From Bacteroidales bacterium (GTDB lineage: Bacteria > Bacteroidota > Bacteroidia > Bacteroidales > UBA932): a stretch of 64,000 nucleotides of DNA. The stretch spans positions 35,844 through 99,843 of the forward strand of contig JAFVVN010000027.1 in the NCBI GenBank assembly GCA_017502125.1, read 5' to 3'. This document shows positions 1 to 64,000 of this stretch, piece by piece. Below the pieces are notes generated by a model. The model saw only the letters and a program-made list of their open reading frames with translations, had not been told where the DNA came from and did no database searches. Made by a program: the position numbers and the translations under genes. The first letter of the stretch is position 1; every line of letters begins with the position of its first letter.

Positions 1-867
1 CCAGTCAGTTCCTTCTCCCAAAGAATATGGATCTGCATATTTAGGCGCATTGCCATCATTGATGGCTGCCTCGTTCATCATGACAGCATACTCTGTTGCA
101 TTGAGAACCTCGCGCTTACGCCATGGGCTGGACAGTCCATACTGGAAATCGTATGTAACGGAAACCTTGTCCTTAGAGCCTTTCTTTGTGGTCACAAGGA
201 TAACGCCGTTTGCTCCACGAGTACCATAAACAGCACAAGAAGCCGCATCCTTGAGAATATCGATACGCTCGATATCACTTGGAGCGAGATAGTCGATTCC
301 TCCATTGATGGCCATTCCATCAACCACATACAAAGGATTTGAATCGTTGATGGTACCGATACCACGGATTCGGATCTGAGATCCTGCGCCAGGCTGTCCT
401 GAAGTCGATGTGACGGTCACACCGGCTGTCAGACCTTTGAGGGCATCATCCACGCGGACAGCAGCAACTTTGTCAAGCATGTCATCTCCCACTGTAGAAA
501 TCGCGGCTGATACCACGGCCTTCTTCTGAACGCCATAGCCGATCATCACGACTTCTTCCAGCATCTCGGCATCCACCTGAAGGATGACATTTACTGTGCC
601 CCCTCCTACAGGAACTTTGACTTCCTTGTAGCCGATCGCAGTCACCACAAGGACAGCGTCAGAAGGGACTGCTGTATTAAACACGAAATTACCGTCGAGG
701 TCAACAGTTGTACCGGTGGTCGTGCCTTCGACAACGACTGCCGCGCCTATTACCGGCTCTCCTGCTGAATCCTTGACTGTACCTTTCACTTGCTGAGCAA
801 ACGCATTGGCGCAGCTCAGAGCCATTATCGCAAAGATAAGGGCGATTCGATAAGTTAGGTGTTTCAT
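1..867 (-). CDS. SusC/RagA-type TonB-dependent receptor, N-terminal part
   Basis: Outer-membrane TonB-dependent receptor of the SusC family; about 289 N-terminal codons are visible and the rest lies beyond the left edge. It begins with a signal peptide (MKHLTYRIALIFAIMALSC then ANAFAQ). A carboxypeptidase-regulatory-like domain follows (GTVKDSAGEPVIGAAVVVEG, then a GYKEV strand), then the plug domain with the SusC hallmarks LYVVDG and LKDAASCAVYGTRGANGVI. These receptors import oligomers bound by a SusD lipoprotein; a SusD would be expected downstream, outside the window. A DUF6377-type regulator gene lies upstream on the same strand, a common pairing in Bacteroidales. Substrate cannot be inferred. 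Confidence 0.95.
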   Translation of the reverse strand, partial: MKHLTYRIALIFAIMALSCANAFAQQVKGTVKDSAGEPVIGAAVVVEGTTTGTTVDLDGNFVFNTAVPSDAVLVVTAIGYKEVKVPVGGGTVNVILQVDAEMLEEVVMIGYGVQKKAVVSAAISTVGDDMLDKVAAVRVDDALKGLTAGVTVTSTSGQPGAGSQIRIRGIGTINDSNPLYVVDGMAINGGIDYLAPSDIERIDILKDAASCAVYGTRGANGVILVTTKKGSKDKVSVTYDFQYGLSSPWRKREVLNATEYAVMMNEAAINDGNAPKYADPYSLGEGTDW

Positions 868-930
868 GAGGTTAGTGTTTATGTGTTGGTATTATGTGTT
901 GCTCACGCATTTTAACAGACATGGGCAATA

Positions 931-938
931 CAAATCTA
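931..938 (-). promoter_or_regulatory. -7 promoter element for the SusC gene
   Basis: On the minus strand this reads TAGATTTG, matching the Bacteroidota -7 consensus TAnnTTTG. It would start a transcript near 925 and leave a leader of about 58 bases before the ATG at 867. I see no good TTG -33 element at the expected distance. Confidence 0.5.
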
Positions 939-1045
939 AGGTTTTTTTGTCTCCATCCACCGGTGGCGGATTGCAGCGGGTAAAATTAGTGGAGTGGATA
1001 TATGGAACACCCTGAGTATCAGCATATTAAACTCCAAAAAAGGGT

Positions 1046-1104
1046 CAAAAAAGTGGACATCTGAAAAATATCGAAGGTAATTCGCAGACAAAAAGTGGAC
1101 ATCC
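1046..1104. repeat. Direct repeat with core AAAAAGTGGACATC
   Basis: Two near-identical copies, 1046-1061 and 1089-1104, lie 43 bases apart in the 314-base gap between the SusC gene and the regulator gene. Related fragments (GTGGATAT, GGATATCCAC) occur nearby at 991-1000 and 1111-1120. Spacing and position upstream of the SusC promoter suggest binding sites for a regulator, possibly the adjacent DUF6377 protein; that is inference. The rest of this gap holds only the promoter and the hairpin at 1154-1177. Confidence 0.45.
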
Positions 1105-1153
1105 AAGAAAGGATATCCACTATATAACATTAAACATCAAGCCTTTACGAAAA

Positions 1154-1177
1154 TCCACTTTAAAATTTGAAGTGGAA
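1154..1177 (-). terminator. Hairpin after the DUF6377 regulator gene
   Basis: TCCACTT and AAGTGGA form a 7-bp perfect stem just past the stop codon at 1182. On the minus strand the stem is followed by TTTT, so it may be a weak intrinsic terminator. The arms also resemble the nearby GTGGAC repeats, so a binding site is an alternative. Confidence 0.45.
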
Positions 1178-1181
1178 ATTC

Positions 1182-2789
1182 TCAACGTCTTGAACCTATT
1201 TTTCGCACAATTTCTTCAAAATTTTCCCTGTCAGATAGCACTGAATTCTTCACCTGTGCCCTGTAATTATAGATGGTATTGACCGAATATCGCAGAAGTG
1301 AAGCAATGTGGGAGGATTGGGTAATTCCCAGCTTTATCAGAGCAAATATCCTTAGTTCGGTATTGAGGAGTTCGCCTTCCTTGAGAGTCATCCTGCCATC
1401 TTCACGCAAAAGCTCATTGAAGTCATCCACGAAACTTGGATACAGCTGAAGAAAGGACGTATCGAAGGTCTTATAGAAATTCTTCAATTCGTTTTCATAC
1501 TGCTCTCGTGGAAGCGTCTTCTTCAGTTTGTCCAGATAGCCGGAACACATGGATAGGAAAAGACCAAGATATTCCTCCTTTGCTGCATTAGCCTCCACCA
1601 GATCCAGATTGGTCTTTCTCAATTCATCTTCAGCCTTGACCAGAGAGCTCGTATACTCTGCAAGCAGACTGTTCTTTTTCTTGATGAGCTTGGCAGACCG
1701 TTTTCCTTTCGCATACAATCCGACTGTATACACACAAATGAACATGAACATCACAGCTATCATTATCGTGATCAGGAGATAGCCGTTCCTCTCTTTGTTC
1801 TGCCTCTCCTTGCCGGCAATATATTCCTTTTCAATCCATGGCATGGTCGAGGCAATCTGCACTTTTCGCAATTTCGCATTATAGAAGACGGCATCATCCA
1901 AAGATATCCTGATATATCGGAAGGCACGGTCAGTATCCTGAGGGCTGATGAGATTCAAGGCGATGGAGCAGAGAGACGCGTTATCTTTAACAGCTCCCCT
2001 GATGTCACATATGGCAGACTCCACCCACCACTGAATCATTTCTTCGGCCCTATTCAGATTTTCGCATATGAATCCCTGCCAGTAGGTCTGGACAGCATAA
2101 TCACGCTCATCCTCGCTCAAGGAACGTATAAACCTTAAATTCTCCTCATATGCCCGCTCATACTCCCCTTCCTCGATAAGTCTGAGGATGCTCATATGCC
2201 GGTTCAACGGAGACGACGCAGGTGTATTCACAAGGACTTTATCCTGATAATACTTTATCTTGTCTGCGTCCTTTACCACGAAATCGGATGTACGCAGATA
2301 TTCCTGATAGTCATGAAGGAACTTCTGGCGTGCATTGTACCATTCCACCATCTGCCCATCAGTAAGTTTCAAGGTATCCAAGGTATCAAAGACCTTGTCT
2401 GCCTCAAGAAAGAACCCGGCCTTAGTGAGCAGAAGGGCCTTTTTAAGCATGGAATCATTCTTAAGTTTGCGGTCTTTAAGGGATTCGGCCAGCTGGATCT
2501 GATTCTCCAGAGCATTCTTCGCTCTGTCAAACTGGAAGGTATGGTACTCTTCATAGAGCTGTCCATAGATATGATATTGCTGCAACATGGTCACACCGCG
2601 AGACTGTAGCATATTATCTATGGTGCTGATTCTATGTTCCTTGACTATGACATATTCTTCTGCCATCTCCAGAACATCATCCAGCTTTGCAAGATGGGGT
2701 TCATGCACACTATCTGTATCTGTGCTGCATGAGACAAGCAACAGGCATAAGACGAAAACTACAGAAAGACAGGACTGCTTCATAGTCAT
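1182..2789 (-). CDS. Membrane-bound DUF6377-type transcriptional regulator
   Basis: A 535-residue protein with an unusual hybrid layout. It has a lipoprotein-like signal with the lipobox cysteine at residue 21. A long helical, TPR-like periplasmic region (about 30-330) follows, then one transmembrane helix (336-359), a coiled coil (about 365-410), and a C-terminal helix-turn-helix (about 480-515, with RIFALIKLGITQSS and SVNTIYNYRAQVK). I recognise this as the Bacteroidota DUF6377 family, usually found beside SusC/SusD loci; a role as a one-piece membrane sensor-regulator is inferred. It is the last gene after the phosphoesterase (14-base gap) and lies upstream of the SusC receptor. An in-frame ATG two codons later is an equally possible start. 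Confidence 0.85.
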   Translation of the reverse strand: MTMKQSCLSVVFVLCLLLVSCSTDTDSVHEPHLAKLDDVLEMAEEYVIVKEHRISTIDNMLQSRGVTMLQQYHIYGQLYEEYHTFQFDRAKNALENQIQLAESLKDRKLKNDSMLKKALLLTKAGFFLEADKVFDTLDTLKLTDGQMVEWYNARQKFLHDYQEYLRTSDFVVKDADKIKYYQDKVLVNTPASSPLNRHMSILRLIEEGEYERAYEENLRFIRSLSEDERDYAVQTYWQGFICENLNRAEEMIQWWVESAICDIRGAVKDNASLCSIALNLISPQDTDRAFRYIRISLDDAVFYNAKLRKVQIASTMPWIEKEYIAGKERQNKERNGYLLITIMIAVMFMFICVYTVGLYAKGKRSAKLIKKKNSLLAEYTSSLVKAEDELRKTNLDLVEANAAKEEYLGLFLSMCSGYLDKLKKTLPREQYENELKNFYKTFDTSFLQLYPSFVDDFNELLREDGRMTLKEGELLNTELRIFALIKLGITQSSHIASLLRYSVNTIYNYRAQVKNSVLSDRENFEEIVRKIGSRR

Positions 2790-2803
2790 AGACAGGATTC
2801 AGG

Positions 2804-3640
2804 TTATTTCACTTCAACAATTTCGTCCGAGACTGTTCCGTTTTCGACGGTGATCACACGGAAAGCGGACTTGTCGGGGCCGAGCTGGACGCCGACAGCG
2901 GTGAGAGTCTTCATAGGAACTCCCTTATACTCACCTGCATGGGTGCTGTGATGGTGTCCGGCATACACGGCATTGACACCCTCCTGGGCGAAGAGGTCGA
3001 AATATTCACGTCTCTTCTCCTGAGACATCTGGAAATATCCCTCATCCTCTGCGATATCAGTCGTGAAGAACGGATGGTGGCCGAACACAAGGGTGACCTC
3101 ATCAGGAGACTCCTTCTTCAGGACTTCCTTCAGCCAGTCCTTCTGACAGGTTTCAAGGGTGTCGCCATACTTGATGAGGTTCGTGTTGATTCCGACTATT
3201 CTGACTCCATTCTCCAGCCTGCAGAAACGGTCATCACCATAGCGGCTTGTGAACGGTGTGGAGTCAACTCCGTTGTCGCTGAGCACCACATCGTGATTAC
3301 CAGGCACATGAAGCACAGTGATGCTCTTATCCAGACCGGAGATGATCTGGGCAAAGGTGTCCCACTGTTCCTGATCCCAAGAACGATGAACCTGGTCTCC
3401 GGTGAACACCACCGCATCCGGCTTGATCTGATTGATCTGCGCCACAGCCTTGGTCAGGCATCCCACCTCGAAACTGAGGTCGTTGACATATTCGGTGCCA
3501 TTGGTCTGGCTCACATCGGCAGCAGTAAAGCCGAGCTGGGCATCAGCCACCTGAACGATGACATAAGGGTCCTGCGCGCATCCAGCCATGCAGAGAACGG
3601 CGAGGAGACAATAGAGATAACGTTTCATATGCAGTTTCAT
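2804..3640 (-). CDS. Calcineurin-like metallophosphoesterase lipoprotein
   Basis: A 278-residue calcineurin-like phosphoesterase predicted to be lipid-anchored (lipobox LCMAGC, cysteine 21) and therefore on the periplasmic or outer-membrane side. Metal-binding blocks are visible in order: GDQVH (81-85), GNHD (114-117), GHHP and GHHHSTHAG. The first block reads VADAQLG, so the usual D-x-H is D-x-Q, a variant metal ligand. The ATG directly follows the TAA of the YhhN gene, so the two are almost certainly cotranscribed; MKRYLYC, four codons in, is an alternative start. Substrate is unknown; a phosphodiester or nucleotide is typical of the fold. Confidence 0.88.
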   Translation of the reverse strand: MKLHMKRYLYCLLAVLCMAGCAQDPYVIVQVADAQLGFTAADVSQTNGTEYVNDLSFEVGCLTKAVAQINQIKPDAVVFTGDQVHRSWDQEQWDTFAQIISGLDKSITVLHVPGNHDVVLSDNGVDSTPFTSRYGDDRFCRLENGVRIVGINTNLIKYGDTLETCQKDWLKEVLKKESPDEVTLVFGHHPFFTTDIAEDEGYFQMSQEKRREYFDLFAQEGVNAVYAGHHHSTHAGEYKGVPMKTLTAVGVQLGPDKSAFRVITVENGTVSDEIVEVK

Positions 3641-4330
3641 TTAGAATCTTAGAAGATGGACGGGATGCTTGACCCTGTAAGGAGTAGCACGGACAAACAG
3701 AAGCCACTGGGCTGAAAGATAGGTCCCGAGCACGAGGATATCACGATACGGAACCGGTTCCACGAACTTGTTCCAGGCCAGGATGAAGTCCGAAATCACG
3801 AACAGAAGTGCTCCCAGTGCATATAGGAGGCTCCTCTGCATGAGGGCGGCAAGAAGCATGGTGCAGATGAGCACGGCATATATGCTGACTCCCGTACGCA
3901 GGACTCCGGCCGGAGCACAAGGGACCACCCGTACGAAGACAAGTGCGAGAAGGGACAGTACGCAGATGGAAAGCATCATGAAATATCCCTTTGCCTTGGC
4001 TGTCATCTTTCTGTCCGGCTCGACCTTGCGATGAAAACGCCTGACGAAAAATATTATATAGAATATATGCCCAACAGCGAAAGATCCCATCTGGGCGAGG
4101 AAGATGCCGCAGGAGCCGAAGTAGTCTCCGAGGATGGAGAAGAACAGGGCCATGAAGATCTCCCATGGCGTCAACCAGAGAGAGGACAGCACAAGGACTC
4201 CCATTGGAAGACAGAGCTTATGCGGTATATCCACCGGAGCAAAGAACAAGGCCGTCAGACAGAGGAAAAGTCCTGTAACAGCAAACACCACGGGCCTGAC
4301 CCGTTTCTCATTCATCTTAAGAATCGACAT
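3641..4330 (-). CDS. YhhN family membrane protein (lysoplasmalogenase-like)
   Basis: A 229-residue polytopic inner-membrane protein with about eight hydrophobic helices. YhhN family marks are visible: FFSILGDYFG in the third helix, MGSFAVGHIFYI, and near the end ALGALLFVISDFILAWNKF followed by TYLSAQWLL. Characterised relatives hydrolyse or bind lysoplasmalogens, or act as lysophospholipid hydrolases; activity here is inferred from family only. It heads a three-gene minus-strand set (YhhN, phosphoesterase, DUF6377 regulator). MNEKRV, five codons downstream, is a possible alternative start. Confidence 0.85.
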   Translation of the reverse strand: MSILKMNEKRVRPVVFAVTGLFLCLTALFFAPVDIPHKLCLPMGVLVLSSLWLTPWEIFMALFFSILGDYFGSCGIFLAQMGSFAVGHIFYIIFFVRRFHRKVEPDRKMTAKAKGYFMMLSICVLSLLALVFVRVVPCAPAGVLRTGVSIYAVLICTMLLAALMQRSLLYALGALLFVISDFILAWNKFVEPVPYRDILVLGTYLSAQWLLFVRATPYRVKHPVHLLRF

Positions 4331-4386
4331 TGGGCTCTTCAGTTATTTTATTCATTGCGAATATACAAAAAAGATTACGGAGAGCA

Positions 4387-4416
4387 TTGCAGTGGGAGTG
4401 ATTTTATCTATATTTG
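4387..4416 (+). promoter_or_regulatory. Bacteroidota promoter, TTG-N19-TATATTTG
   Basis: TTG at 4387-4389 and TATATTTG at 4409-4416 are separated by exactly 19 bases, the spacing typical of the primary sigma factor of this phylum. Transcription would start near 4422, which places the ATG at 4421 at or before the +1 and favours the GTG at 4454 as the start of the following gene. Confidence 0.7.
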
Positions 4417-4453
4417 TGTTATGCATTCAACAGAGACACCATTCAGCACACCA

Positions 4454-4906
4454 GTGAAAAAGACCATCCTCATCATAGTCACGATTCTCGGATTTGCCAC
4501 AGCTGCAGCAGCACAGCCAAGAGCTGTCGGAGCCAAGCTGGGATGGGGCGCGGACATCAGCTATCAGCACACGATGAACTCCAACTTCATGGAGGTGGAC
4601 CTGGGACTCAACAACTTCAATTCCCTCGACTTCACTGTGATATACAATTTCATCATAGCTCAGCCAGAATGGACAGAAGTCGGAGAATGGAGCTTCTACA
4701 TCGGTCCTGGAGCCGCCATGGGCATGAAGGTGTTCGGAGAAGAAAACTATTTCCACATCGCAGCAGCCGGAATGGTCGGTTTCGAGTACGCGTTTCCGTT
4801 TCCTCTGCAATTGTCATTTGATGTCAAGCCTCAGCTGATCGTCGGTTTCGGACATGGATTCGCATGGAGCATGACCCCGTCGATCGGTGTGAGATACAGA
4901 TTCTGA
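4454..4906 (+). CDS. Small outer-membrane beta-barrel-like protein, copy 1
   Basis: A 150-residue secreted protein with a signal peptide (VKKTILIIVTILGFATAAAAQ) and alternating polar/hydrophobic strands, ending in an aromatic residue (SIGVRYRF) as outer-membrane barrels do. I chose the GTG start because the promoter at 4387-4416 starts transcription near 4422 and because the paralogue at 5020 aligns exactly from this point (MKK-ILI, LGFATAA-AAQPRA). The two share QPRA, SYQH, VEADLGL-like and FPLQLS blocks and form a tandem duplication. Function is unknown; no catalytic motif is visible. Confidence 0.8.
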   Translation: MKKTILIIVTILGFATAAAAQPRAVGAKLGWGADISYQHTMNSNFMEVDLGLNNFNSLDFTVIYNFIIAQPEWTEVGEWSFYIGPGAAMGMKVFGEENYFHIAAAGMVGFEYAFPFPLQLSFDVKPQLIVGFGHGFAWSMTPSIGVRYRF

Positions 4907-4969
4907 GCATGGTTGATAAATAAGTGGAAAAAATGAGGATGAAAGTATGGGCTATCCTGATATTTTACC

Positions 4970-4977
4970 TACCTTTG
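4970..4977 (+). promoter_or_regulatory. -7 element TACCTTTG for outer-membrane protein copy 2
   Basis: TACCTTTG fits TAnnTTTG and lies 42 bases before the ATG at 5020, giving a leader of about 37 bases. The -33 position reads TGG rather than TTG, so the match is partial. Confidence 0.5.
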
Positions 4978-5019
4978 TTCCTTACATGTATTAAAACATT
5001 AACCCAAAATATTATAATT

Positions 5020-5469
5020 ATGAAAAAAATCATTCTTATTGCGGCCCTCGTGCTTGGATTCGCAACAGCTGCAGTAGCTCAGCCAAGAGCAATCGGTCTC
5101 CGTGGCGGTTACGGTGCAGAACTTTCTTACCAGCACTCCCTTGGTGCAAACTTCGTAGAGGCAGACCTCGGACTTTACACTTTCAATGCAATCAGCCTTG
5201 GTGCAACATACAACTGGATGCTTGCACAGCCACAGTGGACTAACAGAGGTGAGTGGGGAGTATACGCTGGTCCTGGTGCCAATCTCGGTCTCGGATTCAA
5301 CGGATGGTTCAACGTGGCAGTCTGCGGACAGGTAGGACTTGAATATACATTCTGGTTCCCTCTTCAGCTTTCATTAGACATCAGACCTGCTCTCGGTTTC
5401 TCTACCGGTGACAAACCTTTCTATTTCGGAGGTTTCTATCCATCACTTGGTATCCGCTACAAGTTCTAA
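5020..5469 (+). CDS. Small outer-membrane beta-barrel-like protein, copy 2
   Basis: A 149-residue secreted protein, paralogue of the gene at 4454. It has a clear signal peptide (MKKIILIAALVLGFATAAVA), glycine- and aromatic-rich strands, and a terminal LGIRYKF suited to BAM-dependent insertion in the outer membrane. The start is the ATG preceded by an A/T-rich stretch; earlier in-frame ATGs (4924, 4933) lie upstream of the likely transcription start. It has its own -7 element and a strong terminator, so it can be expressed separately from copy 1. Codon use is biased toward a few codons (CTT, GCA, GGT), suggesting high expression. No function can be assigned. Confidence 0.85.
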   Translation: MKKIILIAALVLGFATAAVAQPRAIGLRGGYGAELSYQHSLGANFVEADLGLYTFNAISLGATYNWMLAQPQWTNRGEWGVYAGPGANLGLGFNGWFNVAVCGQVGLEYTFWFPLQLSLDIRPALGFSTGDKPFYFGGFYPSLGIRYKF

Positions 5470-5494
5470 TATCTCACAGCAGATATTTCACAAT

Positions 5495-5520
5495 TAATCG
5501 GTCACTTCGGTGGCCGATTA
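5495..5520 (+). terminator. UUCG-loop intrinsic terminator
   Basis: An 11-bp stem (one G-T wobble) closed by a CAC-TTCG-GTG tetraloop and followed by TTTTT, 25 bases after the stop of outer-membrane protein copy 2. Confidence 0.9.
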
Positions 5521-5569
5521 TTTTTATGTGACAGTGCGTTCGTCGTCGTGACATGTAAACGATAGATTT

Positions 5570-5618
5570 ACAGCTACTTAAGCTGTTTGGCTCGACGTCC
5601 GCGCCATGCGAGCCAAAC
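5570..5618. other. Two overlapping inverted repeats in the 5470-5675 gap
   Basis: ACAGCT/AGCTGT (5570-5575 and 5581-5586) is followed at once by a perfect 10-bp inverted repeat GTTTGGCTCG/CGAGCCAAAC (5585-5594 and 5609-5618, 14-base loop). They lie between two terminators pointing at each other and belong to neither. No reading frame is credible here. Confidence 0.5.
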
Positions 5619-5665
5619 CACTAAACACCCTGATACCCAACGCATTATGAATCACGCCTAAAAAA

Positions 5666-5699
5666 AACGTCGGCCTTATGGGTTCATAAGGTCGACGTT
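5666..5699 (-). terminator. Intrinsic terminator containing a stop codon
   Basis: A 15-bp stem (5666-5680 with 5685-5699, one mismatch or wobble) with loop GGTT. On the minus strand it is followed by a run of eight T (5658-5665). The TAA of the small gene at 5676-5870 lies inside the stem, so the last codons of the gene encode one arm. Confidence 0.9.
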
Positions 5700-5870
5700 T
5701 ACAAAACCGTTTATCTCCTGCATCAACTCGACCGATGCGAGAGATATTTTCTTTATGTCTTCAGGACAGTCTTCAGAAGCAGCCGCCGCCCTATAAGCAT
5801 TGATTGCCTCCCCGAACCGACCTTCACGCCTCAACTCATCTGCTCTTTCCAATAACTTTACAGCTTCCAT
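5676..5870 (-). CDS. Small TPR-like helical protein
   Basis: A 64-residue soluble protein made of helices; residues 3-35 (LLERADELRREGRFGEAINA) read like one TPR hairpin with the typical small/large residue pattern. It has no signal peptide. The frame is supported by the terminator that overlaps its stop codon exactly on the same strand. It lies beyond the rnfA end, separated by a repeat-rich 216-base gap, so it is probably its own transcript or a distal operon member. Function unknown; a protein-protein adaptor is plausible only by analogy. Confidence 0.7.
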   Translation of the reverse strand: MEAVKLLERADELRREGRFGEAINAYRAAAASEDCPEDIKKISLASVELMQEINGFVNVDLMNP

Positions 5871-5943
5871 ATTTCAGTCACGTTAACGAAGGGATTTGTT
5901 CCAGAAACTTTTGACTGGCAATTCAGCGGGTGGTAGTTCTCGC

Positions 5944-6053
5944 GACCCCCGCCTGCCGGACCTGCTGCCGCAGGCTGCTCGCTGCAAAAGCCCACTGGGC
6001 TGTTTGCCTTGGAGCTCGCGACCCCTAGCCGGGGGTGGCATGTCACCTCCAAC
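5944..6053. repeat. GC-rich intergenic repeat, copy A (composite)
   Basis: Hairpin-rich element between rnfA and the small TPR gene. It begins GACCCCCGCCT (5944-5954). It includes a 48-base segment (5961-6008) found inverted at 20817-20864 with three mismatches. It ends in a 32-base segment (6022-6053) found at 30194-30225 with one mismatch. Internal palindromes include CCTGC-TGCC-GCAGG, AGCCCACTGGGCT and CCCCTAGCCGGGG. Frames that read through it are not coding. It accounts for most of the gap 5871-6086. Confidence 0.8.
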
Positions 6054-6086
6054 AATCCTCGCCTAATCTCTATTCTCTGATAAATT

Positions 6087-6686
6087 CTAAACAAGTCCCG
6101 AGAATCCCATGAAGGCCATAGCAAGGATACTTGCAGTAACAAGAGCAATAGGAACACCCTTGAAAGCCTTAGGCACATTGTTAAGGGCCAGCTGTTCGCG
6201 AAGTCCTGCAAAAAGCACCATCGCAAGGCCGAAACCGAGGGATGTCGCGAATGCATATACGGTCGCTTCACCCAGATTCATCATGCCGTCAGCAGCTGCT
6301 GCAAACGGAGAAGACTTCTGAACCACTGTCAGAGCCACACCGAGAACGGCGCAGTTGGTGGTGATCAGAGGAAGGAAGATACCGAGCGACGCATAGAGTG
6401 CAGGGCTGATCTTCTTCAGCACTATCTCGACCATCTGCACAAGGGCAGCGATAACGAGGATGAAGGATATGGTCTGAAGGAACTCAAGTCCGAACTTCAC
6501 CAGAAGCATGTTCAGGAGATAGGTCACGACTGTCGCAAGAGTGATCACGAAGCACACAGCCATAGACATACCTGTCGCAGTGCTGAGCTTGTTGGACACT
6601 CCGAGGAAAGGACATACTCCAAGGAACTGGGAGAGCAGGATATTATTTACGAATATCGCTGAAATTATGATAAGTATATATTCCAT
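6087..6686 (-). CDS. rnfA: Rnf complex subunit RnfA
   Basis: Inner-membrane subunit of the Rnf ferredoxin:NAD+ oxidoreductase, which couples electron transfer from reduced ferredoxin to ion pumping. The 199-residue length, about six transmembrane helices and the opening block (NNILLSQFLGVCPFLGVS) with its conserved cysteine are typical. The LPLITTNCAVLGVAL block carries the second conserved cysteine; in the family these cysteines bind a [2Fe-2S] cluster between RnfA and RnfE. It is the last gene of rnfBCDGEA, two bases after rnfE. Confidence 0.97.
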   Translation of the reverse strand: MEYILIIISAIFVNNILLSQFLGVCPFLGVSNKLSTATGMSMAVCFVITLATVVTYLLNMLLVKFGLEFLQTISFILVIAALVQMVEIVLKKISPALYASLGIFLPLITTNCAVLGVALTVVQKSSPFAAAADGMMNLGEATVYAFATSLGFGLAMVLFAGLREQLALNNVPKAFKGVPIALVTASILAMAFMGFSGLV

Positions 6687-6688
6687 GA

Positions 6689-7279
6689 CTACTCTGCCTT
6701 TTTAGTTGTTAACTTTCTGAAAATCACGATGAGATAGGCCAGCGCGAGGAAGGCTCCCGGAGCGAGGACGAATGCAAGGATGCCGTCGCCTGCGATGAAC
6801 TTGAAGCCGAACACGGAGCCGCTTCCAAGAATCTCACGCACCACTCCGAGAAGTGTGAGCGAGCAGGTGAAGCCGAGACCGATTCCCAGACCGTCGAGAG
6901 CAGAGTCCAGGACTCCGTTCTTGTTGGCGAATGCCTCTGCACGACCGAGGACGATACAGTTCACCACGATGAGCGGGATGAACAGACCGAGGGTCTCATA
7001 GATATCCGGAACATAGGCCTGCATCACGAACTGAAGCAGGGTCACGAAGGTTGCGATCACCACGATATATGAAGGGATACGCACCTTGTCAGGGATGACA
7101 GGAGCGATGAGCGAAATAGCCATGTTTGAAAGCACGAGTACAAAAAGGGTTGCAAGTCCCATGCTCATACCGTTGATGGCTGAAGTGGTTGTGGCCAGTG
7201 TAGGACACATACCCAGAAGGAGGACAAATGTAGGATTCTCCTTGATCAGACCTTTAGTTATAAGTTGAAATTTTCCCAT
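6689..7279 (-). CDS. rnfE: Rnf complex subunit RnfE
   Basis: A 196-residue inner-membrane protein homologous to RnfA and antiparallel to it in the complex. Family blocks are visible: KENPTFVLLLGMCPTLATTT near the start with the first cluster cysteine, and LFIPLIVVNCIVLGRAEAFA with the second. About six transmembrane helices. Together with RnfA it carries electrons across the membrane. It lies between rnfG and rnfA with gaps of 14 and 2 bases. Confidence 0.97.
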   Translation of the reverse strand: MGKFQLITKGLIKENPTFVLLLGMCPTLATTTSAINGMSMGLATLFVLVLSNMAISLIAPVIPDKVRIPSYIVVIATFVTLLQFVMQAYVPDIYETLGLFIPLIVVNCIVLGRAEAFANKNGVLDSALDGLGIGLGFTCSLTLLGVVREILGSGSVFGFKFIAGDGILAFVLAPGAFLALAYLIVIFRKLTTKKAE

Positions 7280-7293
7280 TTTCCTTTCCTCCT

Positions 7294-7953
7294 TTATTTG
7301 GTTGTCGACTCGCTCTGTCCGCTCTTGCCTTCCGCATCCTCCTGCCAGTCTGAATTGCTTGCACCGGTGGTGGTGTCCAGAAGCATAGGAGTACCGGCAA
7401 TCGCATGGAACACCTTTGCAGCAAGAGCCACACCGGAAGCATAAGCCCTTGAAGTGATGGTTGAAGCGGTGATTGCATCCACATCTCCTCCATCCTTCTT
7501 CACTGAAAGTCTCTTCGCTGCCGGATCAAAACCCTTGAACTGATCTGAGAATGAAGGCTCGACGCATTTTGCACCAAGACCTGGAGTCTCAGCCTGCGAA
7601 AGCACCTTGGTATTCCAGATCACACCGTTGATATCAAAGCCCACCTTTATGCTGATAGGACCTCCGAAACCCACTGGAGCCACATTGATCGCGCATCCCA
7701 CTGTGTTTCCAGCCTCGTCATAAGCAAGGTTGTATGCATATGTCGCACCTTCGAACTCGACTGTCCTTTCCTCTTCCACCTTTACGGCAGTCTCGGGAAG
7801 GACCTCCATGATTGCAGCCTCATTCTTTGCTGCTGCGGCTGCTGCGATAGGCTCTGCAGTCAGGGCATACACACCTGCAAGCAGTCCTGAACACACCAGA
7901 CAGATGGTCAGCAGACAGAGGGTCATATTGATGAATGATGATTTTACAGCCAT
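7294..7953 (-). CDS. rnfG: Rnf complex subunit RnfG, FMN-binding
   Basis: A 219-residue periplasm-facing subunit with one N-terminal transmembrane helix (about 8-30) and an FMN-binding domain. The flavinylation site reads DAITASTITS, with Thr165 as the likely phosphoester-linked FMN acceptor (the ApbE-type D-x-x-x-x-x-T pattern). The GFGGPI block and GLGAKC are also typical. The C-terminal tail after residue 195 is short and polar. It sits between rnfD and rnfE in the standard order. Confidence 0.95.
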   Translation of the reverse strand: MAVKSSFINMTLCLLTICLVCSGLLAGVYALTAEPIAAAAAAKNEAAIMEVLPETAVKVEEERTVEFEGATYAYNLAYDEAGNTVGCAINVAPVGFGGPISIKVGFDINGVIWNTKVLSQAETPGLGAKCVEPSFSDQFKGFDPAAKRLSVKKDGGDVDAITASTITSRAYASGVALAAKVFHAIAGTPMLLDTTTGASNSDWQEDAEGKSGQSESTTK

Positions 7954-7959
7954 AATCTC

Positions 7960-8925
7960 TTACCTCCCGTACTTTTTGGTGTGGAACCACTTGTTAAGAA
8001 GAGGAACCACAGAGTTCATAATGAGGATAGCGAATGAAACTCCTTCCGGATATGCTCCGAAGTAGCGGATGAGCATTGTGATCAGACCGATTCCGACTCC
8101 GAAGACCACACCGCCCCAGTTGCTCATAGGAGAAGTCACATAGTCGGTAGCCATGAAGATGGATCCGAGCAGGAGACCTCCGGTGAGAAGGTTGAAGAGA
8201 GGGTCTGTGAATTCAGCCGGATTGATGAGCCAGAAGATTCCGGAGAACACGGCCACGGTAGCCCAGATCGAGAGGGTTATGTATGGTCTGATCACCTTGC
8301 GGGCAAGCAGATATACGAATCCCACGAGAAGAGCCACAGCGGAAAGCTCACCGGCCGATCCTCCGATGTTGAGGAAGAGCATGTTCATGTAGTCCATACC
8401 CTCGACAGCTCCCGCACCGCCTTCGCTTACGAGTCCCAGAGGAGTCGCACCGGTGTATGCGTCAGTGACAGCATTGCCGATGAAGCCCTGAGGCTTGGTC
8501 CAGTCGGTCATGTATGTAGGGAAGGAGATCAGGAGGAACACACGGCCTGCGATTGCAGGGTTGAAAAGGTTCTGTCCAAGACCTCCGAAGGTCATCTTCG
8601 CAACACCGATTGCGAAAACGGCACCGATGAATACCACCCACCAAGGTGTTGTGGCCGGGAGGTTAAGGGCGAGAAGTACACCTGTGATGACTGCCGACCA
8701 GTCGCCTATGGTGCATGTGCCCTTCAGGAGATATTTTGTTATAAGGTACTCCAGCAGTACGCATGAAGCCACGCTCACTCCGAGCACGAGGAGTTCCGAC
8801 CATCCGTAGAAGAGGACGGAAACCACCACTGCAGGAAGTAGAGCGATCACGACGTCACGCATCAAGGACTTCGTCGAAGTCTTCGTATGCAGATGCGGTG
8901 ACGGTGAAACCAAAAGTTTTTCCAT
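7960..8925 (-). CDS. rnfD: Rnf complex subunit RnfD
   Basis: A 321-residue polytopic inner-membrane subunit that holds a covalent FMN and riboflavin. DAYTGATPLG (155-164) is the flavinylation motif, with Thr161 as FMN acceptor. GGLGQNLFNPAIAGRVFLL is the characteristic family block. About nine hydrophobic helices. The length is slightly short for the family but no domain is missing. It is separated from rnfC by ten bases. Confidence 0.96.
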   Translation of the reverse strand: MEKLLVSPSPHLHTKTSTKSLMRDVVIALLPAVVVSVLFYGWSELLVLGVSVASCVLLEYLITKYLLKGTCTIGDWSAVITGVLLALNLPATTPWWVVFIGAVFAIGVAKMTFGGLGQNLFNPAIAGRVFLLISFPTYMTDWTKPQGFIGNAVTDAYTGATPLGLVSEGGAGAVEGMDYMNMLFLNIGGSAGELSAVALLVGFVYLLARKVIRPYITLSIWATVAVFSGIFWLINPAEFTDPLFNLLTGGLLLGSIFMATDYVTSPMSNWGGVVFGVGIGLITMLIRYFGAYPEGVSFAILIMNSVVPLLNKWFHTKKYGR

Positions 8926-8935
8926 ATATTAACAA

Positions 8936-10291
8936 TTATTTTCTAGTTCTGATAATCCTGATGACGTCGCCTTTGGCTATGCGGATGATGTCCAGAAGCG
9001 GAATGTTAGCCGGACAGCTGTAGAGGCAGCAACCGCACTCGATACAGTCCTGAACAGCATTCTCTTCCAGCTCATCTGTCATATTGTTACGCGCATACTT
9101 CTGGAGAAGGAACGGCTCAAGACCCATAGGGCAGGCCTCGGCACACTTTCCGCAGCGGATGCAGGCAGACTCGACTCCGCGCACCGTCTGTGCCGCAGTA
9201 AGATAAAGAAGCGATGACGATCCCTTGACAGTGGCAGCGTCAAGATTAGCGATTGCCTTACCCATCATCGGACCACCGCTGATGATCTTGGCAGCCTCCT
9301 CAGGAATTCCTCCGGCATGCTCTGCGATATATGAAAGAGGCATTCCGATACGGAACTTATAGTTGTGCTGGTTCTCCATCGGCAGGCAGTCACCGGTCAC
9401 AGTGAGCACATTGGTCACGAGCGGCATATTCTTCTGCACAGCCTCATAGACTGCCAATGAAGTCGCAACGTTCTGAACCACAGCACCTACATCGATAGGA
9501 AGTCCCATAGACTTCACCTGACGTTTCATCACGGCATCGATGAGCTGCTTCTCACCACCCTGCGGATATTTCTTCTTGAGAGGCATCACGGAGATCCCGT
9601 CATAACCCTTGGCAGAAGCCTGAAGTTCAGCCACGGCCGCTGTCATGACCTTTATGGCCTCCGGCTTGTTCTCCTCGATTCCGATCACAGCCGGGCATCC
9701 GCCGAGAACCTGCTTCATGATGGCAGCTCCCACAACGATCTCCTTGCTTCTTTCGAGCATGATACGGTAGTCTGATGTCAGATACGGTTCACACTCGGCA
9801 CCGTTGAGGATGAGGCAGTCCGCCTTCTTTCCCGGAGGCGGGCAGAGCTTCACGTGTGCCGGGAAGGTCGCACCACCGAGTCCCACGACTCCGCACATCT
9901 TGATCTTGTCCAGGATTTCCTTGTTGTCCTCGGGAATCGCAGTGACGAGAGTATCGCTGAGGTCAATGCCGTCAGCCCACTCATCACCCTCAACATCGAT
10001 CTCGATGTGGGTCATATTGTTTCCTGCCAGATCCTTGCGTGGTCCGATGGACTTCACGGTTCCGGAAACTGACGAATGCACATAAGCTGAAATGAATCCT
10101 GCAGGCTCCGCGATCACCTGACCTGCCTTGACCTTGTCTCCCACAGCCACAACAGGATTCGCAGGAGCACCAAGATGCTGAGCTACAGAGATATATACCT
10201 TTGAAGGAAGCGGAAGGACCTCTATGGCGCAGCCCGCAGATATCTTGCTGTCATTTGGGTGGATACCACCTATTGAAAATGTCTTTAACAT
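8936..10291 (-). CDS. rnfC: Rnf complex subunit RnfC
   Basis: A 451-residue cytoplasmic subunit that passes electrons to NAD+. It carries an N-terminal biotinyl-like barrel, an NADH/FMN-binding Complex-I 51-kDa-like domain (VVGLGGATFPAHVKL, LNGAECEPYLTSDYR), an SLBB domain, and two [4Fe-4S] motifs at the C-terminus (CIRCGKCAEACP and CIECGCCLYSCP). It begins four bases after rnfB. The length is close to Bacteroides RnfC and shorter than the repeat-extended gammaproteobacterial form. Confidence 0.97.
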   Translation of the reverse strand: MLKTFSIGGIHPNDSKISAGCAIEVLPLPSKVYISVAQHLGAPANPVVAVGDKVKAGQVIAEPAGFISAYVHSSVSGTVKSIGPRKDLAGNNMTHIEIDVEGDEWADGIDLSDTLVTAIPEDNKEILDKIKMCGVVGLGGATFPAHVKLCPPPGKKADCLILNGAECEPYLTSDYRIMLERSKEIVVGAAIMKQVLGGCPAVIGIEENKPEAIKVMTAAVAELQASAKGYDGISVMPLKKKYPQGGEKQLIDAVMKRQVKSMGLPIDVGAVVQNVATSLAVYEAVQKNMPLVTNVLTVTGDCLPMENQHNYKFRIGMPLSYIAEHAGGIPEEAAKIISGGPMMGKAIANLDAATVKGSSSLLYLTAAQTVRGVESACIRCGKCAEACPMGLEPFLLQKYARNNMTDELEENAVQDCIECGCCLYSCPANIPLLDIIRIAKGDVIRIIRTRK

Positions 10292-10295
10292 GGTC

Positions 10296-11144
10296 CTATT
10301 CCTCCGTCACTTTAGGTTTCACAACAGGGAAGTTTACAGCATGGATAGCGCCTGTAGGGCACTCAGCCACACATTTCTTGCAGAGCTTGCACTTGGTGAA
10401 GTCTATGTAGGCGAGATTGTTCTCCACTGTGATAGCTTCAAATGGACATGCCTTCGCACACTTTCCGCAGCCTATGCAGGCAGCCTTGCAGGCCTTGCGG
10501 GCAGCAGCACCCTTGTCCTTGTTGACGCAGCTGACGAACACGCGCATGTTCCTGCGTCCCTTGTTGCGTAGCTCGATGATGTTCTTAGGGCAGGCCTTCA
10601 CACAGGCACCGCATGCCGTACATTTCTCCTCATCCACCACAGGGAGACCTGTCTCAGGATCCATCGAGATGGCTCCGAACTGACATGCAGCCACACAGTC
10701 ACCACATCCGAGACATCCGAAAGAACAGCCTGTGTCGCCGCTGTAGAGGGCAGCCTTCACACGACATGACTGATATCCGCCGTACTCGTTGGTACGAGGA
10801 CGGTTCTCGCAAGATCCGTTGCAGCGAACCACAGCGACCTGAGGCTCCTTTGCAGCCACCTCAACGCCGAGCACGGCAGCAACCTTCTGCATACCGTCGT
10901 TACCGCCCACCGGACAGAAACATTTGTCCAGATTCGGAGACGACTCCACACAGAACTGGGCGAAGGCACGACAGCCGGCCTGTCCGCATCCGCCACAGTT
11001 TGCACCAGGCAATACCGCCTCCACCTCATCGATTCTCGGATCTTCCTCCACCTTGAACTTCTCAGCCACAAAGTAAAGGACAATCGCGAGAGCCGCACCG
11101 AGGATGGTAAGGATTGCAATAGTCCAGATGATTGTTGTTGTCAT
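10296..11144 (-). CDS. rnfB: Rnf complex subunit RnfB
   Basis: A 282-residue membrane-anchored polyferredoxin that accepts electrons from soluble ferredoxin. Residues 5-27 form one membrane helix. A [4Fe-4S] domain reads CGGCGQAGC (about residues 49-57), followed by a run of ferredoxin motifs: CLGCGDCVAACQF, CTACGACVKACP, CIGCGKCAKACP and CKLCKKCVAECP. This is the long, four-motif RnfB form typical of Bacteroidota. It opens the rnf genes proper, 27 bases after the RseC-like gene. Confidence 0.97.
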   Translation of the reverse strand: MTTTIIWTIAILTILGAALAIVLYFVAEKFKVEEDPRIDEVEAVLPGANCGGCGQAGCRAFAQFCVESSPNLDKCFCPVGGNDGMQKVAAVLGVEVAAKEPQVAVVRCNGSCENRPRTNEYGGYQSCRVKAALYSGDTGCSFGCLGCGDCVAACQFGAISMDPETGLPVVDEEKCTACGACVKACPKNIIELRNKGRRNMRVFVSCVNKDKGAAARKACKAACIGCGKCAKACPFEAITVENNLAYIDFTKCKLCKKCVAECPTGAIHAVNFPVVKPKVTEE

Positions 11145-11171
11145 TACTGATATAGTTTAATTGTTTTGTTG

Positions 11172-11588
11172 TTATTCGATGTAGAATGAGAACTCGTTCT
11201 GGAGTCTGCCGCGCAGAAGCCATATCACGAGATAGTACACCGCTACGCCTCCAATGGCAGCCAGACCGCAAAGCAGCTGACTTTCCAGAACTGATGACAA
11301 AGATAATATCAAAATCATTAAAACCGCCAAAGGAATAACATAAGATATCCACACGGCTTTCAACCCCATGGACATCTTCGTCTTCACCTTCACCTGGTCA
11401 CCGGGCTTATATTCCGCATACGGGTCAGTCGGCACCATGATTATCTTCTCCTTGTCCTCGGACATCCCGCACAGGGACTTCGCGTGACATGAAGAGCAGG
11501 CGGACGAGACCACAATCTCGACAGTGGTGAAATCCGGAGTCATCTCCAGAATGCGTCCTGTGTGTTCTATTTCATTTCTTTTTGCCAT
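11172..11588 (-). CDS. RseC/MucC-like protein (SoxR-reducing system type)
   Basis: A 138-residue inner-membrane protein with two central transmembrane helices (about 68-110) and an N-terminal cysteine cluster (C-x2-C-x5-C in SACSSCHAKSLCG). This is the SoxR-reducing-system/RseC family. In Bacteroidota it regularly precedes rnfB, as here, and may help insert or regulate cofactors of the Rnf complex; that role is inferred from context. It begins eight bases after the DUF3108 gene ends. Confidence 0.9.
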   Translation of the reverse strand: MAKRNEIEHTGRILEMTPDFTTVEIVVSSACSSCHAKSLCGMSEDKEKIIMVPTDPYAEYKPGDQVKVKTKMSMGLKAVWISYVIPLAVLMILILSLSSVLESQLLCGLAAIGGVAVYYLVIWLLRGRLQNEFSFYIE

Positions 11589-11595
11589 ATCCTTT

Positions 11596-12501
11596 CTATT
11601 TTGAACGACGTACGAGCGACGAGAACGGGTGCTTGAGTCCCTCCCATCCCGTGATACGTCCGGTGGCGCGCCCCACCAGCAGCGGAGCCTCGAAATACAC
11701 CGGAAGCCTGTTCATGTCGTCCGATATATATATAATCATATCCTCCTCGCCCTTGAAGACCTCTCCTTCAAGCAGCTTGGCGGCAAACTTTATTGTCCTG
11801 ACCTCTCCCAGACCCTTGACCTTGATGGTCTCACGTCCATATAGAATGAAATATACATTGTATATGTCATCGTCGATCGCAAAGGTCATGGGATATCTCC
11901 GTCCAGGCTCCACCACATCGAAATCCATGTTCCTTGCAAAATAGAACAGTGACGGAAGGTCGAATGTGCATGGAGTCAGCGGCAGGTCCAGAGACCTCTG
12001 CCCGCGCTTGGAGGAATATACGTCGGCATGGATAAGGGGATTGCCCGGATTCCAGTCATAAAGATAGGTATTCCTCGCCTCATATCCTCCCTCATATGTG
12101 TCCCTGGTGAACTTCAGAGGCCTCATTCCGTCACGCGTGAACCACGACTTGAAGTCCTCGCGCACCTTGAAGACCCAGTCGAAGAAACGTGTGGTCTGCC
12201 CGTAGGCTGATATGCGGAAGGCCTCCTCGCCGTTGAAGGTCAGCGAATCCAGACTGATGACGGCATGGCCCACATCCGTATAAAGGGCGCCCCATGTGTA
12301 CTGGAGGGCGAATGAAAGCTTCTCACCGGCCTGAAACACAAGGCTGTCCTCCTTGGTGGACATCACAGGCACACAGGCAGTCTTGACAGAAGCACGGGAT
12401 GCCGTAGAATCAGCATTCTCCTGTGCATGCATCGGCATCGAAGCCACACATGTACACAGGAGAAGCATAATCATTCCGAATATATGTCCCGATCTTCTCA
12501 T
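11596..12501 (-). CDS. DUF3108 periplasmic protein
   Basis: A 301-residue exported protein. I place the start at the ATG at 12501 (MRRSGHIFGMIMLLLCTC), because it gives a clean signal peptide ending near MHAQ and begins seven bases after the dnaB stop; longer forms would overlap dnaB. The body matches the DUF3108 family (GEKLSFALQYTWGALYTDVG, RPLKFTRDTYEGGYEA, then a GRRYPM...YNVYFILYGRETI block). DUF3108 is a beta-rich domain of unknown function, common beside envelope genes. No catalytic residues are apparent. Confidence 0.85.
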   Translation of the reverse strand: MRRSGHIFGMIMLLLCTCVASMPMHAQENADSTASRASVKTACVPVMSTKEDSLVFQAGEKLSFALQYTWGALYTDVGHAVISLDSLTFNGEEAFRISAYGQTTRFFDWVFKVREDFKSWFTRDGMRPLKFTRDTYEGGYEARNTYLYDWNPGNPLIHADVYSSKRGQRSLDLPLTPCTFDLPSLFYFARNMDFDVVEPGRRYPMTFAIDDDIYNVYFILYGRETIKVKGLGEVRTIKFAAKLLEGEVFKGEEDMIIYISDDMNRLPVYFEAPLLVGRATGRITGWEGLKHPFSSLVRRSK

Positions 12502-12508
12502 CCCTTCA

Positions 12509-14041
12509 TCAGAACTCAGTGTTTCCGAACTCATTGGAAGACATCGGTATGCCACCCATCATCGGATCAGGTCCGAAAGGAGGGTTGTCATCGTTCATCG
12601 CCGAAGCGAAACCCATGGAATCTGCCTGGTTCACGAGGCTTTCCTGTTCATCCACGAAACGCACCTCATCCGCACGGAACCTCATATCCACATCCGCAAT
12701 GGCACCGTTACGATGCTTTGCTATGATGATCTGGGTCCTACCCACATCATCAGGATTGTCCGAAAGTCCCTGATAGTCATATCGATGAATGAAGATTACC
12801 ATATCGGCATCCTGTTCGATGGATCCCGACTCACGAAGGTCGCTGAGCTGAGGCCTGCGGTTGCTTCCCTGACGGTTCTCGGACTGACGTGAGAGCTGGG
12901 ACAGGGCAATGATAGGCACATTCATCTCCTTGGCGGTAGCCTTGAGTGTTCGCGAAATCGCTGCAACCTCCTGCTCACGCATGCCTCGAAGTTCTGCAGG
13001 CCCCTGCATGAGCTGAAGATAGTCGACAACTATGAGTCTCACACCCTTCTGCTTCACCAGCTTCTTCACCTTGGAACGGAACTCCATGACTGGAAGCGAA
13101 GGTGTGTCATCTATATATATAGGTGCCTTGGCAAGTCTTTTCAGCTGAATATCAAGCTGTTCCCACTCCCACGCGGCGAGTTTCACACCACCCTTGATCT
13201 TGTCTGCACTAAGTCTGGTCTCCGACACCATCATACGCTTGGCGAGCTGTATGGCAGGCATTTCAAGGGAGAAGAAGGCCACAGGCATATTGAATTCCAC
13301 AGCTGCATTGCGGGCAAGATTGAGCACGAAGGCCGTCTTTCCGACTGACGGACGGGCTGCAAGGATTATGAGGTCCGAGGCCTGCCATCCCAGGGTGATC
13401 TTGTCTATCGAAGGGAAACCTGAAGGTACTCCACTGAGCCCCGAAGAGTCCTGAAGCCTCTGGATGTCATCAAGTGCATCGTTTATGACCTTTCCGATCT
13501 CCTGGACATCCTTCTTGACATTGTTCTGGATGGCTGCAAAGAGCTTGGTCTGGGCTGTGTCGATGAGGTCATCCACATTTATGGCCTCATCATATGAGGA
13601 CCTGAGGATGTCGTAAGAAGCCGTGATCAGTTCCCTCTGGATGCATTTCTGCTTGAGGATCCTGATGTAATACTCGATATGGGCCGCCGCACCGATCTTC
13701 TGGGAGAGCTGAACAAGGGCCACCGTGCCTCCCACCGCCTCAAGGTTTCCGTTGGACTTGAGCTTCTGGGACACGGAAAGAAAATCCAAGGCCACATGCT
13801 CGTTGTTCAAGGAACGCATAGCCTCGAATATCATCCTGTTCTTCTCGCTATAGAAGCAGCTCGGGGTGAGCTCGTCCATAGCTTCATCAATGCAGTTCGG
13901 CTCAATCAGAAGCGCTCCGAGGACAGCCTCTTCGACGTCAAGAGCTTGAGGCGGTCTGTTTCCCACCTCAAGCCCAAGCGTATCAAGATTGACTGACGGA
14001 TTCTTCCTTCTGGCCGGTCTTTTCTTTACCTCTTCAGCCAT
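12509..14041 (-). CDS. dnaB: Replicative DNA helicase DnaB
   Basis: The hexameric 5'-3' helicase that unwinds DNA at the replication fork and recruits primase. The 510-residue protein has the N-terminal helical domain (PQALDVEEAVLGALL), a linker, and the RecA-like ATPase core with Walker A ARPSVGKTA (229-237), FSLEMP, the Walker B VVDYLQLM and the DLRESGSIEQDADMV block. The first 30 residues are a basic extension. There is no intein. It sits in a long minus-strand run between the zinc-ribbon gene (8 bases) and the DUF3108 gene (7 bases). Confidence 0.98.
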   Translation of the reverse strand: MAEEVKKRPARRKNPSVNLDTLGLEVGNRPPQALDVEEAVLGALLIEPNCIDEAMDELTPSCFYSEKNRMIFEAMRSLNNEHVALDFLSVSQKLKSNGNLEAVGGTVALVQLSQKIGAAAHIEYYIRILKQKCIQRELITASYDILRSSYDEAINVDDLIDTAQTKLFAAIQNNVKKDVQEIGKVINDALDDIQRLQDSSGLSGVPSGFPSIDKITLGWQASDLIILAARPSVGKTAFVLNLARNAAVEFNMPVAFFSLEMPAIQLAKRMMVSETRLSADKIKGGVKLAAWEWEQLDIQLKRLAKAPIYIDDTPSLPVMEFRSKVKKLVKQKGVRLIVVDYLQLMQGPAELRGMREQEVAAISRTLKATAKEMNVPIIALSQLSRQSENRQGSNRRPQLSDLRESGSIEQDADMVIFIHRYDYQGLSDNPDDVGRTQIIIAKHRNGAIADVDMRFRADEVRFVDEQESLVNQADSMGFASAMNDDNPPFGPDPMMGGIPMSSNEFGNTEF

Positions 14042-14049
14042 AGGTCAGA

Positions 14050-14859
14050 TTATTCGAAATCCGGATTCACAAGTATTCTTCCGCAGTATTCGCAGATGAT
14101 CATCTTCCTGTTTGATGCGATGTCGATAAGTCTCTGAGGAGCAATTGTATTGAAGCATCCTCCGCAAGAGTCGCCATTGAACACGGACACCACAGCAAGA
14201 CGGTTGTTGCAGCTGTTGCGGATATGCTCGTATGCACTCATGGTTCTCTCGTCGATCTTTTCTGCACACGCCTCTCTGTTTGCACGAAGCTGCTCCTCCT
14301 CCTTGGATGTAGACTCCACGATGGTCTCGAGCTCAGCCTGCTTTGCCTTCAGGTCCTCTTCCCTGACAGCGATCTTATCCTTCACGATCTCAAGCTCATT
14401 CTTCTTGTCGAAGATGCGCTCCTTAGCCTCTGCAATATGCTTCTCAGCAATCTGCCTCAGGAGTCCCTGGTTCTCGATCTCCTTGTTGAGAGAGTCGTAC
14501 TCACGGCTGTTAGCCACGTTCTCGATCTGAGCCTTATACTTCTCGATCTGGTCATCGCACTCAGTGATGTTCAGCTTGTTGGCTGTGATGAATGCGTTGA
14601 ACTCCTCGATCATCTCAGCGATACGCACCGACTTAGCCTTAAGGTCCACGATCTCATTCTCAAGCTGCTCCACCTCCATTGGAAGTTCACCCCTGAGCTG
14701 GAGGATCTTGTCGATTGCAGTGTCTGCCTGCTGAAGTTCATAGAGTGTCTGAAGCTTCTCACCTACGCTGAGGTCCGAGTCAGCAAAGCTCTTCTGAATG
14801 GACACGAAGGTCTCTCTCTGGTCGATCGGAGTATCGATTTTCTTTGTCTTTTTAGCCAT
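14050..14859 (-). CDS. Coiled-coil protein with C4-type zinc ribbon
   Basis: A 269-residue cytoplasmic protein. Residues about 25-200 are a long, charged coiled coil. The C-terminus is a zinc ribbon with two CxxC pairs (CGGC about 233, CEYC about 257) in the form GDSCGGCFNTIAPQ and MIICEYCGRIL. This is the C4-type zinc ribbon family (CT398-like), found next to Nif3-like genes in many bacteria, exactly as here. A nucleic-acid or flagellar/secretion chaperone-like role has been proposed for relatives; function here is unproven. Confidence 0.92.
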   Translation of the reverse strand: MAKKTKKIDTPIDQRETFVSIQKSFADSDLSVGEKLQTLYELQQADTAIDKILQLRGELPMEVEQLENEIVDLKAKSVRIAEMIEEFNAFITANKLNITECDDQIEKYKAQIENVANSREYDSLNKEIENQGLLRQIAEKHIAEAKERIFDKKNELEIVKDKIAVREEDLKAKQAELETIVESTSKEEEQLRANREACAEKIDERTMSAYEHIRNSCNNRLAVVSVFNGDSCGGCFNTIAPQRLIDIASNRKMIICEYCGRILVNPDFE

Positions 14860-14885
14860 GTCGCTTAAAAACTGTTATATGTTTC

Positions 14886-15689
14886 TTAATAATAAAATAT
14901 CGGATTACTCTGCTTGTTCCGCGTAATGCGAACCGCAAAGGTAGGAAAATTTTTCTTTATCAAAGAAAATAAAATATCAACTATCTCTATTTCACTTTCA
15001 TAATGGCCTATATCCATAAGCATGAAGCCCTCCGGAGTGAAGAAATTATGGTAGGAAATGTCACCGCTTATATATAGCTGGGCACCCGCAGCACGGGCCG
15101 TCCCTATCAGCGAACCTCCCGAGCCGCCGCACATGGCCACCCTGCTTATCAGGCCATCCACAGGCCTGGATGCCTTGACCACCTTCAGAGAAAAGCGTTC
15201 CTTGACAAGTTCCACAGCCTGGGCGGCAGTCAGAGGCTCCGGCAATTCGCCCACGACTCCAAGTCCGGTTCCCTCGCCATCCTCATCCAGTATCCGCACA
15301 TCAGTCAGCCCGAGTCTGGCAGCCATCGCTCCGCTGACTCCGGCGAGCACCTTGTCGGCGCTGGTGTGGGCCGAATATATGCTTATGCCCGCCTTTATGG
15401 CCTTGACAACCGCAGAGCCCACCATATCGTCTTCCGAAATCTTCTTCAGACCGGAAAAGATCAGCGGGTGATGAGTGACTATCATATCCGCACCGCATTC
15501 CACAGCCTCGTCGACCAGTTCCGGAGTGCAGTCCAGACCTAAGAGCACACTGCTGACGGAGTCCTCCGGCGATCCGATGCACAGACCGCTGTTGTCCCAC
15601 TTCTCCTGAAGGGAAAGAGGGGCAAAATCTTCCATGACCTTTGTTACGTCCTTTACCTTATAGTCCATATCCACCTCCGGGCTTATCAT
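14886..15689 (-). CDS. Nif3-like dinuclear metal centre protein
   Basis: A 267-residue member of the Nif3/YbgI/DUF34 family, a toroidal hexamer with a two-metal site and possible GTP cyclohydrolase-like activity. Metal ligands are visible in VTHHPLIFSGLKK, SAHTSADKV and, near the end, DIGHYESE. The ATG at 15689 overlaps the MerR stop as ATGA. A second ATG at 15668 (MDYKVKDV) is preceded by GGAGGTGG, an unusually good Shine-Dalgarno match for this phylum, and gives the usual family N-terminus, so it may be the true start. Confidence 0.93.
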   Translation of the reverse strand: MISPEVDMDYKVKDVTKVMEDFAPLSLQEKWDNSGLCIGSPEDSVSSVLLGLDCTPELVDEAVECGADMIVTHHPLIFSGLKKISEDDMVGSAVVKAIKAGISIYSAHTSADKVLAGVSGAMAARLGLTDVRILDEDGEGTGLGVVGELPEPLTAAQAVELVKERFSLKVVKASRPVDGLISRVAMCGGSGGSLIGTARAAGAQLYISGDISYHNFFTPEGFMLMDIGHYESEIEIVDILFSLIKKNFPTFAVRITRNKQSNPIFYY

Positions 15690-16006
15690 TTAAGTTCCTC
15701 TCTGATCTCAGTCAGCTGCTGTCGCATATTCTTCAGCGTCTCAAGCACTTTGGCCTTGCTGATCACTTCCTTCCTGTCACCTTTCAGACGCTTGGCAGTA
15801 CCCTCAAGAGTCAGACCCTCCACCTTCACAAGAAGATGGATGTGCTTGAAGGTCTCTATGTCCTCCTTGGTATACAGACGATTTCCCTTCGCATTTCTCT
15901 GAGGCCTGATGAATTTAGGGAATTCATTGGACCAGAAACGCACCAGCGAGACATTCTCGCCCAGAATCTCAGCCACTTCGCCGATCGTATACAGGTACTT
16001 TTCCAT
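15686..16006 (-). CDS. MerR family transcriptional regulator
   Basis: A 106-residue cytoplasmic DNA-binding protein. The N-terminal winged helix shows the MerR pattern (YTIGEVAEILGENVSLVRFW, then RLYTKEDIETFKHIH), followed by a dimerisation helix (about 75-106). No metal- or drug-binding C-terminal domain is present, so it is a minimal MerR, the type conserved near Nif3-like genes in Bacteroidota. Targets are unknown. Confidence 0.92.
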   Translation of the reverse strand: MEKYLYTIGEVAEILGENVSLVRFWSNEFPKFIRPQRNAKGNRLYTKEDIETFKHIHLLVKVEGLTLEGTAKRLKGDRKEVISKAKVLETLKNMRQQLTEIREELK

Positions 16007-16062
16007 ATAGAATCTGTTTATATTTTCTTACAGCTTCCATGTCCATCACTGCCATGCAGTCA

Positions 16063-17010
16063 TCAGTCCATTGACTGTCCGGTCGTTACGGACATGATCA
16101 TCATGTTCATATATTCCTCCGGAGTCACAGAGGCAAAGAAATGATTCACAGGATCCAGGACCAGGGTGTCACGGAGGACTTCATAATGGAGATGAGGGGC
16201 AAACGAGTTTCCCGACACTCCGACATATCCGATACGCGCCCCTTTCCTGACCTTGCGCCCCTTGCGGGTCTCTATATCGGACAGATGTGCATATCGTGTC
16301 ACGTAACCGTTGCCATGGTCGATGGTCACCACATTTCCGAGACCCTTTCTGGACTTCACGACCTCCTTCACGACACCGTCAGCCACCGCATACACAGGTT
16401 CCCCGGCAGGTGAAATCATATCCAGTCCGTTATGCTTCATAGGGACCTTGTAGAACGGATTTATCTTGTCGCCGACAGAGGCTCCGGTCTGGGCAAAGGT
16501 AAAGTCCTTCAGCGGGTTGGTCATCGGAGGCATTACGAAATCCTCACCGGAGATGATCTCCATGACTCTGGCGAAATTTTCCTCGACACGACCGGCGCTG
16601 GACTCAAGCTTGTCCAGTCTGCCTTCCGAATGTATCACGATATCCGAGTCCGGGATGGAGTCCAGCCCCATCAGGAAGTCCAGCGAAGAGAAACGGTCCA
16701 TATTGGGTGCCGCCGTGTTGAATATCTCCTCATATATCCTGTCATCCTTGAGCTTGAGACCCTCCACGACATCCGCCAGAAGCTGTTCCTTGGCAGCCAT
16801 CTGAGGATACTCTTCCTCGTAAAGCCTGTTCTCCTGCCTGAGACGGCGCTCCTCCTCCGTACTGAACACAAAGGAGAACAGCACGTAATAGACTATCGCC
16901 AATGACACCGTTGCGACAAAAAACGTAAGCACCTTGCGGATCACGGTCCACACGGAGGGCTTTTCCTTCTTCAATCTGAAGTCCTTGTCGACTATGTACT
17001 GGCTTCCCAT
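16063..17010 (-). CDS. M23 family metallopeptidase, copy 2
   Basis: A 315-residue bitopic envelope protein: one transmembrane helix (about 27-50), a periplasmic coiled-coil region, and a C-terminal LytM/M23 endopeptidase domain. Zinc ligands are present: H and D in HNGLDMIS, and the HLH of APHLHYEV; RYAHL is also present. Relatives cut peptidoglycan cross-links or act as activators. It follows a paralogue after three bases; both end in a similar YxxxM tail (TPEEYMNMM versus TPEEYSTMV), pointing to an old tandem duplication. Confidence 0.93.
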   Translation of the reverse strand: MGSQYIVDKDFRLKKEKPSVWTVIRKVLTFFVATVSLAIVYYVLFSFVFSTEEERRLRQENRLYEEEYPQMAAKEQLLADVVEGLKLKDDRIYEEIFNTAAPNMDRFSSLDFLMGLDSIPDSDIVIHSEGRLDKLESSAGRVEENFARVMEIISGEDFVMPPMTNPLKDFTFAQTGASVGDKINPFYKVPMKHNGLDMISPAGEPVYAVADGVVKEVVKSRKGLGNVVTIDHGNGYVTRYAHLSDIETRKGRKVRKGARIGYVGVSGNSFAPHLHYEVLRDTLVLDPVNHFFASVTPEEYMNMMIMSVTTGQSMD

Positions 17011-17013
17011 TGA

Positions 17014-18027
17014 CTACTTGTTCTTTTTGCGATGGGACGGATGGAGGGTTATCTTGTCCGATGTCTCTGCGGTGTTGTGAACCATTGTGGAATATTCCTC
17101 CGGAGTGATGGTCAGGTCGTAATAGTTGGCAGGATTCACATGCCTGTCCTTGTATATGACCTCATAATGGAGATGCGGCCCCGAAGAACGGCCTGAATTT
17201 CCGCTCTCTCCGATACACTCTCCCCTCTTGACCTTCATTCCCTCGACCACGCTGATGGACTTCAGGTGGGCATATCTTGTCTTGTATCCGAATCCATGGT
17301 CGATCAGGACATGGTTTCCATAGCCGAAGAATTCATATTTCACCTTCTCGACCACACCGTCTCCCGTGACATAGACAGGGTTGCCCGGCTTCAGGGCGAA
17401 GTCCACTCCCATATGACGGGTCGAACGACCGGTGAACGGATCGCTTCTGAAACCGAAGGTGCTGGAAAGACGATATATGCGCTTATCCGGAACCACAGGC
17501 GGGATCGCCGGAATGCATGATGCCATGTCGCCGGCACGTTTTGAGAGCTGCGCCACCTCATCGAACGAACGGCTCTGGACATAGGTCTTCTTGGTCAGCA
17601 TGTCCAGACGGACGGCTGTCTTCCGCAAAGGGGCGGAATGGTCCAGAACATCATAGTGGGCATATCTGTTCACTCCTCCGAAACCCGCGTTGCGGACCTC
17701 GGAAGGTATCTCATGCATACCGAATATAGCACGATATATGTCGTCGTCACGCATCTGGAGCGAGGCGAGGGCGTCATCATATTCATCAAGCTGCCTGTTC
17801 AGCACCTCCACCTTGGAGCGCCACTCGGCATTGGCCTTCTTGAGAAGGACGGTCTTGGGAAGTTCCAGTCCCAGCACGCCGGTATACAGCCAGAAATACA
17901 GCACAGCCATGCCCACACTCATGGCGAACAGAGCCACAGTCCTGAGGGCACGGTACTTCCTCGAATGCCTCTTCACCTCATATGAAAGCGTCTTCGGGTT
18001 GAATATATATTTCTTATCCTTTGCCAT
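17014..18027 (-). CDS. M23 family metallopeptidase, copy 1
   Basis: A 337-residue bitopic peptidase related to the next gene. It has a cytoplasmic basic N-terminus, a membrane helix (about 28-50), a short coiled coil and an M23 domain with HMGVDFALKPGNPVYV (zinc H and D) and GPHLHYEV. DHGFGYKTRYAHL is intact, so it is probably catalytic. It heads the minus-strand run that continues to rnfA. A -7 element (TACCTTTG, 18035-18042) would start transcription within a few bases of the ATG, implying a very short leader or another promoter. Confidence 0.93.
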   Translation of the reverse strand: MAKDKKYIFNPKTLSYEVKRHSRKYRALRTVALFAMSVGMAVLYFWLYTGVLGLELPKTVLLKKANAEWRSKVEVLNRQLDEYDDALASLQMRDDDIYRAIFGMHEIPSEVRNAGFGGVNRYAHYDVLDHSAPLRKTAVRLDMLTKKTYVQSRSFDEVAQLSKRAGDMASCIPAIPPVVPDKRIYRLSSTFGFRSDPFTGRSTRHMGVDFALKPGNPVYVTGDGVVEKVKYEFFGYGNHVLIDHGFGYKTRYAHLKSISVVEGMKVKRGECIGESGNSGRSSGPHLHYEVIYKDRHVNPANYYDLTITPEEYSTMVHNTAETSDKITLHPSHRKKNK

Positions 18028-18034
18028 ATCCGCG

Positions 18035-18071
18035 CAAAGGTAATAATTTTCCAGAAATTTTTGTACTTTTG
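18035..18071. promoter_or_regulatory. Divergent -7 elements between the M23 gene and alaS
   Basis: Minus strand: TACCTTTG at 18035-18042, reading toward the M23 gene. Plus strand: TACTTTTG at 18064-18071, reading toward alaS and leaving a leader of about 60 bases. Both fit TAnnTTTG; neither has a convincing TTG partner. Confidence 0.5.
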
Positions 18072-18136
18072 CAGATTATTATGCCGCGCACACGCGTGAT
18101 GCATCCGAAAAAGTAAAACAGAAAAGACGTAAACAT

Positions 18137-20752
18137 ATGACATCCAAGGAAATCAGAAAAGCATTCCTCGACTTCTTCGCTTCGAAGGGTCACCAGATCG
18201 TGCCTTCGGCACCTATGGTCGTGAAGAACGACCCGACACTCATGTTCACCAACGCCGGAATGAATCAGTTCAAGGACTGGTTCCTCGGCAACAGCCCTGC
18301 GAAATGGAAGAGGGTTGCGGACAGCCAGAAATGTCTCCGCGTGAGCGGAAAGCACAATGACCTTGAGGAGGTGGGACGCGACACATATCACCACACGATG
18401 TTCGAGATGCTCGGAAACTGGAGTTTCGGAGACTATTTCAAGAACGAGGCGATCGACTGGGCATGGGAACTCCTCACAGAGGTCTACAAGCTCGACAAGG
18501 ACAGACTCTACGCAACAGTGTTCGAAGGTTCTGAGGCTGACGGCACACAGCTCGACACAGAGGCGATGGAGGCATGGAAGAGACATCTTCCTGAGGACAG
18601 GATCCTCCTTGGAAACAAGAAGGACAACTTCTGGGAGATGGGCGACACAGGCCCTTGCGGACCATGCTCCGAAATCCACATCGACCTTCGTGACGACGAG
18701 GAGAGGGCGGCAGTTCCAGGTGCGTCACTCGTGAACAAGGACCATCCTCTGGTGATCGAGATATGGAACAACGTGTTCATGCAGTATAACCGCAAGGCAA
18801 GCGGCGAGCTTGAGCTCCTTCCTAACAAGAACGTGGACACAGGAATGGGATTCGAGCGTCTTTGCATGGCTCTTCAGGGAAAGAAGTCAAACTACGACAC
18901 AGACGTGTTCACAGGAATGATCGCAAAGATCGAGGAACTTTCAGGACATAAGTACGGAGTGAACGAGCAGGAGGACATAGCAATGCGCGTGATTGCCGAC
19001 CACATCCGCGCGATCAGCTTCTCCATCGCTGACGGACAGCTTCCTTCAAACGTGAAGGCCGGATATGTGATCCGCCGAATCCTCCGCCGCGCAGTGCGTT
19101 ACGGATACACATTCCTCGGATTCAACGAGCCTTTCCTCTGCCGTCTCGTGCAGCAGCTCGTGGACGACATGGGAGAGTTCTATCCTGAGATCGTCAAGCA
19201 GCAGACCCTCATCGAGCGCGTGATCAAGGAGGAGGAGATGGCTTTCCTCCGCACTCTCGACAGAGGTATCCGCCTGATGGACAGCATCATGGCAAAATCT
19301 GCCGAGACCAAGCTCATCAGCGGTGAGGATGCATTCGTGCTCTACGACACATTCGGTTTCCCTATAGACCTTTCAGAGCTCATCGCATCCGAGAAGGGAT
19401 ATAAGATCGACCTCGAGGGATTCCAGGTGGAGCTCCAGAAGCAGAAGGACAGGGCACGTAACGCCACAGCCATCGAGTCAGGAGACTGGGTGGAGTTCGC
19501 TCACTGCGACAGCATCGAGTTCCTCGGCTACGACGCGACCGAGCTCGAAGGCGTGCAGCTGACCCGTCACCGCACCGTGAAGGCAAAGAACAAGACAATG
19601 TACCAGCTCGTGTTCGAGCGCACTCCGTTCTATGCCGAGATGGGAGGACAGGTGGGCGACACCGGATACATCCTTTCTGAAAGCGGGGAGAAGATCCAGA
19701 TCGTCAACACCATCAAGGAGAACAACCTCACCATCCATGTTGCAGAGCGCATTCCTTCAGACTGCACAGAGAGCTTCAGCCTCCATGTGGATGCGGAGAG
19801 AAGACTTCAGATAGAGAACAACCACACCGCCACCCACCTTCTCCACCAGGCACTCCGCGAGATCCTCGGAACGCATGTGGAGCAGAAGGGTTCATATGTG
19901 TGCGACAAATATTTCCGTTTCGACTTCTCACACTTCGAGAAGCTCACCGAGGAGCAGATCGACCTTGTGGAGAACCGCGTGAATGCCCTCATCAGGGCCA
20001 ACAACCCGCTCGACGAGAACCGCAACGCGACAATGGAACAGGCTCAGGAGATGGGCGCAATGGCACTCTTCGGGGAGAAGTACGGAGACACAGTCCGCGT
20101 GGTTAAGTTCGGAGACTCATGCGAGCTCTGCGGAGGTACACATGCCGCTGCTACAGGCCAGATCGGTTTCTTCAAGATCGTTTCCGAGTCTGCGATAGCT
20201 GCCGGAGTGCGCCGTATCGAGGCCACCACAGGCGTACATGCCGAACTTCTTGTGGACGGAATGGAGACCACCCTGCGTATTGCAAAGGCATTCTTCAACA
20301 ACGCTCCGGACCTCGCCGCCGCAATCAGGAAGATGGTCGAGGAAAACGAGACATACAGGAAGCAGATGGAGGAGATCGTGAAGGAAAAGACAATCACTCT
20401 CAAGAACAGTCTCAAGACGATGGGCAAGGACATCAATGGGGTCAACGTCGTTTCAATCGACTACAATGTGGATCCTGTGATGCTCAAGAACGCAGCCTTC
20501 ATGCTCCAGAAGGAGGCTCAGAACCTTGTCATTGCAGCTGCATTCGAGGCTGCAGGCAAGCCACAGCTCCTTCTCATGTACTCTGATGACCTCGTCAAGG
20601 CGGGACACAATGCAGGAGCTGACGTGCGCGAAGCTGCGAAACTGATCCAGGGCGGTGGCGGCGGACAGCCGGGACTTGCGACTGCCGGTGGAAAGAACGT
20701 GGAAGGCCTCAGCGCAGCTCTTTCAAAACTGATTGAACTCGCCACATGCTAA
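18137..20752 (+). CDS. alaS: Alanyl-tRNA synthetase
   Basis: Attaches alanine to tRNA-Ala and edits mischarged Ser/Gly. The 871-residue protein is full length: class II catalytic domain ([31 protein letters not shown]), editing domain with the zinc-binding HTATH (563-567) and CELCGGTH (662-669), and the C-terminal C-Ala domain (glycine-rich [15 protein letters not shown]). Positions agree closely with the E. coli enzyme. Its own promoter faces away from the peptidase operon. Strong use of CTC, AAG and TTC codons suggests high expression. Confidence 0.98.
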
Positions 20753-20795
20753 ATATTTAGACAAGGAGGAGCAACCTGATAGGCGGATTGGCATT

Positions 20796-20890
20796 TTGCC
20801 ACCCTCGAGAGCGACAGGCAAACGGCCCGGTGGGCTTTTGCAGCGAACAGCCTGCGGCAGCAGGAACTGGAGGGGCCAATGGAGCCGGCA
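20796..20890. repeat. GC-rich intergenic repeat, copy B (inverted)
   Basis: In the 159-base gap between alaS and the permease-Fmt gene. The core at 20817-20864 is the reverse complement of 5961-6008 with three mismatches in 48 bases. Flanking GCCACCC and GGCAGGGTG-like pieces are weaker matches to the same element. No terminator is evident for alaS, so transcription may read through it into the next gene. Confidence 0.7.
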
Positions 20891-20911
20891 GGGTGTCCGA
20901 CCATATGAATC

Positions 20912-23374
20912 ATGAAGAAGTTAGACCAGTTCATATTGAAGTCATTCATAGGACCGTTTTTCGCGATCCTTCTGGTCGTTGTGTTCATTCTCATGATGCA
21001 GTTCCTCTGGCTCTACATCGATGAACTCGTCGGCAAGGGTCTGAGTTTCAAGGTGATCCTGGAATTCCTCGGCTGGGGCAGCGCCACATTGCTGCCTCTG
21101 TCCCTTCCTCTAGCCACACTCCTGTCGTCGATGATGACACTTGGAACCCTGGGAGAGAACAACGAGCTGCTCGCCATCAAGGCTGCCGGAATATCCCTCC
21201 AGCGTGTGCTGGTGCCGCTTGCAGCTGTTTCCCTTGTGATCAGCGTCGGCGCGTTCTTCATATCCAATGACCTCATCCCGGTGGCATATAACAATATATA
21301 CCAGCTCCGCGAGGACATCGGAAGGACAAAGGAGGAGATAAAGATTCCGTCGGGAACCTTCTACAACGGCATCGAGGGCTATATCCTGCGAGTGGACGAC
21401 AGGGACGACGAGACCGGAATGATGCATGGAGTGATGGTGTACAACCACACCAAGAAGAAGGGCAACGTCAGCCTCACCATCGCCGACTCGGCCATGATGA
21501 AGATGTCAAAGAGCAAGAACTACCTGACCTTCACCCTCTACGACGGCACCAACTACGAGGAGACCAACACGAAGAAGTACAAGGACACGACCCTGCAGCT
21601 CCAGAAGATAGACTTCCACAGACAGGAAATGATCATTCCGCTGAAGAACTACGCCTTCCAGAAATCGGATTCCAGCCGGTTCAGCGACCAGGTGAAGTCC
21701 ATGAATCTTGCCCAGCTCAACGAGAGCCAGGATTCCATCGGAAAGGTCAATGAAACCGGAAGGCAGAAGAATCTGGAGTCGCTCAAAAGGTCCAGGACAC
21801 TCAGGTACAACGCCCAGCTCGACACTGCATCCAGGAAAAGGCCTGTTTCAGCCTTCGTTCCGGAGAACATAGGAGAGTGGAAGAAGATCCAGGACGAGAT
21901 CAACGCAGTGGAGAAGGCAAAGAAGAACGCAGAGGAGCTCCAGAACTCCCTGATGTCATTCTCGAGGGAGAGATACTACAACACATACACGCTCAGACTC
22001 ATAGACATCGAGATTCTGAAGAAATTCGCCCTGTCGATAGCCTGCTTCATCTTCTTCTTCATCGGAGCTCCGCTCGGAGCCCTCATCCGAAAGGGAGGAC
22101 TGGGAACGCCGGCCATAATCTCAGTACTGTTCTTCGTGGCTTATTGGGTGATCGACATCTCGGGAACCAAACTCGCCAAGGACGGCGCTGTGGGAGCATT
22201 CAGCGGAGTGTTCTTCTCCAGCTATGTGCTGCTGCCTACCGGCCTCTACCTCACATGGAAGGCAATCAATGACTCAGCTATATTCAATATGGATTCAATC
22301 CTCAACGGAATCCGAAAGATAAAGGCAATGATAACAGAAAGATTCAAGAAGACACGCATCGTATATATGGGAACCCCTGAGTTCGCTGTGGCTCCGCTCG
22401 ATGCCCTCATCAGCCAGGGCTACGAGATCGCTGGAGTTGTCACTGTGGCAGACAAGGCAAGCGGAAGGGGTCTGAAGATAAACGAAAGCGCTGTCAAGAA
22501 ATATGCAGTCGAGCACAATATCCCTGTGCTTCAGCCTGTTTCACTCAAGGACCCTGAATTCCTCGAGGCATTGAAGGCATGGAAGCCGGATCTGTTCGTG
22601 GTGGTGGCATTCAGGATGCTTCCTAAGGTGGTTTGGGAGATTCCACGCCTGGGAACCTTCAACCTTCACGCCGCCCTCCTGCCTCAGTACCGTGGCGCGG
22701 CCCCTATCAACTGGGCTGTGATCAACGGTGACAAGGCCACGGGAGTAACCACCTTCATGATCGACGACGGAATGGACACCGGAAAGATCATGTTCAGGGA
22801 GCAGTGTCTCATCGGTCCGGACGAGACGGTGGGAGAGGTGCACGACAAGCTCATGCAGATCGGTTCCGACCTCGTGGTCCAGACCGTGGAGGCCATAATC
22901 GAGAACAATGTGGATATGCGCGTACAGAGCAGCTTCGTCCAGGGCTCGGAGATTCTTCGTCCTGCCCCTAAGCTCACCAGGGAGCTCTGCCACATAGACT
23001 GGAACGGAAAGACAAGACATATATACAACCTCATCAGAGGCCTCAGTCCATACCCGGCCGCATTCACCGAGCTGGTCAAGGACGACAAGGTGCTGCAGAT
23101 GAAGATATACAAGGCTGTGAAGGTGGAAGGCGAAGCATATGCAGCTATGCTTTCAGCCTGCAGTCTTGAGGCCGCCGCACCGGGTACCGTGCTTTCCGAC
23201 GGCAAGACCTTCCTTGCATTCGCCACAGCTGACGGCGCCGTTTCAGTGACGGAACTCCAGCTGGCTGGAAAGAAGAGGATGCCGGTCAAGGACTTCCTGA
23301 TCGGATTCCGGGAGCCTCAGAGCTATACCACCACCAAGGGAACATCATCACAGGTCACTGGAAAGCATGCGTAA
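20912..23374 (+). CDS. fmt: Fused LptF/LptG-type permease and methionyl-tRNA formyltransferase
   Basis: One uninterrupted 820-codon frame with two families. Residues 1-465 form a YjgP/YjgQ (LptF/LptG) permease of the LPS export ABC system: membrane helices near 12-35, 52-75 and 100-122, a periplasmic beta-jellyroll region, and three helices at about 365-460. Residues about 473-820 form methionyl-tRNA formyltransferase, which formylates initiator Met-tRNA: RIVYMGTPEF, LLPQYRGAAPINWAV and MDTGK. Catalytic Asn584, His586 and Asp622 keep the E. coli spacing (106, 108, 144). An ATG at residue 473 (22328) could allow separate Fmt translation. Both permease ends should be cytoplasmic, so Fmt would be membrane-tethered on its proper side. 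It overlaps the next gene by 8 bases. A lost stop codon from a sequencing error is the main alternative. Confidence 0.9.
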   Translation: MKKLDQFILKSFIGPFFAILLVVVFILMMQFLWLYIDELVGKGLSFKVILEFLGWGSATLLPLSLPLATLLSSMMTLGTLGENNELLAIKAAGISLQRVLVPLAAVSLVISVGAFFISNDLIPVAYNNIYQLREDIGRTKEEIKIPSGTFYNGIEGYILRVDDRDDETGMMHGVMVYNHTKKKGNVSLTIADSAMMKMSKSKNYLTFTLYDGTNYEETNTKKYKDTTLQLQKIDFHRQEMIIPLKNYAFQKSDSSRFSDQVKSMNLAQLNESQDSIGKVNETGRQKNLESLKRSRTLRYNAQLDTASRKRPVSAFVPENIGEWKKIQDEINAVEKAKKNAEELQNSLMSFSRERYYNTYTLRLIDIEILKKFALSIACFIFFFIGAPLGALIRKGGLGTPAIISVLFFVAYWVIDISGTKLAKDGAVGAFSGVFFSSYVLLPTGLYLTWKAINDSAIFNMDSILNGIRKIKAMITERFKKTRIVYMGTPEFAVAPLDALISQGYEIAGVVTVADKASGRGLKINESAVKKYAVEHNIPVLQPVSLKDPEFLEALKAWKPDLFVVVAFRMLPKVVWEIPRLGTFNLHAALLPQYRGAAPINWAVINGDKATGVTTFMIDDGMDTGKIMFREQCLIGPDETVGEVHDKLMQIGSDLVVQTVEAIIENNVDMRVQSSFVQGSEILRPAPKLTRELCHIDWNGKTRHIYNLIRGLSPYPAAFTELVKDDKVLQMKIYKAVKVEGEAYAAMLSACSLEAAAPGTVLSDGKTFLAFATADGAVSVTELQLAGKKRMPVKDFLIGFREPQSYTTTKGTSSQVTGKHA

Positions 23375-24026
23375 GACAGTTGTCATAATATGTGACGGGC
23401 AGTTTCCTAAAAGCGAATATCCCCGTTACCTGATCCGCACGGCAGACTTCCTTGTCTGCTGCGACGGTGCCTTGAGGAAGTTCATCAGAAACAGCAAGGG
23501 AATATTCGGTGCCGAGAGGCTGCCTGACCTCGTGATCGGAGACATGGACACCCTGCCGGTTTCCTGGCAGAAGAAATATGCAGACATCATCATCAGGGAG
23601 ACCGAACAGGAACACAACGACCAGACCAAGGCAGTGAGGTGGGTGCTCGGAAACATCCCGGACATAGACTATATATATATATTAGGGTCAACGGGCGGCC
23701 GCGCCGACCACACCATCGGCAATCTGTCCCTTCTCATGGAGTATACAAGGATGTTCGACCTCGGTGAGATAACCATCGAAGCCGTAACCGACGAGGGTAC
23801 CGCATTCGCTGTGAACGACACTACTGAATTTGACTGCGGCATAGGAAGACAGGTGTCGATATTCTCACCGGACAACAGTCTGAACATAAGGTCTGAAGGT
23901 CTTGAATATCAGACAGAGGGCGTGATCTTCGACAACTGGTGGAAGGCCACTCTGAACAAGGCGGTCCGGGACAATGTGCGGCTGGAATTCAGCCACAGGT
24001 CGATGGCTCTGATAATATTGGACTGA
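23367..24026 (+). CDS. Thiamine pyrophosphokinase
   Basis: Converts thiamine to thiamine diphosphate using ATP. The 219-residue protein shows the family pattern: CCDGALRKF, PDLVIGDMDTLP, the EHNDQTKAVRW substrate/metal motif, and LGSTGGRADHTIGNLSLL. The C-terminal half is the thiamine-binding beta-sandwich. Its ATG overlaps the end of the permease-Fmt gene by 8 bases (ATGCGTAA), indicating translational coupling. Confidence 0.95.
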   Translation: MRKTVVIICDGQFPKSEYPRYLIRTADFLVCCDGALRKFIRNSKGIFGAERLPDLVIGDMDTLPVSWQKKYADIIIRETEQEHNDQTKAVRWVLGNIPDIDYIYILGSTGGRADHTIGNLSLLMEYTRMFDLGEITIEAVTDEGTAFAVNDTTEFDCGIGRQVSIFSPDNSLNIRSEGLEYQTEGVIFDNWWKATLNKAVRDNVRLEFSHRSMALIILD

Positions 24027-24074
24027 AACACCCCGCCGATAAAAAATTTATTAGGAAATACGCAATTTTAATTA

Positions 24075-24082
24075 TATTTTTG
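24075..24082 (+). promoter_or_regulatory. -7 element TATTTTTG before ilvA
   Basis: Matches TAnnTTTG in the 93-base gap between the thiamine pyrophosphokinase gene and ilvA, giving a leader of about 32 bases. The -33 region shows only TTA. No terminator for the preceding operon is visible in the gap. Confidence 0.45.
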
Positions 24083-24119
24083 ACGCTTGGATTGAATTCC
24101 GGTTTTAATCATTAAATAA

Positions 24120-25379
24120 ATGGAACACACAAAGTACTTCCCTACAGTTGAAGCCATAGAAAAGGCTTCCGGCGTGCTTGAGGAAATCCTCACCCCTACA
24201 CCGTTCCAGAAGAACCCTAACCTTTCGGACATCTATGGTGCCGAAGTCTATCTGAAGCGTGAAGACCTTCAGATGGTCAGGTCATACAAGATACGAGGAG
24301 CATACAACAAGATACGTTCGATAGATCCGGACAGCATGAAGAACGGAATCGTCTGCGCCAGTGCAGGAAACCATGCACAGGGTGTGGCATTCTCATGCAG
24401 CAAACTGAAGATCATGGGCTCCATATTCATGCCTGTAACCACTCCGAAGCAGAAGATAGAGCAGGTACGCATGTTCGGAAAGGAATTCATTGAGATTGTT
24501 CTGACCGGAGACACATTCGACGCAGCCAACTCGGCGGCCATCACATATGCAAAGGAAAACGGTAAGACCTTCATCCCGCCGTTTGATGACCCGAAGGTGA
24601 TGGAAGGCCAGGGAACGATAGGCATGGAGATCCTCAAGCAGGCATCCGAGCCTCTCGACTATATTTTCGTCCCGATCGGAGGTGGCGGACTCGCATCAGG
24701 TCTTGGAGCGTACATCAAGCAGATGTCGCCGACCACAAAGGTCATCGGAGTGGAGCCCGGTGGTGCGCCATGCATGAAGGCAGCAATCGAGAACGGTGCT
24801 GTGGTGGAACTTGACGAGATAGACAAGTTCGTGGACGGAGCTGCCGTGAAGAAGGCTGGAGCCCTGACATACGAGGTCTGCAAGGAAGTGCTGGACGACA
24901 TAATCGTGGTTCCTGAGGGAGCTGTATGCACGACCATCGTCCATATGTACAACAAGAGCGCCATCGTCGTGGAGCCTGCAGGGGCCCTGGCTGTGGCAGC
25001 ACTCAAGTTCTATAAGGAGGATATCAAGGGCAAGAGGGTTGCCTGCATCGTCAGCGGCAGCAACAACGACATAACCAGAATGGAGGAAATCCGTGAGAAA
25101 TCCCTGCTCTATGAAGGTCTGAAGCATTATTTCATAGTGAACTTCCCTCAAAAGTCCGGAGCCATCCTCTCATTCGTGCAGAATGTGATCGGTTCTTCTG
25201 CCGACCTCGTTCACATCCAGTACATCAAGAAGACCAACAAGAACTTCGGACCGGCACTCATCGGCATAGAACTGGCTTCGAAAGATGATTTCGAACCATT
25301 CCTCAAACGAATGACAGAGAACGGATTCGCATACGAATACATAAACGAAAACAACCAATTATTTGAAATACTAATCTGA
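24120..25379 (+). CDS. ilvA: Threonine ammonia-lyase (threonine dehydratase)
   Basis: PLP enzyme that deaminates threonine to 2-oxobutanoate, the first step toward isoleucine. The 419-residue protein has the PLP lysine at position 57 (VRSYKIRGAYNK), the glycine-rich phosphate loop GGGGLASG, and SGSNND near the end of the catalytic core. A single ACT-like C-terminal domain (about 335-419) gives a length between the catabolic TdcB and the full biosynthetic enzyme with two ACT-like repeats. It is followed after seven bases by ilvE, consistent with branched-chain amino acid metabolism. Confidence 0.94.
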   Translation: MEHTKYFPTVEAIEKASGVLEEILTPTPFQKNPNLSDIYGAEVYLKREDLQMVRSYKIRGAYNKIRSIDPDSMKNGIVCASAGNHAQGVAFSCSKLKIMGSIFMPVTTPKQKIEQVRMFGKEFIEIVLTGDTFDAANSAAITYAKENGKTFIPPFDDPKVMEGQGTIGMEILKQASEPLDYIFVPIGGGGLASGLGAYIKQMSPTTKVIGVEPGGAPCMKAAIENGAVVELDEIDKFVDGAAVKKAGALTYEVCKEVLDDIIVVPEGAVCTTIVHMYNKSAIVVEPAGALAVAALKFYKEDIKGKRVACIVSGSNNDITRMEEIREKSLLYEGLKHYFIVNFPQKSGAILSFVQNVIGSSADLVHIQYIKKTNKNFGPALIGIELASKDDFEPFLKRMTENGFAYEYINENNQLFEILI

Positions 25380-25386
25380 TAACATC

Positions 25387-26421
25387 ATGGCAAATATTGA
25401 CTGGAGCAAACTTACATTTTCCTACACAAAGACCAATACGATTCTGAAAACCACCTTCAAGGACGGTGCATGGACCCCTGTTGAAAGTCTCACCGACGAC
25501 TATATGAACGTGAGCACCTTCTGCGGCGCATTCCACTATGCAATCGAGTGTTTCGAAGGTCTCAAGGCATTCAGAGGCAAGGATGGCAGAATCAGATTGT
25601 TCAGACCTGAGGAGAATGCAAAGCGTCTTCAGAGATCAGCTAAATTTCTCGGAATAGAGGCACCTTCCATCGAGATGTTCGTGGACATGTGCAAGAGAGC
25701 CGTACTGGAGAACATAGATTATCTCCCTCCATATGAAGAGGCAGGAGCATCGCTTTATCTCCGTCCTACACTCATCGGAACAAACCCTCAGCTCGGAGTC
25801 CAGTCTTCAAAGGAGAGCACATTCATGCTCCTCTGCTCCCCTGTCGGTGCATATGTAGGCGGCGCACTCGATGCTGTGGACGTGGTCATCGCAAGAAACT
25901 ATGACAGAGCTGCCCCTAACGGTTCAGGCTCATTCAAGGTAGGCGGCAACTACGCATGCTCTCTCTATTCTCTGAATGTGGCTCACGAACTGGGATATAA
26001 GGCTGTCCTCTACCTTGATCCGGCAACCAAGACACATATCGACGAGTTCAACTCTTCAAACTTCTTTGCAATCAAGGGCAACACCTACATCACTCCTAAG
26101 TCGGACTCCATCCTTCCATCCATCACCAACATGTCACTTGAGACTGTTGCCGCACACCTCGGAATGGAGGTCGAGAGAAGACCGGTTCCTGTGGAGGAAC
26201 TCAGCACATTCGAGGAAGTCGGAGAATGCGGAACTGCCGTGGTAATCACCCCTGTGCACAAGCTCGTGGACAAGCCGTTCCTTGAGTCAGAAGAAGAGAC
26301 CGTATACACATATGGAGACGGTCAGTGCGGTCCTAAGTCCCTCAGGCTGTACAATTACATCAAGGGTATCCAGCGCGGCGAAATCGAAGATGTATTCGGC
26401 TGGAACGTGTTCGTAGACTAA
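25387..26421 (+). CDS. ilvE: Branched-chain amino acid aminotransferase
   Basis: Fold-type IV PLP enzyme that transfers amino groups to the 2-oxo acids of Val, Leu and Ile. The 344-residue protein matches the longer, mitochondrial-like IlvE form. The PLP lysine is Lys184 in GSFKVGGNYA. AIECFEGLKAFRG and YLRPTLIGT are family blocks, as is the substrate-side EFNSSNFFAI. It is cotranscribed with ilvA and ends at a strong bidirectional terminator. Confidence 0.96.
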   Translation: MANIDWSKLTFSYTKTNTILKTTFKDGAWTPVESLTDDYMNVSTFCGAFHYAIECFEGLKAFRGKDGRIRLFRPEENAKRLQRSAKFLGIEAPSIEMFVDMCKRAVLENIDYLPPYEEAGASLYLRPTLIGTNPQLGVQSSKESTFMLLCSPVGAYVGGALDAVDVVIARNYDRAAPNGSGSFKVGGNYACSLYSLNVAHELGYKAVLYLDPATKTHIDEFNSSNFFAIKGNTYITPKSDSILPSITNMSLETVAAHLGMEVERRPVPVEELSTFEEVGECGTAVVITPVHKLVDKPFLESEEETVYTYGDGQCGPKSLRLYNYIKGIQRGEIEDVFGWNVFVD

Positions 26422-26448
26422 GTTCCGTCCCTCGGGACCTCTTGAATA

Positions 26449-26486
26449 AAAAGTCGTCTGTCCAAGAGATTGTGGCAGACGACTTT
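26449..26486. terminator. Bidirectional terminator between ilvE and the LptF/G permease
   Basis: A perfect 12-bp stem, AAAAGTCGTCTG with CAGACGACTTTT, and a 14-base loop. It gives a T-run on either strand and serves the convergent genes ilvE (+) and the permease (-). Confidence 0.92.
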
Positions 26487-26516
26487 TGTATATTACCCGA
26501 CAATGAACTGCAGAAG

Positions 26517-27614
26517 CTACTTCGGAGCTATCCTGTAAAGGAATCCGGCTATGACCGCAAACACCACATTCGGCAGCCAAAGGGCTATTGACGGCGGGAG
26601 AGTGTCCGTGTAGACGAACATCTGACTGAATCGCAGGAAGAGGATGTAGGTGAATGCCAGCGCAATGCCGATACCTATGTTCCATCCAATACCTCCCCTT
26701 CGCTTCTTTGAAGAAAGAGCCACACCCATTATAGTCAGGATGAAGGCTGAGAAAGGAAGGGCAAAGCGCGTATTCTTCTCGATGAGGGCGAACTTCACGT
26801 TGCCGTCTCCCCTCATCCTCTGGGTATCAATCAGTTCATTGAGTTCCGAATATGTCAGAGTCTCCACCGTCTTTTCATTAAGATAGAAGTCCTTCGGAGA
26901 GAGAGCCAGAACCGTGTCTATCTGCTTTCCGCTACGGATATTGTCGGTAAGGTCCTCGTTGTATTCCCTGATGAAATATTTCTTGAGTTTCCATACTCCC
27001 TTTGTCGTGTCATACACCGCAGTCTCTGCCGAGAGTTTCGAGACAAGCCTGTGGTCCCTTATCTCCTCAAGTGTGAACCTGTAGGCGGTGTTGTTCCAGG
27101 AACTGAAGGATTCTGCGAAGACGAACTCACCGGGAGCGATCTGGTAGTGCACGTTCCTTCCCACACTCTTGGTCCTTTCCTTTATATACTGGTTCTCGAA
27201 ATCGAGCCTCGTCTTGTTGGCCTCCGGAATGATGAAGAGGTTCAGACAGAGTGAAAGGATCGCGATCAGGGTCGCCGAGAACATATAGGGAACCATCATT
27301 CTATGGAAACTGATTCCACAGGACAGGATGGCGACTATCTCGGAATCGGCAGCCATCTTCGAGGTGAAGAATATCACCGTTATGAACACGAACAGAGGAC
27401 TGAACATGTTCATGAAATATGGGATGAAGTTGATGTAATAGTCGAATATGATGGCCCCAAGCGGCGCTTCCTTCTCCACAAAGTCATCGATCTTCTCACT
27501 GATGTCGAAGATGATGACGATGCCGATGATAAGAAGCAGCGCCACAAAGAATGTGGATATGAACTTGCTGACGATATATGCATCAAGTCGCTTAGGTCTG
27601 AGGTCGAACTTCAT
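26517..27614 (-). CDS. LptF/LptG-type LPS export permease
   Basis: A 365-residue inner-membrane permease of the YjgP/YjgQ family, partner in the LptB2FG transporter that lifts LPS toward the outer membrane. It shows three N-terminal helices, a periplasmic beta-rich domain (about 130-265) and three C-terminal helices. AILSCGISFHRMMVPY and FALPFSAFILTIMGVALSSKKRRGG are typical family blocks. I start it at 27614 (MKFDLRP), five bases after the tgt stop; the longer form would overlap tgt by 43 bases. The fused permease at 20912 is the probable heterodimer partner. Confidence 0.93.
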   Translation of the reverse strand: MKFDLRPKRLDAYIVSKFISTFFVALLLIIGIVIIFDISEKIDDFVEKEAPLGAIIFDYYINFIPYFMNMFSPLFVFITVIFFTSKMAADSEIVAILSCGISFHRMMVPYMFSATLIAILSLCLNLFIIPEANKTRLDFENQYIKERTKSVGRNVHYQIAPGEFVFAESFSSWNNTAYRFTLEEIRDHRLVSKLSAETAVYDTTKGVWKLKKYFIREYNEDLTDNIRSGKQIDTVLALSPKDFYLNEKTVETLTYSELNELIDTQRMRGDGNVKFALIEKNTRFALPFSAFILTIMGVALSSKKRRGGIGWNIGIGIALAFTYILFLRFSQMFVYTDTLPPSIALWLPNVVFAVIAGFLYRIAPK

Positions 27615-27619
27615 TTCCG

Positions 27620-28750
27620 TTAAAGTCTTGTCGTTATTCTGCGGACTGTCTCGTCCTTCCATGCCTTGAAGTCTCCTGCCTTGATGTGCTTGCGGGCCTC
27701 GCGTACGAGATCAAGATAGAAGGCAAGGTTATGCTCGCTGGCAATCTGTCCGGCGAATATCTCTCCTGCCACGAAAAGATGACGAAGATATGCTTTTGTA
27801 TATGTATGGTCTACGAATGACGTACCCTTAGGATCGAGCGGGGAGAAGTCGTCCGCCCACTTCTTGTTCTTCATGTTGATGATTCCGTCCCAGGTGAACA
27901 ACATGCCGTTGCGACCGTTTCTGGTCGGCATCACACAGTCGAACATATCGACTCCGCGGGCGATTCCCTCAAGTATGTTGGCCGGAGTTCCCACTCCCAT
28001 GAGGTAGCGCGGTTTGTCCTCCGGAAGGATAGGACACACGATCTCAAGCATCTCATACATCTTTTCTGTCGGTTCCCCCACAGCGAGACCTCCTATAGCA
28101 TAACCTTCACGGTCAAGCGCTGCAGCATGTTCGACAGCCTCACGCCTGAGGTCGGGATAGACACATCCCTGAATTATAGGAAAGAGGGCCTGGGAATATC
28201 CATATAGCGGTTCTGTCTCATCAAAATGCTTCACGCATCTCTCCAGCCACCTCTGAGTGAGCTTCAGGGACTTCTTCGCATAGTCGAAGGTTGCATCACC
28301 CGGACAGCACTCGTCAAGAGCCATCACGATGTCTGCTCCGATTATCCTCTGGGTGTCCATATTGTTCTCCGGAGTGAAGATATGCTTGGATCCGTCAATA
28401 TGCGAACGGAATATGCAGCCGTCCTCGGTCAGTTTCCTGATCGGGCTGAGGGAGAACACCTGGAATCCGCCGCTGTCCGTGAGGATGGGCCTGTCCCATG
28501 ATTCGAACTTATGGAGTCCTCCGGCGGCCTTGAGCACATCAAGACCGGGACGAAGGTAGAGATGGTATGTGTTGCCAAGAATGATCTCCGCCTTTATGTC
28601 TTCCTTGAGGTCACGGTGGTATATACCTTTGACAGAACCTACAGTGCCGACAGGCATGAATATAGGGGTCTCTATCTGACCATGATCAGTGGTTATCACA
28701 CCGCAGCGTGCGGCACAGTTGGGGTCATTATGTGTCTTGACAAACTTCAT
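27620..28750 (-). CDS. tgt: Queuine/preQ1 tRNA-ribosyltransferase
   Basis: Exchanges guanine for preQ1 at the wobble position of GUN-anticodon tRNAs. The 376-residue protein has the TIM-barrel blocks ILGNTYHLYLRPG, LTDSGGFQVFSL, IGGLAVGE and FDCVMPTRNGRNG (with the nucleophilic Asp). The usual zinc motif CxCxxC is replaced by KGTSFVDHTYTKAYLRHL, so three zinc cysteines are absent; I recall this from other Bacteroidota Tgt sequences. I start at 28750 because the -7 box at 28769-28776 overlaps the earlier ATG at 28771. Confidence 0.95.
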   Translation of the reverse strand: MKFVKTHNDPNCAARCGVITTDHGQIETPIFMPVGTVGSVKGIYHRDLKEDIKAEIILGNTYHLYLRPGLDVLKAAGGLHKFESWDRPILTDSGGFQVFSLSPIRKLTEDGCIFRSHIDGSKHIFTPENNMDTQRIIGADIVMALDECCPGDATFDYAKKSLKLTQRWLERCVKHFDETEPLYGYSQALFPIIQGCVYPDLRREAVEHAAALDREGYAIGGLAVGEPTEKMYEMLEIVCPILPEDKPRYLMGVGTPANILEGIARGVDMFDCVMPTRNGRNGMLFTWDGIINMKNKKWADDFSPLDPKGTSFVDHTYTKAYLRHLFVAGEIFAGQIASEHNLAFYLDLVREARKHIKAGDFKAWKDETVRRITTRL

Positions 28751-28768
28751 CCGTATATTTTTAACCTT

Positions 28769-28806
28769 CAAAGATACGAACTTTTAGTTAAAAACGACTA
28801 TATTTG
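28769..28806. promoter_or_regulatory. Divergent promoters for tgt and the nucleoside permease
   Basis: Minus strand TATCTTTG at 28769-28776 (toward tgt) and plus strand TATATTTG at 28799-28806 (toward the permease), back to back in a 92-base gap. Neither has a clear TTG at 19-21 bases. The first excludes the more distal tgt start codon. Confidence 0.6.
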
Positions 28807-28842
28807 TCTGATAGTTTAAACCGAAACTAATAATCAGACACT

Positions 28843-30126
28843 ATGAATAAATCAATCAAACTCAGGCTCATCGTGATGAACATCATCCAGTGGGCAGTAT
28901 GGGGAGCCTACCTGACATCAATGGGAAGCTACCTCGCATCCGTAGGACTGGCAACCCGCATCGGAATCTTCTACGCAATGCAGGGAATAGTCTCGATATT
29001 CATGCCGACACTCATGGGAATCGTTGCTGACAAGTTCATCCCTGCCCAGAAGCTTCTCGGTCTATGCCACGGAATCGCAGGAATCGGAATGCTCGGAGCC
29101 GGATTCTACGGTATGACGGCCGGAAGCGAGGTCTCATTCGCCATCCTTTTCAGCCTATACTCCATCGGAGCTGCCTTCTACATGCCGACAATCGCACTTT
29201 CCAACTCCGTTGCATACAACATCCTCGAAAAGAACGGATTCGACACAGTAAAGGACTTCCCTCCTATCCGAGTGTTCGGCACCATCGGATTCATCTGTGC
29301 AATGCTTTTTGTAAACTTCATGAAAGACGGAAGCGGAGTGCAGTTCCAGCATTCATACAACCAGTTCCTCACATCCGGAGCTCTCGGAATCCTGATGCTC
29401 CTGTACTGCTTCACCCTTCCTGACTGTCCATGCAACAGGAACACAGGTGAGAACCAGACACTTGCCGAGCGCATGGGACTCAATGCATTCAGCCTTTTCA
29501 AGGACAGGCAGATGGCAATATTCTTCATCTTCTCGATGCTTCTGGGAGTCGCTCTGCAGATCACTAACGGCTTTGCGAATCCTTTCATCTCACATTTCAA
29601 GGAAGTGCCGCAGTTTGCAGACAGCTGGGGTGCACAGAACGCCAACGCACTCATATCCATATCACAGGTATCCGAGACCCTCGGCATCCTTCTCATTCCT
29701 GTAGCAATGAAACTTTTCGGCATCAAGAAAGTCATGCTCATCGCCATGTTTGCATGGGTGCTCCGTTTCGGACTCTTCGGAGCCGGTGACCCGGGATCAG
29801 GAGTGTGGATGCTCATCCTCTCGATGATCGTATATGGAGTGGCATTCGACTTCTTCAACATTTCTGGCTCGCTCTATGTGAACATGAGGACCACGTCAAA
29901 GATACAGAACAGTGCACAGGGACTCTTCATGCTCATGACAAACGGAATCGGAGCCACTATCGGAACCCTCAGCGCACAGGCCGTGGTGAACCACTTCGTC
30001 TACAATGCAGCCGAGCCGAACTGGAGTGCAGCATGGTATGTGTTTGCCGGCTACGCCCTCGTGGTTGCCATCCTCTTCATGATCCTTTTCAAGGAGCCGA
30101 AGGATTCCACTGCCAAAGTAGCTTAG
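28843..30126 (+). CDS. NupG/XapB-type nucleoside:H+ symporter (MFS)
   Basis: A 427-residue inner-membrane permease with twelve predicted helices. The opening (NIIQWAVWGAYLTSMGSYL) and PTLMGIVADKF are typical of the nucleoside:H+ symporter branch of the major facilitator superfamily. It probably imports purine or pyrimidine nucleosides, which fits the two nucleoside kinases further along the window; specificity is inferred from family only. It has its own promoter and ends at the unusual terminator 30141-30242. Confidence 0.9.
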   Translation: MNKSIKLRLIVMNIIQWAVWGAYLTSMGSYLASVGLATRIGIFYAMQGIVSIFMPTLMGIVADKFIPAQKLLGLCHGIAGIGMLGAGFYGMTAGSEVSFAILFSLYSIGAAFYMPTIALSNSVAYNILEKNGFDTVKDFPPIRVFGTIGFICAMLFVNFMKDGSGVQFQHSYNQFLTSGALGILMLLYCFTLPDCPCNRNTGENQTLAERMGLNAFSLFKDRQMAIFFIFSMLLGVALQITNGFANPFISHFKEVPQFADSWGAQNANALISISQVSETLGILLIPVAMKLFGIKKVMLIAMFAWVLRFGLFGAGDPGSGVWMLILSMIVYGVAFDFFNISGSLYVNMRTTSKIQNSAQGLFMLMTNGIGATIGTLSAQAVVNHFVYNAAEPNWSAAWYVFAGYALVVAILFMILFKEPKDSTAKVA

Positions 30127-30140
30127 AGATACAGTCATAT

Positions 30141-30242
30141 AAAAATCAGTCCGACTGGTGTTCCGGTGACCCCCGCCTCCCTTTGGGAGGCACCCCCTAG
30201 CCGGGGGTGGCATGTCACCTTCAACCAGTCGGACTGATTTTT
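30141..30242. terminator. Bidirectional terminator with a repeat element in its loop
   Basis: A perfect 19-bp stem (30141-30159 with 30224-30242, AAAAATCAGTCCGACTGGT and its complement) encloses 64 bases that contain a copy of the GC-rich repeat. T-runs lie on both outer sides, serving the convergent nucleoside permease (+) and M3 peptidase (-). Confidence 0.8.
30168..30225. repeat. GC-rich intergenic repeat, copy C (short form)
   Basis: Begins GACCCCCGCCT as copy A does, then a GCCTCCC-TTT-GGGAGGC hairpin. It ends in the 32-base segment 30194-30225, which matches 6022-6053 at 31 of 32 positions and contains CCCCTAGCCGGGG. It lacks the 48-base middle part of copies A and B. Confidence 0.8.
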
Positions 30243-30256
30243 AATCCTATCGTATA

Positions 30257-32347
30257 TTACTTCGTGAGTCCGAGCTTCTTCATAAGAGCTTCAGGCTGAG
30301 GATCGTGACCACGGAAGTTGCGGTAAAGCACATCTGCATCCTCTGTGCTGCCCTTTGAAAGGATGTTCTCACGGAATGAATTTGAAACCTCAGTATTGAA
30401 GATTCCCTTCTCCTTGAAAAGGCTGAATGCATCTGCCTCAAGAACCTCCGCCCACTTGTATGAGTAGTAGCCGGCGCTGTATCCGCCTGAGAAGATGTGA
30501 GAGAAGGATGTAGAGAAGCCTGTTCCCTCGACAGCCGGCATCACAGCATATGGAGCAAGGGCCTTGGTCTCGAACTCGAGAGTACTCATTGAAGGAACCT
30601 CCTTGAGGGTGTGCCATGCCATATCAAGATAGCCGAAGTGGAGCTGGCGCACCTGACCGTATCCGGCAAGATAGTTCTTTGCAGCCACAATCTTCTCGAT
30701 GAGCTCGGCAGGGATGGCCTCGCCTGTCTGGTAATGCTTTGCAAAAGAGTTCAGGTAGTCCGGCTCGAATGCCCAGTTCTCCATGATCTGTGAAGGAAGT
30801 TCCACAAAGTCACGTGAAACGCTTGTTCCTGTGAGTGAGCCGTAACGTCCCTGAGCGAAGATGCCGTGGAGGGCATGACCGAACTCGTGGAGGAAGGTGG
30901 TGAACTCGTCATGTGTAATGAGGGAAGGAGCATCAGCTGTAGGCTTTGTGAAGTTGCATACGATGCTGATGAACGGTCTGTACTCCACACCGTTCCTGAT
31001 GCTCTGACCACGGAACTCGGTCATCCATGCACCACCTCTCTTGCTTGCACGCGGGAAGAAGTCTGCATAGAAAAGTGCGAGATGAGTGCCGTCTGCCTCT
31101 GTCACCTCATACACCTTGACATCCTCATGATATACAGGAACATTGTCAAGTTCCTTGAAGTTCACACCGTAAAGGCGGTTTGCAAGTCCGAATACTGCAT
31201 CTATGCAGCTCTCAAGCTGGAAATATGGCTTAAGTTCCTCTGCATTAAGAGAATATTCAGCCTCCTGATAACGCTCAGACCAGTATGAGAAGTCCCATGG
31301 CATGAGTTCCTTTCCTTCGAATCCGTTCTTCTTTGCATATGCAAGGACATCAGCGACATCCTTCTTTGCATATTTCATAGAAGGCTCAAGAAGACTCTTG
31401 ATGAAGTCGTTCACAGTGGTCTTGCTCTTTGCCATCCTCTCCTCAAGAGCATAGTCTGCGTAAGTCTCATATCCGAGTATGTTTGCAATCTTGATTCTGA
31501 GATCCACGATCTGCTTGACGATCTCCGTATTGTCGTTCTCGCCTCCGATGGCCCTTGAGTTGTAGGCAGTCCAGAGCTGTCTGCGAAGCTCGCGGTTGGT
31601 GCTGTACTTCATGAACGGGCTGAAGCTTGGATACTGAAGAGTGAAAGCCCAGCCTTCAAGTCCCTTCTCCTTTGCCGTTTCCGCAGCCATTGTCTTCACA
31701 TAGTCAGGGAGACCGGCAAGATCAAGGCTGTCTGTAACATGAAGAGTGTAGGCATTTGTGGCTGCAAGTACATTCTTGCTGAACTGGAGGGTCGCCAGCG
31801 AGAGTTCCTCGGACCACTTGCTGTAGAGTGACTTGTCCTCGTCAGAGAGGTTGGCTCCACCACGCACAAAGCTCTTGTAGTTGTCCTCCAGAAGCTTGAG
31901 CTGGTCCTTGTCGAGACCGAGTTCGTCCTTCTTCTCATAAACAGCCTTCACCCTCTGGAAAAGGTCGTTGTTCAGGGATACATACATGGAGTACTCCGTC
32001 AGCATCGGAGACACCTGCTCGGCTATCACCTGCATCTCGTCGTTTGTATTCGCCTCCATGAGGTTGTAGAAGATACCAGCCACCTTGTCCAGAGTCTGAC
32101 CGGAATATTCCATCGCCTCGATGGTGTTCTCAAATGTAGGCTCTTCCTGATTTGCCACGATGGCATCGATCTCAGCCTTAGCTTCTTCGATACCTTTCTC
32201 GAATGCAGGAAGATAGTGTTCGTTCGAAATCTTGTCGAACTCAGGAGCGCCGAACGGAGCGGCAGACTCCGTCAAAAGCGGATTCTTCATAGTGCAACTG
32301 CTGATAAGTGCAAGCGCTGTGCCTGCAATAAGAAGTTTCTTTGTCAT
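30257..32347 (-). CDS. M3 family metallopeptidase (peptidyl-dipeptidase Dcp-like) lipoprotein
   Basis: A 696-residue zinc peptidase of the M3 (thimet oligopeptidase/Dcp) family. The active site HEFGH is at 487-491 (FLHEFGHALHGIF), with the distal glutamate expected in the following helix. ENWAFEPDYL and GGYSAGYYSYKWAEVL are conserved family blocks. A lipoprotein signal (lipobox ISSC, Cys18) places it on the periplasmic side, where it could trim imported peptides. A -7 element TAAATTTG (32387-32394, minus strand) inside the end of the upstream gene may give it its own transcript. Confidence 0.95.
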   Translation of the reverse strand: MTKKLLIAGTALALISSCTMKNPLLTESAAPFGAPEFDKISNEHYLPAFEKGIEEAKAEIDAIVANQEEPTFENTIEAMEYSGQTLDKVAGIFYNLMEANTNDEMQVIAEQVSPMLTEYSMYVSLNNDLFQRVKAVYEKKDELGLDKDQLKLLEDNYKSFVRGGANLSDEDKSLYSKWSEELSLATLQFSKNVLAATNAYTLHVTDSLDLAGLPDYVKTMAAETAKEKGLEGWAFTLQYPSFSPFMKYSTNRELRRQLWTAYNSRAIGGENDNTEIVKQIVDLRIKIANILGYETYADYALEERMAKSKTTVNDFIKSLLEPSMKYAKKDVADVLAYAKKNGFEGKELMPWDFSYWSERYQEAEYSLNAEELKPYFQLESCIDAVFGLANRLYGVNFKELDNVPVYHEDVKVYEVTEADGTHLALFYADFFPRASKRGGAWMTEFRGQSIRNGVEYRPFISIVCNFTKPTADAPSLITHDEFTTFLHEFGHALHGIFAQGRYGSLTGTSVSRDFVELPSQIMENWAFEPDYLNSFAKHYQTGEAIPAELIEKIVAAKNYLAGYGQVRQLHFGYLDMAWHTLKEVPSMSTLEFETKALAPYAVMPAVEGTGFSTSFSHIFSGGYSAGYYSYKWAEVLEADAFSLFKEKGIFNTEVSNSFRENILSKGSTEDADVLYRNFRGHDPQPEALMKKLGLTK

Positions 32348-32359
32348 ATTGATGTTCTG

Positions 32360-32776
32360 TTAAATAGATTTTTCCATATCAACCTGCAAATTTAGCGAAA
32401 CATTCTGTAATTTCGATATGGAATATATCCGCGAATCCGTCATTCTGTATTTTATGTCGAAACACCAGTATTCATCCGACTTGAAACGGTTCTTATGGAA
32501 TCCTGTCACAGCATCCGGAGAAAAGCCGAAAGACATCAGGTCTGTCAGCTCCACCGAGGACTCCCCCGCCTTGACAAGCTGCTCGAGAATCTGGTAGTTC
32601 CGCGACAGGCGGTTCATTATCTTTCGCCTGTAGGCCCTGCTCACCTTGGCCAGATTATTATAATGTCTGACCTTACATTCGTCGCAGCAGAACTTCTTGT
32701 CCGCCCTGCCATATCTGATCCTGTCTCCGCATTCCAGACAGACAGGCATGTTCTTCTCTCTCTTTTCGTAGTCCAT
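32360..32776 (-). CDS. Zinc-ribbon protein of unknown function
   Basis: A 138-residue protein with an N-terminal zinc ribbon (CLECG then FCCDECKVRHYNN) and a basic helical segment (AKVSRAYRRKIMNRL). The C-terminal part is a mixed domain containing FGFSPDAVTGFHKNRFKSD and YWCFDIKYRM. I recognise it only as a conserved Bacteroidota hypothetical; nucleic-acid binding is plausible from the ribbon and basic helix. I start it at 32776, because the promoter at 32825-32854 would begin transcription near 32819, inside the longer form. It precedes the M3 peptidase by 12 bases. Confidence 0.75.
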   Translation of the reverse strand: MDYEKREKNMPVCLECGDRIRYGRADKKFCCDECKVRHYNNLAKVSRAYRRKIMNRLSRNYQILEQLVKAGESSVELTDLMSFGFSPDAVTGFHKNRFKSDEYWCFDIKYRMTDSRIYSISKLQNVSLNLQVDMEKSI

Positions 32777-32824
32777 ACTTAAAATTCTATCGGGATCAGG
32801 TCCTGTCTTACAATCTGACCGGCA

Positions 32825-32854
32825 CAAATATCAGCAAGATAGTCGGGTGTTCAA
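32825..32854 (-). promoter_or_regulatory. Promoter for the zinc-ribbon gene, TTG-N19-GATATTTG
   Basis: On the minus strand, TTG (32854-32852) is 19 bases before GATATTTG (32832-32825), one mismatch from TAnnTTTG. The rest of the 366-base gap to ssb (32777-33142) is AT-rich and holds no credible gene; a small palindrome TGGAACGCATTCCA lies at 33026-33039, and a poor -7-like TTACTTTG at 33067-33074 may serve ssb. Confidence 0.55.
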
Positions 32855-33142
32855 ACACATCAATGTCGGTTTTTCCTTTTCTTATTCAAAATTTTTCTCT
32901 TTTTTATGATCGTCACAGGCATAAATATTTTTTTATTGCGTATGAATTTATTTTAGTGCCTGTAAAAAAAATCTTATCATCCACTCCTTGCCGGCAATTT
33001 GAATAAAAAAAAGAAAAATCTGCACTGGAACGCATTCCAAGCGGTGTGACCTGAAGATTTTTTGACTTACTTTGCCCTCAACCTACAAAGCGCGCATAAG
33101 ATGTGGGGAAGAAAGTTTAATCTATTAAAGAGAGAAAATCTT

Positions 33143-33475
33143 ATGGAATACATCAACAAAGTAGAAATGAAAGGAAGGGTCGGCACCGTGAGGAACAATG
33201 TCGTGAACGGAAGCCATGTCGCAAACTTCTCACTCATCACTGACATCATGTACAAGACAAAGGATGGCACTCCGGTTTCGGAGGCCACATGGTTCAATGT
33301 GGCGGCATGGGAAGGGAAGGATGTCCAGATGCTGGAGAAGATAGAGAAAGGAGCCATAGTCCATGTCTGGGGACGACTACGCAGCAGCAGATTCGAAGGG
33401 CAGGACGGCACTGAGAAGCAGGTATATGAACTGCTGGCCACCAGGTTGCGGGTCCTCAAGGAAGACGAGGAATAG
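33143..33475 (+). CDS. ssb: Single-stranded DNA-binding protein
   Basis: A 110-residue OB-fold protein that coats single-stranded DNA. I start at the ATG at 33143 (MEYINKVEMKGRVGTVRNN), the normal SSB N-terminus; a longer frame upstream has no family similarity. WFNVAAWEGK and VHVWGRLRSSRFEGQDG are typical SSB blocks. There is no disordered tail and no acidic-phenylalanine tip (it ends KEDEE), so this is a short accessory SSB that may not recruit the usual partner proteins. It is followed by a terminator and is monocistronic. Confidence 0.9.
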   Translation: MEYINKVEMKGRVGTVRNNVVNGSHVANFSLITDIMYKTKDGTPVSEATWFNVAAWEGKDVQMLEKIEKGAIVHVWGRLRSSRFEGQDGTEKQVYELLATRLRVLKEDEE

Positions 33476-33503
33476 GTACTCGGATAATGAATGCATGTGC
33501 GGG

Positions 33504-33538
33504 AAGTGCCTCCATCCTTTGTGATGGAGGACACTTTT
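33504..33538 (+). terminator. Intrinsic terminator of ssb
   Basis: CCTCCATC pairs with GATGGAGG, extended by AGTG/CACT across a one-base bulge, followed by TTTT, 28 bases after the ssb stop. Confidence 0.85.
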
Positions 33539-33581
33539 CAAAACTATCTTAAAAAAAGTCGAAACATAGCGTCATAAAAGA

Positions 33582-33611
33582 TTGTAAATTATAGTTTTTA
33601 AGGTATCTTTG
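33582..33611 (+). promoter_or_regulatory. pflB promoter, TTG-N19-TATCTTTG
   Basis: TTG at 33582-33584 and TATCTTTG at 33604-33611, exactly 19 bases apart, a consensus Bacteroidota promoter. Transcription from about 33617 gives a leader of about 55 bases and shows that the true pflB start is 33672. Confidence 0.8.
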
Positions 33612-33671
33612 CAGCCGATTTGGAAAATCGCGGATTTTTCACTAAATTTGAGAAATTATAATTTACAGAAT

Positions 33672-35894
33672 ATGGAACAGAAATTCAACGACGGCAGATG
33701 GAGCCGCAGAATCGACGTTGCAGACTTTGTCTTCAACAACATCACCCCATACGAAGGGGATGCATCCTTCCTTCAGGGACCAACAGAGCGTACAAAGAAA
33801 CTCTGGAACAAATGTGTGGAAGCTCTTGAGGAAGAGAGGGCAAACGGAGGAGTCCGTTCGATAGATGCAAAGACAATTTCGACGATCACATCACATGCAG
33901 CAGGATATATTGACAAGGAGAATGAGCTCATCGTGGGTCTTCAGACAGACGAGCTTCTCAGGAGAGCCATCAAGCCATTCGGCGGCTGGAAGGTAGTCGA
34001 GAAAGCTTGTATCGAGAACGGAGTGGAACTCGACCCTGAGGTGAAGAAGATCTTCACACACTACCGCAAGACACACAACGACGGCGTGTTCGATGTATAT
34101 ACCGAGGAAATCCGCAAGTACAGGTCACTCGGCTTCCTCACAGGACTTCCTGACAACTACTCACGTGGCCGTATCATCGGTGACTACAGACGTCTTGCAC
34201 TCTACGGACTTGACAGACTCATCGAGGCTAAGAAGGAAGACCTGAGAAACATCACGGGAACAATGACCCGCTCACGCATCACTCTCCGCGAGGAGGTTTC
34301 TGACCAGATCAGGGCCCTCAACGAGATCAAGATCATGGGAAGCTACTATGGCCTCGACCTCAGCCGCCCTGCAACAAACGCCCAGGAGGCTGTTCAGTGG
34401 CTCTACATGGCTTACCTCGCTGCCGTAAAGGAGCAGGACGGTGCTGCCATGTCACTCGGAAACGTGTCTTCATTCCTTGACATCTACATCCAGTATGACC
34501 TCGACCACAACCTTATAGACGAGACATTCGCACAGGAGCTCATCGACCAGTTCGTGATGAAGCTCAGAATGGTGCGTCACCTCAGGATGGGTTCATACAA
34601 CGAAATCTTCGCCGGAGACCCTACATGGATCACAGAGTCCATCGGAGGACGTTTCACAGGTGGAAAGAGCAAGGTGACAAAGACATCGTTCCGCTTCCTC
34701 CAGACACTTTACAACCTCGGACCTGCACCAGAGCCTAACATGACTGTTCTCTGGCATCCGCAGCTTCCTGAGGGATTCAAGCAGTTCTGTGCACAGGTAT
34801 CCATCGACACCAGCTCTGTCCAGTATGAGAACGACTCTCTCATGCGTCAGGTCAGAGGATGCGACGACTACGGTATCGCATGCTGCGTGTCGTATCAGGC
34901 CATCGGAAAGGCAATCCAGTTCTTCGGAGCACGCGCCAACCTCGCAAAGGCACTCCTCCTTGCACTCAATGAGGGACGTTGCGAGAACACCGGTACACTT
35001 ATGGTTGAGGGCATCAAGCCGCTCAAGAGCGATGTGCTCGACTATGATGAGGTGATGGCCAACTACAAGAAGGTTCTCCACGAGGTGGCACGCGTGTACA
35101 ACGAGACCATGAACATCATCCACTACATGCACGACAAGTATGACTATGAGAAGTCACAGATGGCGTTCATCGACACCAACCCTACAATCAACCTCGCATA
35201 CGGAGTGGCAGGACTTTCAATCGTTGCCGACTCACTTTCTGCAATCAAGAATGCAAAGGTTACGGCTCGCCGCAACGCTGACGGTCTGACAGAGGGCTTC
35301 GACATCGAAGGTGAATTCCCTATGTTCGGTAACGACGATGACAGAGTGGACGTCATCGCACGCGAGGTGGTTCATTTCTTCGACACAGAACTCCGCTCAC
35401 GCAAGGTGTACAAGGATGCAGAGCCGACCCTCTCACTCCTCACCATCACATCAAACGTGATGTATGGAAAGAAGACTGGTGCGACTCCGGACGGAAGGGC
35501 AAAGGGAGTGGCATTCGCTCCAGGTGCAAACCCGATGCACGGACGTGACACTCACGGAGCCATCGCTTCCCTTTCATCTGTAGCAAAACTCGACTACAAC
35601 GATGCCAAGGACGGTATCTCAAATACATTCTCGATTGTTCCTAAGTCTCTCGGTCCTACTGATGAGGACAAGATCGACAACCTCATCACAATGATGGACG
35701 GATACTTCACCAAGGGTGCACACCACCTCAACGTGAACGTACTCAACAGGGAGATGCTTGAAGATGCGATGGAGCATCCCGAGAAGTATCCTCAGCTCAC
35801 CATCCGAGTTTCCGGATATGCGGTTAACTTCACCAAGCTCAGCCGTGAGCATCAGCTTGAAGTGATCGCCCGCACATTCCACGAATCACTTTAA
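33672..35894 (+). CDS. pflB: Pyruvate formate-lyase (formate C-acetyltransferase)
   Basis: Glycyl-radical enzyme that splits pyruvate with CoA into acetyl-CoA and formate under anaerobic conditions. The 740-residue protein has the catalytic cysteine pair Cys404-Cys405 (GIACCVS) and the radical Gly715 (RVSGYAV) at the positions expected from the E. coli enzyme (418/419 and 734 of 760). I chose the ATG at 33672 ([10 protein letters not shown]), after the promoter. The activase gene follows. Strong codon bias suggests high expression. Confidence 0.97.
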
Positions 35895-35921
35895 TCGTCA
35901 TAGACGAATCACCCTAATGTC

Positions 35922-35942
35922 ATCCCCGACCTGTTCGGGGAT
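35922..35942 (+). other. Hairpin in the pflB-pflA spacer
   Basis: ATCCCCGA pairs with TCGGGGAT around a 5-base loop, 8 bp perfect, with no following T-run. It lies seven bases before the pflA start and could set the ratio of the two products by RNA processing or partial attenuation. The wording (TCATCCCCGAC...GGGGATCTC) also resembles common bacterial intergenic hairpin repeats. Confidence 0.5.
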
Positions 35943-35948
35943 CTCACT

Positions 35949-36674
35949 ATGATAAAGGTACATTCATACGAATCGATGGGAACATACGACGGGCCGGGAC
36001 TCAGGCTCGTCGTATTTCTTCAAGGCTGCCCTTTCCGCTGCCTGTATTGTGCCAATCCTGACACCATCTCATTTGACGGAGGCAAGCCGACCGAAATAGA
36101 GAACATCGTCAGAATGGCAGTCAACCAGAAGCCTTTCTTCGGTAAGAAGGGAGGAGTGACTTTCTCCGGAGGTGAGCCGACATCTCAGGCCAAGGAACTT
36201 CTGCCCCTTGTGAAACGTCTTCATGAAGAAGGCATCAATGTATGCATAGACACAAACGGAGGCGTGTGGAATCCGGCGGTGGAGGAACTGCTCACCGAGG
36301 TGGATCTGGCCCTGCTTGATGTAAAACAGATAAATCCGGCAAGGCACGAGGACCTCACCGGAAGAAGCAACAGCCAGACCCTGAAGACGGCACAATGGCT
36401 TGAAGACACAGGTAAACCATTCTGGCTCAGATATGTCCTGGTTCCGGGGATAAGCGATTTCGAGGAGGATATCAGGACACTGGGAGAGCACTTCAAGGAC
36501 TACAGGATGATACAGAGAGTGGAGATTCTTCCATATCACACCCTGGGAATCCATAAGTACGAGACACTCGGTCAGGAATATGCCCTGAAGGACACCAAGA
36601 CCAACACACCGGAACAGCTGCAACGGGCAGAATCCCTGTTCAATGAGTATTTTGACTGCGTGATGGTCAATTAA
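35949..36674 (+). CDS. pflA: Pyruvate formate-lyase activating enzyme
   Basis: Radical SAM enzyme that makes the glycyl radical on PflB. The 241-residue protein has the [4Fe-4S] motif CxxxCxxC (CPFRCLYC), the SAM-binding GGVTFSGGEP block, and DTNGGVW. It directly follows pflB with a 54-base spacer holding a hairpin, so the pair forms an operon. It ends at the shared hairpin 36686-36714. Confidence 0.97.
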   Translation: MIKVHSYESMGTYDGPGLRLVVFLQGCPFRCLYCANPDTISFDGGKPTEIENIVRMAVNQKPFFGKKGGVTFSGGEPTSQAKELLPLVKRLHEEGINVCIDTNGGVWNPAVEELLTEVDLALLDVKQINPARHEDLTGRSNSQTLKTAQWLEDTGKPFWLRYVLVPGISDFEEDIRTLGEHFKDYRMIQRVEILPYHTLGIHKYETLGQEYALKDTKTNTPEQLQRAESLFNEYFDCVMVN

Positions 36675-36685
36675 TTCTTACCATA

Positions 36686-36714
36686 GGGAGGTGCGTCCTT
36701 ATGTACGTACCTCC
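36686..36714. terminator. Hairpin between convergent pflA and the unknown membrane gene
   Basis: GGGAGGTGCGT pairs with ACGTACCTCCC (11 bp, one wobble) around a 7-base loop, followed by TTT on the plus strand. The TAA of the minus-strand gene lies in the loop, so the structure overlaps its coding end. Confidence 0.7.
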
Positions 36715-37511
36715 CTTTCAATTGACGAATCTCGTCTTTGATGAACAAAACCACAGACCGGACATTCGATAATCTCTGTATAATCCCTTTCTGTAACATC
36801 ATAAACCGACTTGCCGAGATTTTCAACGTATTGTTTCTTACCGACAACATCACCACGAAAATTTCTCACATCCTCTTCCCTGACAACCCTTGTATGATGT
36901 TCAGTGTCCGTATATTTCTTTATTTTGTCTGTCCTTTCGCCAATCTTGACCGGGTCTATATATCTCCGACACTTAGGACACTTATCACCTGACGAGTGCA
37001 ACCAGACAAAAAACACTGATGCGCCACATGCAATCAGCCACATGGCGAGAGCAATCAATTTAAACTTCAGCAGATATACCTGTAAGGTTGATATTGCATA
37101 ATTTCCGGCAAACAAGACGCACAGACCAATATATACAACCATCATCAGTTTCTTAAAATACACCCTCAGGTATCTGAACGGATACATCAACAGGTATATT
37201 GACAGACAAGGTGAGATTATTACCCACCAATGCAACTGTCCCGTACGACTTGTGCAGATGACAGCAACAACTGCAAAAATGAGATTTGACGACAGGTCTT
37301 CTTTCGTACCTCTCTTGGAGGCAAACCAGCGCAAGAAGATAAAGGACAGGAGGGAAACCGCTAAAGCAGCCCAACTTAAAATCCTGAAGACCAAATGACA
37401 TGCTTGGATGTTTTTAACAGAGGTAAGGTTCAGTATATCCGCTCCTGCTAATATGTCAAAGTCTACATTCGACAACAGACCTCCTATTAATTCCGAAATC
37501 GTTTCCATCAT
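36699..37511 (-). CDS. Unknown membrane protein with C-terminal zinc ribbon
   Basis: I do not recognise this 270-residue protein. It shows five or six hydrophobic helices between about 35 and 170 (for example AALAVSLLSFIFLRWF and MMVVYIGLCVLFAGNYAIS). A cytoplasmic tail follows with two CxxC pairs (CPKC about 178, CPVC about 253), probably one split zinc ribbon around a charged insertion (residues 190-245). The fold resembles membrane-anchored sensors or scaffold proteins only in outline. Its AT-rich codon use differs from most neighbours, hinting at acquisition. A -7 element TACCTTTG (37534-37541, minus strand) lies just upstream. Confidence 0.7.
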   Translation of the reverse strand: MMETISELIGGLLSNVDFDILAGADILNLTSVKNIQACHLVFRILSWAALAVSLLSFIFLRWFASKRGTKEDLSSNLIFAVVAVICTSRTGQLHWWVIISPCLSIYLLMYPFRYLRVYFKKLMMVVYIGLCVLFAGNYAISTLQVYLLKFKLIALAMWLIACGASVFFVWLHSSGDKCPKCRRYIDPVKIGERTDKIKKYTDTEHHTRVVREEDVRNFRGDVVGKKQYVENLGKSVYDVTERDYTEIIECPVCGFVHQRRDSSIEREVRT

Positions 37512-37533
37512 ATCGCCATTAACCTGATTATTA

Positions 37534-37582
37534 CAAAGGTATATATTTTTGTGTAAGTCTCTAGATTTTTTCGATATATTTG
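37534..37582. promoter_or_regulatory. Divergent -7 elements between the unknown membrane gene and patatin gene
   Basis: Minus strand TACCTTTG (37534-37541) and plus strand TATATTTG (37575-37582). The plus element starts transcription near 37588, supporting the ATG at 37605 as the patatin start. Confidence 0.55.
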
Positions 37583-37604
37583 TAAGGTTAAGATATTGAC
37601 AGCC

Positions 37605-38582
37605 ATGAAAGATGTAGCACTGGTGCTGTCCAGCGGCGGGCCGCGGGGATGGGCATATATCGGAGCGATTGAGGAACTCATCAGTCGGGGATATAACATA
37701 ACTTCAGTTGCAGGAACTTCCATCGGATCTCTTGTGGGCGGGATATATGCTGCAGGAAAGCTGAAGGAGCTCAAGGAATGGCTGTTCACGCTTGATGCCT
37801 GGAAGGTGTTCGACCTTATGGACCTTTCACTGAGCAAGAACCATATAGTGAAGGGAGACAAGGTGATCGAGGCATTGAAGGATATAGTCCCGGACATCAA
37901 TATCGAAGACCTCCCGATTCCGTACAGGGCAGTCGCAGCAGACCTCTACACAGGTGAAGAAGTTGTTTTCGACCGCGGTCCCCTCTTTGACGCCGTGAGA
38001 GCATCGATTTCAATTCCGTCACTTTTCAGACCGGTAAAATACGGCTTCCGCACGCTTGTGGACGGAGGAATCGTGAACACCATGCCTATCGACAAGGTAA
38101 TCCGGAGCGGCAATGACATTCTTGTAGCTTTTGACGTTAATGACATCGACGTGGAAGGCATAAGGGCGACGATAATCGAAGAGGCACGCGAGGTGGAAGC
38201 GAAGGCGGCGGAAGACAAGGCGATTTCGCTTGAAACCAAGACAGTGATGAACGCCATCCGCAACAACACTTCGCTCACCTTCATGGACAAGCTGAAGCTG
38301 GCTGGAGCACAAGGGCAGAAAGTCCTGAGACACCGGCTGCAGAGCAATGACCCCGAACCGGAACTGGCATTTGAGGAGAACTACTACAGCATCCTGTCAC
38401 GCACTTTCTCCATCATGAATCATGCTCTGGCCAAACTGGCTGCCGACATCCACAAGCCGGACATCCTTGTGAAGATGCCTTTCGATGCATATGACGAGAT
38501 TGCCGACTATGCCCATGCCCGAGAGATTTCCGAGGCAGGAAGAGAACTCATGAAGGAGGCCTTGGACCGATATGAGGCATAG
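37605..38582 (+). CDS. Patatin-like phospholipase
   Basis: A 325-residue cytoplasmic or membrane-associated lipid acyl hydrolase. The catalytic Ser lies in GTSIG (residues about 42-46), the oxyanion loop is SSGGPRGWAYIGAI, and the Asp is in the DGG motif (LVDGGIVNTMP). The start is the ATG at 37605; an upstream in-frame TTG is less likely. The C-terminal 100 residues are helical and of unknown role. It probably acts on phospholipids or lysophospholipids; the substrate is not evident. It is followed after 36 bases by the iron-sulfur gene. Confidence 0.93.
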   Translation: MKDVALVLSSGGPRGWAYIGAIEELISRGYNITSVAGTSIGSLVGGIYAAGKLKELKEWLFTLDAWKVFDLMDLSLSKNHIVKGDKVIEALKDIVPDINIEDLPIPYRAVAADLYTGEEVVFDRGPLFDAVRASISIPSLFRPVKYGFRTLVDGGIVNTMPIDKVIRSGNDILVAFDVNDIDVEGIRATIIEEAREVEAKAAEDKAISLETKTVMNAIRNNTSLTFMDKLKLAGAQGQKVLRHRLQSNDPEPELAFEENYYSILSRTFSIMNHALAKLAADIHKPDILVKMPFDAYDEIADYAHAREISEAGRELMKEALDRYEA

Positions 38583-38618
38583 ATGAAAAAATTATAACTC
38601 AAATCTAAACTGACATAT

Positions 38619-40109
38619 ATGCTAAGAAAAACACGTATCATTCTGGCAACCATCTTCTTTGTCGGAGTGACCCTGCTGTTCCTCGACTTCACAGGAACCC
38701 TTCATGCCTGGCTGGGATGGATGGCCAAGGTGCAGCTCCTGCCAGCCGTACTCGCGCTTAATTTCGGAGTCGTGGCAGCACTTCTGCTGCTGACCCTCCT
38801 TTTCGGAAGAGTGTACTGTTCAGTCATCTGCCCGCTCGGAGTCATGCAGGACATCATTTCATGGGTTCATGGAAAGACGAAAAAGAAGAACAGGTTCCGT
38901 TTCAGCTACTCCCCTGCCAAGAAATGGCTGAGATATGGGGTGCTGGTGCTGTTCATCATAGGGCTTGCGCTTGGAGCACATTCCATCGCCATTCTGATAG
39001 CACCTTACAGCGCATACGGAAGGATCGCAGCTAATCTTTTCGCTCCGCTTTACCAATGGGGCAACAATCTTCTGGCATGGGCGGCCGAGAGACTGGACAG
39101 TTATGCGTTCTATAGCGTGGATGTCTGGATCAGGTCTGCATCCACTTTCGCTGTGGCAGTCATAACTTTCCTTGCTGTCGGATTCCTCGCATGGAGACAC
39201 GGCAGGACCTGGTGCAACACCATCTGCCCGGTGGGAACAGTCCTCGGATTATTCTCACGATTCAGCCTTTTCGCTCCGGTCATCGACACGGAGAAATGCC
39301 GCAACTGCGGTCTCTGCGGAAAGCAATGCAAGGCCTCATGCATAGACATGAAGGAGCATAAGATAGACCTCAGCAGATGTGTTGTATGCATGGACTGCAT
39401 CGACACCTGCAAGGAGGGAGCTATAAGTTATGCACGCAGGAGAGGTCGCAGTGTCCCTGAAAGCAGGAACGAGGCGACAAACGAGAGTAGACGCGCTTTC
39501 CTGACTACAGGAGCTCTTATGGTTACGACAGCTGCAATGAAAGCTCAGGAGATGAAGGTGGACGGTGGACTGGCCGACATCGCACGCGCAGAAAAGCCTG
39601 AGCGTCAGACTCCTATAGTGCCGGCAGGCGCTGTCAGCCTCAAGAATTTCACGGAGCATTGCACAGCCTGCCAGCTATGCGTGAGCGTATGTCCTAACCA
39701 TGTGCTGAGACCGTCGGCTGACCTCGACACATTCATGCTTCCTGAGATGTCGTATGAAAGAGGATATTGTCGTCCGGAATGCAACAGATGCTCTCAGGTC
39801 TGTCCGGCAGGAGCAATCAGACCTGTATCCATTGAGGAAAAATCATCTGTCCAGACAGGACATGCCGTGGTCAACCTCGATATCTGCGTAGTGAACACGG
39901 ATGAGGTAAGTTGCGGAAACTGTGCCCGCCACTGCCCGGCCGGAGCCATCAGGATGGTCCGGAAGAATCCGGATGACAAGGAATCGCTCATGATTCCGAC
40001 TGTGAATGAGGAGAGGTGCATAGGATGCGGAGCCTGCGAAAACCTCTGTCCGGCCAGACCGCTGACCGCCATCCATGTGGAAGGACACGAGGTACACAGG
40101 CATATTTAA
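38619..40109 (+). CDS. NapH/NapG-like membrane polyferredoxin fusion
   Basis: A 496-residue redox protein in two parts. Residues 1-270 resemble NapH/CcoG-type proteins: four to five membrane helices with the CSVICPLG and CNTICPVG cysteine motifs, then two ferredoxin motifs (CRNCGLCGKQC, CVVCMDCIDTC). Residues 288-310 look like an internal twin-arginine signal (SRRAFLTTGALMVTTAA, Arg291-Arg292). A second ferredoxin domain follows with four cysteine clusters (CTACQLCVSVC, CNRCSQVC, CGNCARHC, CIGCGACENLC), as in NapG. It probably moves electrons from the quinone pool to a periplasmic acceptor; the next gene, a Tat-exported reductase, is the obvious candidate. Confidence 0.85.
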   Translation: MLRKTRIILATIFFVGVTLLFLDFTGTLHAWLGWMAKVQLLPAVLALNFGVVAALLLLTLLFGRVYCSVICPLGVMQDIISWVHGKTKKKNRFRFSYSPAKKWLRYGVLVLFIIGLALGAHSIAILIAPYSAYGRIAANLFAPLYQWGNNLLAWAAERLDSYAFYSVDVWIRSASTFAVAVITFLAVGFLAWRHGRTWCNTICPVGTVLGLFSRFSLFAPVIDTEKCRNCGLCGKQCKASCIDMKEHKIDLSRCVVCMDCIDTCKEGAISYARRRGRSVPESRNEATNESRRAFLTTGALMVTTAAMKAQEMKVDGGLADIARAEKPERQTPIVPAGAVSLKNFTEHCTACQLCVSVCPNHVLRPSADLDTFMLPEMSYERGYCRPECNRCSQVCPAGAIRPVSIEEKSSVQTGHAVVNLDICVVNTDEVSCGNCARHCPAGAIRMVRKNPDDKESLMIPTVNEERCIGCGACENLCPARPLTAIHVEGHEVHRHI

Positions 40110-40134
40110 GGCTAACCGCAAACGATTAAGGAAG

Positions 40135-41505
40135 ATGAATATGGAAAAGAATATAAACAGAAGAGAATTCATACAGAAGGCAGGAGGAACTGCTCTGGCC
40201 GTGGGAGGCCTGGGACTCATCGCAGGGTCAGGCAGAAGGTCCGCCCATGCAGGTGAGGTTCAGCACCCCGCCCAGGAGATGACATACAGGACCAACAAGG
40301 GCAACGGAGACAAGGTGAGCATCCTTGGATACGGATGCATGAGATGGCCTATGATAAAGGATGCCGACGACAAGGACATCATCGACCAGGATGCAGTGAA
40401 CCGCCTGGTGGATCATGCGATAGAACACGGTGTCAACTATTTCGACACATCACCGGTGTACCTTCAGGGACAGAGTGAGACTGCCACCGGAATAGCCCTG
40501 AAGAGGCATCCACGCGAGAGCTACTTCATCGCCACCAAGCTGTCCAACTTCAGCAACCACACACGGGAGAACTCGATGCTGATGTACCGTAAGTCATTCG
40601 AGAATCTCCAGACAGACTATATAGACTACTACCTTCTTCACTCTATCGGAGGGGGAGGCGTCGCAGCCTTCAACAGGAGATATGTCGACAACGGAATGCT
40701 TGATTTCCTGATGGAAGAGCGCAAGGCCGGACACATCCGCAACCTCGGCTTCTCATTCCACGGAGATCAGGAAAGCTTCGACGAATTCATGAAGCTTCAT
40801 GAGAAATATCATTGGGACTTCGTGCAGATCCAGCTGAACTATGTGGACTGGACTCATGCAGGAGGCAGGAATACCAATGCCCGATATCTTCAGGAAGAAC
40901 TGGACAAGAGAGGCATACAGTCCGTAATCATGGAGCCCCTGCTCGGCGGGCGTCTGGCAAAGGTTCCCGAGCACATTGCTGACCGTCTGAAGGAGAGGGC
41001 ACCGGACAAGAGCGTAGCATCATGGGCCTTCCGTTTTGCCGGAACTCATGAAGGAGTCCTCTGTGTACTCAGCGGAATGACATATATGGAGCACCTCCAG
41101 GACAATCTGAAGACATACTCCCCTCTCGAGCCGCTAACAGACAAGGACCTGGAATTCCTCGAAGAGACAGCCGAACTGATGCAGAAATATCCTACAGTGC
41201 CGTGCAACGACTGCAAATACTGCATGCCTTGCCCTTACGGCATAGACATCCCGGCCATTCTTCTGCACTATAACAAATGCGTCAATGAAGGCGAGATTGC
41301 AAGCAGTTCCCAGTCCGAGAACTACAAAAAAGCCCGTCGCGCCTACCTTGTAAGCTACGACAGGGCTATTCCGAAACTTCGTCAGGCTTCCCGGTGCATC
41401 GGCTGCGACACCTGTGTCAGTCACTGTCCTCAGAACATAGACATTCCTAAGCAACTGCACCGGATCGACCGGTATATTGAAAATCTTAAAAGGAATACAT
41501 TATAG
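40135..41505 (+). CDS. Tat-exported aldo/keto reductase with ferredoxin domain
   Basis: A 456-residue protein in three parts. A twin-arginine signal peptide (NRREFIQKAGGTALAVGG) comes first. An aldo/keto reductase barrel follows with the catalytic block YGCMRWP and the DYIDYYLLHS strand. The C-terminal iron-sulfur region carries CNDCKYCMPCPYGIDIP and CIGCDTCVSHCPQNIDIP. I start at the first ATG after the preceding stop; an ATG two codons later is equally good. Export means NADPH would be unavailable, so electrons may come from the upstream polyferredoxin instead; this is inference. Substrate unknown. Confidence 0.88.
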   Translation: MNMEKNINRREFIQKAGGTALAVGGLGLIAGSGRRSAHAGEVQHPAQEMTYRTNKGNGDKVSILGYGCMRWPMIKDADDKDIIDQDAVNRLVDHAIEHGVNYFDTSPVYLQGQSETATGIALKRHPRESYFIATKLSNFSNHTRENSMLMYRKSFENLQTDYIDYYLLHSIGGGGVAAFNRRYVDNGMLDFLMEERKAGHIRNLGFSFHGDQESFDEFMKLHEKYHWDFVQIQLNYVDWTHAGGRNTNARYLQEELDKRGIQSVIMEPLLGGRLAKVPEHIADRLKERAPDKSVASWAFRFAGTHEGVLCVLSGMTYMEHLQDNLKTYSPLEPLTDKDLEFLEETAELMQKYPTVPCNDCKYCMPCPYGIDIPAILLHYNKCVNEGEIASSSQSENYKKARRAYLVSYDRAIPKLRQASRCIGCDTCVSHCPQNIDIPKQLHRIDRYIENLKRNTL

Positions 41506-41544
41506 ATTTCTCGACTCAGCTTTCAGCCTCGCTCGAGATGACAG
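41504..41544. repeat. Short dispersed repeat (AGATTTCTCGACTC...ATGACAG), copy 1
   Basis: A 41-base stretch between the convergent aldo/keto reductase and small lipoprotein genes. It shares AGATTTCTCGACTC at the start and ATGACAG at the end with 57428-57464. TCTCGA...TCGAGA inside can pair, so it may double as a terminator. Confidence 0.5.
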
Positions 41545-41550
41545 CATTCC

Positions 41551-42039
41551 TTATAAGAATCGGGCTGAGACCTCCTCAACAGATTTGGTGACAACATCTG
41601 CAGCATCCTTCTCCTTCTGGTCGAGGGATGCTTTTGCATATCTGCATACCTCACCTTCGGAAAGTACATTGCCGGACTTGTCCGTCTCAAGTGCAGTCAG
41701 GACAAGCACAGCCCCATCTGCCTGGAAAGAGACCTTGTAGGTGCTGCCCCAGTCCTCTCCGTCAGAGTATTCACCCTTGAGCGTGGAACCGGAAATCTCA
41801 TAGATACCGTCATATTTCCTGTACCTTGGCACATCACCCACCTTCTGGTATATCTCGAAGGATTTGTCAGCACGGAAGTCGATGTAGACAGAAGGAAGGT
41901 CCTCAGTCTCATATCCAGTCATTTCCGTGAGCGTCCATTCAGCCACTATTCCCTCCTCGGCTGTAGGGATAATCCCGCAGGAAACAGCAAGAGTCACTGC
42001 CGAAATCAGGGTAACGAATATATTGATTGCTTTTTTCAT
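41551..42039 (-). CDS. Small lipoprotein, lipocalin-like
   Basis: A 161-residue lipoprotein (MKKAINIFVTLISAVTLAV, lipobox Cys21). The mature part is beta-rich with a lipocalin-like opening (VAEWTLTEMTGYE) and SFEIYQKVG, YDGIYEISGSTLKG repeats, as in Bacteroidota lipocalin-like lipoproteins. The start at 42039 gives the signal peptide; longer forms overlap the peptidase gene. It is the last gene of the SusCD-peptidase cluster. Ligand unknown. Confidence 0.8.
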   Translation of the reverse strand: MKKAINIFVTLISAVTLAVSCGIIPTAEEGIVAEWTLTEMTGYETEDLPSVYIDFRADKSFEIYQKVGDVPRYRKYDGIYEISGSTLKGEYSDGEDWGSTYKVSFQADGAVLVLTALETDKSGNVLSEGEVCRYAKASLDQKEKDAADVVTKSVEEVSARFL

Positions 42040-42080
42040 TTCGCTTTGATTTAGAAATCTTCCGTTTTGCCAGGGATGAC

Positions 42081-44120
42081 CTACAGCCATCCTCCATTGT
42101 CGCTGGCGACACCACGGGACATGATCGAAACGGTCCTTGTTATCTCCATTCCACCTGTCTGAGTCTCACCGTCCACGAGTCCGTCCTCGTCATATCCGGC
42201 AATGGCCGTGATGGTAATCTTTCCGGATCCCACCTTGGTCGGCTTGATGCTGAGCTTGCCATATTTGATTTCCGGATCCTCAGACAGTCCCAGAGAAGTC
42301 CTGGTATCCTGGTCGCAGTCAACGCTCAGATAGGTAAGGGATGAGGCCGATCCACCGAAATAAGAAGTCAGATCATATCTCTCAGCCTTTGCTGACTCAT
42401 CCAGGACCTTCACTGTGAGCGAAGGTGTGCCCTCGATCGCCATAAGAAATTTCCACGCATCCACTGCGCCTGTTCCCATCTTGCCGCGATAAAGACCGAG
42501 GTCGACAGTCTGCTCCAGTCCGTTGGTGTAACCGGAAACCTTGAGCTTATTGTCGGTCAGACGGCTGTCAAGATTGTTCACAGATGTCAGAAGAAGTGAT
42601 ATGAACTCCTCACGGGTAAAGGTCTTGCCGAGCTTGTATGCATAGGAAAGTCCGAGCGCTGCCACTCCTGAAACGCATGGACATGCCATGGAGGTTCCCT
42701 GCATATAGACATACTCGTGTCCGGCTGTCTGGAGGTTGTCATCCACGATGGTGTCGATGAATGTAGAAAGCACACGGCTTCTGTTCTCCTTGAAGCTGGT
42801 TATGTTTCCGATATAGAAGTCTCCGCCAGGAGCAGCGATATTACATCCGGGACCATAGTTCGTGTAGTTCACAGCCGGAAGATAGTCGGGGCCGAGTCCG
42901 GTCACTGACACCACATTCTGAAGTCCTGCCGGGTAGCTTGAATATGGCACCTGCTCGTTTCCGGCAGCTGCAATCACGATGTTTCCGTCAAGGATTTCGC
43001 TGTTGTTGTTATCCTTGTCCATGAAATATTCAATCGCGTCATGCTCAGCACCATATGACATTTCATACTCCGCATCTGACTCATATTCTGCACCGATAAG
43101 TCCGAAAGAGCACTGTGCCACGCTGGCACCGTTCTTGGCGGCATATTCAAAGGCAATTGCGGAGGATTTCAGGTTGGAAGATATTCCGCCTTCGAATATC
43201 TGGCATGACATCATCCTGACACCATCACCTTTGCCTGTACCGCCTGCCACGCCGCAGACTCCTGTTCCGTTGGCGTTCACAGCAGCCACAATTCCCGCCA
43301 CATGGGTTCCGTGACCGGAAGCCTTATGCGAAGACCAGTTGATCTCACCGTTGTTTCTCTCACAGTTCCAGCCATACACATCATCGGTATATCCGTTCCT
43401 GTCATCATCAATTCCGTTTGCAGGAATCTCCCCCTCATTCCTCCACATGTTTGCAGCAAGGTCAGGATGATCATATTTCACAGGGCTGTCAATGATAGCC
43501 ACTATCACTCGCGGATCACCACCTGTGAGTCTCCAGGCATCCTTGACCGCAATATCACCACCTGCTACAGATGAATTGGACACAAGGGCACTTCCGGTGT
43601 TGATGCAGTGCCACTGGTCACCGAGCATAGGGTCGTTGAAAGGGAGGTCGTCTGACGACATCTGCCCCAGGACCGGCGTATATGCATTGAAACTGCAGTC
43701 GGAAGCCGGCTTGAGCTTCTTGTTGAACTGCACCATTGCCACATCAGAGAAAGCGGCCAGTTTCGAAGCTGCTCCCCTGAGGTCTTCACCGTCAAATTCC
43801 ACATAGTACCACCTGTGGAGGTTGTGTCTGCGGGCCACCTCATCGTCCGGAGACGAGTTGAATACAGGAGCAAAGGACTTCACCTGGAGGACTCCGGATA
43901 TATTTCCATAGAGGCTCCGGTCACCTGCCGCGACTGCATCGGCAGCTGTTTCGGTCAGGCAAAGCAGAAGCTGTCCCTCCTCCGCATCCGAAGGGGTGTT
44001 GATGACCTTGGTCATCACTGAGTCCTCTGACGGAACAGACGACACGCCTTCATACAGTTCATCTGCGCAGGAAGCTGCGCAGATGACTGCAGATAAGACA
44101 ATTGATAATCTTTTAATCAT
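42081..44120 (-). CDS. Subtilisin-like (S8) serine peptidase lipoprotein
   Basis: A 679-residue secreted protease. The signal peptide ends at lipobox Cys18 (AASC). A propeptide/inhibitor-like region occupies about 35-140, and the S8 domain about 165-560. The catalytic set is complete: Asp211 (AIIDSPVKYDHPD, where the usual D-S/T-G reads D-S-P), His270 (GHGTHVAGI), the oxyanion Asn388 (AAAGNEQ) and Ser477 (GTSMACP). The C-terminal part (about 570-679) is beta-rich and Ig-like. Lipid anchoring and position behind SusC/SusD suggest cell-surface cleavage of a protein substrate. It lies 17 bases after the large lipoprotein gene. Confidence 0.94.
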   Translation of the reverse strand: MIKRLSIVLSAVICAASCADELYEGVSSVPSEDSVMTKVINTPSDAEEGQLLLCLTETAADAVAAGDRSLYGNISGVLQVKSFAPVFNSSPDDEVARRHNLHRWYYVEFDGEDLRGAASKLAAFSDVAMVQFNKKLKPASDCSFNAYTPVLGQMSSDDLPFNDPMLGDQWHCINTGSALVSNSSVAGGDIAVKDAWRLTGGDPRVIVAIIDSPVKYDHPDLAANMWRNEGEIPANGIDDDRNGYTDDVYGWNCERNNGEINWSSHKASGHGTHVAGIVAAVNANGTGVCGVAGGTGKGDGVRMMSCQIFEGGISSNLKSSAIAFEYAAKNGASVAQCSFGLIGAEYESDAEYEMSYGAEHDAIEYFMDKDNNNSEILDGNIVIAAAGNEQVPYSSYPAGLQNVVSVTGLGPDYLPAVNYTNYGPGCNIAAPGGDFYIGNITSFKENRSRVLSTFIDTIVDDNLQTAGHEYVYMQGTSMACPCVSGVAALGLSYAYKLGKTFTREEFISLLLTSVNNLDSRLTDNKLKVSGYTNGLEQTVDLGLYRGKMGTGAVDAWKFLMAIEGTPSLTVKVLDESAKAERYDLTSYFGGSASSLTYLSVDCDQDTRTSLGLSEDPEIKYGKLSIKPTKVGSGKITITAIAGYDEDGLVDGETQTGGMEITRTVSIMSRGVASDNGGWL

Positions 44121-44137
44121 ATTTTATCTTTCTGGAT

Positions 44138-46735
44138 TTATCGGATAACCCTTTCCACGAATGTGAGATGTCCCTCCTGTCCGCTCTTTCCTGCAGAAGT
44201 GGACTCGGTCATCTGGTATTCAGCAACCGGCTTGTCGAAGGTGACCTTCACATCGGTGAGATTCTCCATATAGTTGTATGGAAGAGCCTTGAAGCTGTCG
44301 ATAGTGGACTTCATGAATCCGTCCGCCGTCTCGACGCAGTTGGTCCGGCCCTTTGCAAGCATGTTGGAGATGATCCTGCATGATGCCGGAGCAGACACAT
44401 TGCCCATCTCGCCGTCAGCATAGTCCGAATCCGGATTGACAAGGATCGGATATGCATGTCCTTCCTCCTCGAAGAGATATCCGTTGCTCTTGTACTCTGC
44501 ATCCTCGAACCAGCACAGACACATCGCAAGATAGTCTGCACTTGCCGTAGGGTTGGCCACGAAGGCGATGATATCCTTGGAAGCCTTGTCCACAGGGTTT
44601 CTCACGAATCCTCCGAGCATAGCATAGTTCTCAAGGAAAGGTGAAAGACCGTCACCTGTGTAATAGAGGTATGCGTTGGTAGGCCATGCATCCTTCTTGT
44701 CCACAGAAGTCTTGTCGAACTGGGTCATCATCGAATATATATATCCCTCATAATAGTGGAAGTCGACAGCATCGCTTGGCATGCCATACTTCTCCTTGAT
44801 GGTAGGATACATTCCTGAGAGTGTGATGACCTCCATGGTCTTCGTAGGATCGGCAAGGACTGAAGACTGGACACGCTTTCCTGTCTCAGGATCGACAAGA
44901 AGATTGCCCTTCTCATCAAAGAGGCAGTCGAGTCCTTCAGCAAATGTGACTGTTCCACGATTGGTCCTCACCCAGTTCTTGGTTGTGAACGGATCCACTG
45001 ACCAGAGAGTCCAATCCTTGAAATAGTCCTCCTGAGCTGCCGGCTGGAGCTCCTTAGGCATGTCATAGAACTGGAACTGCTCGTCGAGAGGGTTGTATGT
45101 ACCCTCAGTAGAAGCTGTCGTAGTGAAGATTCCGCTGTGATATCCGTTGTCAAGATATGCTATCATAGTGTACTCGACACCTGAAGCGAGACCGGAGATG
45201 AGACCGGTATATCCCACACGGTTGAGGGAGTCAATCTGCATTGCATCCAGACTCGGCATATAGTACTGGACAAGTGAGTCGATCGAAGACTTGAAGTCCT
45301 CGTAATTCACACTCTTGTAGACAGCCACCTTCGCATCCACGATGTCCTCTCCATATATATAGAACTCCATCGAATTCTCCTTGGTCTTGCCAGTGGCGCC
45401 ATGCTTGTCAGACACGATAAGACCCATGCTGTAGTCCACGGCACGCGGATCTTCCTTGGTGTCGTATCCGAATCTCACGAAATCATATTCCTGATATACG
45501 TCACCCTCTCCATAGGAACAAGCTATCAGGGTGTAGAATCCGGTCTTAGGAGCCGTGAAATCAAGAGTTGTCGAAGCTGTGAGTTCCTTGACATTCTTGC
45601 CGGACTTCACCTCCTCAAGCTTTGAAACGAGTTCCACATCAGAAAGATTGCCTTCGAACACCTGATACTTGACCTTGGCCACGTCAACTCCGAGGGTGAA
45701 CTCGACAGGAAGTACTCCGTCCACTGCAGGGGAAGACTTCACGGTCACCGAATAGTCATATCCCTTATATCCCGGGAGGACAAGCCTCGTCTTTCCTGAA
45801 AGGTTACCCAATGCGACTCCGGCAGAAGGCAGATAGAGAACTATCGAATTCTTCAGACGGAATTCCACCACTCCGTTCTTGAATGTTCCATAGAGGTTTG
45901 AATAACCTGCATCGAAATTCTCAGCCACATCAGAGCAGAAATACACTGCACCGTAGTTCATGAACGGGTCGTTGAAACCGAACTGGGTCTCGATATAGAC
46001 CTTCTCAGGGTCTGTCGCATTGATGTAGAGGTCTCCACCGAGGCAGTATTTCTCAAGAGCAGATGTCTGAGAGTCATTTCCGGCATAGATATATGACACA
46101 TACTCAGGAGTGTATACAGCCTCTACCCTGAAATAATTTGGCATATCGGAACGCTCATATACAGCCACTTCCTTTTCAGCATACGGCACCTCAAGAGATG
46201 CTCCGAGCTGCTGGCCGAAGCTTGTGAAGAGGTCATCTCTCCAAAGTCCCACGTCCACTCCGTCCTTAGTGAGTCTCTTCCACTCCACTACTGTCACAGA
46301 GAACGAAAGTTCCGAGCTGGACAGACCGTAGGCCGAAACAAACTGTGGGTCGGTCACCTTGATGGAGCAGGTGTATTTCTTTCCGAGTTCGCACTCGTCG
46401 GACACCATGACCTTGAAGGTCGCCCTGGACTGGTCCTCGTCGAAATAGAGATATTCCTCCTCAAGTGAGAAGATTCCCTCCTCGCTTTCTGTGAGGATAT
46501 AAGGCACCTCGGCCTCTTCGTCAGTCTCCTCTCTCTGGACAGTGAATGTAAGGACATGGCTGTCAGACGGAGATATCACGAAATCGGTCTTCTGGTCCTG
46601 CGGGAAGAAGAGCTTGTGACAGTCCCAACGGTCCGGTTCGCCAGGAGTGAACTCCTCCTCCACGCATGAAACAGCCGTCAATGGCAGAAGAGCCACAAGG
46701 ATATATTTCAAAAACTTAATTGCTTTCATATTCAT
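44138..46735 (-). CDS. Large surface lipoprotein of a SusCD locus, function unknown
   Basis: An 865-residue lipoprotein (lipobox Cys24, PLTAVSC; start 46735 chosen for the signal peptide and to limit overlap with the susD gene). The N-terminal 110 residues look like a Calx-beta/Ig module (VLTFTVQREETDEEAEVPY, EEEYLYFDEDQSRATFKV). Several beta-rich, fibronectin-like modules follow (for example GVEYTMIAYLDNGY). The C-terminal third is rich in Tyr and Trp. There is no enzyme motif. By position it corresponds to SusE/SusF-like surface binding proteins and may hold the substrate for the peptidase and transporter. Confidence 0.75.
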   Translation of the reverse strand: MNMKAIKFLKYILVALLPLTAVSCVEEEFTPGEPDRWDCHKLFFPQDQKTDFVISPSDSHVLTFTVQREETDEEAEVPYILTESEEGIFSLEEEYLYFDEDQSRATFKVMVSDECELGKKYTCSIKVTDPQFVSAYGLSSSELSFSVTVVEWKRLTKDGVDVGLWRDDLFTSFGQQLGASLEVPYAEKEVAVYERSDMPNYFRVEAVYTPEYVSYIYAGNDSQTSALEKYCLGGDLYINATDPEKVYIETQFGFNDPFMNYGAVYFCSDVAENFDAGYSNLYGTFKNGVVEFRLKNSIVLYLPSAGVALGNLSGKTRLVLPGYKGYDYSVTVKSSPAVDGVLPVEFTLGVDVAKVKYQVFEGNLSDVELVSKLEEVKSGKNVKELTASTTLDFTAPKTGFYTLIACSYGEGDVYQEYDFVRFGYDTKEDPRAVDYSMGLIVSDKHGATGKTKENSMEFYIYGEDIVDAKVAVYKSVNYEDFKSSIDSLVQYYMPSLDAMQIDSLNRVGYTGLISGLASGVEYTMIAYLDNGYHSGIFTTTASTEGTYNPLDEQFQFYDMPKELQPAAQEDYFKDWTLWSVDPFTTKNWVRTNRGTVTFAEGLDCLFDEKGNLLVDPETGKRVQSSVLADPTKTMEVITLSGMYPTIKEKYGMPSDAVDFHYYEGYIYSMMTQFDKTSVDKKDAWPTNAYLYYTGDGLSPFLENYAMLGGFVRNPVDKASKDIIAFVANPTASADYLAMCLCWFEDAEYKSNGYLFEEEGHAYPILVNPDSDYADGEMGNVSAPASCRIISNMLAKGRTNCVETADGFMKSTIDSFKALPYNYMENLTDVKVTFDKPVAEYQMTESTSAGKSGQEGHLTFVERVIR

Positions 46736-46763
46736 CGGTATCATTAAGAAACAGTTTCTATGA

Positions 46764-48494
46764 TTATTCAGCCCAAGGGACAAGTTTCTCTGTAGGATCA
46801 GGGTTGTTCAGCCCGTCAAGAGCAGGGTTCGCCTGAACCTCGCCACGGGTGATCACGATGTTCCACTGAGGAGAACGCTCTTCTGTGTTGAATCTTGCCA
46901 CAGCAGGGAAGTTCGTTCCGGAATATCCGCGGGTTATGCTCTGGTTGAGACGCTTGTAGTCGTAGAACATGACACCCTCGCCCCAGAACTCGATTCTCTT
47001 CTGTAGCAGCATCTCCTGGATGAATGACACTTCCGAAGCTGCATAGCTGCAGTCATAAGTCCTGTATCTGTATGTACGCATGAAGTCATTGAGGAGCTTC
47101 TGAGCCTCGCCCACTCCCTTGGTGCGGAGTGCAGCCTCGATCTCTATGAAGTACATCTCCTCGACACGCATAAGGACGCGGTCTGCAACATTACCCTCGG
47201 TGTACTCCACGCACTGTCCGCTTGCCGGACGGAACTTGATGTTCACATAAGGAGCGGTGAAGTTCATGAAATACTGATATGCGTTGGTAATGCCCCACTG
47301 CTCATATCCGGAAAGAGCGTCATCCATTCCGGCGAACTGATAGCCGTTTGCCGGAGAATAGTTCTCGTGATATGGATTCCATGTATAGTCTGGGTCAAGC
47401 CATGCCTTCCTGCGGAAGTCGGTCACCTCGATTCTGTCATACAGAGCCTTGCTGATGCTTGGAAGAGAGAGGACTGAATATCCCCAGATCGCTTCCGGAG
47501 CAAGGTGAGCCACACATGTGATGATGTTGGATGCATTCTCGACAGAAAGGGTAAGTCCCCACATCCATGCGTTGTTGGCGCTTCCGTCGTTGAATCCGGA
47601 CTTAGGGTCAAGCCACTGTGCCTGGGTGAGAGGAGTCTTGCCGCTGGTCTCGATGGCCTTGCGGGCATATTCCGCTGCCTTGAGATAGTTGGCATCTGAC
47701 TTGGCCTCGTCGCCAAGTTCGTGATATGTACCTCCAAGTTCCTGATATGCACGTGCATACAGTCCATATACCGCACCCACAGTCGGGATGTTGTATGTAT
47801 TGACTGAAGCATCAAGATATTCCACAGCCTTTGCAAGGTCCGAGAATATGAATTCATACATAGCCTCTCTTGTCGCACGAGGATTCTTCTTGGCCACTTC
47901 TTCTGTGATATCTTCCTTCACGATAGGAACAGTTAGACCGAGGACCTCCTCAGGCACAGGAGCCAGTTTGTTCTGCTTTGGCTCATAGAGACGCGCAAGG
48001 TCGAGATAGAACATAGCCCTGTATGCATATGCCTGACCAAGGGCTGTCCTCACTGTCTTGTCTGTGTCGGCATCCACCTCACCAACCATGAGAATGACGT
48101 CGTTGGCAAGCTTGATCCAAGCATAGTAGCAGTCCCAGAAATATGCGTTGTAGATATAGTCAGCTCCCATTGAGACATTCTGGAAGAAGGCTCCGAACCA
48201 GAAATATCCGAGGTCACCGCTGACCGTGAAGTCTTCGAGCATGGACTCTGTCATCATATGGATACCGGCAATACCGAAATCTGCGTGATATCCGTATTGG
48301 GACGCATAACCTGCTGTTCCTGAAGTCATCATGGCGGCCGGAATACCGTTCACCATATACTGCAGGGCATTAGGAGATGCCAGCTGCTGCTCTGTAGTGA
48401 TGGTACCTCCAGTCGGGAAGGTTTCCTTGATACATCCTGCTGCAATCAACACAACAGAAAGCATTGCAAATGATTTGATTATAATATTCTTCAT
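46764..48494 (-). CDS. SusD/RagB family substrate-binding lipoprotein
   Basis: A 576-residue surface lipoprotein (lipobox AAGC, Cys21) that caps the SusC barrel and delivers substrate. SusD features include the helical TPR-like N-terminal core (TALGQAYAYRAMFYLDLARLYE), the RVLMRVEEMYFIEIEAAL block, and the C-terminal QKRIEFWGEGVMFYDYKRLN with its conserved Trp. It follows the SusC gene after 20 bases. Ligand class is uncertain; the associated peptidase favours peptides or glycopeptides, as in RagB. Confidence 0.96.
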   Translation of the reverse strand: MKNIIIKSFAMLSVVLIAAGCIKETFPTGGTITTEQQLASPNALQYMVNGIPAAMMTSGTAGYASQYGYHADFGIAGIHMMTESMLEDFTVSGDLGYFWFGAFFQNVSMGADYIYNAYFWDCYYAWIKLANDVILMVGEVDADTDKTVRTALGQAYAYRAMFYLDLARLYEPKQNKLAPVPEEVLGLTVPIVKEDITEEVAKKNPRATREAMYEFIFSDLAKAVEYLDASVNTYNIPTVGAVYGLYARAYQELGGTYHELGDEAKSDANYLKAAEYARKAIETSGKTPLTQAQWLDPKSGFNDGSANNAWMWGLTLSVENASNIITCVAHLAPEAIWGYSVLSLPSISKALYDRIEVTDFRRKAWLDPDYTWNPYHENYSPANGYQFAGMDDALSGYEQWGITNAYQYFMNFTAPYVNIKFRPASGQCVEYTEGNVADRVLMRVEEMYFIEIEAALRTKGVGEAQKLLNDFMRTYRYRTYDCSYAASEVSFIQEMLLQKRIEFWGEGVMFYDYKRLNQSITRGYSGTNFPAVARFNTEERSPQWNIVITRGEVQANPALDGLNNPDPTEKLVPWAE

Positions 48495-48514
48495 CTTTTC
48501 CGTGTGTTAAATTA

Positions 48515-51500
48515 TCAGAATGTTATGTTAAGACCGCCTGAAATCGTTCTCACTGGAGAAGTCATGGCGTTGCTTGTTGCACCGGAAAGGCTCTGGCGAG
48601 GGTCGAGACCGCGACGGCAAGACCAGTAGATGATATTGTCGCATGCGGCATAGATTCTCAGACGGCTCACGTGAAGTTTGCTTGTCACTCTTTCAGGAAG
48701 AGTATATCCAAGCTGTGCATTCTGGAAGTTCAGATAGCTTGCATTGGTTAGGAAGCGGTCTGAAGTGGCAGCAGAATACAGTTCATTGTACTGGAACTTA
48801 GGTATATCCGTATTCCTGTTCTCTGGAGTCCACGCCTTGAGGATATCCTTGTGGAAGTTGGTACCGAGGTTCGACTGCTGAGGAGAACTCATATAGGTTG
48901 CATAACCTGAGTCATATGCAAGACCGCCTACCTGATATGTAAAGGCCACAGCTACATCAAAGCCATAGAAATCCAACGAAGTACCGAAACCACCATAAAG
49001 AGCCGGAATCGGGTCACCGCAAAGATACTTGGAAGCCTTGGAATAGTCAGCTGTCTTCACCTGATTGCCGTCAGCATCATTCATCCACCACATTGGGTTT
49101 CCTGTCTCAGGATCCACTCCAGCATACTTCTGCATATAGAATGTATTCAGAGAAAGACCTTCACCGACAAATGTGGTTCCGTTTGCGTAACCGGGATGCC
49201 CCTCCACTTCGACAGTCTTTCTCTCGTCAGGAAGCATTGTGATCTTATTATTATAATGGGTCAGATTCACGTAGAAATTCCAGAGGAGGTTCCTTCTCTG
49301 CATCACAACAAGGTTGGTCGCGAACTCGATACCCTGGTTTCTCATGTCACCGATATTGTCGTAATATCCGCTGTAACCCATTGAAGCAGGAACGGTAAAC
49401 CAGAAGAGCATATCGGAAGTCTTGCGGTAGAAATATTCCACGCTACCTGAAACACGACCTCTGAGGAAGTCAAACTCCACACCCGCGTTGAAGTTGGTGT
49501 TGGTCTCCCAGGTGATTTCCTTGTTACCCTTCACACCGAAGCTGAGGGCTGGAGTTCCACCATTGTTCGAGAGGTTTGAGGTATCTGTATAGAGGTAGTT
49601 CGCAATATTGTCGTTACCCTGGGAACCGATGGAAGCCTTCAACTTGAGCATGTCAATCCAAGGGGCGCGAGGGAACCATGACTCCTGATTGATGATCCAA
49701 CCTCCACCAAGAGACCAGAAGTTACCCCATCTGTGATCAGGGTGGAAACGTGAGGATGCATCACGACGATAAGACACGCTCGCGAATATCCTGTTCATGT
49801 AGTCGTACTGGGCACGTACGAAATATCCTTCGTTATTGTACTCACCTCTTGAAGAAGCCGCTGTCTTTCCATCAACCACAGCACCGTTGAGCTCGTCATT
49901 CTCCATAGAGAACATCTGGCTCTTTGCTGCACTCAGTGAAGTAGACTTGACCTGATAGTTCTCATGACCAAGGAGGACTCCCACGTTATGCACACCGGCA
50001 AAAGTACGGTTCCAGTTGAGGAGCTGCTGGAGGTTAAGGGTAAAGTTTCTTGCATGTGATTTACCGATATAACCACCCATAGGGGCATACTGGCCATAGT
50101 ACATGTTCATAACGCTTGAACTGCGGGCTTCCTCAAGTCCGAGACCTGCGTTGAAGGTGAATGTGAAATCCTTGAGGAACTTCACCTCGGCATAAGCAGT
50201 TGCGTTGAAGGCGTTACCCTCCGAGTTATTCTTGTCGAGGAGGGCAGCCTGAAGGGCGTTGGAGTTAGGGAGATACGGGCGGCTTGCACCTGCATTCTCA
50301 CCAGTACCGTAGTCGTAGATATTATATCCGTACCTGTCCACCATCACACGACCCATTGCATCCCTCACGTAAAGAGGATAGATAGGAGCGATCTGGTTAG
50401 CAATCGCAAAGATGTTTCCGGTAGAAGAGCTTGAACCCTCGTCGGTATTGCTGTTATTGTAGTTATAATTAGTGTATGAGAAGTTACCTCCGATCTTGAG
50501 ATACTCCTTTGCCTGATAGTCTGCACGAAGACGGGCTGTGTAGCGGTACATGTCTGAACCATAGGTAATACCCTTGTTGTTCAGATATCCGAAGGACGCA
50601 AGAACCGAAGCCTTGCCGGAAGTTCCGGACACGCTCACATTATATTCCTGACGGAGTGTATTACGATAGGTCTCATCCATCCAGTTGTCAGGAGTCAGCC
50701 AGTAGGACTGACCGTTGTAGTCAACCACACGTCCGAGTGATGCGCTCGGATTGAGTCGGCCGTTAGATCCGATGAAAGTCTCGCCCTCAGGAACATAGAA
50801 CACCTGATAGCCAAGGGTATATCCCGTTGCAGCATCATTGTCCGAAGAAGCCACCATATACTGGTTTGCAGCGATATGTGCCTCATAATCAGACATTCCC
50901 TGCTTGTTTACAAGATATCTCTTGAGTCCGGCATAATAAACCTCATAATACTGTCCCGGATTGGTGATGTAGTCGTAATTTCTGAGCGCCTTTGTGTTCA
51001 GACCCCACTTCGCATCCACATTCACAACAGCATCTGTATGCTTTGCCTTCTTTGTGGTGATCATGATGACACCATTCGCACCACGGGCACCGTAGAGTGC
51101 ATTGGAAGCCGCATCCTTGAGGACTGTCATGGACTCGATATCAGAAGGGTTGATATTGCTGATTCCTGCAGATGGAATACCGTCAACCACATAAAGTGGT
51201 TCTGTACCAGCAGAAATGGAGCTGGCACCACGGATCATGATAGTGGGAGACTCGTTGCCGATAGCTCCTGATGTGGTGGTCATCTGCACACCGGCCACGA
51301 CTCCTTCAAGAGCACGGGTTGCATCCGATGTCTGGACCTTGGCGATATCATCCGACTTCACGACAGTAGCCGATCCCGTGAATGATTCCTTTGTCGCTGT
51401 ACCGAAGGCCACGACAATGGTCTCCTCCAGCATGTGGGTGTCCGGATCGAGCATGACATCTATCTTCGCCCTGCCGGAAACAGGCACCTCATTGTTCACA

Positions 51501-51733
51501 TATCCGATTGATGAGAAGATGAGAACTCCGTCTGCGGGGACCGAAATGGAATAGAAACCATCCAGATCGGTGCTTGTTCCCACCATCGTTCCCTTGACCT
51601 GAAGGGAAGCGAACGGAACACCTTCACCAGTGGAAGAATCTTTGACACAACCTGTGACCGTAATATTCTGAGCATAAGCCAGAACCGAAACGAACAGCGT
51701 CAGCGTCATGAGAAAGAATTTGATCTTTTTCAT
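48515..51733 (-). CDS. SusC/RagA-type TonB-dependent receptor
   Basis: A 1072-residue outer-membrane transporter. It has a signal peptide (MKKIKFFLMTLTLFVSVLAY), a carboxypeptidase-regulatory-like domain (VTGCVKDSSTGEGVPFASL), a plug with LYVVDGIPSAGIS and LKDAASNALYGARGANG, and a 22-strand barrel ending in GGLNITF. No extra N-terminal signalling (STN) domain is present, so it is not coupled to an anti-sigma factor. It heads a five-gene operon with SusD, a large lipoprotein, an S8 peptidase and a small lipoprotein. A -7-like CATATTTG (51797-51804, minus strand) lies about 65 bases upstream. Confidence 0.97.
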   Translation of the reverse strand: MKKIKFFLMTLTLFVSVLAYAQNITVTGCVKDSSTGEGVPFASLQVKGTMVGTSTDLDGFYSISVPADGVLIFSSIGYVNNEVPVSGRAKIDVMLDPDTHMLEETIVVAFGTATKESFTGSATVVKSDDIAKVQTSDATRALEGVVAGVQMTTTSGAIGNESPTIMIRGASSISAGTEPLYVVDGIPSAGISNINPSDIESMTVLKDAASNALYGARGANGVIMITTKKAKHTDAVVNVDAKWGLNTKALRNYDYITNPGQYYEVYYAGLKRYLVNKQGMSDYEAHIAANQYMVASSDNDAATGYTLGYQVFYVPEGETFIGSNGRLNPSASLGRVVDYNGQSYWLTPDNWMDETYRNTLRQEYNVSVSGTSGKASVLASFGYLNNKGITYGSDMYRYTARLRADYQAKEYLKIGGNFSYTNYNYNNSNTDEGSSSSTGNIFAIANQIAPIYPLYVRDAMGRVMVDRYGYNIYDYGTGENAGASRPYLPNSNALQAALLDKNNSEGNAFNATAYAEVKFLKDFTFTFNAGLGLEEARSSSVMNMYYGQYAPMGGYIGKSHARNFTLNLQQLLNWNRTFAGVHNVGVLLGHENYQVKSTSLSAAKSQMFSMENDELNGAVVDGKTAASSRGEYNNEGYFVRAQYDYMNRIFASVSYRRDASSRFHPDHRWGNFWSLGGGWIINQESWFPRAPWIDMLKLKASIGSQGNDNIANYLYTDTSNLSNNGGTPALSFGVKGNKEITWETNTNFNAGVEFDFLRGRVSGSVEYFYRKTSDMLFWFTVPASMGYSGYYDNIGDMRNQGIEFATNLVVMQRRNLLWNFYVNLTHYNNKITMLPDERKTVEVEGHPGYANGTTFVGEGLSLNTFYMQKYAGVDPETGNPMWWMNDADGNQVKTADYSKASKYLCGDPIPALYGGFGTSLDFYGFDVAVAFTYQVGGLAYDSGYATYMSSPQQSNLGTNFHKDILKAWTPENRNTDIPKFQYNELYSAATSDRFLTNASYLNFQNAQLGYTLPERVTSKLHVSRLRIYAACDNIIYWSCRRGLDPRQSLSGATSNAMTSPVRTISGGLNITF

Positions 51734-51869
51734 CTGGTCTTGTCTAATTTTGGTTTAGTTATTTACAATAATATCGTATTCGGGCATAATAACCTGCAAA
51801 TATGCGAATTTTCAATGGGATGTAAAAATAAAAGTTAGACCTATGTGAGAAAAATTCAGTGTGGGGGAT

Positions 51870-51898
51870 AAAAAAAGTCAGCCCGTATCGGACTGACT
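51870..51898 (-). terminator. Intrinsic terminator after the ROK kinase gene
   Basis: AGTCAGCCC pairs with GGACTGACT (one mismatch) around a 5-base loop, with six to seven T following on the minus strand, 24 bases past the kinase stop. It separates the sugar operon from the SusC operon. Confidence 0.85.
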
Positions 51899-51921
51899 CA
51901 AAATAAATTAGAATATCTCGA

Positions 51922-52881
51922 TCAGAGTTCCCAAGCAAGAGCGGACGCGCCGAGGATGGCTGCATCAGACTCCTTGAGCTGAGAGAACACGATCTTCACC
52001 TTGCCTTTCCACAAAGGAAGAAGGTTGGCATTCATTGCCTCTTCCATAGGAGCGAGGAGGAATTCCTTTGCCCTGGCAAGTCCGCCGAAGAGGACGATTG
52101 CCTCAGGCGCGCTGAATGCGATGAAGTCAGCGAATGAACGACCGAGAATCTTTCCTGTGAAATCGAAGATCTTGAGGGCGAGCTTGTCACCTTCCTTTGC
52201 TGCATCATAGACATCCTTGGATGCTATGCTGTCGAGGTTTCTCAGGACAGAAGGCTCATCAGTAAGCTCAAGCCACTCACGTGCCGTGCGGGCAACGCCC
52301 ATCGCGGAAGCATAAGCCTCCAGACAGCCTGTCTTGCCACAGTTGCACTGGCGGCCGTTATTGCGGACTGCTGCAGTGTGACCAAGTTCACCTGCAAATC
52401 CGTCGTGGCCGTAAACCACCTCACCGTTGATCACGATACCTGAGCCCACTCCGGTTCCAAGAGTGATCATGATGAAGTTCTTCATACCCCTGGCTGCTCC
52501 ATATGTCATTTCACCTACTGCAGCTGCATTTGCATCGTTGGTGAGGGCCACTGGAAGTCCGTCCATTGCCTCAGACAGAAGCTTGGCGAACTCCACCACT
52601 CCGCTGTGTCCCCAAGGAAGGTTCGGAGCATTTTCGATGGTACCTGTATAATAGTTTCCGTTAGGAGCACCTACTCCGATTCCACGAACCTTGCCCTCGG
52701 CATCTGCTTCCTTGATTACCTTCTTTACAGCTTCTGCAAGCTCAGCAATATAAGGTTCTACCTCTGAATATGTGTCAGTGCGGATGACTGTCTGTGCAAG
52801 AACAGTTCCTCTTGCATCTACAACACCGAGTTTACTGGTCTGTCCTCCGACATCGATACCTACTACCAATTGTGAATCCAT
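51922..52881 (-). CDS. ROK family sugar kinase (glucokinase-like)
   Basis: A 319-residue cytoplasmic kinase that phosphorylates glucose or a related hexose. The ATP-binding DVGGQTSKLGVVD, the GTGVGSGIVI block and the ROK zinc motif CNCGKTGCLE are visible, along with the catalytic Asp in ALTNDANAAA. It has no DNA-binding domain, so it is a kinase and not a NagC/Mlc regulator. It is cotranscribed behind the sugar permease (25-base gap), forming an uptake-and-phosphorylation pair. Confidence 0.94.
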   Translation of the reverse strand: MDSQLVVGIDVGGQTSKLGVVDARGTVLAQTVIRTDTYSEVEPYIAELAEAVKKVIKEADAEGKVRGIGVGAPNGNYYTGTIENAPNLPWGHSGVVEFAKLLSEAMDGLPVALTNDANAAAVGEMTYGAARGMKNFIMITLGTGVGSGIVINGEVVYGHDGFAGELGHTAAVRNNGRQCNCGKTGCLEAYASAMGVARTAREWLELTDEPSVLRNLDSIASKDVYDAAKEGDKLALKIFDFTGKILGRSFADFIAFSAPEAIVLFGGLARAKEFLLAPMEEAMNANLLPLWKGKVKIVFSQLKESDAAILGASALAWEL

Positions 52882-52906
52882 GATAAAGTTATTAAAGTGT
52901 TAATGA

Positions 52907-54205
52907 TTATGCATTCTTTACCTTCGAGCCCATGACAGCAAACCAGAGGATATATGCGAGAGCCGCAACCACAACCCAGTAGCTGACCATATATGAAGTT
53001 GCATCTGCGATGGCATTCTGAATGAGCGGAAGCACTCCACCGCCGACAACCATCGTCATGAAGAGGCCGGATGCAAGAGCTGACTGCTTTCCGAGGCCCT
53101 CGACTGAGAGGTTGAAGATCGTTCCCCACATCACTGATGTGCAGAGACCGCAGAGCACAAGGAGAAGTGCAGAAAGAGGAAGTGTCATCACTGCAAATCC
53201 CTCAGAGAATCCCTTGAGGACAGGCATCTTTATATCGACCTCAGCAGTGAACATTGCGAGAACGACAAGAACGATAGCGACTGCAGAAGTGACTGTGAGC
53301 TGCATCTTGCTGGAAACCTTTCCGCTGATGAAGCTTGACACGAAACGGCCGCAGAGCATGAGGAGCCAGTACATTGCAGCAACTGAACCAGCGATGGACG
53401 CAGCAGTTGCAGGATCAAGTCCAGCACCCTTCTCTGAATCAGCAAGGAAGAAGTTGAGTGTACCAGGGATACCGATCTCCACACCGACATAAAGAGCTAT
53501 GGCGATCACACCGAAGACAAGGTGACGATACTGGAAAAGGCTCTTTACTGAAGCGTTGGTCTTATCCTGCTCAGGCTCGACGAAAGGAACGAAGATAAGC
53601 ACGCAGAATGTTGCTGCGAACACTCCCATTGCCATGTAGAGGACTGTGTTGACATCTGAAATTGCAGTATCCTTTGTAATCTGACCGATGAGAGCACCTA
53701 CGAGCATAGGAGTAAGGGTTCCCATGAGAGAGTTGAACGAGCCACCGATCTGGACGAGCTGGTTACCTCTGTTTCCGCCGCCTCCGAGAAGGTTGAGCAT
53801 AGGGTTAACCACTGTATTGAGGATACATACGCTGAATCCGCAGATGAATGCACCGAGAAGGTACACGAAGAAGTTTGCAGGAAGGCCGGCCAGAGTTGCG
53901 CCTACACCGATCTTACCTGAAAGGAACTGCACGAGGACTCCGCAGAATCCAACGCCCACTCCGATGAGGGTTGTCTTCTTGTAACCGTGATTTGTGATGA
54001 GCTTTCCCGCAGGGATACCCATGAAAAGATATGCGAGGAAGTTCATCATATTACCCATCATACCCCAGAAGCTTGATCCGTCGATTCCGGGAGCCTGCTT
54101 CCAGATGACGCCGATAGGGGCTGCAAGATTAGTGACAAATGAAATCATTCCGAAAAGGAACATCATGGTCAGTACCGCAACCCAGTTAGTCTTGTTCTTG
54201 TTCAT
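52907..54205 (-). CDS. Sugar MFS transporter (FucP/NagP-like)
   Basis: A 432-residue inner-membrane permease with twelve predicted helices. The N-terminal block (FLFGMISFVTNLAAPIGVIW), GIPAGKLITNHGYKKT and FICGFSVCILNTVVNP place it with the FucP/NagP-type sugar:H+ symporters common in Bacteroidota. The paired ROK kinase suggests glucose, N-acetylglucosamine or a similar hexose. Its transcript appears to start about 195 bases upstream, giving an unusually long leader with a hairpin. Confidence 0.92.
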   Translation of the reverse strand: MNKNKTNWVAVLTMMFLFGMISFVTNLAAPIGVIWKQAPGIDGSSFWGMMGNMMNFLAYLFMGIPAGKLITNHGYKKTTLIGVGVGFCGVLVQFLSGKIGVGATLAGLPANFFVYLLGAFICGFSVCILNTVVNPMLNLLGGGGNRGNQLVQIGGSFNSLMGTLTPMLVGALIGQITKDTAISDVNTVLYMAMGVFAATFCVLIFVPFVEPEQDKTNASVKSLFQYRHLVFGVIAIALYVGVEIGIPGTLNFFLADSEKGAGLDPATAASIAGSVAAMYWLLMLCGRFVSSFISGKVSSKMQLTVTSAVAIVLVVLAMFTAEVDIKMPVLKGFSEGFAVMTLPLSALLLVLCGLCTSVMWGTIFNLSVEGLGKQSALASGLFMTMVVGGGVLPLIQNAIADATSYMVSYWVVVAALAYILWFAVMGSKVKNA

Positions 54206-54241
54206 TTTTGATAGTTTTATGTTAATAATTATATAGTTTCG

Positions 54242-54316
54242 TCAAAACCGCGCCCAAGTTACGAAAAAAATCAACACCAAAAGCCAAAAGCCATGGTATA
54301 ATTTCAGATTTGCCAT
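54242..54316 (-). CDS. Possible 24-residue hydrophobic microprotein in the permease leader
   Basis: An ATG frame on the minus strand, directly after the leader hairpin and ending 36 bases before the permease ATG. It would encode a 24-residue peptide with a basic/polar start (MANLKLYHG) and a 13-residue hydrophobic stretch (FWLLVLIFFVTWA). It could be a single-pass microprotein or an upstream regulatory frame. Nothing beyond composition and position supports it. Confidence 0.25.
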   Translation of the reverse strand: MANLKLYHGFWLLVLIFFVTWARF

Positions 54317-54323
54317 AAAATTA

Positions 54324-54351
54324 GCAGGGTCCCCTCCCCAAGGAACCCTGC
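54324..54351 (-). other. GC-rich leader hairpin (attenuator or sRNA terminator)
   Basis: GCAGGGT and ACCCTGC form a 7-bp stem extended by partly paired C/G runs in the loop, within an otherwise AT-rich 407-base gap (54206-54612). On the minus strand it is followed by TAATTTTAT, a weak U-tract. It sits about 50 bases after the predicted transcription start. Confidence 0.5.
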
Positions 54352-54406
54352 CGTATATAAAACGAACTTAACAAATAGACACGAAATAAATTTCAGATGT
54401 CTTCCG

Positions 54407-54436
54407 CAAAGTTAACGATTTAAAACAAATATCCAA
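54407..54436 (-). promoter_or_regulatory. Consensus promoter, TTG-N19-TAACTTTG, upstream of the sugar operon
   Basis: On the minus strand TTG (54436-54434) is followed after exactly 19 bases by TAACTTTG (54414-54407). The predicted start is near 54401, about 195 bases before the permease ATG. No gene lies between except the possible microprotein. Confidence 0.75.
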
Positions 54437-54612
54437 ATTTTTCCGCAAATCTTTAACGCCTCCGGGCGCATTTTGCATCATATATTACCGTTACCTGTCC
54501 TAATTATGACAAACATATAGGAAATCCGGACTGGCAAGCGATTTGAATGGAGCCATCTGGAGAGAAATGATGAAAGTCACACTCCAGGAACCAACATTAA
54601 AACGAACATGAT

Positions 54613-54774
54613 ATGGACAAGTATGTATGCAACATCTGCGGATGGATCTATGACCCCGCAGAAGGAGATCCCGACTCAGGAATCGCCCCCGGAACCCCAT
54701 TCGAAGACATCCCGGATGACTGGACATGCCCGGCCTGCGGAGTAGGCAAGGAGCACTTCGAAAAGACGAGATGA
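54613..54774 (+). CDS. Rubredoxin
   Basis: A 53-residue single-iron electron carrier. Both Fe(Cys)4 half-sites are present: C-x2-C-G (CNICG, Cys6 and Cys9) and CPACG (Cys39 and Cys42), with [22 protein letters not shown] and the usual aromatic residues. The length is typical. It stands alone, divergent from the sugar operon and convergent with the acyl-CoA ligase, and ends at a bidirectional terminator. It may serve rubrerythrin-type peroxide defence or other anaerobic redox enzymes elsewhere in the genome. No clear promoter was found. Confidence 0.96.
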
Positions 54775-54788
54775 CAGACAGAAACAAA

Positions 54789-54820
54789 ACGGAAGGCCCT
54801 GAAGATTCAGAGCCTTCCGT
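54789..54820. terminator. Bidirectional terminator between rubredoxin and the acyl-CoA ligase
   Basis: ACGGAAGGC pairs with GCCTTCCGT (9 bp), extended by an inner CTGA/TCAG pairing. The minus strand continues TTTTGTTTC, the plus strand ATTTAT. It serves the two convergent genes. Confidence 0.85.
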
Positions 54821-54837
54821 ATTTATAACAGGTCCGC

Positions 54838-56748
54838 TTACAGTGAAGCGAGGTTCATATCGTTGACGATGTTCTTGCCTTCAGGAGTATAGGCGAACTC
54901 CATATTTGCCTTGTAGGCTTCCTCCACGCGACCACGGACAACCTTCATCGAACTGTTGAGGAAATGGTTCTGCTCGGTCCAAGGCTCAGGAAGAACACAG
55001 ACTGCAGCAGGGAGCCACCTTTCTGGGAATGCACCGAAGAGACGGCCGCCCTTACGATACATATTGACCTCATCCTGAAGCAGTTCAAGCATCTTGACCT
55101 TGGCTTCCTTAGAGGCCGGATCAAGTCCCAGCTCCTTCGCATAAGCCTTGAGCGCCTCCTTGTTAGGAGTGATGAGGGCGATAGTATATGGGTCCTGGCT
55201 ATTGTGGAGAAGGGCTCCGTCAATATATTTCGAACTTTCCACAAGGTTCTCCTCGATTCCCTCAGGAGAGTACTTCTCACCGTCTGCAGCAATAAGGAGC
55301 GACTTGAATCGTCCCACCACATAGAGCATCTCCTCGTCACGCATATATCCCATGTCTCCTGTGTGGAGCCAGCCGTCGATGATGGTATCGGCTGTAGACT
55401 TAGGGTTCTTCCAGTAACCTGCCATCACGTTCTCACCCTTGATGCATATCTCTCCCTTCACGCCGAAAGGCTGCTCTACGCCGTCCGCATCCAGAATCTT
55501 GATCTCCATTGGGGAAACGATCTTTCCTGATGATCCGAAGATGTGCTTTGCCGGAGAGTTGGCAGAAATGATAGGAGTCGCCTCAGAGAGGCCATAGCCC
55601 TGATACATAGGGATTCCGATAGCATAGTAGTATCTCTGGAGATCGATATCCAGGAGGGCGCCTCCACCGACGAAGAACTTCATGTTTCCGCCAAGTCCCT
55701 GACGCACTGCCTTGAATATGAGCTTGTCGAAAAGGAGCATGAGAGGCTTGCGGAAGATATCCACGAACTGTGTTCCCTTGTTGTAGCCTTCCTTGTTGTA
55801 TGCGATCGCGTTCCTGAGAGCGAAGTTGTAGAGTTTCTCTATGGTCTTGCCCTTCTTTGCGATGGTGGTCTCGATGTTCTTCTTGAAGCTCTTTGCAAGA
55901 GTAGGCACCGAAAGCATTACGCTTGGCTTAAGCTCCTGAATACTTGGAGATATGTTTCTGAGAGCTTCCTTGCCGCTTTTTCCTGAAGGAACCATTCCGA
56001 GGGATGCACCATAGGACATCATTGTATAGAAACCTGCCACATGGGCAAAGCAGTGGTCGAGAGGCAGGATGATGAGCATTCTGTCCTCAGGGGTCACGCC
56101 GATAACGGAGTGTGCCTGCTCCACATTAGCAGTATAGTTTCTATGAGTCAGGAGGATACCCTTAGGGTCTGCTGTAGTTCCTGAAGTGTAGCTGATGTTT
56201 GCATAATCATCCGGTCCCACTGACTTGTATCTCTGGATGAAGAGATCCTCATGTTCAGCCAGGAACTTGTCACCCATCTCGATTATCTCGCTGAGAAATA
56301 TCTCATTTTCCTTCTTGTCAGCGACCTCGTCGAAGAGGATGACCTTCTCCACCATAGGGCACTCAGGAAGGATGGCTCTGATCTTCGGCAGCTGGAACTT
56401 TGAGGTGATTATATACTTCGAATCCGAATGCTTCACGCGGAAGACAAGATCATTTGTCTCACCTAACTTGATCGAAAGCGGCACGTTTACGGCGCCGGCA
56501 TAAAGAACTCCAAGTTCTCCAATCACCCAAAGGTCGCGTCCCTCACTGAGATATGAAACCTTTTCCCCTTTCTGAACACCGAGAGCCATAAGACCGGCTG
56601 CGATGCGTTTTGCTTTAGCCAATGTTTCCTCATAAGTGGTCTGTTCCCACACTCCTGTGTCAAGGTTCTTCTCCCACAGGAAAGGATTCTTGGAAAACTT
56701 GGCAACATACTTCTCAACAAAGTCAATGATTGTCAATCTTTCAGTCAT
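54838..56748 (-). CDS. Long-chain acyl-CoA ligase (AMP-forming)
   Basis: A 636-residue adenylate-forming enzyme that activates fatty acids to acyl-CoA. The AMP-binding signature is YTSGTTADPKGILLTHRN. MYQGYGLSEATP and GWLHTGDMGYMRDEEMLYV follow, with the C-terminal hinge and a catalytic lysine (SSMKVVRGRV region). The family is the FadD/FACL type common in Bacteroidota, probably membrane-associated and used for recycling exogenous or membrane fatty acids. It precedes the terminator 54789-54820 and follows the deoxynucleoside kinase by 28 bases. Confidence 0.95.
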   Translation of the reverse strand: MTERLTIIDFVEKYVAKFSKNPFLWEKNLDTGVWEQTTYEETLAKAKRIAAGLMALGVQKGEKVSYLSEGRDLWVIGELGVLYAGAVNVPLSIKLGETNDLVFRVKHSDSKYIITSKFQLPKIRAILPECPMVEKVILFDEVADKKENEIFLSEIIEMGDKFLAEHEDLFIQRYKSVGPDDYANISYTSGTTADPKGILLTHRNYTANVEQAHSVIGVTPEDRMLIILPLDHCFAHVAGFYTMMSYGASLGMVPSGKSGKEALRNISPSIQELKPSVMLSVPTLAKSFKKNIETTIAKKGKTIEKLYNFALRNAIAYNKEGYNKGTQFVDIFRKPLMLLFDKLIFKAVRQGLGGNMKFFVGGGALLDIDLQRYYYAIGIPMYQGYGLSEATPIISANSPAKHIFGSSGKIVSPMEIKILDADGVEQPFGVKGEICIKGENVMAGYWKNPKSTADTIIDGWLHTGDMGYMRDEEMLYVVGRFKSLLIAADGEKYSPEGIEENLVESSKYIDGALLHNSQDPYTIALITPNKEALKAYAKELGLDPASKEAKVKMLELLQDEVNMYRKGGRLFGAFPERWLPAAVCVLPEPWTEQNHFLNSSMKVVRGRVEEAYKANMEFAYTPEGKNIVNDMNLASL

Positions 56749-56776
56749 AACATTAAATTTATAGGTTTAGTACAGT

Positions 56777-57397
56777 TTACTCATTCTTGAAAAGTCCGAA
56801 GAGTTCCGCATCTATCTTGTCGGTCACCTCCTGGAAGTCCTCTGGACGGTTCTCGAACTTGATGCGGTCCACATCCAGGATAAGGAGCCTGTGCTTGTAG
56901 TCCTTGATCCAGTTCTCGTAACGCTCGTTCAGACCTGTGATATAATCGATCCGGATGCTCTTCTCATACTCGCGGCCACGTTTCTGGATCTGGCCGATGA
57001 GGTTAGGGATGGAGCTTCTCAGGTATATGAGAAGGTCCGGCGGATTCACCAATGACATCATGAGATCGAAGAGGTCCGAATAATTCTCGAAGTCCCTTGT
57101 GCTCATCAGACCCATTCCGTGAAGGTTGGGGGCAAAGATACGGGCATCCTCATATATGGTGCGGTCCTGGATGATAACCTCGTCAAGCTTTGAGATATCC
57201 ACCACATCCTTGAACCTTTTATTAAGAAAATACACCTGAAGATTGAAAGACCATCTCTCCATATCCTCATAGAAATCAGCAAGGTATGGGTTATAGTCCA
57301 CGGACTCGAACTTCGGAGTCCAACCGTAGTGGGCAGCGAGCATCTTTGTAAGAGTGGTCTTTCCGCTGCCGATGTTTCCGGCAATCGCTATATGCAT
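56777..57397 (-). CDS. Deoxynucleoside kinase
   Basis: A 206-residue dNK-type kinase that phosphorylates deoxynucleosides for salvage. P-loop GNIGSGKTT (7-15), FESVDYNPYLADFYED (substrate-binding Glu region), the QDRTIYEDARIF block with its DR(S/T) motif, and the LID region RGREYEKSIR are visible. Length and motifs match the deoxyadenosine/deoxyguanosine kinase group of Bacteroidota and Firmicutes. Exact base preference cannot be read off. Confidence 0.94.
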   Translation of the reverse strand: MHIAIAGNIGSGKTTLTKMLAAHYGWTPKFESVDYNPYLADFYEDMERWSFNLQVYFLNKRFKDVVDISKLDEVIIQDRTIYEDARIFAPNLHGMGLMSTRDFENYSDLFDLMMSLVNPPDLLIYLRSSIPNLIGQIQKRGREYEKSIRIDYITGLNERYENWIKDYKHRLLILDVDRIKFENRPEDFQEVTDKIDAELFGLFKNE

Positions 57398-57427
57398 AAG
57401 TTTATCATTTTAAGTTATTCCGCATCA

Positions 57428-57464
57428 AGATTTCTCGACTCGCCTGGCTTGTTCAAAATGACAG
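57428..57464. repeat. Short dispersed repeat, copy 2
   Basis: AGATTTCTCGACTC...ATGACAG as at 41504-41544, here in the 197-base gap between two divergent genes. A further GTCAGAATGACAAG follows at 57476-57486. The gap also holds TATTTTTG at 57562-57569, the likely -7 element of the hydrolase gene. Confidence 0.5.
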
Positions 57465-57594
57465 ACGCAGGCCGGTCAGAATGACAAGTTCAGTTTCCAG
57501 TCAAGAAACAGTGATGGAGCTTTTCTACCATAATAGTTAGCAAACATACTAATTCTTTTCGTATTTTTGTGTGTTTTTAAGAATAATTTAACCA

Positions 57595-58281
57595 ATGCAT
57601 ATCAAACATTTCACATTCAACGCCTTTCAGGAGCGTTCATTTCTGGTCTGGGACGACGATTGTAACTGCGCTTTCATCGACCCCGGATTCCTCGACGCAT
57701 CAGAGGAGGAAAGACTCACTTCATTCGTAGCTGCAAAGGGGCTGAAGCCTGTGTGCATAATGCTCACACATGCGCATTTCGACCACATCTATGGAGTCTC
57801 ACGCCTGGCTGACTCATACGGCATTCCAGTCTATATGCATCCTGCGGAAAAGCACACCCTGGAGGTGACCAACCCTTACCTCTGCAAGATGTTCGGGCTG
57901 CCGGAACCGGCCGCTTTCGAGTGGAATCCCATACAGGAGGCTGGTGAAGGGGGTTCCGTGAACGGTCAGAATGCCGTTCATGTGGGAAGTCTGAAGTTTG
58001 AGGTGCTGGATACGCCGGGACATACTCCCGGAGGCGTATGTTTCCTGGAGCGCACAGAGAACGTAATGCTCAGCGGAGACACGTTGTTTGCAGGGGCCAT
58101 CGGGCGCACCGATCATCCGGGAGGCGACTACGACCTGCTCATGAAGAGCATATTCGAAAAGCTGATCTGCCTGGAAGGGAAGGTGGAAGTACTGCCGGGA
58201 CATGGGCCGGACACGTCCATAGCCGACGAACGCATGACCAATCCGTTCCTCCTCCCGTTCAACCAGCCTCTTGAAGACTAG
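57595..58281 (+). CDS. MBL-fold hydrolase (glyoxalase II-like)
   Basis: A 228-residue metallo-beta-lactamase-fold protein. The metal motif THAHFDH is at 58-64, then DTPGHTPGGVCF, SGDTLFAGAIGRTD and the C-terminal GHGP complete the dinuclear site. Relatives hydrolyse thioesters such as S-lactoylglutathione; in a glutathione-poor anaerobe the true substrate is probably another thioester. It is monocistronic with its own -7 element and a perfect terminator. Confidence 0.94.
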   Translation: MHIKHFTFNAFQERSFLVWDDDCNCAFIDPGFLDASEEERLTSFVAAKGLKPVCIMLTHAHFDHIYGVSRLADSYGIPVYMHPAEKHTLEVTNPYLCKMFGLPEPAAFEWNPIQEAGEGGSVNGQNAVHVGSLKFEVLDTPGHTPGGVCFLERTENVMLSGDTLFAGAIGRTDHPGGDYDLLMKSIFEKLICLEGKVEVLPGHGPDTSIADERMTNPFLLPFNQPLED

Positions 58282-58285
58282 TTTA

Positions 58286-58329
58286 GCATCGACAGGCAGA
58301 AAAATGGCTGTTTCTCTGCCTGTCGATGC
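58286..58329 (+). terminator. Terminator of the MBL hydrolase gene
   Basis: A perfect 15-bp stem (GCATCGACAGGCAGA and its complement) with a 14-base loop, followed by CATTTTT, four bases after the stop codon. Confidence 0.9.
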
Positions 58330-58362
58330 CATTTTTGACACATTTTGGCCACTTTCAGGGAC

Positions 58363-58398
58363 CGACAGGCAATGTTTTGACTGAAAAGCTGCCTGTCG
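58363..58398. repeat. Second CGACAGGCA/TGCCTGTCG hairpin
   Basis: A 9-bp stem with an 18-base loop that repeats the arm sequence of the terminator 35 bases upstream. It looks like a decayed duplicate of that terminator. Confidence 0.6.
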
Positions 58399-58409
58399 AT
58401 GCCTATACC

Positions 58410-58710
58410 GACTGGGGGTTTTCAGAGCAAAGCGACTGCCTCAACAGAGGCGCGACCGGGCCGGGTATTTGCGCCAGCAAATACGGAAAGGCGAAAAGGT
58501 CGCCGGCCGAAACAAAGTGAAGGCCGCATGCCCCAAGGGGCTGTCACCGCAGGTGACTGGGGGTTTTCGGAGCGAAGCGACTGCCTCGACAGAGGCGCGA
58601 CCGGGCCGGGTATTTGCGACAGCAAATATGGAAAGGCGAAAAGGTCGCCGGCCGAAACAAAGTGAAGGCCGCATGCCCCTCGGGGCTGTCACCGCAGGTG
58701 ACTGGGGGTT
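58410..58710. repeat. Tandem repeat of a 145-base GC-rich unit (2.08 copies)
   Basis: Units at 58410-58554 and 58555-58699 differ at about 7 positions (95% identical); 58700-58710 begins a third. The unit holds palindromes: CCCC-NN-GGGG, TCACCGCAGGTGA, TATTTGC-GCAAATA. The partial third unit reaches the stop codon of the nucleoside kinase gene at 58709-58711. Frames spanning the units are repetitive and arginine-rich, not proteins. This fills most of the 427-base gap. Confidence 0.92.
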
Positions 58711-60388
58711 ATAAGGTCTGCCCCGCAATAAACTCCCGCAAAATGGAAGTAGGCGGAATAGCCGCAATCTCAGTCGGCGACAGAGCCACGATATAGTCCA
58801 GGAACTTCAGCATGCGCGAGGCCTCCGTATAAGCCGGAGAGTTAGGTGAAATGCGGCGAAGAAGCGGTTCTGCATAATATTTCAGCACCGGAAGTTCGAA
58901 AATGTGGGCCGAATTGAACACCGCATCGGCATTTTCCTGGAACGGAAAGATATTGCGGTTCTCCCCACGACGCACGCTCTGCCATCTCATAATGGTGTCT
59001 TCCGGAACCACTCCCCTTGTGCGGTTGTCGCGGATCATGCGACGGAGCATACGGTTATCAGAAGTCGAGATATTATTGTTCTCGTCGATGGACAGCGATG
59101 TGAGGGCGGAGGCATAGACACGGAAGACCTTGGAACTGTCCACTCCAGGAATCATTGCAGGATTCAGAGCATGGATTCCCTCCATGATGAGAATGTCCTT
59201 TTCGTGAAGCTGCATCATGTCCCCGTTGAAATATCTCTTTCCCTCCTTGAAGTCGAAACGCGGAATCTCCACTTCGCGTCCCTCAAGAAGCTCATTGAGT
59301 TGCTGCCCGAGGAACTTGAGATCCATCGCCTCCAAAGCCTCGAAGTCATATTCCCCATTTTCGTCGCGAGGAGTCAACTCCCTGTCCACAAAATAGTTAT
59401 CCAGCTCGATAACCTTCGGATTCAGTCCCAGGATACGGCACTGGATCGCCAGGCGCCTTGATGTGGAGGTCTTTCCGCTGCTGGATGGACCGGCGATGAA
59501 CACAATCTTCACACTGCCGCGACGTGCATAGATCTGGTCAGCGATCTCCGCATATTTCCTCTCATGAAGTGCCTCGGAAAGATTGATCAGGTCCACTATC
59601 CCTCCGGACTTCACCTTGCGGTTGAGCGCACCCACTCCCTTGACTCCCATGACCGAACACCAGTCCGAATGCTCCTCGAGTGCAGTGGCAAGCTTGGACT
59701 GCCTCTTCATCGGAAGCACCTTGTCAGGAGATCCGTCCATAGGGTACTGAAGACAGAAACCGTCGTTGAACCCCGAAATGTCGAAGGTGGTCAGACAGCC
59801 TGTGGAAGTGGTCAGAGGACCATAGAAGGTGTCCGCAAGGCCATCCAGCCAATAGACATTGTAATGAAAACGTCCAAGACTCTTCAAAAGTCGCGACTTC
59901 TCATGCTGTCCGTTGGACTCGAAGATAGAAGTAGCCTCTTCGAGGGTCATCATCCGCTTGGTGAACGGGAGGTCAGCCTCTATGATATGCCTCATACGGC
60001 CCTGAATCTCAGAAAGTTCGTCATCCGTCATAAAATATACCTGAGGACGGCCGTCATCCATGAGCCTCCGCTCCCGGACCTCGCAGTAGAGCCCGCTCGG
60101 GAGGGAATAGTCTATGGCAAGCACCTTGTCAGGATACATGTCATGGATGACCTTCTGCAGCACGAAGCAGAGAGAACGGATATATGTCCTTCTTCCGTCC
60201 GGGTGGCCATAGTCGACAAAACGCACATTATGAGGATTGATGACCTTATAGTCCAAGGACTTGAGCTTGTTGTCGACAAGGGCAGCCAGCGTCCTGCCAT
60301 CCGAAAGCGCAAGCTCCTTGAGTGTCGTTCCCATAGGTACACTGATCCGTGTCCCTGAATTTTCGCAGAATATCTTGATTTCTTCCAT
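58709..60388 (-). CDS. Nucleoside kinase (uridine kinase-like) with TGS-type N-terminus
   Basis: A 559-residue cytoplasmic protein: a TGS/ubiquitin-like N-terminal domain (IKIFCENSGTRISVPMGTTL), a region like the second domain of threonyl-tRNA synthetase (about 70-270), and a C-terminal uridine-kinase-type P-loop domain. Walker A is GPSSSGKTSTS (about residues 297-307), followed by KVIELDNYFVDRE and LIMEGIHALNP. This architecture is conserved in Bacteroidota and Firmicutes; it is annotated as nucleoside kinase, and the role of the synthetase-like part is unknown. It follows uvrA by two bases. Confidence 0.93.
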   Translation of the reverse strand: MEEIKIFCENSGTRISVPMGTTLKELALSDGRTLAALVDNKLKSLDYKVINPHNVRFVDYGHPDGRRTYIRSLCFVLQKVIHDMYPDKVLAIDYSLPSGLYCEVRERRLMDDGRPQVYFMTDDELSEIQGRMRHIIEADLPFTKRMMTLEEATSIFESNGQHEKSRLLKSLGRFHYNVYWLDGLADTFYGPLTTSTGCLTTFDISGFNDGFCLQYPMDGSPDKVLPMKRQSKLATALEEHSDWCSVMGVKGVGALNRKVKSGGIVDLINLSEALHERKYAEIADQIYARRGSVKIVFIAGPSSSGKTSTSRRLAIQCRILGLNPKVIELDNYFVDRELTPRDENGEYDFEALEAMDLKFLGQQLNELLEGREVEIPRFDFKEGKRYFNGDMMQLHEKDILIMEGIHALNPAMIPGVDSSKVFRVYASALTSLSIDENNNISTSDNRMLRRMIRDNRTRGVVPEDTIMRWQSVRRGENRNIFPFQENADAVFNSAHIFELPVLKYYAEPLLRRISPNSPAYTEASRMLKFLDYIVALSPTEIAAIPPTSILREFIAGQTL

Positions 60389-60390
60389 AT

Positions 60391-63198
60391 CTATAGAACC
60401 TCTTTAAGAAACGGACCTGTCACTGAATCCGGATTGTCGGCCAGTTGTTCCGGGGTGCCGGCTGCAACAATCATTCCCCCGCGGCGTCCACCGTCAGGAC
60501 CCATGTCGAATATGTAGTCGACAGACTTGAGGATATCCAGGTTATGCTCGATTATTATCACGGTATTTCCCTGATCCACAAGCTGTTGCAGCACACCGAG
60601 AAGCACCTTTATATCATCGAAATGCAGACCGGTGGTCGGCTCATCCAATATATATAATGTGTTGCCGGTACCCCTTCGCGCAAGCTCTGCGGCAAGCTTC
60701 ATACGCTGACTCTCACCACCCGACAGGGTCACAGCAGACTGGCCCAGATGCACATATCCCAATCCCACATCCACAAGAGCCTTCAGCTTCTGGGCAATGG
60801 AAGGGATGTTCTCGAAGAACTCATATGCCTCGCTGATCGTCATCTCAAGGACATCGTTTATGTTCTTTCCCTTATATCTGACGGCAAGGGTGTCATTCTT
60901 GTAGCGTCGGCCGCGGCACTCGTTGCAGACCACATTCACAGACGGGAGGAAGTTCATCTCTATGACCTTTATTCCCGCTCCCTTGCATTCCTCACAACGT
61001 CCGCCCGGCACGTTGAACGAGAAACGTCCCGCCTTGAAACCCCTCACCTTTGCATCGGGAGTGGCCTCAAAGAGGGTGCGGATGTCGTTGAACACTCCTG
61101 TGAAAGTGGCTGGATTGCTTCGAGGGGTACGTCCTATAGGGCTCTGGTCGATTTCTATAAGCTTGTCTATATTCTCCACACCTACTATGTCCCCATATGG
61201 AAGAGGATGCATCTTGGCATTGTAGAACCGGTTCTTTAAAACAGGCATCAGGGTCTCGTTGATCAGGGAGGACTTGCCGCTTCCGCTGACTCCGCTTATG
61301 CCTATGAACATTCCGAGCGGGAAATCCACATCCACATTCTTGAGATTGTTTCCCCTGGCACCACGCAGACCGAGTGTGAGTCCGTTACCCCTGCGCCGTC
61401 TGGCCGGAACCTCTATGCTCCTGTCGCCACGAAGATAGTCCAGAGTCGTGGACCGTCCTATTATGAGCTTGTCTGCCGGCACATCTGGCTCCGTCACCGG
61501 ACTTTCACCCTTCTTCGCCAATCCGAGACTGGTCAGCGGTGCAGAAAGACATATACGGCCTCCTCCGACACCTGCCCCGGGTCCCACATCCACCAGCCAG
61601 TCCGCCTCCATCATGGTCTCGGCATCATGCTCGACGACCATCACGGAATTGCCTTCGTCACGGAGTTTCTTAAGCGAGGCTATGAGCTTGCGGTTGTCCC
61701 TCTGATGGAGTCCGATGCTCGGCTCGTCAAGAATATAGAGTACGTTGACCAGCTTCGAGCCGATCTGAGTGGCCAGACGGATTCTCTGACTCTCACCACC
61801 TGAAAGCGAGGCTGTCGCACGATCCAGAGAAAGGTAGTCCAGTCCCACATCGAGCAGGAAGCCGACCCTGTCCTTGAGTTCCTTGAGGATGTCCCTGGCG
61901 ATTATGCTTTCCCTTCCGCCGAGCTTTCCGTCCAGGGTCCCGAGCCACTGGCCGAGCTGGCTGATTTCCATTGCGGCCACCTCCGATATGGTCTTGCCGT
62001 CTATCTTGAAATATGTGGTCTCCTTGTTCAGCCTGGTTCCGCCGCACTCCGGACACACGACCTTGTCACTGATGTCGCTGACTATTCCCGAGAAGGACAC
62101 CATCTCGGAAGACGAGCCTTCTCCCACCCTGAAGAGTTCATCGGAGCCGAACACGATCAGAGACACCACCTCGTCAGGAAGTTCATCTATAGGGTCATAT
62201 AACGAGAAGTTGTATTTTCTTGCTATCGAACGTATTACATCGAATTTCTTAGTCTCGCGCACCTTGCCCAAGGGAACGATTCCTCCCTCAGCTATGGACA
62301 GGCTGCGGTCCGGGATGATGGTGTCCATATTCACATCCACTATCATACCGAGTCCCTTGCAGTGCCGGCAATAGCCCTGAGGTGAGTTGAACGAGAACGA
62401 ATGAGGAGCCGGTTCGGCCAGCGAGAGTCCTGTGTCCGGGCAGACAAGATGCTTGGAATAGTGGCTGAGGGCACCTGTCTCCATATCCATTATGGCCACG
62501 GACCCCTTGCCATAGTTCAGAGCAGTCATCACGGAGTCCTTTATGCGCCTGGCATCCTTCTCCGACGGTTTGAGACGGTCTATCACCAGTTCTATGAAAT
62601 GGGCCTTGTAACGGTCCAGGGCATCCAGTTCGCTGAGCTCATGAAGCTCTCCGTCCACACGCACCTGAGTGTAGCCCCTCTTCCTCATCTGCTCAAGGAG
62701 TTCCTTGTAATGTCCCTTTCGACCTCTTATCACAGGAGCCAGAAGGTAGCACTTCCTGTCCTTGTAGTTATCCATGATGAGGGAGACTATCTGCTCGTCA
62801 GTGTAGCGGATCATCGGCTTGCCGGTCTGAGGGGAGTAGGCTGTGGCGGCCCTTGCATAGAACAGACGGAGGAAGTCATATATCTCCGTTATGGTTCCCA
62901 CGGTCGAGCGCGGATTGTTGCCTGTGGTCTTCTGCTCAATGGCGATGATCGGGCTGAGTCCGGTGATAGATTCCACCTCCGGCTTCTCGAGTATGCCCAT
63001 GAAATGTTTCGCATAGGTCGAAAGCGTATCCATATAACGCCTCTGCCCCTCAGCGTATATCGTGTCGAATGCCAGGGAAGACTTTCCGCTTCCGCTGAGT
63101 CCGGTCACGACGACGAACTTTCCGCGCGGAATCGACAGGCTGGCATCCTTCAGATTGTGAGCCTTGGCCCCCTTGATCTCTATATATTCGTTCTTCAT
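60391..63198 (-). CDS. uvrA: Excinuclease ABC subunit A
   Basis: The damage-recognition ATPase of nucleotide excision repair. The 935-residue protein has two ABC modules: Walker A GLSGSGKSS (33-41) and GVSGSGKSS (about 620), and two LSGGESQR signatures. The C-terminal zinc finger is intact (CEECKGAG...CNECRGR). The first zinc site reads CPDTGLS then CRHC, lacking one cysteine; I recall this variant from other Bacteroidota UvrA. I start at 63198 (MKNEYIEIKG) because the promoter at 63272-63301 would begin inside or after the longer form's start. Confidence 0.97.
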   Translation of the reverse strand: MKNEYIEIKGAKAHNLKDASLSIPRGKFVVVTGLSGSGKSSLAFDTIYAEGQRRYMDTLSTYAKHFMGILEKPEVESITGLSPIIAIEQKTTGNNPRSTVGTITEIYDFLRLFYARAATAYSPQTGKPMIRYTDEQIVSLIMDNYKDRKCYLLAPVIRGRKGHYKELLEQMRKRGYTQVRVDGELHELSELDALDRYKAHFIELVIDRLKPSEKDARRIKDSVMTALNYGKGSVAIMDMETGALSHYSKHLVCPDTGLSLAEPAPHSFSFNSPQGYCRHCKGLGMIVDVNMDTIIPDRSLSIAEGGIVPLGKVRETKKFDVIRSIARKYNFSLYDPIDELPDEVVSLIVFGSDELFRVGEGSSSEMVSFSGIVSDISDKVVCPECGGTRLNKETTYFKIDGKTISEVAAMEISQLGQWLGTLDGKLGGRESIIARDILKELKDRVGFLLDVGLDYLSLDRATASLSGGESQRIRLATQIGSKLVNVLYILDEPSIGLHQRDNRKLIASLKKLRDEGNSVMVVEHDAETMMEADWLVDVGPGAGVGGGRICLSAPLTSLGLAKKGESPVTEPDVPADKLIIGRSTTLDYLRGDRSIEVPARRRRGNGLTLGLRGARGNNLKNVDVDFPLGMFIGISGVSGSGKSSLINETLMPVLKNRFYNAKMHPLPYGDIVGVENIDKLIEIDQSPIGRTPRSNPATFTGVFNDIRTLFEATPDAKVRGFKAGRFSFNVPGGRCEECKGAGIKVIEMNFLPSVNVVCNECRGRRYKNDTLAVRYKGKNINDVLEMTISEAYEFFENIPSIAQKLKALVDVGLGYVHLGQSAVTLSGGESQRMKLAAELARRGTGNTLYILDEPTTGLHFDDIKVLLGVLQQLVDQGNTVIIIEHNLDILKSVDYIFDMGPDGGRRGGMIVAAGTPEQLADNPDSVTGPFLKEVL

Positions 63199-63271
63199 AT
63201 CACTCCGTCTATTTTCTTCCGGTTCCGGCATACGAGGTCCATATATCACCAACCGATCCGAAATCAACCCT

Positions 63272-63301
63272 TAAAGATAGGAACTTGTCAGAAAATCTCA
63301 A
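63272..63301 (-). promoter_or_regulatory. uvrA promoter, TTG-N19-TATCTTTA
   Basis: On the minus strand TTG (63301-63299) is 19 bases before TATCTTTA (63279-63272), one mismatch from consensus. Transcription from about 63266 gives a 68-base leader before the ATG at 63198. Confidence 0.65.
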
Positions 63302-63404
63302 AAGATATTTTGGGAAAGCAAAGACTTGCATCTTTGGCACGGTATTGGCAATTATTTCCGACCGAATAGTTTTTTCATAGGTTAAGTTTTAGGTTAGAAT
63401 TGCG

Positions 63405-63434
63405 GCGCCCTCCCGATGTGAATCGAGAGGGCGC
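63405..63434 (+). terminator. Orphan hairpin with T-rich tail
   Basis: GCGCCCTC pairs with GAGGGCGC, with an inner CGAT/ATCG pairing, followed by TATCTTTTATTATA on the plus strand. There is no plus-strand gene upstream to terminate within the 322-base gap 63199-63520. It may end a small RNA or act as a structural site just before the sigma-factor promoter. Confidence 0.55.
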
Positions 63435-63444
63435 TATCTTTTAT

Positions 63445-63452
63445 TATATTTG
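63445..63452 (+). promoter_or_regulatory. -7 element TATATTTG for the sigma-factor gene
   Basis: Exact TAnnTTTG match directly after the orphan hairpin, giving a leader of about 63 bases before the ATG at 63521. No TTG at the usual distance; that position lies inside the hairpin. Confidence 0.55.
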
Positions 63453-63520
63453 TAAAAAATGTTGCAAACTATGTAGTAAATCGACAACATTTGCGTCTAA
63501 TTGACAAAACTGAATCAAAA

Positions 63521-64000
63521 ATGGAATTATTGGAACAAGATTTTGCACAGGTCGTGCGAGAGCATAAAGGGACCATATATACCATCTGCTATATGTTCTC
63601 AAAAAATGAGGATGAGGCTGCCGACCTTTTCCAAGACATTCTCATCAATCTATGGAGTGGCTTTCAGAGGTTTCGTGGGGACAGCAGTCTCAATACATGG
63701 GTTTACCGTGTCAGCCTGAACACATGTATCTCGTCAGAGCGCAAGAAAAAACGCAAAGGCGAGACCGTCCCCCTCGACATGAACATCAATCTCTTTGATG
63801 ATTCGGCAGAGGACCTTAAGCAGATCAGGATGCTCCAGAGCCGCATCAGCCGTCTTGGGCCTTTCGACAGGGCCATCGTCCTGCTGTGGCTCGAGAACAT
63901 GAGCTACGACGAGATAGGGTCTATTGTCGGCATCACCGCCAAGAATGTTTCCGTACGCCTTTTCAGAATCAAGGAACAGTTGAAGAAAATGTCAGACCAG
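63521..64000 (+). CDS. ECF-type RNA polymerase sigma factor, C-terminus cut
   Basis: 160 codons are visible and no stop is reached before the edge, though typical ECF factors end near here. Region 2 is clear (NEDEAADLFQDILINLWSGF, then GDSSLNTWVYRVSLNTCIS), and region 4 shows MSYDEIGSIVGITAKNVSVR. The linker between them (about 75-105) carries a basic KKKRKGE segment. No anti-sigma factor is seen inside the window; it may lie beyond the edge. Its regulon is unknown. Confidence 0.93.
   Translation, partial: MELLEQDFAQVVREHKGTIYTICYMFSKNEDEAADLFQDILINLWSGFQRFRGDSSLNTWVYRVSLNTCISSERKKKRKGETVPLDMNINLFDDSAEDLKQIRMLQSRISRLGPFDRAIVLLWLENMSYDEIGSIVGITAKNVSVRLFRIKEQLKKMSDQ

Follow-up and report, generated by a model that had tools for sequence, protein, structure and literature searches.

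A long-kept gene fusion joins an LptF-like permease to methionyl-tRNA formyltransferase in a group of gut Bacteroidales

LptF and LptG are permeases with six membrane helices and both ends in the cytoplasm; the structures of LptB2FG place the C-terminus of LptF on the cytoplasmic side, and LptF is regarded as a dedicated lipopolysaccharide exporter. Methionyl-tRNA formyltransferase (Fmt) is generally taken to be a free cytosolic enzyme. ArnA, a formyltransferase-dehydrogenase fusion, acts on a UDP-sugar and is not known to have a permease part. In the DNA analysed here, a 64,000-nucleotide stretch from a Bacteroidales bacterium (the window), an LptF-like permease and Fmt are encoded by one gene (Table 1). 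A literature search, with subscription journals and protein databases outside its scope, returned no report of an LptF-Fmt fusion. The evidence set out below confirms that this is a real gene fusion that has long been kept in a group of gut Bacteroidales.

A permease and a formyltransferase in one frame

The fused frame starts with ATG, has no internal stops and encodes 820 amino acids, with a full-length LptF/LptG permease at residues 7-450 and a full-length Fmt at residues 482-802. An earlier note on this DNA had reported a single 820-codon frame holding both proteins, each complete, and the open frame together with the Pfam and NCBIfam matches confirms that observation as a whole. The permease part matches the Pfam family LptF_LptG (PF03739) with 227.6 bits against a cut-off of 27.9, over profile positions 2-353 of 353. 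The earlier note had left its identity at 'LptF/LptG'; the family assignment stands and can be narrowed to LptF-like, since by NCBIfam scores this half appears closer to LptF (147.2 bits, cut-off 230) than to LptG (90 bits, cut-off 240), both scores lying below the equivalog cut-off. Its hydropathy profile has hydrophobic stretches on either side of a large hydrophilic centre (residues about 120-365), not six clean helices, and the LptF and LptG chains of known structure align with it inside residues 3-229. The presumed partner of the fused LptF is a second permease encoded 3 kb from the fusion gene, which scores 166 bits as LptG against 140.5 bits as LptF and is likewise below the LptG equivalog cut-off. 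LptB (360.8 bits, cut-off 240) and peptide deformylase are also present in the genome, so that with the LptG-like permease the parts that we sought of both pathways exist.

The Fmt half consists of Formyl_trans_N (PF00551, 126.2 bits, residues 482-658) and Formyl_trans_C (PF02911, 77.1 bits, residues 687-799), and the NCBIfam fmt model TIGR00460 reaches 227.1 bits against a cut-off of 201.5. By a hand count along the alignment, N584, H586, D622 and R519 correspond to N108, H110, D146 and R42 of 1fmt_A, which bears out the earlier claim that the catalytic Asn584, His586 and Asp622 keep the E. coli spacing. We take positions 108, 110 and 146 of E. coli Fmt to be the catalytic Asn, His and Asp, and Arg42 is presumably the loop residue used in tRNA recognition. 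All four residues are invariant in 54/54 aligned fused proteins (the window's protein and 53 of the 80 named loci described below). Both halves are under similar purifying selection, with median dN/dS values over 10 close pairs of 0.050 for LptF and 0.048 for Fmt. An Rfam scan of the window at the gathering threshold gave zero matches.

Table 1. Features of the fusion gene and its neighbours in the window
Feature	Position	Strand	Evidence
alaS, upstream neighbour	18137..20752	+	TIGR00344, 885.7 bits
lptF-fmt fusion gene, 820 codons and stop	20912..23374	+	uninterrupted in 92/101 genus genomes
LptF-like permease part, residues 1-450	20912..22261	+	PF03739, NCBIfam scores, hydropathy
Linker, residues 451-481, basic amphipathic, nearly fixed length in genus	22262..22354	+	hydropathy, alignment
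Internal in-frame ATG, codon 473, possible secondary start	22328..22330	+	sequence; conservation tests
Fmt catalytic domain, residues 482-658	22355..22885	+	PF00551 and TIGR00460
Catalytic N584 and H586 codons	22661..22669	+	align to 1fmt N108, H110; invariant 54/54
Catalytic D622 codon	22775..22777	+	aligns to 1fmt D146; invariant 54/54
Fmt C-terminal domain, residues 687-799	22970..23308	+	PF02911
thiN, thiamine diphosphokinase	23367..24026	+	TIGR01378, 95.3 bits (cut-off 76.4)
Second permease (LptG-like), putative partner of the LptF half	26517..27662	-	PF03739, 250.8 bits

A second, free Fmt was sought in the window's own genome with PF00551 and in the family genomes with TIGR00460, and in the own and the other same-genus genomes only the fused copy was found. 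The own genome, which is 78% complete, has one PF00551 match, and 11 same-genus genomes including it have one TIGR00460 match each at E<=1e-30, always the fused gene. Weaker matches in some genomes of the genus (E 4e-4 to 4e-17) look like other formyltransferases.

Distribution, gene order and history

Among named relatives, Candidatus Cryptobacteroides species and other Bacteroidales come closest, and their gut sources include deer, goat, sheep, buffalo, yak and horse; the best 80 of 251 named loci all contain a fused frame, 760 aa long or more. Samples of the genus, family, order and phylum were then surveyed. Within the genus, an uninterrupted frame of 791-996 aa spans both parts in 92/101 genomes (hand count), and in the remaining nine the gene appears only in pieces, is truncated at contig ends or was not detected. 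It is divided exactly at two contig ends in G093, is represented only by fragments near a contig start in G010 and G004, and in G025 has the fused junction but is broken within LptF; G014, G046, G047, G062 and G082 have no Fmt over the cut-off, and the fused query gives weak (E 6.8e-12 to 3.1e-5) or no matches there. G047 and G082 are 95% complete and have neither an Fmt over the cut-off nor a clear LptF, through either a missing contig or real loss. One further genome, G059, carries two distinct copies of the fused gene, on contigs C164 (locus L011) and C90, with 79% and 77% identity to the window's; either strain mixing or duplication would account for them.

In the family sample, 137/149 genomes have an Fmt match at E<=1e-30, of which 49 are fused (frames of 684-856 aa) and 88 separate (142-396 aa), counting by hand the best match per genome; a few of the 88 (e.g. 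G232) reach a contig end and their scoring is uncertain. Separate genes in all close relatives, the case that the earlier note had set against its own proposal, is thus not what we find: fused frames occur in nine of the 24 genera with a match (coded g1, g2, g3, g5, g6, g15, g16, g17 and g23), and g2 and g23 have both fused and separate members. A laxer re-search of 22 genomes (the nine remaining genus genomes, G097 and the 12 of the family sample that had given no match) gave matches in 16; one of the 12, G200 (g15), proved to be fused but truncated where its contig stops. In other families of the order, 276 genomes had a match and none of them a fused frame; in at least one (G419) the contig stops immediately ahead of Fmt. 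The phylum-wide sample yielded an Fmt match in 157/158 genomes and, leaving aside the window's own, 0/156 fused; two genomes of this sample have long Fmt frames, of 523 and 457 aa, which were considered as fusions and rejected, there being no LptF match inside.

The fusion lies where its two genes lie when separate. Fused loci with enough flank have the order alaS, lptF=fmt and usually thiN, most separate relatives have alaS, lptF, fmt and often thiN, and alaS precedes lptF in most loci of the family whose upstream DNA reaches far enough. Spacing between separate lptF and fmt, by the first start codon, is -158 to +74 nt, with many overlaps of 4-41 nt. The two genes are 1.2 kb apart in g7 and g8, and in g9, g20 and g24 (one locus each) no lptF was found next to fmt, with just 0.86 kb of upstream DNA available for g20. 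Among 95 fetched family loci, lptF-fmt is the sole fused pair; it is fused in 37 and abuts unfused in 50. The abutting pairs that are never fused in these 95 loci include alaS-lptF (70), fmt-thiN (66), m23a-m23b (57), merR-nif3 (29) and tgt-lptG (26). NCBIfam supplied the names of the window's alaS, thiN, ilvA, ilvE and tgt, and merR, nif3, zf, dnaB, mfs and M23 are our own labels. The fusion may have arisen because lptF and fmt abut or overlap, in which case a small indel at their junction would suffice to join the frames.

Several details of these neighbourhoods deserve mention in their own right. In the window, the last 8 nt of the fusion gene are shared with the start of thiN, and the gap between alaS and the fusion gene (20753-20911) is 159 nt, compared with 30 nt or less between alaS and lptF in 70/95 family loci. 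Three g6 loci (L177, L178 and L213) have tgt, lptG, alaS, lptF=fmt and thiN in one row on one strand, an arrangement by which both Lpt permeases may share an operon. An N-terminal extension of AlaS in L273 and L274, considered as a second fusion, was discarded on reading by eye as a frame antisense to a divergent M23 gene.

Phylogenetic analysis points to a fusion that either happened more than once or was later reversed. The AlaS tree, built from 88 loci, places all 44 fused rows within a single clade of 50 (SH-aLRT 99) that also contains six separate rows, and three changes between the fused and separate states are needed; the fused g23 genome is absent from this tree, its contig having no alaS. 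The same picture comes from a concatenated tree, which covers 35 loci (17 fused, 18 separate) and rejects a single fused clade (p-AU 1.2e-6, on a set chosen after the earlier trees). One fusion followed by two splits would fit these trees, as would three fusions, and gain and loss cannot be told apart because three changes are needed either way. In the LptF-Fmt tree, the fused g23 gene sits among separate relatives, and its junction has neither the lptF stop nor the fmt start of those relatives; as this case is one genome, an error there is possible. The AlaS of four g16 loci (L273, L274, L275 and L284) groups with the Cryptobacteroides genus and not with other g16, a hint of alaS transfer or of a loosely defined genus.

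Form of the gene product

The interpretation offered in the earlier note is partly supported, and of its ideas tethering at the inner membrane appears to fit best. We consider it probable, at roughly 0.65, that a bona fide fusion makes one membrane protein and that the tethered Fmt works as the cell's only Fmt. The LptF half, as a putative member of LptB2FG, would act with LptG and LptB to extract lipopolysaccharide; its predicted cytoplasmic C-terminus would continue through the basic amphipathic tail into the first strand of Fmt, and Fmt, active while tethered, would formylate initiator Met-tRNA as the sole enzyme of its kind. Formylation would then be held at the inner membrane, with the amount of Fmt coupled to that of LptF. 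Such a join would be tolerated because the C-terminus of LptF is cytoplasmic and both domains are intact, and little would be lost at it, since the linker looks like LptF's own tail. For the stronger statement, that an integral membrane protein belonging to the lipopolysaccharide exporter performs all initiator-tRNA formylation, that the cell has no free Fmt, and that this has arisen more than once, we put the odds at even.

Other explanations can be weighed against the same data. The relatives are uncultured metagenome bins or other genomes, in which an assembly or sequencing error might have deleted a stop codon; such an artefact is nevertheless hardly conceivable here, because 92/101 genus genomes, taken as one genome per species and with 58-100% identity, share the uninterrupted frame, as do all 80 of the best named loci. 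This conservation excludes chance or mis-assembly and rules out a missed stop for the genus, and only the single g23 case is still open to it. Alternatively, a protease might cut the fusion in the linker and free LptF and Fmt. The linker is poorly conserved (mean amino-acid identity about 0.4, windows of residues 453-479) and, with a median dN/dS of 0.121 from five usable pairs, evolves faster than both domains; its length, however, varies between genera, and by eye it resembles the tail of separate LptF proteins, and we regard cleavage as improbable. The linker's hydrophobic moment is exceeded in only 1.7% of all windows. A further possibility is that tethering itself serves a function, such as matching the capacity for formylation to envelope growth or placing formylation near membrane-bound ribosomes. 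This would be in keeping with lptF-fmt being the sole abutting pair to fuse, with its having fused more than once or later undergone fission, and with its strong conservation within the genus, but separate relatives in the family manage without the fusion, and a fusion between overlapping neighbours can last without conferring any advantage; we think such a function unlikely, if less so than cleavage.

The gene might also give two products, the fusion and a free cytosolic Fmt translated from an ATG near codon 473-478. The in-frame ATG to which the earlier note drew attention at 22328 is indeed present, as codon 473, and in 86/95 distinct genes of the genus the 14 codons preceding the Fmt core (R482) include an in-frame ATG, a retention that, at a guess, exceeds chance. 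Its position varies: it is at -7 in 69/95 and at -9 in the window. Genes without the -7 ATG tend to have another one (17/26, vs 12/69 of those with it), but when placed on the tree this compensation is not significant (8 pairs, median p 0.22); loss of any junction ATG takes just 4 changes on the genus tree. Outside the genus, the junction ATG is missing in 16/18 distinct fused genes: two have an ATG within 14 codons, six have GTG or TTG, and ten have none of the three. Synonymous change also speaks against a second start in the genus, where the true start is constrained (codons 1-15, 0.648, rank 0.016, in the lowest 2% of windows) and the Fmt start is not (0.988, rank 0.96, for -5 to +9 around MGTP; 0.875, rank 0.29, for -10 to +4). 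The Fmt start is similarly free of synonymous constraint in g6 and g15 (ranks 0.70 and 0.76). At the fused junction of g16, on the other hand, synonymous change is low, as might be seen at a start site (0.702, rank 0.019, again the lowest 2%); separate fmt genes of g4, g11 and g22 give 0.77-0.81 (ranks 0.04-0.13) and 0.75-0.83 at the two places around the Fmt start that were scored in the genus. True starts in g15 and g16 show no constraint (ranks 0.74 and 0.80), so that the test is weak there. In 1/110 genus genes (duplicates kept), the 300 nt ahead of the junction contain TAnnTTTG, which we take to be a promoter-like pattern of Bacteroidota. Collectively, the ATG and synonymous-change evidence favours the fused protein as the main product and leaves room for an extra free product in the genus; we judge the production of both forms to be somewhat unlikely.

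Significance and comparison with known systems

In many species an enzyme taken to be free and a dedicated exporter are combined in a single protein, and no other Fmt gene was found in the same-genus genomes examined for one. Should the tethered form be the working one, it would show that a reaction needed ahead of each translation start can take place at the membrane, and Fmt would stand in a fixed ratio to an envelope transporter. The gene is also a case for annotation, as either name alone hides half of it, and the fused, separate and newly fused sister species constitute a natural experiment.

How the fusion relates to described proteins can be seen from each of its parts. Like known LptF proteins (PF03739; e.g. 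6mit_F and 5l75_F), it has a full PF03739 match and is accompanied by an LptG-like permease and LptB in the same genome; unlike them, it bears a 340-residue enzyme at its C-terminus and scores below the LptF equivalog cut-off. With known Fmt (TIGR00460; 1fmt) it shares both domains, a score over the cut-off, the catalytic N, H and D and the equivalent of R42, although the fused Fmt runs on from a membrane protein without a start of its own. ArnA resembles it in having a formyltransferase of the same superfamily joined to another enzyme, and the ArnA model does match the Fmt half, but with 144.9 bits, far below its cut-off of 777. The closest counterparts are the neighbouring lptF and fmt genes of the same family, which occupy the same place, in the order alaS, lptF, fmt and usually thiN, and differ from the fusion in being two frames that overlap or abut.
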